From Promethearchaeota archaeon (GTDB taxonomy: Archaea > Asgardarchaeota > Lokiarchaeia > Sigynarchaeales > MK-D1): 19,860 bases of DNA. Location of the stretch: assembly GCA_016839385.1 (NCBI GenBank), contig JAEOUK010000246.1, positions 1 to 19,860 of the forward strand. Reading direction: 5' to 3'. The notes beneath the pieces are model-generated. The model ran no database searches and had not been told where the DNA came from. It was given only the letters and a program-made list of their open reading frames with translations. The number at the start of each line of letters is the position of its first letter. Within the stretch, counting starts at the first letter, position 1. Shown piece after piece: positions 1 through 19,860 of this stretch. A program made the position numbers and the translations under genes.

Positions 1-50
1 ATATGTCCTCCAAAATAAATTAGGTCCTCGTCTATGTTTAAATTCTCCAC
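1..50 (-). CDS. Possible start of a gene running off the left edge (partial)
   Basis: On the minus strand a GTG at 50-48 opens a frame that stays open to the window edge and begins VENLNIDEDLIYFGGH. A GGAG sits 8 nt upstream of the GTG, a normal Shine-Dalgarno spacing. The same frame is open further back, to about 122. It could therefore instead be the continuation, by frameshift, of the ORF ending at 113. Only about 16 residues are visible and no family can be recognised. Confidence 0.3.
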   Translation of the reverse strand, partial: MENLNIDEDLIYFGGH

Positions 51-112
51 AGCAATATCTCCTGTTAAAATATTATAAAAATCACCTATCCTTGAACAAA
101 TTTCTAGAGATT

Positions 113-424
113 TTATACGAGGTCATCCATAAACGTAGATTTGTCCAAGTCAGGATGATATAATCCCTCACCCCAATCAATTAACCCATCTTTAATCGAA
201 ATCCATGGTTGAAAATCTTCATCTTCTAAAAATGAAGGACGTCTATTTCTATTAAAGAGACGAGTCTGTATAAAAATTCCTTCGAATTCTTCAGGAGCTC
301 CATGAAAAAAATAATCTCTAAACTGATTAGTTGCTTGAATAATTTCATTTCTTAAGTTTATATCTTGCTGAGTAATTAACTTGAATGCTTTCAGAATTTC
401 GATGGTGGGAATTAGTTCGACCAT
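113..424 (-). CDS. Hypothetical protein, 103 aa
   Basis: I do not recognise this ORF. It encodes a soluble, acidic 103-residue protein without obvious membrane segments or cysteine motifs; the C-terminal third is rich in Trp, Asp and Phe (for example QPWISIKDGLIDWGEGLYHP). It starts with ATG at 424, divergent from the Nudix gene at 553. No strong Shine-Dalgarno site is present, but an AT-rich TATA-like stretch (TTTATAATTTG) lies just upstream. The frame stops at 113-115, while a second minus-strand frame is open from 122 to the edge. It may therefore be an intact small protein, or the N-terminal part of a longer protein interrupted by a frameshift or assembly error. Composition looks protein-like, but there is no homology evidence. 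Confidence 0.4.
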   Translation of the reverse strand: MVELIPTIEILKAFKLITQQDINLRNEIIQATNQFRDYFFHGAPEEFEGIFIQTRLFNRNRRPSFLEDEDFQPWISIKDGLIDWGEGLYHPDLDKSTFMDDLV

Positions 425-552
425 ATAATTTCTTGCACAAATTATAAAGATAAAGATAATGTAAGAGGTGGAACTGATTTGAATCCTTATGGATCTTATA
501 TTTTTACATTAAACATGATGCGAAATTTAAATCTCTTTTACTTAGAAAATGT

Positions 553-1011
553 ATGGAAGAAAAATCAATCAGACCAACAGCGATAGCGCTGATGATATGG
601 GAGAATAAAATTCTAGTTTTAGAATATATTGATAAAATCACACAACAGCATTATTACCGACCATTAGGCGGTGGAATCAAATTTGGAGAATATGGTCGAC
701 AAACTATCAAACGTGAGATTAAGGAGGAAATTGGGGCAAAAATTTATGATGTTCAATATCTCTTTGCATTAGAAAACATTTTTGTATGCGATGGAAAACC
801 CGATCATCAAATAATTTTAGTATTCGATGCAAAATTGGAGGATACATCGTTATACGGGAAAATTCTGGAAGCCATTGAAGATAATGGGGAAAAATTTCCA
901 GCATTCTGGAAGAGTTTACATGAAATCGAACAAGAAGGGAAGCCTCTTTATCCCGATGGATTACCAGAAATACTTCAGGAACTTTTTCATCAAGGTTCAA
1001 ATCAATACTAA
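553..1011 (+). CDS. Nudix hydrolase, 152 aa
   Basis: The protein carries a full Nudix box (GX5EX7REUXEEXGU): G40 to E46, then REIKEEIGA at residues 54-62. The glutamates of REIKEE are the usual divalent-metal ligands. The family cleaves nucleoside diphosphates linked to another group. N-terminal strands (TAIALMIWENKILVLEYID) and the length of about 150 residues fit a single-domain Nudix enzyme. The C-terminal part (FPAFWKSLHEIEQEGKPLYPDGLPEIL) resembles NUDIX proteins acting on nucleotides or mRNA-type substrates, but the substrate cannot be named. No clear Shine-Dalgarno site precedes the ATG. An AT-rich AAATTTAAATC stretch about 25 nt upstream would fit a leaderless mRNA. It is followed after 70 nt by a membrane-protein gene on the same strand. 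Confidence 0.85.
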   Translation: MEEKSIRPTAIALMIWENKILVLEYIDKITQQHYYRPLGGGIKFGEYGRQTIKREIKEEIGAKIYDVQYLFALENIFVCDGKPDHQIILVFDAKLEDTSLYGKILEAIEDNGEKFPAFWKSLHEIEQEGKPLYPDGLPEILQELFHQGSNQY

Positions 1012-1081
1012 TTACTTTACACACGAGATGATCAAAATTATAAAGATCTAACAAGGATATGCTTATTGAGGTTTAAAATAT

Positions 1082-1531
1082 ATGAGTGATAATCGTAAGA
1101 CTGGTCGAATAATATCATACATTGGTGGAATCCTTTCAGCACTATTTGGAAGCTTTATTATCTTACCGAAATTTAGAGCCCCCTTGGATTTTGGTGGTCT
1201 TGCGGAGACGATGGAAAATTTTGATATAATCTATACCATTGTGGCAGGAACTGTGATAGTAGGTGGGTTAATTACCATAACTGGTGCAGCTCTAGTTAAC
1301 AATATAGGTACAAAAAGCGGAGGAGCTCTGATGATAATCGGAAGTCTCCTAGGCGGAGTTAACATTCTCTCACTTATTGGCGGGATCGTGTTTTTAACTA
1401 AATCTCCTACCGAAAAACACATCGATTTTAAATCTGGTACAACAACAAAACATAAATCAGGGACTGCGTTTGATATTAAATCGGAAGGAGATACTACAAG
1501 CAAAGATGGTCCATCCGTTAATGAAAACTAA
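1082..1531 (+). CDS. Small membrane protein, three predicted helices, 149 aa
   Basis: I recognise no named family. The sequence shows three hydrophobic, glycine-rich segments, at roughly residues 9-29 (IISYIGGILSALFGSFIIL), 49-72 (IIYTIVAGTVIVGGLITITGA) and 80-105 (ALMIIGSLLGGVNILSLIGG). A hydrophilic tail of about 40 residues rich in Lys, Thr, Ser and Asp follows. The spacing of helices and Gly content resembles DUF4064-like small archaeal membrane proteins, but this is only a resemblance. GAGGT at 1068-1072 lies 9 nt before the ATG. The gene follows the Nudix gene on the same strand and ends convergently with the hydrogenase operon, with a shared AT-rich terminator zone at about 1545-1570. 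Confidence 0.6.
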   Translation: MSDNRKTGRIISYIGGILSALFGSFIILPKFRAPLDFGGLAETMENFDIIYTIVAGTVIVGGLITITGAALVNNIGTKSGGALMIIGSLLGGVNILSLIGGIVFLTKSPTEKHIDFKSGTTTKHKSGTAFDIKSEGDTTSKDGPSVNEN

Positions 1532-1552
1532 GAACATTATCCCGTTTATTAT

Positions 1553-1566
1553 AAAAATAAAAAAAA
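1553..1566 (-). terminator. Oligo-T terminator of the hydrogenase operon
   Basis: Read on the minus strand, an uninterrupted run of eight T (1566-1559), one A and five more T (1557-1553) follows the SECIS-like structure. Oligo-T tracts are the typical archaeal termination signal. The position sets the likely 3' end of the mvhG-hdrC-hdrB-mvhA-vhuU transcript, leaving a 3' untranslated region of about 85-95 nt that contains the SECIS candidate. Confidence 0.6.
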
Positions 1567-1592
1567 GTAGTGGAATTTGGAAGAGAATCTCC

Positions 1593-1662
1593 CTCGGAAC
1601 ACCCTTGCGGGGTTGTCCGCTTTTTCCGTTCAGTTTAGGAAAAAGGTTCATCCCATTCCGAG
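1593..1662 (-). promoter_or_regulatory. Candidate SECIS element (eukaryote/Lokiarchaeota-like) for the vhuU UGA codon
   Basis: Read on the minus strand. The UGA at 1650-1648 can form tandem G.A pairs with GA at 1617-1616 (A1648.G1617 and G1649.A1616), the core of eukaryotic SECIS elements. Above it is an 8-bp helix: CTTTTTCC (1645-1638) with GGAAAAAG (1627-1620). This is capped by a 10-nt loop that starts TAAA (1637-1634), matching the unpaired apical adenosines. Below the core, GGG (1654-1652) can pair with CCC (within 1612-1609) and CTCGGAA (1662-1656) with TTCCGAG (1599-1593). The stretch is visibly richer in G+C than the surrounding intergenic DNA. SECIS elements of archaea usually lie in the 3' UTR, and Lokiarchaeota SECIS are reported to resemble the eukaryotic type. 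Here the core overlaps the predicted stop codon. A simpler hairpin (CGGA 1619-1616 with TCCG 1598-1595, ACCC with GGGT) is a competing fold. The fold was drawn by eye, not computed. Confidence 0.7.
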
Positions 1663-1803
1663 TTTGATCCTCTTTTTCAGCAGCTCCTCACCGGATTCGT
1701 TCACTACGGTAAGGTGGGCTGCACACGATAGTCAAGGATCATAGCAGCGAATTACCATCTCTAAAAGGTTGGTAATTCCCTCGTTTAATTTATCTTCGGG
1801 CAT
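1648..1803 (-). CDS. vhuU: VhuU-like selenopeptide: C-terminal piece of the [NiFe] hydrogenase large subunit (Sec at UGA 1734-1732)
   Basis: This 51-residue frame starts ATG at 1803, 16 nt after the mvhA stop, with GGAG about 13 nt upstream. It contains one in-frame UGA at codon 24 and ends at UGA 1650-1648. Reading codon 24 as selenocysteine gives IRCYDPULSCAAH, an exact match to the DP(C/U)xxCxxH motif that ends [NiFe] hydrogenase large subunits. U24 and C27 would be two of the four ligands of the Ni-Fe site, the other two being in MvhA. In some methanogens this segment is likewise a separate selenopeptide, VhuU. The 21 residues after H30 (starting LTVVNESGEELL) look like the propeptide normally removed by the maturation protease. 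If UGA were a stop, only a 23-residue stub would remain and the enzyme would lack an active site. The downstream fold is a SECIS candidate. The gene is normally missed because the UGA breaks the frame. Confidence 0.88.
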
Positions 1804-1819
1804 TTTCTTAACACATCTC

Positions 1820-3130
1820 CTATTTGATCCAAGGATCAGGTAGTTTTATTCCTTTTAGAGCGTCTTGCTCAAATACTTGTTTCGCTACATGGGTAACTAA
1901 CTTATCAATACCGCCTAAGTTGTGATTTGTAGCAACGAGCAAATTCGCTTTTGTGCAGATACCTTTATCATCACTGTGAAGGTCGTAAATGAGTGCTCCT
2001 CTCGGTGCTTCCACCATTCCAACACCTCTACCAGCTTTTGGCTGAACGTCCATCGTTTTTATATCAGTAGAAACGATATCGGGGTCTTTTAGAAGAGTTG
2101 CGATGTTTTCGATAGCTGCAACGGTCTCAATGATTCTAGCATAATGGAATGCAAATACGTGTGGTGTTGGATTTCCCAATGTTTCACGCATTTTCACTAA
2201 GGCATCTTGTGCAAGAGGAGTATTCATCTTGGTGACAACATTTAGGTTACCTAGAGGACCTACTTGGTAGATCCCATCTGGATATCCTGCCTCTTTTACG
2301 AAAGTGTGAGTCCCATATTGATGACTGGTAACATGTTCTCCAAGTACATTAAGATAATCCTTAGGATCATATCTCTTGATTTCACCAGTTGGACTACAAA
2401 CGGAAAGTTTACCATCGTAAATGTTGTGTGTTCCGTCCTGCTCTGCCAAACCTACATAATAAGTAGGGAGATTCCCCACATTCGCAATTACGTCAAAATA
2501 ATCTGTGACAACTTTCATAGCTATGTCTACAGTGGCTAATGTGTATTCTATTTGTTTTTCTAGACCCTTTAGGAAGAAATCTCGGTGTTCTTCACTGAAA
2601 GGATTCTTTATTCCGCCAGGAATTGAGACAATTGGGTGAACTGATTTACCACCAATAGCTGCACAGAGTGCTTGACCATACTCCATCATCTCCATCGCCA
2701 TTTTTCCCTCTGCAGGCATGTCCTTAATAACTTGAACGACATTTCTCTTAGCGGGATCGGCAAATGGACCATAAATGAAATCTGGGGCTGCTAATGCATA
2801 AAAGTGCAATACATGACTCGAATACTGCTTTGCCTGCATTAGTAGATTTCGCACTTTATGGGCTGCTGGAGGTGCTTTTACATCCCATGCATCTTCTACT
2901 GCCTTTGTTGGGGCAATATGATGGGGGATTGGGCAAATTCCACAGATTCTTGGTGTAATTCGAGGCACATGTTCCATGTATCTCCCTTCTACAAATTTTT
3001 CAAAAAATCGTGTAGAGGTTACATTAAATTGTGCATCTAATACTTTCTTACCATCATCTGAGAGTTTGAGCTTCAAACCTCCATGACCCTCAAGACGAGT
3101 GACTGGTTCTATATGATATTCTTTTGGCAT
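1820..3130 (-). CDS. mvhA: [NiFe] hydrogenase large subunit, MvhA/VhuA-like, without the C-terminal ligand motif
   Basis: This is the catalytic subunit of a cytoplasmic group 3c-type F420-non-reducing hydrogenase, which splits or forms H2 at a Ni-Fe centre and passes electrons to heterodisulfide reductase. The N-terminal ligand motif is intact: RICGICPIPHH at residues 61-71, with C63, C66 and H70. The conserved RLEGHGG lies at 12-18. The usual C-terminal DPCxxCxxH is absent: the protein ends LPDPWIK at residue 436. That motif is supplied in trans by the selenopeptide encoded 16 nt downstream. Splitting of the large subunit into VhuA and VhuU is known in methanogens. The start is supported by AAGGAGGT ending 10 nt upstream, inside the end of hdrB; the hdrB stop is 1 nt away. 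The three Hdr/Mvh genes upstream show the likely electron partners. Confidence 0.9.
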   Translation of the reverse strand: MPKEYHIEPVTRLEGHGGLKLKLSDDGKKVLDAQFNVTSTRFFEKFVEGRYMEHVPRITPRICGICPIPHHIAPTKAVEDAWDVKAPPAAHKVRNLLMQAKQYSSHVLHFYALAAPDFIYGPFADPAKRNVVQVIKDMPAEGKMAMEMMEYGQALCAAIGGKSVHPIVSIPGGIKNPFSEEHRDFFLKGLEKQIEYTLATVDIAMKVVTDYFDVIANVGNLPTYYVGLAEQDGTHNIYDGKLSVCSPTGEIKRYDPKDYLNVLGEHVTSHQYGTHTFVKEAGYPDGIYQVGPLGNLNVVTKMNTPLAQDALVKMRETLGNPTPHVFAFHYARIIETVAAIENIATLLKDPDIVSTDIKTMDVQPKAGRGVGMVEAPRGALIYDLHSDDKGICTKANLLVATNHNLGGIDKLVTHVAKQVFEQDALKGIKLPDPWIK

Positions 3131-3131
3131 C

Positions 3132-4019
3132 TTAAGCGCTACCTCCTTCGAACATTTTTGGTTTTTGCCTGTGATTCTTTAATTCAAGTTCGTCATATGA
3201 ATATCCCATTGCAATTGCAAGTAATTCTGTTAAATATAGAATTGGGATATTGTATTCTATGTCAAATTTCTTCTTTAAGTTGCGCTGGTTGTTATCCATA
3301 TGTGAGAAACAAGTTGGACAAATAGCTGCAATTACATCAGCACCACCAGCAATAGCACTATCCAATTTTCCTTTCAGTCTAGTATACGCTACATCTGGAT
3401 CAGCACGTTCTACGGCATATCCACAACAATAATGTTCTTCATCCCAGTCAACTACCGTTGCACCTGTAGCAGCAACGACTTTGCGTAGATTTTGTGGATG
3501 TTCATGGTCCTCTTCGGTTTTCATAATCTCAGTGGGTCTCATGTAGTGACAACCAGTGTGGCATGCTACTTTTAAACCAGTTAGAGGTTTGGTAATCTTA
3601 TTCTTAATTGCATCGACTCCAACTTCATTTAATAAGTAAGTCAAGAAGTGTGTGACATCTATAGTTCCCTTGAATTCTTTTCCAACTTCACTCAGGATTT
3701 TATTAATTCTGTTGCGTTCATTTTCGCTGTGTTTCAATTCATGATTGACTACAGTAAGTGTTTGAGTGCAACCGTTGCATAGTGAAACAATGTTTTTACC
3801 TTCTGCTTCTGCAAGTGATAAATTACGTGCTCCCATGCTTAACCAAGTAGTGCGATCTGATCCCTGAATACCAATAGGGTCCGGGCAACAGGCAAAAGCT
3901 GCGTCCTTTACGGCTAATCCGAGTTTCTCGAAAACTAATCGGGCTGATTTCTCTAAATAGGGTAATCGGTTACCAATCATGCATCCTGGGAATAATAAAA
4001 ATTCGCTTGTGGTTGTCAT
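3132..4019 (-). CDS. hdrB: Heterodisulfide reductase subunit B (HdrB)
   Basis: HdrB carries two CCG domains that bind the pair of noncubane [4Fe-4S] clusters where a disulfide or related acceptor is reduced. With the start chosen here (295 aa), the first set is C13, C44-C45, C81 and C84 (FPGCM, FACCPDP, LCNGC). The second is C153/C157, C198-C199, C234 and C237 (CHTGCHYMRP, HYCCGYA, CPTC). I chose ATG 4019 because GAGGAGGAG lies 7 nt before it and the hdrC stop is 1 nt upstream. A start at 4043 would place this ribosome site inside the gene and overlap hdrC by 23 nt. Conserved acceptor in methanogens is CoM-S-S-CoB; in an Asgard archaeon the acceptor is unknown. It probably works with HdrC next to it and with an HdrA encoded elsewhere. 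Confidence 0.93.
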   Translation of the reverse strand: MTTTSEFLLFPGCMIGNRLPYLEKSARLVFEKLGLAVKDAAFACCPDPIGIQGSDRTTWLSMGARNLSLAEAEGKNIVSLCNGCTQTLTVVNHELKHSENERNRINKILSEVGKEFKGTIDVTHFLTYLLNEVGVDAIKNKITKPLTGLKVACHTGCHYMRPTEIMKTEEDHEHPQNLRKVVAATGATVVDWDEEHYCCGYAVERADPDVAYTRLKGKLDSAIAGGADVIAAICPTCFSHMDNNQRNLKKKFDIEYNIPILYLTELLAIAMGYSYDELELKNHRQKPKMFEGGSA

Positions 4020-4020
4020 C

Positions 4021-4527
4021 TTATTTCTCCTCCTCATAACCAATCTTCTTATCGAAATTGGCTGCTTTTAGAAGTTTTTTAATTTCCTCATAATTCGCTT
4101 TCGGTAATTCTGGTAGTTCCATTTTATCACGTCTTCTTTTAATTGCATCTTGAAGAGGGACGGAATAACCAGTCTGCATTACACTTTTGGCTTGTGCACT
4201 ATATGCTTCAGGCGCGATTCCCATTGAAATGCTTGCATTTTTCATGATGTTAAAAATATCGGTTAGTACAATATCATTCGGACAATTTTCATCGCATAAA
4301 TCACATGTTTGGCAACCCCAAAGTTCAAATTGCTTATCAGGCGCTAATACTAAATGTGTTAATCCTAAAAGACCAGCCATAACTAATTCTTTTGGATTAT
4401 ATCTGCTATCAATCGCAGCAACTGGGCAAACGGTAGTACATCGATTGCATTGATAGCAATACTTTACCTTTTCAGCCATATGGAGGTCTAAGATTTTCTT
4501 TTTCAATTCTCTGTTTGGTACGAACAT
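4021..4527 (-). CDS. hdrC: Heterodisulfide reductase subunit C (HdrC)
   Basis: A 168-residue iron-sulfur protein with two classic [4Fe-4S] ferredoxin motifs: CYQCNRCTTVCP (C24, C27, C30, C34) and CQTCDLCDENCP (C72, C75, C78, C82). HdrC carries electrons from HdrA to HdrB in the cytoplasmic Hdr complex. Size and motif spacing fit HdrC, and the gene sits directly before hdrB as in methanogens. The first and second motifs are close to the N-terminus; the last 80 residues are a hydrophilic, lysine-rich tail. The ATG at 4527 is 5 nt after the mvhG stop and has a GGGAGGA site about 9 nt upstream inside the end of mvhG, which indicates translational coupling within the operon. Confidence 0.93.
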   Translation of the reverse strand: MFVPNRELKKKILDLHMAEKVKYCYQCNRCTTVCPVAAIDSRYNPKELVMAGLLGLTHLVLAPDKQFELWGCQTCDLCDENCPNDIVLTDIFNIMKNASISMGIAPEAYSAQAKSVMQTGYSVPLQDAIKRRRDKMELPELPKANYEEIKKLLKAANFDKKIGYEEEK

Positions 4528-4532
4528 CCTTT

Positions 4533-5939
4533 TTATTCCTCCCTTGTATCCTCCACTCGTCCACCAAATGTACTTGCAGCGAGTGTAAATCTATTGAATA
4601 AACCTGCAGGATCTAATACTTTTTCTTCAAGTTCTTTAGGATCCATTTTAGCGAGTGATGCATAGGTTGCAAGCATTTTAGCACCCTGATCTTTTATATT
4701 TTCAGGTGCACCATAACAACCGAGGCACGGGGCGTTTGCATTATTTGGACACACAGTTCCACATCCTGCTTTAGTTACAGGACCCATACAAATATAACCC
4801 TCTTCAAGAAAACATTTCTCTTTGTTTGGTAATCCCTCGAAATCTCGTTTAACTTCTGTGTAGGTTTTATCGACAATTTTTCGGTCACAATGTGAACACA
4901 CGGAAGCTTGACTAAACTTGAAGTGTTCATTTCCACGTAATTTCGTGACTAAGAGACTCATTGTATTATCAATTAATTCGTTTCCTATTCCAGTAAATGC
5001 GAGAACGGTCATTTCACCCTTTTTAGTCTTGATTACTTTTTCCTCAAAGCTTTCGGGCTTTTCTGCGAGTTTTTGTAGCGGATCTCCTTCGAAATACATG
5101 AAATCAAAGTTTCCAAGACCAAGGTATAATTCAATGAATTTTTGAGTGCGTTTGACGTCTTCTTTTTTCAAGACATATTTTTCAGCGACTAAATTAAATA
5201 ATTGCTCTGCTCGTTTCACCTCTGGATTCGAACTTGTCTGGAAACATCCAGTACAGGGACCTTCTCCGCTAGTTGGGCACATAACTGTGCATCCACCTGC
5301 AGTAACCGATCCAAAGCATAATTCATTTGCATCTAACAAGCATCCACCTGCATTAAGGGAACATTGCATACATACATTTTTATCTGCTTTCACTGCTTCA
5401 GACTTTCCAGTGAGTAAACTCATCACATAGAGAAGTGCAGCAACAATATTTCCTGTAGTGGGTGGACATCCTGGTAGTTTTGCTTCAACATTCGTAATTT
5501 GCGGAACAGTATACAATCGATCCAAAATCTCTGGAACGTCATTTGGCCATGAACCTTCCACTTCGGATTCTACTATACTTTCTGCTTCAACAAATTTGCG
5601 TTTAAGCAAGTCTTCCTTTTTGTAGAGGTTTGCCATTCCTATAACACTACCGTGATTTGCACAAGCTCCGAATGCGATCAATATAACGCATTTTTTCCTC
5701 ATTAACTCCACCAACTCCTTGTCGGCTGCGGTTCGCACTCCTCCTTCTAAGAAGCCTACGTGGATCGATTTATCGGGACGTTCCTTCAAGGAGTCCAGTT
5801 TAAAATCAACCACTGCTGGCCAATATACAACATCAAATGTTGGAAGTAGTGGGATGAGTTTTACATGTGCATTAAGCAGTGATTGGTGACATCCCCAGCA
5901 AGAGGACAACTGCATAAACGCCATCTTTACATCTGCCAT
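4533..5939 (-). CDS. mvhG: [NiFe] hydrogenase small subunit, MvhG-like, with duplicated C-terminal Fe-S module
   Basis: The N-terminal 180 residues are a hydrogenase small subunit that holds the proximal [4Fe-4S] cluster: SCWGC (C14, C17), GACAN (C93) and PGCPP (C158). Next comes an eight-Cys module: C190, C193, C200, C208, C217, C221, C229, C232. After a linker of about 115 residues a second eight-Cys module follows: C348, C351, C376, C384, C393, C397, C405, C408. The two modules match each other: CFGSVTAGGC with CMGPVTKAGC, then CP, then PCTGC with PCLGC. Methanogen MvhG proteins are around 300 residues; this one is 468 because of the second copy and could hold five clusters. It relays electrons from the MvhA/VhuU active site toward Hdr. 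It is the first gene of the operon, with GGAG 8-9 nt before the ATG. Confidence 0.9.
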   Translation of the reverse strand: MADVKMAFMQLSSCWGCHQSLLNAHVKLIPLLPTFDVVYWPAVVDFKLDSLKERPDKSIHVGFLEGGVRTAADKELVELMRKKCVILIAFGACANHGSVIGMANLYKKEDLLKRKFVEAESIVESEVEGSWPNDVPEILDRLYTVPQITNVEAKLPGCPPTTGNIVAALLYVMSLLTGKSEAVKADKNVCMQCSLNAGGCLLDANELCFGSVTAGGCTVMCPTSGEGPCTGCFQTSSNPEVKRAEQLFNLVAEKYVLKKEDVKRTQKFIELYLGLGNFDFMYFEGDPLQKLAEKPESFEEKVIKTKKGEMTVLAFTGIGNELIDNTMSLLVTKLRGNEHFKFSQASVCSHCDRKIVDKTYTEVKRDFEGLPNKEKCFLEEGYICMGPVTKAGCGTVCPNNANAPCLGCYGAPENIKDQGAKMLATYASLAKMDPKELEEKVLDPAGLFNRFTLAASTFGGRVEDTREE

Positions 5940-5983
5940 TTTGTAAACTCCAAAATAGTTTCTGAGCCATATTCTTTATGATA

Positions 5984-5991
5984 CTTATATG
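5984..5991 (-). promoter_or_regulatory. Candidate TATA box of the hydrogenase operon
   Basis: CATATAAG on the minus strand lies about 45-52 nt before the mvhG ATG. A start of transcription some 25 nt downstream would give a leader of roughly 20-25 nt that includes the GGAG ribosome site at 5951-5948. No BRE was convincingly seen, so the call rests on the TATA-like sequence and spacing only. Confidence 0.35.
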
Positions 5992-6240
5992 ACTCATCTT
6001 CAACCTAAATTCCACTTAAGTTACATGACGGGTTATTTGCTCTACTTAAAAAGCTATTTTAACAGAGTCTTGGAAAATTAACCCAAAAATAATCCAAACT
6101 CTTGGATAGATTGAATTTTGAATATTCTTTTAAATAATTAGTAAAAAATGGGAACTAGATCCCATATAAATCAATATTTCATTTGGATTACTCCAAAACA
6201 GATACGAAGTCTTCCATATTTGCTATCAAAAAATTTACAA

Positions 6241-6257
6241 AAATAAAGAAAAAAAAA
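6241..6257 (-). terminator. Oligo-T terminator of the sugar dehydrogenase gene
   Basis: Read on the minus strand, nine T follow the stop codon directly (6257-6249), then one C and further T-rich sequence. This fits archaeal factor-independent termination and separates the dehydrogenase from the hydrogenase operon. Confidence 0.55.
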
Positions 6258-7430
6258 CTATGATTCAACGATATTTTGGACTAACTTATAGATGAATCCA
6301 TCAAAAGCACAGATATATAATTCATTATCGGAATCAATACCAAAAGATGGAATATTAAAGGTGGTATCTATGAGCAAGGTATTGTGGATTACAACTCCAT
6401 CGGAGTATTCTAAAGCCCATATTCGTCCTGAACCGTAATCCCCATATATATATTTTCCTTGTAATTCACTTAATGCATTTCCTCGATACACAAATCCTCC
6501 AGTAATTGAGTTACCTTGACCGTGATCATATTCCCATAAAGGATTCACTATCTCTGTTACATTAGTTCCAGGGTACAGATCATGTGATCCTTCCCGAGTA
6601 TTCCAACCATAATTCATTCCTCTTTCAACAATATCAATTTCTTCCCACTGATTTTGCCCAACATCTGCAACCCATAAGTTTTCAGTTCCAAAATCAAAAC
6701 TAAATCGCCATGGATTTCTGAATCCAAATGCGTAAAACTCTTCAGCATATCCATCTGTATTTCCATAAAATGGATTACTAATCGGTATGGAGTAGGGAAA
6801 ACCAGTATCTACATCAATTCTGAGTATAGATCCCAGTAATGTACTACGATTCTGACCATTTCCCTCAGGATCATAGGAACCCCCTCCATCCCCTAATCCG
6901 ATGTATAAATATCCATCAGGTCCAAATGCAATTTGACCTCCATTATGATTTGTGTAGGGTTGTGGAATTCTGAGTAATTCAACTTCACTAGATTCATTAG
7001 CTTTATTTATATCAGTTGAGTTTACCGAAAGGCGAGATATAACTGAGTCTTTATTATTTTCATCTATATAATAAACATAAAAATATCCATTACTAAGATA
7101 ATTTGGGTGAAATGCAAGCCCTAATAGCCCTTGTTCTCCTGCAGCAGTGACTTCACTGCTATAGTCTAAAAAAGTAGTAAAAGAATCAACATCAGGATCG
7201 TTTTCAAAGACTTGGATATCTCCATTTTGTTGAACGACAAATAAGCGATTTGTATTATCATTAGCATCATATATACCAACTGGGTTAACAAAACTTAGAT
7301 TAGGAAATGCTTTTGCTGTAGTGTATTCATATATCGGGGGATTACGCATTAACAGCCATGCTGTAATTGATCCCGAGGCTATTATAACAAAACCAACTGT
7401 AATAAGGATATAAACTGTATTTCGTTTCAT
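6258..7430 (-). CDS. PQQ-dependent aldose/sorbosone dehydrogenase-family protein, membrane-anchored, 390 aa
   Basis: The protein belongs to the glucose/sorbosone dehydrogenase (YliI/Asd-like) six-bladed beta-propeller family, which oxidises aldose sugars using PQQ and Ca2+. Family motifs in order: GLLGLAFHPNY (101-111), NHNGGQIAFGPDGYLYIGLG (161-180), GFRNPWRFSFD (236-246), WVADVGQNQWEEID (253-266), MNYGWNTREG (272-281) and ITGGFVYRG (309-317). H162 is the expected catalytic histidine, and R238 lies in the PQQ-binding region. An N-terminal segment (residues 6-28) is a signal peptide or membrane anchor, so the propeller should face the cell exterior. GAGG lies about 8 nt before the ATG. No electron acceptor or PQQ synthesis gene is nearby. 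In an anaerobe it may use another cofactor or have another role, so family membership is firm and enzyme activity is not. Confidence 0.85.
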   Translation of the reverse strand: MKRNTVYILITVGFVIIASGSITAWLLMRNPPIYEYTTAKAFPNLSFVNPVGIYDANDNTNRLFVVQQNGDIQVFENDPDVDSFTTFLDYSSEVTAAGEQGLLGLAFHPNYLSNGYFYVYYIDENNKDSVISRLSVNSTDINKANESSEVELLRIPQPYTNHNGGQIAFGPDGYLYIGLGDGGGSYDPEGNGQNRSTLLGSILRIDVDTGFPYSIPISNPFYGNTDGYAEEFYAFGFRNPWRFSFDFGTENLWVADVGQNQWEEIDIVERGMNYGWNTREGSHDLYPGTNVTEIVNPLWEYDHGQGNSITGGFVYRGNALSELQGKYIYGDYGSGRIWALEYSDGVVIHNTLLIDTTFNIPSFGIDSDNELYICAFDGFIYKLVQNIVES

Positions 7431-7604
7431 ATAAATTCCTCAATATACTGAATAATTGTCTAAAAAGAAATAATATTCTAAATCAACTTGCCTTTATTTT
7501 TAAAATAGGAATTACAATAAAAGCTATGATTATATAATCAGAACAGAGAATTTCATCAATAACATCAACTATTGTGTTATATAGTTTGTTTTACTACATA
7601 TCAT

Positions 7605-7787
7605 ATGCCTTTGAAATTACGATTATTCTTTCAGAATCTACGGAATAGATTTCGTAAATGGAGAAGAGAGAATCTAATTGGAAGGAATAAAGTAAAAAAA
7701 ATCGCTTTATACCAGACGGAAGATCGTGCAGATGCATTTGTTAAACGAGAAACCGATGGTGATGGTGGGTGGAATCCCAAATATTGA
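7605..7787 (+). CDS. Small basic hypothetical protein, 60 aa
   Basis: I recognise no family. The first half is strongly basic and aromatic (LRLFFQNLRNRFRKWRREN); the second half is mixed and ends DGDGGWNPKY. I chose ATG 7605 rather than the TTG at 7572. A TATA-like TTATATAG at about 7576-7583 lies about 25 nt before 7605, the spacing expected for a leaderless archaeal mRNA, and no Shine-Dalgarno site is present. The gene is divergent from the sugar dehydrogenase. It could be a nucleic-acid-binding or membrane-surface peptide, but this is a guess from charge alone. Confidence 0.45.
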   Translation: MPLKLRLFFQNLRNRFRKWRRENLIGRNKVKKIALYQTEDRADAFVKRETDGDGGWNPKY

Positions 7788-7897
7788 AAACTTTATCAAA
7801 ATAAATCCCTAATCCAGATAAATGAATTATTATGGGTCGCTTTAAATTGATTTTTACAATATAATAACCAGAACAATTGAGAAAAACTTCTTGGCAA

Positions 7898-8158
7898 ATG
7901 ATTTTGACAGCTGAACATTACATTGAGAAAGGAATGGAATTTGAGGACAACCAAGAATTTTATAACGCTATCACTTGTTATGAAAAAGCTATAGAAATGG
8001 AACCAGAAAATCTAACAGCTATGATAAAAATAGGCGAACTATATTCCTATACTCATGATATCGATAAAGCGATGGAAATATTCAATAGGGTCTTGCAAAT
8101 CGATCCAAAAAATCGCACTGCTCTTGAATACAGATTATTCTTTGGAGAAAAATGTTAG
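7898..8158 (+). CDS. Two-repeat TPR mini-protein, 86 aa
   Basis: The whole protein is two tetratricopeptide repeats. The first is AEHYIEKGMEFEDNQEFYNA followed by ITCYEKAIEMEPEN; the second is AMIKIGELYSYTHDIDKAME followed by IFNRVLQIDPKN. The family mediates protein-protein contacts. The ATG at 7898 is preferred over an in-frame TTG at 7877. A TATA-like stretch (TTTTTACAATATAATA, about 7851-7866) would start transcription just upstream of 7898, and no Shine-Dalgarno site is seen. The gene is convergent with the large TPR-HdrB fusion, which also carries TPRs. The two may bind related partners, but no direct evidence links them. Confidence 0.65.
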   Translation: MILTAEHYIEKGMEFEDNQEFYNAITCYEKAIEMEPENLTAMIKIGELYSYTHDIDKAMEIFNRVLQIDPKNRTALEYRLFFGEKC

Positions 8159-8175
8159 GACACAGGAGATTGAAT

Positions 8176-8184
8176 AAAAAAAAA
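8176..8184 (-). terminator. Oligo-T terminator of the TPR-HdrB gene
   Basis: Nine consecutive T on the minus strand directly follow the stop codon at 8185-8187. They lie in the 26-nt gap between two convergent genes. Confidence 0.5.
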
Positions 8185-10029
8185 TTAATCTAAAAATGTT
8201 TCAAATAAGGGACTATTGTCTGTAAATGGTGGAGTTCCTGCCGGTTGGTCTGGTCGTAATAGTCCAATGCTGTAGGGATCCTTTCCATAAGCATAATCAA
8301 ATAACTGAGTAACGTAAACCACTGGAATTTGGAAAGCTTCTTCGATCTGATCCTTGAAAATTCCATTTATTTCTACTTGACCAAGATCATACTGAAGATG
8401 ACAGAAGGGACAACATGTGATAATGGCTTGTCCTCCAACATTTCTTACATTTTCTAGCTTCTCCCGGGTGAAGTCTAAGGAAACCTCCTTTACGGCTGTT
8501 CTTACAGCTCCTCCTGCTCCGCAACACATATTTTTATCTTTGTAGAAAATACTCCTTGCGCCTGTAATGTTAACCAATTCATCAAAAAATCGTGGTTCTT
8601 CTGAAACAGCACCCCATGGTTTAGTATCTGAAGGTTTGAGTATATGACATCCATAATGAACTGCTACGGGCAAATTTCTCCATTTTTTTACAAAATGCTC
8701 CTTTAGTTTATCTTTACCTATATCGTAATACATTGCTTCAATGATGTGTTTAACTTTGATACTACCTTTATACTCCTTCCTGATTTTCTTAAGATGTTCA
8801 TTGACCATATTTTTTTTATCTGATTGATGTTTCAACTTATGGTCGGCTTCTAGAAGAGTTCCATAGCATCCATTACATAATGTGAGGATGTCGCTTTCGT
8901 TTTTCTCTCCAATACTTATATTTCGAGCTGCAATGGTGAGCCATGTAGGAATATCAAATGAACGAAATACTCCTGGTGCTGGACAACATGAAGCACCATC
9001 CATTTCCTTTAGTTTTACTCCCATTTCATCCATGAATAAACGCGTTGCAGCCTCTATCACTGGATATCTATTAGGAATCACACATCCAAGGTAAAGAGAA
9101 TAATCCAATTGTTTAGTGTCACCAGCGACCATTTTTGTGTCTACTTGTTGGAGATTCTTGTGATTTTCAGGGGGAGGGACTTTATCGATAAAGATTGCTT
9201 TCATATGGTTAACCCATGGCCAGATATCTGGTTGTAACTCATTAGCTTGATTGTATGCTTTAAGTGCATTCTCATACTTCTTGGATTTTTCAAACATTAA
9301 TCCATAATTTACCCAGACATGTGGATTGCTTTTAATTTCATCGAATTCTAATGCTTTTTTGAAGTACATTTCAGATTTATCAAATTCTTTCAAATCTGAA
9401 TAAGAAAGAGCAATATTATGCAGTGAAATAGGATATTTGCAAGAATCTGCAGGAATTTTTTCTAATATATCAATAGCTTTCTTGAATAATTTCTGCTTTA
9501 GATAGATAAAAGCTTGATAGAAATCGGTCTTATAACTATAATTTTCCTCGATATTAGGGATAATTCGGATTTTTTTTATTAATCCCTCAGCTCTTTCAAG
9601 TTCATTTGCTCTAACTAAACAATGTAATACAGTAGTCAATGCTTCTGGATCTTCAGGTGCAGCGTCTCTTGCAGCGATACACGCATTAACTAACTCTTCA
9701 GTCTCATTATAATGTTCAGAGATATTCGCGATGCCAATCCATCCACGATAATCAGTAGATTCGATTTCAGTTGCTTTTTCATACATCCTTAATGCTTCAT
9801 GATACATCTCTCGTTGGATGAAGATTTTACCTAGCTCAAGATAAGGTCCAATTTCATTTGGAAATCTTTTATTTGCTTTATTTAACCATGAAAATGCTTC
9901 AATAATATTACCTAATTGCCTATAATACTCCGCAATTTCCATATGAGCAATATAATTTTTAGGATCTTTGTCCACTTCAGATTCGAGTTTTTTTAGTTCT
10001 GACTTGATAGAGTCTGATGCATTCGCCAT
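8185..10029 (-). CDS. TPR-repeat / HdrB-like (double CCG domain) fusion protein, 614 aa
   Basis: Residues 1-275 are TPR-type helical repeats, for example AHMEIAEYYRQLGNIIEAFS, YLELGKIFIQREMYHEALRM and SLHNIALSYSDLKEFDKSEM. After a linker (276-307), residues 308-600 form a complete HdrB-like module with both cysteine sets. The first is C316, C348-C349, C385, C388; the second is C461, C502-C503, C540, C543. All spacings match HdrB, so both noncubane [4Fe-4S] clusters should be present. It is clearly a paralogue of the HdrB at 3132-4019: compare LYLGCVIPNRYP with LFPGCMIGNRLP. The catalytic module probably reduces a disulfide-like substrate, and the TPRs probably bind a partner or scaffold. No HdrA or HdrC is adjacent. 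A GTATAAT about 25 nt before the ATG suggests a leaderless mRNA, with a 12-bp palindrome over the expected start site. Confidence 0.9.
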   Translation of the reverse strand: MANASDSIKSELKKLESEVDKDPKNYIAHMEIAEYYRQLGNIIEAFSWLNKANKRFPNEIGPYLELGKIFIQREMYHEALRMYEKATEIESTDYRGWIGIANISEHYNETEELVNACIAARDAAPEDPEALTTVLHCLVRANELERAEGLIKKIRIIPNIEENYSYKTDFYQAFIYLKQKLFKKAIDILEKIPADSCKYPISLHNIALSYSDLKEFDKSEMYFKKALEFDEIKSNPHVWVNYGLMFEKSKKYENALKAYNQANELQPDIWPWVNHMKAIFIDKVPPPENHKNLQQVDTKMVAGDTKQLDYSLYLGCVIPNRYPVIEAATRLFMDEMGVKLKEMDGASCCPAPGVFRSFDIPTWLTIAARNISIGEKNESDILTLCNGCYGTLLEADHKLKHQSDKKNMVNEHLKKIRKEYKGSIKVKHIIEAMYYDIGKDKLKEHFVKKWRNLPVAVHYGCHILKPSDTKPWGAVSEEPRFFDELVNITGARSIFYKDKNMCCGAGGAVRTAVKEVSLDFTREKLENVRNVGGQAIITCCPFCHLQYDLGQVEINGIFKDQIEEAFQIPVVYVTQLFDYAYGKDPYSIGLLRPDQPAGTPPFTDNSPLFETFLD

Positions 10030-10038
10030 AACAATACG

Positions 10039-10050
10039 TCAACTAGTTGA
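10039..10050. promoter_or_regulatory. 12-bp palindrome at the predicted transcription start of the TPR-HdrB gene
   Basis: TCAACTAGTTGA is a perfect 12-bp palindrome lying between a TATA-like GTATAAT (minus strand, about 10057-10051) and the ATG at 10029. A repressor bound there would block transcription initiation. Perfect palindromes of this length arise by chance at low frequency, so the call is tentative. Confidence 0.3.
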
Positions 10051-10261
10051 ATTATACAGTGACTTATAGTGCTATGAATTTAAAACATCTACCAACAGCA
10101 TTTTGGAAATTTCGAAAAATGTTGAAATAAATCGAATTTTTCTATTGATGGAAAAAATCGTCTTAAACCAACTAGCTTAACCTTCTTACTCATATTTTGA
10201 TTAGTTATCATAAATCATTCTCCGAAATAACCATCTATTTTAGCCAATCTCCCGGTTATCT

Positions 10262-10286
10262 CAAATTTCTTTATATAAGAAATTTG
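10262..10286. promoter_or_regulatory. 25-bp palindromic operator overlapping a TATA box
   Basis: Arms CAAATTTCTT (10262-10271) and AAGAAATTTG (10277-10286) are perfect inverted repeats around a 5-nt TATAT spacer. The centre reads TTTATATAAG, a good archaeal TATA box. It lies about 60 nt before the micropeptide ATG at 10337, so a transcript starting near 10298-10300 would have a leader of about 38 nt with its Shine-Dalgarno site at 10321-10328. A dimeric regulator bound here would occlude TBP. Confidence 0.5.
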
Positions 10287-10336
10287 GATCTCTATAATTA
10301 TAATACTACAAATATCCGACAAGGAGGTAAAATAAA

Positions 10337-10405
10337 ATGTACGATTATAAAACCGAAAAAGTTGTATATTATAAGTTACATGAACACGCAAAACCACGTT
10401 GGTAG
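10337..10405 (+). CDS. Micropeptide gene, 22 codons, with perfect Shine-Dalgarno site
   Basis: ATG 10337 is preceded at 10321-10328 by AAGGAGGT, a perfect complement to the 16S anti-Shine-Dalgarno sequence, with 8 nt spacing. The 22-residue product begins MYDYKTEK and ends HAKPRW before a UAG. It is rich in Lys, Tyr and His, and has no Cys and no hydrophobic helix. Upstream is the palindromic TATA region. Downstream at 10442-10457 a hairpin-capable repeat (CGTTCTT, two T, AAGAACG) could end the transcript. It is a different frame from the longer spurious ORF that covers it. It may be a regulatory leader peptide, a small protein-binding peptide, or a chance ORF behind a real ribosome site. It stands alone between two leftward genes. 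Confidence 0.5.
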   Translation: MYDYKTEKVVYYKLHEHAKPRW

Positions 10406-10441
10406 AATGAATATATTAGATTTATCTACCCTTAAATTCAA

Positions 10442-10457
10442 CGTTCTTTTAAGAACG
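10442..10457 (+). terminator. Small hairpin after the micropeptide gene
   Basis: Perfect 7-bp arms CGTTCTT and AAGAACG around TT, followed by an AT-rich stretch with ATTTTCTT. It lies 36 nt after the micropeptide stop. It could be a terminator or a protein-binding dyad; the T-tract is weak. Confidence 0.3.
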
Positions 10458-10528
10458 ACTATAATTTTCTTACTTGATAACAGGTCCCTTCATTAGCGTG
10501 AATTATAAGACAAGAAATCGAAACATAA

Positions 10529-10560
10529 GAAAAAATTGGAGAAAAAATATAAAATAAAAA
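10529..10560 (-). terminator. T-rich terminator of the acyl-CoA dehydrogenase gene
   Basis: Directly after the stop codon at 10562-10564 the minus strand is almost entirely T and A, with several runs of five or six T. This is typical of archaeal 3' ends. There is no stem-loop. Confidence 0.4.
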
Positions 10561-10561
10561 T

Positions 10562-11848
10562 TTAGATCATTTTGAAATATTGTCGGAACGTCATGGACAT
10601 AACGTATTGTTGAATCTGGCGAGTTCCCCCGATAACTTCTTGGATTCGACTAATTCCAAGCAAATCTTCCATCAAAGTATTATCACAAACACCTGCTCCA
10701 CCCATCAAATTAGCGCATTCATAAGAAATCCTCTCTGATAGGATTGCACCTTGATATTTAAGGGCGTGAGCTACCGGAATCATGGCAGTTTCTCTTGGTT
10801 TTGGTAAATGTCCACCATATTTTATCATTGCGGCGTCAAATTTCTCACAGAATCGAAGACATGCGAGAGTAAAGTTCATTCCTTTAGCCCATAAATCTGT
10901 TAATGTGAATCCAACACCTTGATGTAACAAAATAAGCTGTCCCATTTGTTTCCGGAGATTGACATATATTAAAGCGTGTGTAAGAGCGGTCCAAATTTCT
11001 GCAACGTCAAGAATTGCTATACCCATACGTTCTAAATTAAGCCCTTCGAACATGTGGGCTTTTCCAGAGCCAACAGGGCCTAAAACATTCTCTTTTGGAC
11101 ATCGAGCATTTGTCATAGTTTCTTTTCCGAGGAAAAGCTTTGGTACCCATGGGATTCCTATTCGTTCTATCTTCATCCCTTCAGTAGGTAACTCGAAGAG
11201 GCCTTGCATCACTGTGGCGGAATTACCTGGCTCTTGTGCAGCGTAAAATACTGCATATTTTGATTTTGGACCATTGGTAGTATATATTTTCTCTCCAGTG
11301 ATTAGGTAGGATCCGTCTTCTTGCGGGTCGGCACGTGTTAATGGGCGGACTGCATCGCTCCCAACTTCAGGTTCAGTAATGAGGATGCATCCTACAGCCT
11401 TTCCGGATACCATTTCCTCTAAAGCTTGTAAGCGATGAGGTTGGTTCTCGTGGTGTTCTGCCAAAGGATTAATTGCCAAGACAGTCGCACCTGCACCCAT
11501 ATTGAACTGTGGATTGAATTGATCGACTGCAATCGCTCGGATCAAATCTGCAGTTAATCCTGTATACCCATCAGGACCGTTCCATCCAAGATCAAATTCT
11601 GGGAATGCACGTGATCGGGTGATATAGCCTTTTTCTCCAAAATCTGGAATCCAATCGTAAACGTCGGCAGTTCGGTGATCAACATTCTTATCATACTTTC
11701 GGCAGAACTTCTGAACTTTAAAAAAGAAGTCTTTCTGCTTGTCGTCCAAAATTCCCATGAATTGCGCGTTCAAAATGTCGTATCTCTTCTTAAGTTCCAA
11801 CATTTTTAAAATATCTTCATTGATACATCTAACTTCATAACTTTTCAT
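10562..11848 (-). CDS. Acyl-CoA dehydrogenase family protein, 428 aa
   Basis: A flavoprotein of the acyl-CoA dehydrogenase fold, which introduces a double bond next to the thioester and passes electrons to an electron-transfer flavoprotein. The FAD/substrate region ILITEPEVGSDAVRPLTRAD (155-174), the LITGEKIYTTNG strand (182-193) and the C-terminal LMGGAGVCDNTLMEDLLGIS (381-400) are typical. The medium-chain-type catalytic Glu before the terminal GT is absent: the segment reads VIGGTRQIQ (405-413). Instead a Glu occurs at E273 in GLNLER, the position used by isovaleryl-CoA dehydrogenase (GLDLER). A branched-chain or similar acyl-CoA substrate is therefore suggested. The N-terminus has about 30 extra residues. 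The Shine-Dalgarno site is weak. No etfAB or thiolase is adjacent, so the pathway is unresolved. Confidence 0.88.
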   Translation of the reverse strand: MKSYEVRCINEDILKMLELKKRYDILNAQFMGILDDKQKDFFFKVQKFCRKYDKNVDHRTADVYDWIPDFGEKGYITRSRAFPEFDLGWNGPDGYTGLTADLIRAIAVDQFNPQFNMGAGATVLAINPLAEHHENQPHRLQALEEMVSGKAVGCILITEPEVGSDAVRPLTRADPQEDGSYLITGEKIYTTNGPKSKYAVFYAAQEPGNSATVMQGLFELPTEGMKIERIGIPWVPKLFLGKETMTNARCPKENVLGPVGSGKAHMFEGLNLERMGIAILDVAEIWTALTHALIYVNLRKQMGQLILLHQGVGFTLTDLWAKGMNFTLACLRFCEKFDAAMIKYGGHLPKPRETAMIPVAHALKYQGAILSERISYECANLMGGAGVCDNTLMEDLLGISRIQEVIGGTRQIQQYVMSMTFRQYFKMI

Positions 11849-11986
11849 TTTAAAAAGACATCCTAATATTGATGTAATTGGATTGGTCAGCGATCAATTT
11901 AAATCTATAAGCACGTGAATTTTGGGAAAAGTGAAAAAAAGAAATTCTGTATATGTGCGGATAATTAAATTATGGAAACAATTAAA

Positions 11987-12784
11987 TTACTTTTTAATGT
12001 TCACATTGAAATTTTTTCTCTTATTTCGTCTCTTATTGGGAATCCCTATCAAAATTCCTCCAATAACGTAAAATATTGCCTTAAAAACTTCAAAAACCGC
12101 GCATGCTCCAAAAATGATTGAGTAAAACATTCCAAAATTATTATACGGGTTTCCAAAAATTTTCGCTTCTTCCCCTATAAATATAAATCTTAGTAGCAGA
12201 GATGTGGAAATTGCAAGAATTAGGATTTTCATACCTGCTATTATTTTTCTTTTCTGCTCTTTTTTAACAAATGGACTGATTTCAATGGATGAACGTAAAC
12301 GAACCCATAACAATAGTTCTAATATATTAGCTATTGTTAATAAGAAAAAATCTGATTCTAAAGATCCTAGAAGCGAATAATAATGAACTTGAATAATTGA
12401 AAAGAGGTTAAGCCAGAAATAAATAACGGAAATTAACAGTATTCCGGTTATGATTCCAGAGAAATATACATGAATCTTTGTTGATTTATCTCCACTGAGA
12501 TTATAAATTCGAACGATGTTTCCAAACAGAAATCCCCAAGTGAGTAGAATTGGCACTCGCTGAATAAGATTTACAATCAGGTACCAAAATGTAATGTTTG
12601 GATGAACTGGATTGATATACGGATAATCAATTTGAATCCAATAAACAATTAATGAGAATTTATACACTGCGACACTTGAAGTGATACAAGTTATAATACC
12701 TAAAATCAGCAAATATGTAAATTGCCGTTTCTGAAAGTGTTCGACATTCAATTCTAGGTTTCCCATTGTTCCTAATATCTTCAT
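11987..12784 (-). CDS. Membrane protein of unknown function, 265 aa
   Basis: I do not recognise this family. The sequence has about six hydrophobic segments, near residues 24-46, 66-90, 107-130, 146-163, 182-203 and 217-246. There is a loop after the first (YPYINPVHPNITFW) and a very basic C-terminus (PNKRRNKRKNFNVNIKK), which should face the cytoplasm. It lies downstream of the second ABC ATPase gene, but a T-rich stretch and its own TATA-like box (TTTTTTATAATTA, about 20-25 nt before the ATG) suggest a separate, possibly leaderless transcript. It is therefore not safely part of the ABC transporter. An alternative start is M7. Confidence 0.6.
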   Translation of the reverse strand: MKILGTMGNLELNVEHFQKRQFTYLLILGIITCITSSVAVYKFSLIVYWIQIDYPYINPVHPNITFWYLIVNLIQRVPILLTWGFLFGNIVRIYNLSGDKSTKIHVYFSGIITGILLISVIYFWLNLFSIIQVHYYSLLGSLESDFFLLTIANILELLLWVRLRSSIEISPFVKKEQKRKIIAGMKILILAISTSLLLRFIFIGEEAKIFGNPYNNFGMFYSIIFGACAVFEVFKAIFYVIGGILIGIPNKRRNKRKNFNVNIKK

Positions 12785-12825
12785 AGGATAAATAATTATA
12801 AAAAACTAAGTATAAGCAAGGAATA

Positions 12826-12851
12826 ACAAAAAATGAATTTATTGAAAAAAA
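12826..12851 (-). terminator. T-rich terminator after the second ABC ATPase
   Basis: On the minus strand seven T (12851-12845) follow the stop codon, then a second T6 run about 10 nt later. This marks the probable end of the transport operon. Confidence 0.4.
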
Positions 12852-14066
12852 TTAGTTCACACGAAGTGCAAGATCCAATTCTTCTTTGGAGATTCGGGGA
12901 AAAACAATAACGTACTCGCTCGGATAGTATACTGTAATTTTTTCACCCACTACAAAATTGTGTATCGCAGTTCGTGTTGTAGGAACTTCAATCTTTATCG
13001 TTTTTTTTGGTAAGTTTTTAATCTTTCGAGGAGTGTCTTTAGTCCAATTTTTAGGTTTAAATGGTGCTTCTAATTCAATTCGCAACCAAGGTCCCATAAA
13101 TTTCGCACGTTTAATTTTTCCATAAACATTGTTTGTTTTTGTTTCTCTTTTCTTATGACGTGCTTTAAAATATTGAGATCGGATGATGAAAGTGACTTCA
13201 TCTCCTATTTCAAAATTTTTATCTGTTTTCGCGTAAAATATGTAATTCTCTTCAGTGGAAATAACTATTTTTGAAAGAATTTTATCTGAGAAACGATCTC
13301 CTTCGGTAAGTTCTTTGGAGATAATTTTACCAGAGAAGTGATTGATTTCAGTGCTAAAGAAATTCGCTACAAACAAATCCTTGGGATTATACATAATTTC
13401 ATCTGGGGTTCCAATTTGTCGAACTTTACCTTGATCCAGAACAATTATTCGCTCTCCCATCATAGCTTCTTGCATGTCATTTGTCACATGGATGGTCGTC
13501 ATGTTTAAAAGAGGACTTTCTGCAATTTTCTTGACTTCTCTTCTCAGATTCATACGCAATCCAGCATCCAAGGCTTTAAATGGCTCGTCCAAAATCAAAA
13601 TTCCACTTTTTTCTAAGGCCATTATCGCCCGAGCTAACGCAACACGTTGTTGCATACCACCTGAGCATTCATGAGGTAAAGCAGAATCTCGATCTGTAAG
13701 TCGTACCAAATCAATAACTTCACGACTAATGTGATATGTATCCTGGTGATTGGACTCTTTCATATGGCGTGCATAACTTATATTATCTATAACATTCAAA
13801 TGTGGAAATAAGGCATAGGATTCGAACATAACTCCACATTGTCTTTCCTCGGGAGATTTATCAGTTATATCTTCCCCATCAAAATAGATTTTACCTGATG
13901 TAGGCTTATACAATCCAGTAATTAATCCAATTAAACTTGTTTTTCCTGCACCTGTGGGCCCAACAAGAGTTACATATTCCCCATCATTAATTGATAGATT
14001 GATGTTATCGAGTATTTGCACCCCATTACGCCGAAAACTAAGGTTTTCAATTCGGATTTCGGTCAT
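12852..14066 (-). CDS. ABC importer ATPase 2 (canonical signature, altered Q-loop and H-loop), 404 aa
   Basis: An ATPase of the MalK/PotA/ModC type with a C-terminal TOBE-like extension (about residues 235-404). Walker A is GPTGAGKTS (36-44), the signature is CSGGMQQR (134-141) and Walker B is ILILDEP (156-162) with E161. Two switch residues are changed: the Q-loop reads MFESYALFPH, giving E82 in place of Gln, and the H-loop reads HVTND, giving N196 in place of His. The neighbouring ATPase has the complementary defect in its signature, so the two probably form one heterodimer under the fused permease. Its ATG overlaps the stop of ATPase 1 by an ATGA, and AAGGAGATG lies upstream inside ATPase 1. 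Substrate unknown. Confidence 0.9.
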   Translation of the reverse strand: MTEIRIENLSFRRNGVQILDNINLSINDGEYVTLVGPTGAGKTSLIGLITGLYKPTSGKIYFDGEDITDKSPEERQCGVMFESYALFPHLNVIDNISYARHMKESNHQDTYHISREVIDLVRLTDRDSALPHECSGGMQQRVALARAIMALEKSGILILDEPFKALDAGLRMNLRREVKKIAESPLLNMTTIHVTNDMQEAMMGERIIVLDQGKVRQIGTPDEIMYNPKDLFVANFFSTEINHFSGKIISKELTEGDRFSDKILSKIVISTEENYIFYAKTDKNFEIGDEVTFIIRSQYFKARHKKRETKTNNVYGKIKRAKFMGPWLRIELEAPFKPKNWTKDTPRKIKNLPKKTIKIEVPTTRTAIHNFVVGEKITVYYPSEYVIVFPRISKEELDLALRVN

Positions 14067-15205
14067 TGCAAATCCATCTCCTTTGAAAGATTTTCTGGAT
14101 ATCTAAATAAACGAAGATCCTCATTGAATACACCAATTTTGATATCTTGGGTAATTCCAAAATCATATTGGAATACCTCGGGTTTTGCTACAGATAAAGT
14201 ATCCCCATTATCTAATTCCACCACATACCGCTTTTCTTTACCAGTTAAGAATTTATCTAAAACAAATCCATTACTTAAAATAATACCGGTCCAATCCGCT
14301 CGAGAATTCTCGTAATCGTAATCCAGAGTAAACAGATATACATCTTCATATCTTAATGATACAATTACATTCTCATCTAGTAAAAATTTCTGATGTGGTG
14401 AATGTATTGAAAATGTGGGTCCCCCCAAACGTATTTTTACGTCATAATAATCGTCTAAATTGACCTTACGAATATATCCTTCAAGAATATTAATGCCACC
14501 AAGAAAATTTCCAACAAATAACGAATTGGGGTAACGGTACAAAATTTTTGCGGTGTCTTGTTGCAAGATATTTCCGTCCCGCATAATTATTATATAATCA
14601 CCAATAGCCATGGCTTCTTCTTGATTATGGGTTACTTGAATTGCTGTAAGACCTTGATCTTTAATTATATTTCGTAACTCCCAGCGAAATTCTGAAGAAA
14701 TTTTAGGATCGAGGGAACCTAGCGGTTCATCCATTATAAGAATTTTTGCACCGCTGCATATTGCTCGTGCTAATCCTAATCTCTGCAAATCTCCATTTCC
14801 CCATCCTATAGGGAATTCGTCAGCACGATCAGCTAATCCAACAATTTCCAGAACTCTTTCTCCTTCTTGAATAATAAACTCTTGAGTATACCCCTGAACT
14901 TTCAATGCATATGTAGCATTTTCAAATACAGTCAAAGGAAAAATATTGAAATCTTGGAATACGAACGCAATTCCTCTCTCTTGTGGAGGTTTCTCCGTAA
15001 CGTCGATTCCATCTATTAAAACACTCCCACTTGTAGGTTGTATTAGACCAGAGATTGTTCTCAACATTGTGGTTTTTCCACAACCAGATGGTCCTAAAAG
15101 AAACGCAAAATCTCCTTCGTTAATTTTGAGATCAATGTTATCTAAGGCAACGACTTTACCATTATCAAATTCTTTTCTAATTTGTTTTAATTCAATATCT
15201 GGCAT
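14063..15205 (-). CDS. ABC importer ATPase 1 (consensus Walker motifs, degenerate signature), 380 aa
   Basis: Walker A GPSGCGKT (38-45), Q-loop Q84 in FVFQDFNIFP, Walker B ILIMDEP (155-161) with E160, and H193 in QVTHNQEEA are all intact. The signature, normally LSGGQ, reads WGNGD (135-139) before LQRLGLARA, so its Ser and first Gly are lost. The C-terminal 150 residues are a TOBE-like regulatory or structural domain. I chose ATG 15205 (protein MPDIELKQI) because AGGAG lies 10 nt upstream and the permease stop is 13 nt away. A longer frame from 15277 would overlap the permease gene and add a low-complexity, non-conserved head. It works with ATPase 2 and the fused permease. Confidence 0.9.
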   Translation of the reverse strand: MPDIELKQIRKEFDNGKVVALDNIDLKINEGDFAFLLGPSGCGKTTMLRTISGLIQPTSGSVLIDGIDVTEKPPQERGIAFVFQDFNIFPLTVFENATYALKVQGYTQEFIIQEGERVLEIVGLADRADEFPIGWGNGDLQRLGLARAICSGAKILIMDEPLGSLDPKISSEFRWELRNIIKDQGLTAIQVTHNQEEAMAIGDYIIIMRDGNILQQDTAKILYRYPNSLFVGNFLGGINILEGYIRKVNLDDYYDVKIRLGGPTFSIHSPHQKFLLDENVIVSLRYEDVYLFTLDYDYENSRADWTGIILSNGFVLDKFLTGKEKRYVVELDNGDTLSVAKPEVFQYDFGITQDIKIGVFNEDLRLFRYPENLSKEMDLQ

Positions 15206-15218
15206 TTTGGTTCTACTC

Positions 15219-16877
15219 CTATAGATAATCTCTCCTTGCTGGTTCGAAGAATCGTGTAAGTGAAAGTAATAAAGCACTGACTATGATAACCATTACACTC
15301 GCGAAAGCTGCTGAGGAAAATGCAGTTTGTTCAACCCAATCAACAATTTGCACAGGAACAGTTCGAGCAGCTCCCATCACAATCAGAGTTGCACCTGTCT
15401 CACCAAGACTTCGAGTGAATGCAGCAATCATCCCTGCAATTATTCCATTTTTTATTGCAGGAAATGTTATTCTACGAAACGTAGTGATTTGAGAGGCACC
15501 AAGCGTAGCACTTGCTTCCTCATGACCCTTATTTACATTCCTCAATTGTGCAGCAATGGGTCTCACTACAAATGGAAACGTAAACGTGAGGTGGACAAAA
15601 ATTATCATTCCAATTCCTGGATCAGCAATATGCAATCCTGCTGGTCCCCAAAACAAAAATACAGCAAAGCCTAATGCAGCACTTGGAATTGTAAGTGGAA
15701 TATCTAATATCGTATCCAAAATCCCGTTAATCTTCCCCCATTTTCGTCTTACTAATATTAATGCGAATGGTATTGCAACTACAACATCGATTAAAACGAC
15801 AAAAAATCCGACTTTGAAAGAGGTTACCAAAGAGATCCATAAATATGCCCATTTATTGTCAGCACCTAACAACTCTGTAGATAAATCATTACCAATTTGT
15901 CCAAAGATGTAAAATGAAGGAACCAGTATTAATAATACCATTGCGACAAAGGAAAAAATTTTGAGGGAATATCCAAACACTGGTTTGGAAATGAATTTTT
16001 CCAAATTAAAATGAATTTGCCAAAATTTCTTCGTTTCCGTTTTTCTCCGTGCAATTAATTTTACAATTACTAATAGGGTCAGAGAAATCGCAATTAGTAA
16101 TAAAGAAAGGAAAGATGCAGTGGGTAGTTGTAATTGTTTTCGAAGAGATACAACTACGATAGGAGCAGTTTCAATTAATCCCGAACATATCAAAGTTGCC
16201 CCCGTTTCCCCTAAACTTCTAGTAAAAGCAAGAATACCTCCTGCAATTAATCCCTCTCTAATCAGGGGAAATGTAATTGTTCTAAATACCGTCCATTTGG
16301 ATGCTTTTAGTGTAGAAGCAGCTTTTTCCAACAACGGATCCACCTTTTCAAGTGCTATTTTTAAATTTCTAACAATATAGGGATATGTAAACGCCACATG
16401 GACAAAAATTATCAATATTTTTCCTGGTGTGATACCAAATATCCTCCAGAATAACAAAACCGAAAATCCTAATGCACTTGTTGGGACAGCCATTGGTAAA
16501 TCTACTAAAAAATCTATAATTCTTCGACCGAAGAAATCTCCTCGGGTTAGGATTAATGCAATTGGAAATGCAATCAAGATATCTATGAATACAGCAATAA
16601 AAGCGACAGAGAAGGACTGCCAAAGAGAGCGTAATATCATTATCCACTGAGAATTACCGAGTAATTCATCATAAAATAATCGTTCACGAATTTCCCCTAC
16701 ATTATCTATCACATTCGATATGATGTTAATGATTGGAGCTGTGATAATCATTATGAAAAATCCAAGAACAATTACATCTAAAGCAATTTTATAACCTTTT
16801 TTGGAGAAATGCTCCTCCATCTTTAATAATAGCGATTTTTTGATTTTTTTTCTCATTTTTTCTTGTGTCACTGCCAT
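15219..16877 (-). CDS. ABC importer permease, two fused transmembrane domains, 552 aa
   Basis: Two homologous permease halves in one chain (about 30-275 and 300-545), as in FbpB/ThiP-type importers. Each has an EAA loop that docks on an ATPase: LEKAASTLKASKWTVFRTIT (183-202) and HEEASATLGASQITTFRRIT (452-471). Each half then has the same AFTRSLGETGATLI (217-230 and 486-499). That sequence resembles the RALGEFGATL of molybdate/tungstate/sulfate permeases and the RAIGET of phosphate permeases, so an anion substrate is likely but not proven. Two slightly different EAA loops fit two different ATPases. AAGGAGGAG lies about 7 nt before the ATG, 13 nt after the solute-binding protein gene. Confidence 0.9.
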   Translation of the reverse strand: MAVTQEKMRKKIKKSLLLKMEEHFSKKGYKIALDVIVLGFFIMIITAPIINIISNVIDNVGEIRERLFYDELLGNSQWIMILRSLWQSFSVAFIAVFIDILIAFPIALILTRGDFFGRRIIDFLVDLPMAVPTSALGFSVLLFWRIFGITPGKILIIFVHVAFTYPYIVRNLKIALEKVDPLLEKAASTLKASKWTVFRTITFPLIREGLIAGGILAFTRSLGETGATLICSGLIETAPIVVVSLRKQLQLPTASFLSLLLIAISLTLLVIVKLIARRKTETKKFWQIHFNLEKFISKPVFGYSLKIFSFVAMVLLILVPSFYIFGQIGNDLSTELLGADNKWAYLWISLVTSFKVGFFVVLIDVVVAIPFALILVRRKWGKINGILDTILDIPLTIPSAALGFAVFLFWGPAGLHIADPGIGMIIFVHLTFTFPFVVRPIAAQLRNVNKGHEEASATLGASQITTFRRITFPAIKNGIIAGMIAAFTRSLGETGATLIVMGAARTVPVQIVDWVEQTAFSSAAFASVMVIIVSALLLSLTRFFEPARRDYL

Positions 16878-16890
16878 AAATACTCCTCCT

Positions 16891-18138
16891 TTACACCGTG
16901 TTCCTCGTTAACAACCATAAATCTGGTATTCGTGAGATAACATTTCCACCCGTTGTCAAATTCAGTTCAATAAAATCACTAGGATCATTTGTAACTCCGT
17001 GCTCTGCATTAAATGAGGCATTGTAGACTGTTTGGACATCAAGATCATCCAATAGTTTAGGATCATACGGTCGAAACCCTGTACTAATTGCTTTAATAAC
17101 TAATTCTTTTTGACTAAGAAAACTAAGAAATTCATTCGCTACCATCCTTTGTTCTTCTGACACCCAATCAGCATCTAAAATACAAAATGGATGGTCACTG
17201 AATAACACTCCTTCATCTGGATACACAGCAACCATCTTTTGTCCGAATTTAGATTCTGCTTCTAATGTATAGTCTTGAACAACATTTTCGTACAAAATTG
17301 TGACTTGTAAATTATCTGGTCCCTCATCTCTCATGTATCTTCCTAAAAATCCTGTAGATTTTCCGTAAAGAATTGCAGCACTTTCAATTTCCCGCATCCA
17401 TTGCTGAATATCGGAATTTCCCAAATCCTCCATCGTAATTGTTATATTTGAAGGTATTTCGCTTAAATAGGCTGATACCATCATAACCGTCGCCATAAAT
17501 CCTGAATTTGAAGATCTAGGGTCTGTATGTGCTAATTTTACTAAACCTGGATTATCTACAATTAGATCATGCAATTCATGAAAGCTGGTGAAATTTTGAC
17601 CGGAAGTCTCTAAAAAATCATCCCATGTTGCAATAACTACTGGAGAATATATAATTTGTGTAAAATTAGGAGCTATTAAATTCCCCGATTCGGATAGTTG
17701 ACTCCATTTTGCATTTAATATTGGTACCCAAATATTAGATGCAGGGGACCAAATTGTTGGAGTAATTTCGCCATTTAACAAAGCAATTAACATATCTCCC
17801 GAACCATATGGTTGCATGTCTATTGAAATGGGTTTTAGACTTGAATTCAGCGCCATTTTCTCTTCCCAGTAATCTGCAAATAAGATCGAAGCTTCTGACA
17901 TCCAAGATGATTTTTCGCTAGAATAAACAACTGTGAACAGGATATGATCATCGGAATTCTCTGCAAAAATTAATCTGCCTAAAATCCCACCACTTACAAA
18001 ACCAAGGAGAATCCAAACCAACACAGTAGAAGCAGTGATTTTATTCTTTAGATAACTTTTCTGAGATTTCCGCACTTTTGGTTCTCTTTTCCTAAAGATA
18101 ACTGTTTCTATAAGTTTCCGAAATTTGGAAAAACCCAT
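16891..18138 (-). CDS. ABC importer solute-binding protein, membrane-anchored, 415 aa
   Basis: Residues 1-33 are basic, residues 34-58 (ITASTVLVWILLGFVSGGIL) are a membrane anchor, and the rest is an extracellular periplasmic-binding-protein fold. Features are VVYSSEKSSWMSEASILFAD near the start of the domain, PTIWSPASNIWVPIL, and HTDPRSSNSGF, a pattern resembling substrate loops of oxyanion-binding proteins (DPRxSxSG). This suggests a phosphate-, molybdate- or sulfate-like ligand. The family looks like the extracellular solute-binding type 11 or VWA-associated group. The anchor takes the place of a lipobox: no Cys follows it. The gene lies 5 nt after the small single-helix ORF. It delivers its ligand to the fused permease encoded next. 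Confidence 0.85.
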   Translation of the reverse strand: MGFSKFRKLIETVIFRKREPKVRKSQKSYLKNKITASTVLVWILLGFVSGGILGRLIFAENSDDHILFTVVYSSEKSSWMSEASILFADYWEEKMALNSSLKPISIDMQPYGSGDMLIALLNGEITPTIWSPASNIWVPILNAKWSQLSESGNLIAPNFTQIIYSPVVIATWDDFLETSGQNFTSFHELHDLIVDNPGLVKLAHTDPRSSNSGFMATVMMVSAYLSEIPSNITITMEDLGNSDIQQWMREIESAAILYGKSTGFLGRYMRDEGPDNLQVTILYENVVQDYTLEAESKFGQKMVAVYPDEGVLFSDHPFCILDADWVSEEQRMVANEFLSFLSQKELVIKAISTGFRPYDPKLLDDLDVQTVYNASFNAEHGVTNDPSDFIELNLTTGGNVISRIPDLWLLTRNTV

Positions 18139-18143
18139 TCTTT

Positions 18144-18269
18144 TTACCCCACAACATTAGTGATGTACACGTTTATCCATGCAAAAACTATACCTAACGC
18201 AACTGCCGCGATAAAAATACATCCTAAAATTATTCCTCTTTTTACTTTATATGTCAAGAAATTAGCCAC
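18144..18269 (-). CDS. Small single-helix membrane peptide, 41 aa
   Basis: Directly after the DUF47 stop (TAG 18272-18270) a GTG at 18269 opens a 41-codon frame to TAA 18146-18144. That stop is 5 nt before the ATG of the solute-binding protein. The peptide has a basic head (YKVKRG), one strong hydrophobic segment (IILGCIFIAAVALGIVFAW, residues 13-31) and a short polar tail. It fills the whole gap between the two genes, which argues for a real gene translated by coupling. There is no separate Shine-Dalgarno site and no ATG alternative. It may assist the transporter or the PiT/DUF47 pair. It is too short to be seen by most gene finders. Confidence 0.55.
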   Translation of the reverse strand: MANFLTYKVKRGIILGCIFIAAVALGIVFAWINVYITNVVG

Positions 18270-18950
18270 CTATCGTTTTGCAGTTTTTAAAACTTCAATA
18301 TAATCTCCGACATCTTCCACTTTATCTGAAATTGATTCAATCATATCAACCAAATTGGATATTTGTATTGCAACAAACTGGTTGAATGGTGGGTTTTCCA
18401 TATTATTTAATTCCTTATATATTTCTGACTGAATTATATCACTTTTATGCTCTAAAACTTGGATTTTTTCACATAACGACAAGATCTCTTCGATATCTGC
18501 ATCTCGGAATCGTTTCCAAATCACTGTTAGTACTTTCGTTGCTTGAATTGCGTGATCAATTGATTCCAACATTTTATCAAAAATACTATCACCTAAAGAC
18601 ATAACATCCCTTGGAGGGATTCCAACCATCCTTCGAGATGCACCGTTAGCCATATTCGCAATTTTATCGATCCGTTTTACTAAATGCGTTAAATCCTCTC
18701 GTATTTGCGAACTTAATTCAGATTTGGAGATTTGTATCAACAAATCTCTTCGAATTCCATCCGCTTCACGTTCTAAATCATCTACCCTTCGGAAGATCTC
18801 TAAAGCAAGCTTAGGATTCTTTTCTTTAACGTAAATGTTAAATCCACGTTCATATTCCACTAATGTCTCTAATACTTTTCGAAGATGAGTAGCAGCACCT
18901 TCAAAAATATTCGCAGAATTACGATCTCGAAACCATAATTTTAAGCTCAT
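18270..18950 (-). CDS. DUF47 / PhoU-like protein, 226 aa
   Basis: An all-helical PhoU-like protein of the DUF47 family, which usually accompanies PiT phosphate transporters and probably regulates them. The head LKLWFRDRNSANIFEGAATH is typical. The metal- and acid-rich helices appear as DDLEREADGIRRDLL (57-71), IREDLTHLVKRIDKIANMAN (83-102) and LEHKSDIIQSEIYKEL (165-180). The length matches the family. It lies downstream of the PiT gene with a 109-nt gap that includes a TATA-like TTATACAG, so it may also have its own promoter. It is followed without any gap by the small membrane ORF. Cytoplasmic. Confidence 0.9.
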   Translation of the reverse strand: MSLKLWFRDRNSANIFEGAATHLRKVLETLVEYERGFNIYVKEKNPKLALEIFRRVDDLEREADGIRRDLLIQISKSELSSQIREDLTHLVKRIDKIANMANGASRRMVGIPPRDVMSLGDSIFDKMLESIDHAIQATKVLTVIWKRFRDADIEEILSLCEKIQVLEHKSDIIQSEIYKELNNMENPPFNQFVAIQISNLVDMIESISDKVEDVGDYIEVLKTAKR

Positions 18951-19059
18951 TTTTCATTTCACAGTTTTTTACTGAAGACTCTCATGACCTTCTATCAATA
19001 TATTCTGTATAATGTTTTTGGTTGAGAAGAAAAAGTCAAATTTCTCTGGTTAAGTATTT

Positions 19060-19860
19060 CTAAAATATAAATAAAAATATCAAATAGAAGAAAGCTGAGA
19101 GAGCTGCTGTAAACGGGAATGTTATGATCCAAGCCATTGCCATTTTTTTCAACGATTTCCAGTTTGGTTTTTCATTTTTCACGACTCCACTTCCAATTAT
19201 AGCAAATATTAACACATGGGAAGCAGAAATAGGAAGTCCTATCAATGTACAGCTTAGAATTACTACCCCATTTGCAAATTCTATAGCGATTGCATCACTT
19301 GGTCGCATTTCAATCAAGGAACTACCGACATTTTTGATGACATTCCGTCCAATTAGCACAATTCCGATTCCAATCATAAGCCCGGTTAAACCCAATAACA
19401 AAAGGGATAATGGTCCCGAGATTTCTCCATTTTCAATTAAATTGAAATAAATACCTGTAGCGTTAGCGGAATCGTTACCACCTCTGCTTAATTCGGTTAC
19501 TGAAATGAAAAGAAGTAAAAAGTACTGTAGAAATCTCTCATTTCTTTCAATTTCATCAAATCCAACTTTTCCATCTCGTTGATATTTTTTGCGTATTATA
19601 TTTTGCAAAATAAATTGAAAAAAAGCAGCTGTTAGAAAGCCTAAAATTGGGGAGATAATCCACCCAAGAGCTACTTTTCCTAGTTTCATCCAATTTAGTG
19701 AGTATAAAAAATCGTTTCCCGGAATAAATGACCATACAAATGCGATACCGATTACAGCGCCTACGACAGAATGCGTTGTAGAAATAGGTGCTCCAAATTC
19801 CGATGCCCCAACAAGCCAGATACTAGTACTAAGAATGATAGCAAGCATCATATCAATGGA
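19060..19860 (-). CDS. pit: PiT-family inorganic phosphate transporter (partial, N-terminal part outside the window)
   Basis: The frame is open to the window edge (SIDMM...), so only the C-terminal 266 residues are seen. The family is clear: GAPISTTHSVVGAVIG near the visible start and GGNDSANATGIYFNL in the middle, the second of the two PiT signature repeats, then GLPISASHVLIFAIIG near the end. About seven membrane helices are visible. PiT proteins import phosphate with H+ or Na+. The adjacent DUF47 gene is the usual partner. The central loop (KKYQRDGKVGFDEIERNERF) is short. Confidence 0.92.
   Translation of the reverse strand, partial: SIDMMLAIILSTSIWLVGASEFGAPISTTHSVVGAVIGIAFVWSFIPGNDFLYSLNWMKLGKVALGWIISPILGFLTAAFFQFILQNIIRKKYQRDGKVGFDEIERNERFLQYFLLLFISVTELSRGGNDSANATGIYFNLIENGEISGPLSLLLLGLTGLMIGIGIVLIGRNVIKNVGSSLIEMRPSDAIAIEFANGVVILSCTLIGLPISASHVLIFAIIGSGVVKNEKPNWKSLKKMAMAWIITFPFTAALSAFFYLIFLFIF

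Follow-up and report, generated by a model that had tools for sequence, protein, structure and literature searches.

A VhuU-type gene that would complete a truncated VhuA in Asgard archaeal DNA, with a UGA likely read as Sec and a SECIS predicted to form a three-way junction

The window, by which we mean the whole 19,860-nt stretch of DNA analysed here, carries on its minus strand a small gene of the VhuU type behind a vhuA-like gene. We hold with high confidence that the product of this gene would complete the truncated VhuA, that its in-frame UGA is likely decoded as Sec, and that its SECIS is predicted as a three-way junction lying over the vhuU stop codon. A VhuU-type selenopeptide completing VhuA had been proposed from the letters alone, in what we call the sequence-only reading, and the proposal now has the support of homology, of a UGA retained in relatives, of a SECIS that covaries among them and of the Sec genes present in the two nearest genomes. 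The SECIS had no place in that reading and is added here to the gene finding. Gene callers that stop at UGA would skip the vhuU-type gene and make the hydrogenase appear dead, and a missed vhuU bears on how hydrogen metabolism is read in the closest archaeal kin of eukaryotes.

The vhuU-type gene and its operon

The vhuU-type gene (1803-1648, minus strand; 51 codons plus stop) begins after a 16-nt gap behind the vhuA stop codon (1822-1820, minus strand) and terminates with UGA at 1650-1648. Another UGA, in frame at 1734-1732, falls at the metal-ligand position, residue 24, and is the predicted Sec codon on the basis of the translation and of conservation in relatives. With U at UGA, the product reads MPEDKLNEGITNLLEMVIRCYDPULSCAAHLTVVNESGEELLKKRIKLGMG, in which RCYDP-UGA-LSCAAH fits the motif D-x-Sec-x-x-C-x-x-H with UGA at Sec. 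Frame, coordinates, gap, UGA and motif had all been given correctly by the sequence-only reading, as sequence and translation bear out. Translated with C in place of U, the frame scores 56.7 bits (E 1.5e-15) against NCBIfam VhuU (NF041786), below the curated cut-off of 70, and is therefore named VhuU-type, not that equivalog. That the 51-codon frame with its in-frame UGA is a real VhuU-like gene, beyond chance, is confirmed, and the gene very likely encodes a selenopeptide.

The vhuA-like large subunit (3130-1820, minus strand; 436 aa) matches chain g of PDB entry 9sfi (E 1.5e-119) and scores 452.9 bits against NCBIfam VhuA (NF041785), under the curated cut-off of 800 for that model. Its product keeps RICGIC at residue 61 and ends in ...LPDPWIK, without the DPCxxC ligand motif, in agreement with the earlier claim that this subunit, then called MvhA, lacks the C-terminal motif. 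The two halves of the ligand motif are split in the sequence over two adjacent genes, vhuA and vhuU. PDB entries 9sfi and 9t1s hold a 418-residue chain that is the best VhuA match and a 27-residue chain that matches VhuU, shows X where Sec is expected and stops a single residue past CAAH; the split form is therefore seen in structure.

Upstream of vhuA on the minus strand lie an hdrB-like gene (4043-3132; TIGR03288, 260.5 bits, cut-off 345.15), an hdrC-like gene (4527-4021; TIGR03290, 97 bits, cut-off 160) and a vhuG/mvhG-like gene (5939-4533; NF045875, 232.1 bits, cut-off 450). The resulting order, vhuG-hdrC-hdrB-vhuA-vhuU, is the same at the related loci L001 and L002. At 468 aa the VhuG-like protein is longer than its 286-position family model, to which two of its stretches match, and in the alignment with the L048 vhuG residues 331-468 fall on a part that earlier residues already cover; these alignments suggest that the protein contains an inner repeat. 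Elsewhere in the window, a gene with TPR repeats fused to an HdrB-like domain (8185-10029, minus strand) scores 381.9 bits with TIGR03288, above the cut-off of 345.15. L002 has a gene 75% identical to this TPR-HdrB upstream of its operon, and an acyl-CoA dehydrogenase gene upstream as well.

Retention of the UGA and the Sec machinery of relatives

Source names among the best 120 of 2784 protein relatives were mostly Asgard (Promethearchaeota, Lokiarchaeota, Helarchaeota, Odinarchaeota, Hermodarchaeota), which points to an Asgard archaeon as the likely source of the window. From a scan of genome contigs we took the best 80 of 408 vhuA loci, whose record titles name Asgard lineages in 78 cases, archaeon for L056 and Bathyarchaeota for L059. 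A vhuU with UGA lies within 600 nt of vhuA at 62 of these best 80 loci and about 1.5 kb downstream at six (L004, L020, L025, L033, L037 and L042; UGA in 6/6). UGA occupies the Sec place in all 63 near genes (within 600 nt, window included), and every one of the 68 readable relative vhuU genes at the best 80 of 408 loci keeps UGA together with both sides of the motif. The sequence-only reading had put forward a Cys homologue in related genomes as a check; not one of these 68 genes has Cys where the Sec codon stands. Contigs end within 172 nt after the vhuA match at L044, L049 and L064.

A motif search that required Pro before UGA recovered vhuU in 2 of 80 relatives only (one variant also let D vary), and the motif was widened because most relatives have DC before UGA. 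Among the 63 near genes, window included, the residues before Sec are DC in 59, DP in three (window, L001 and L002) and DF in one (L059), and the six late genes have DC. The DC forms carry an extra Cys beside the metal ligand where the window (1737-1732), L001 and L002 have Pro, a difference that could alter the chemistry. In four pairs of relatives, 15/23, 14/19, 12/16 and 10/14 of the changes behind the UGA are at third codon positions. Comparing the window with L001 gave no clear third-position excess in this stretch (7/16 changes).

Seven of the 80 vhuA loci (L051, L057, L062, L066, L068, L071 and L074) have no vhuU motif in the examined DNA; six are titled Thorarchaeota and one, L062, Lokiarchaeota. 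Their vhuU may be made elsewhere, or they may be inactive. Two Sigynarchaeota loci have a 29-nt frame-shifting insert in vhuU between the YD and F-UGA codons (L050, 11396-11424; L055, 9463-9491), and minus this insert both would read YDFULSCAAH. The inserts differ in 5 of 29 letters, a hairpin is possible, and the SECIS-like element downstream looks intact by eye. An intron, bypass, a frameshift or damage may be behind the insert; inspection by eye gave no support for a bulge-helix-bulge intron. L055 also contains a Cys form, DLCMPCAAH, in another frame about 1.9 kb before the vhuA end. L059 (WJJB01000003.1), titled Bathyarchaeota, combines an Asgard-like vhuA with a DFU vhuU that resembles Sigynarchaeota, from mislabelling or transfer. 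As for gene order, vhuU follows hdrC and hdrB matches in L033; in L007 it adjoins vhuA and has hdrC and hdrB matches behind it, which rules out that vhuU is always the last gene.

The search for Sec genes that had been proposed along with the selenopeptide was run on the two nearest genomes, G001 (genome of L001) and G002 (genome of L002), which belong to one genus. It found tRNA-Sec and SepSecS in both, whereas PSTK and SelB stayed below their cut-offs and SelD passed only in G002. For tRNA-Sec the scores were 64.3 bits in G001 and 66.1 bits in G002 (gathering cut-off 47, also passed by 5 of 14 controls). SepSecS scored 280.9 bits in G001 (465.1 with its neighbour) and 438.1 bits in G002; it was found in all eight genomes searched and, among the 14 controls, in Methanocaldococcus jannaschii only. 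The SelB-like factor reached 237.8 bits in G001 and 229.5 bits in G002, both just below the cut-off of 242.25, for a family that matches all 14 controls, two of them over the cut-off. SelD of G002 has its own in-frame UGA and passes its cut-off at 159.7 bits; the best G001 score, 89.9 bits, is below it and comes without an in-frame UGA. PSTK scored 133.1 bits in G002 and 19.5 bits in G001, with a cut-off of 290.5 that none of four Asgard genomes passed. Of the six PSTK, SelD and SelB scores in the two genomes, only that of SelD in G002 passes its cut-off. G001 is smaller (2.5 versus 3.8 Mb), and its gaps may therefore be missing data. The vhuD gene has one UGA in G002 and two in G001.

Were the UGA at 1734-1732 an ordinary stop, the frame would be a decayed remnant and VhuA would be inactive or served by another subunit. 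The seven vhuA loci that lack a local vhuU would fit such decay, as would the fact that Sec genes are seen only in genomes of relatives. Decay is at odds with the UGA and both motif sides kept in 68 of 68 readable relatives, with a SECIS that covaries among relatives and follows the gene, and with the presence of Sec genes in the nearest genomes; we consider it very improbable. A changed code or plain readthrough, by which UGA would be read as an amino acid other than Sec, could explain the open frame alone. The gene itself, however, ends with UGA, as do 61 of 63 vhuU elements (the stops of L013 and L027 are moved by +5 and +45 nt, with a frame break after the Sec codon), and the first UGA stands at the position printed X in the solved homologue, which makes decoding as another amino acid less credible still than decay. 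Sec at the first UGA is the reading that we carry forward.

A predicted three-way junction SECIS across the vhuU stop

From comparison with relatives, the SECIS of the window is predicted as a three-way junction that straddles the vhuU stop codon (1662-1593, minus strand). Its AUGA core (1651-1648, minus strand) is formed in the sequence by the last base of a Gly codon and the UGA stop, and ATGA is present in 58 of 63 elements. The covariation alignment places the 5' arm of the closing stem, CUCGGAA, within the vhuU coding region (1662-1656, minus strand) and its 3' arm, UUCCGAG, at 1599-1593 (minus strand). Folding predicts hairpin 1 at 1645-1620 (minus strand), with 8 bp and a 10-nt loop, UAAACUGAAC, followed by C-GGA; hairpin 2, ACCC-CGCAA-GGGU (1613-1601, minus strand), is predicted from folding, covariation and the loop count. 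Judged by eye, the window has the components of a type I eSECIS-like element, with AUGA at 1651-1648, two mismatches plus 8 bp, a 10-nt loop and GGA.

Folded by itself, the window gives a rod, in which a 5' GGG pairs with the CCC of hairpin 2, at -23.4 kcal/mol versus -18.7 kcal/mol for the junction. L001, which has nearly the same sequence, folds as the junction with AUGA kept open. The stability of the window 3' region folded alone is not unusual (z -1.28 and -0.84). Rfam, searched with curated and permissive thresholds, returned no match to the window SECIS, and neither of our SECIS models R2 and R3 found the element of the window.

Folding across relatives covered 58 vhuU elements (3 of the window clade, 36 Loki and 19 Thor). 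With AUGA unpaired, 53 of these 58 have the junction as their lowest-energy fold, versus 95 of 1160 shuffles. The set leaves aside the six late vhuU genes and, in addition, L038, L059, L072, L077 and L080; none of these last five folded as a junction, and with them the count is 53 of 63. Without the AUGA constraint the junction is the lowest-energy fold in 50 of 58, versus 44 of 1160 shuffles. With AUGA unpaired, the five exceptions among the 58 are the window, L063, L070, L075 and L076. A junction-like element was seen by eye further downstream in L059. Native closing-stem arms pair at a mean of -14.0 kcal/mol versus -9.3 kcal/mol for swapped arms, and swapped arms reached native pairing in 0 of 2000 trials overall, 0 of 2000 within Loki and 4 of 2000 within Thor, all with relatedness among the sequences still contained in the figures.

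Pairing in alignments points the same way. In a plain MAFFT alignment of vhuU from the window clade and Thor (22 sequences), 88.8% of cells pair, versus at most 44.4% when partners are slid by 1-3 columns; all seven closing-stem pairs show changes on both sides, and for hairpin 2 the paired share of cells is 97.6%, one of its four pairs having changed on both sides. For Loki vhuU, 16 MAFFT rows are 98.1% paired, and 42 rows fitted to R3 are 97.7% paired, with both-side changes in 11 of 21 pairs, two of four in hairpin 2, which pairs in 98.7% of cells of the fitted alignment. In Loki, a base of the 3' UTR covaries with one in the coding region, the third of the Gly codon in V-G-L-G (C-G 22, U-A 12, U-G 4, unpaired 1 in 39 distinct rows). 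The 38 selD elements fitted to R2 are 83.3% paired, with slid partners at 49.1% or less; the closing stem pairs in 98.7%, hairpin 1 in 99.6% and hairpin 2 in 92.8% of cells, with both-side changes in five of five hairpin 2 pairs, and the apical ministem is poorly aligned (28.9%). Before fitting, 14 selD rows were 79.7% paired. The two fitted alignments among these three lean to structure, and R2 and R3 contain hairpin 2, which favours that hairpin. The R2 alignment (A7) draws its 38 matches from 37 sources out of 67, and at E 0.05 the remaining 30, window included, gave none; the R3 alignment (A8) has 42 matches from 46 sources, with none from the window, L001, L002 or L038. An automatic junction scan of selD 3' regions, positive in 25 of 40 versus 14 of 120 shuffles and in several cases at wrong places, served only to choose the rows of R2. 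For the vhuU genes of three clades, and for selD too, covariation supports the three-way junction.

The loop of hairpin 2 contains YGC or YGU in 99 of 102 vhuU and selD elements, versus 16.5% of random pieces of equal length taken from those elements, and a GNRA tetramer occurs in 27 of 38 selD hairpin 2 loops. Behind vhuD genes with UGA, R3 matches elements in L141 (E 9.3e-8) and L139 (E 3.6e-5), and R2 in L130 (E 8.8e-4) and L137 (E 0.017). In three of these four, L141, L130 and L137, the closing stem as well as hairpin 2 can be made out by eye; in L139 the closing stem is present and the pairs of hairpin 2 are broken in the alignment. Two extra model matches, in L130 (E 0.0062) and in L127 (E 1.3e-7; the vhuD match there is on the other strand), are linked to no gene.

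A genuine Sec gene could instead have a SECIS of the published rod shape, with lower stem, internal loop, core and upper stem, in which case hairpin 2 would not be genuine. In the window the rod is favoured by 4.7 kcal/mol, and it draws further support from the five of 58 elements, window included, that do not fold as a junction, from the broken hairpin 2 pairs of the L139 vhuD element, from the 30 of 67 sources that gave no match to R2 with its hairpin 2, and from published models, which in the text covered have a single apical loop. Against the rod stand hairpin 2 pairing of 97.6%, 98.7% and 92.8% in three alignments, two of them fitted to models that contain hairpin 2, the changes on both sides in five of five selD hairpin 2 pairs, and a YGC/YGU loop in 99 of 102 elements versus 16.5% of random pieces. 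We judge the rod unlikely, and the three-way junction is the structure used below.

Proposed mechanism and comparison with known systems

A ribosome at the UGA at 1734-1732 would accept Sec-tRNA-Sec, delivered by the archaeal Sec elongation factor, presumably owing to a folded SECIS that begins about 70 nt downstream. That ribosome would go on to translate the 5' arm of the closing stem, stopping at the second UGA, inside the SECIS core AUGA, so that each new ribosome would need the SECIS to have refolded. By analogy, a maturation protease probably removes the tail of VhuU behind ...CAAH. Sec24 and Cys27 of VhuU would then join Cys63 and Cys66 of VhuA as ligands of the NiFe site in an Hdr-linked hydrogenase. 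Within the SECIS, hairpin 1 would carry a eukaryote-like kink-turn core, and we propose that hairpin 2, which has the YGC/YGU loop, may dock a factor or make a tertiary contact. We infer both Sec insertion at the UGA and this role of hairpin 2.

A broader hypothesis, which we regard as possible rather than probable, is that the Asgard SECIS is two-headed in vhuU, vhuD and selD, with a kink-turn hairpin and a YGC-loop hairpin on one stem. The second head would dock a still unknown archaeal SECIS-binding factor, and this head would have been lost or replaced when eukaryotes gained SBP2. According to the parts covered of PMC11227280 and PMC11881835, an SBP2 homologue is unknown in archaea and archaeal SECIS recognition is open; the conserved hairpin 2 is a concrete candidate site for that recognition. 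PMC11881835 also reports, in the text covered, a Loki SECIS (from vhuU, by the plasmid list) that was non-functional in Methanococcus maripaludis. Our guess is that a 3'-UTR swap may have omitted that part of the closing stem which is in the coding region.

Asgard FrhA, MvhA and VhuU selenoproteins have been published (Huang 2024, PMC11227280), as has VhuU of Atabey-/Freyarchaeia in wetland Asgard genomes (PMC11291895), and Asgard VhuU is also treated in a 2026 AEM review (PMC13188914). Even from the portions of these papers covered, the novelty given to the gene by the sequence-only reading was overrated. As a gene, vhuU of the window adds a member to this published Asgard VhuU family, sharing family and superphylum with the selenoproteins described in the covered parts of PMC11227280 and PMC11291895. 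Within the Asgard FrhA/MvhA/VhuU comparison, the window clade has DPU whereas most relatives have DCU.

That AUGA overlaps the UGA stop is likewise already stated in the covered text of PMC11227280, which also gives a frhA lower stem, [U/C]GG_C[C/U][A/G], that fits the closing stem of the window, and a type I eSECIS-like model with an AUGA_GA core, an upper stem of 7-15 bp with at most two mismatches and a loop of 8-20 nt. Published Asgard SECIS models comprise core, upper stem, apical loop and lower stem in the parts covered of PMC11227280 and PMC13188914, and a 2022 review (PMC9499178), in its covered part, describes the Loki SECIS as having one apical loop. Relatives of the window show a covarying second hairpin; by energy alone the window prefers the rod. 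Titles, abstract starts and text parts, including those of PMC9723677 and PMC8211752, contained no published second hairpin or three-way junction in an Asgard SECIS, and in the part covered of PMC2746813 a three-way junction appears only in a reference on H/ACA RNA. The comparison covered running text, and a second hairpin may have been described before. As far as the literature was covered, a SECIS in the form of a three-way junction common to Asgard selenoprotein genes would be new.

Among known elements, the euryarchaeal GAA_A SECIS of Methanococcales (PMC11881835, in the text covered) is, as in the window, a short GC-rich hairpin of the 3' UTR. Hairpin 2 was rejected as such an element: GAA directly before and A directly after it occur in 0 of 102 elements. 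With the type I/II eSECIS-like elements, as set out in the text covered, the window has in common the AUGA_GA core, the upper stem, the A-bearing loop and the lower stem, and it differs from them in a predicted second hairpin, placed after the core GA and before the lower stem's 3' arm. At the protein level, NCBIfam VhuU NF041786 and PDB 9sfi/9t1s, like the window, have a separate DP-Sec-xxC-xxH peptide beside a VhuA chain without the motif, whereas the window stands apart from these systems in scoring below the NCBIfam cut-offs, in its VhuG-HdrC-HdrB-VhuA-VhuU operon and in its Asgard-type SECIS.
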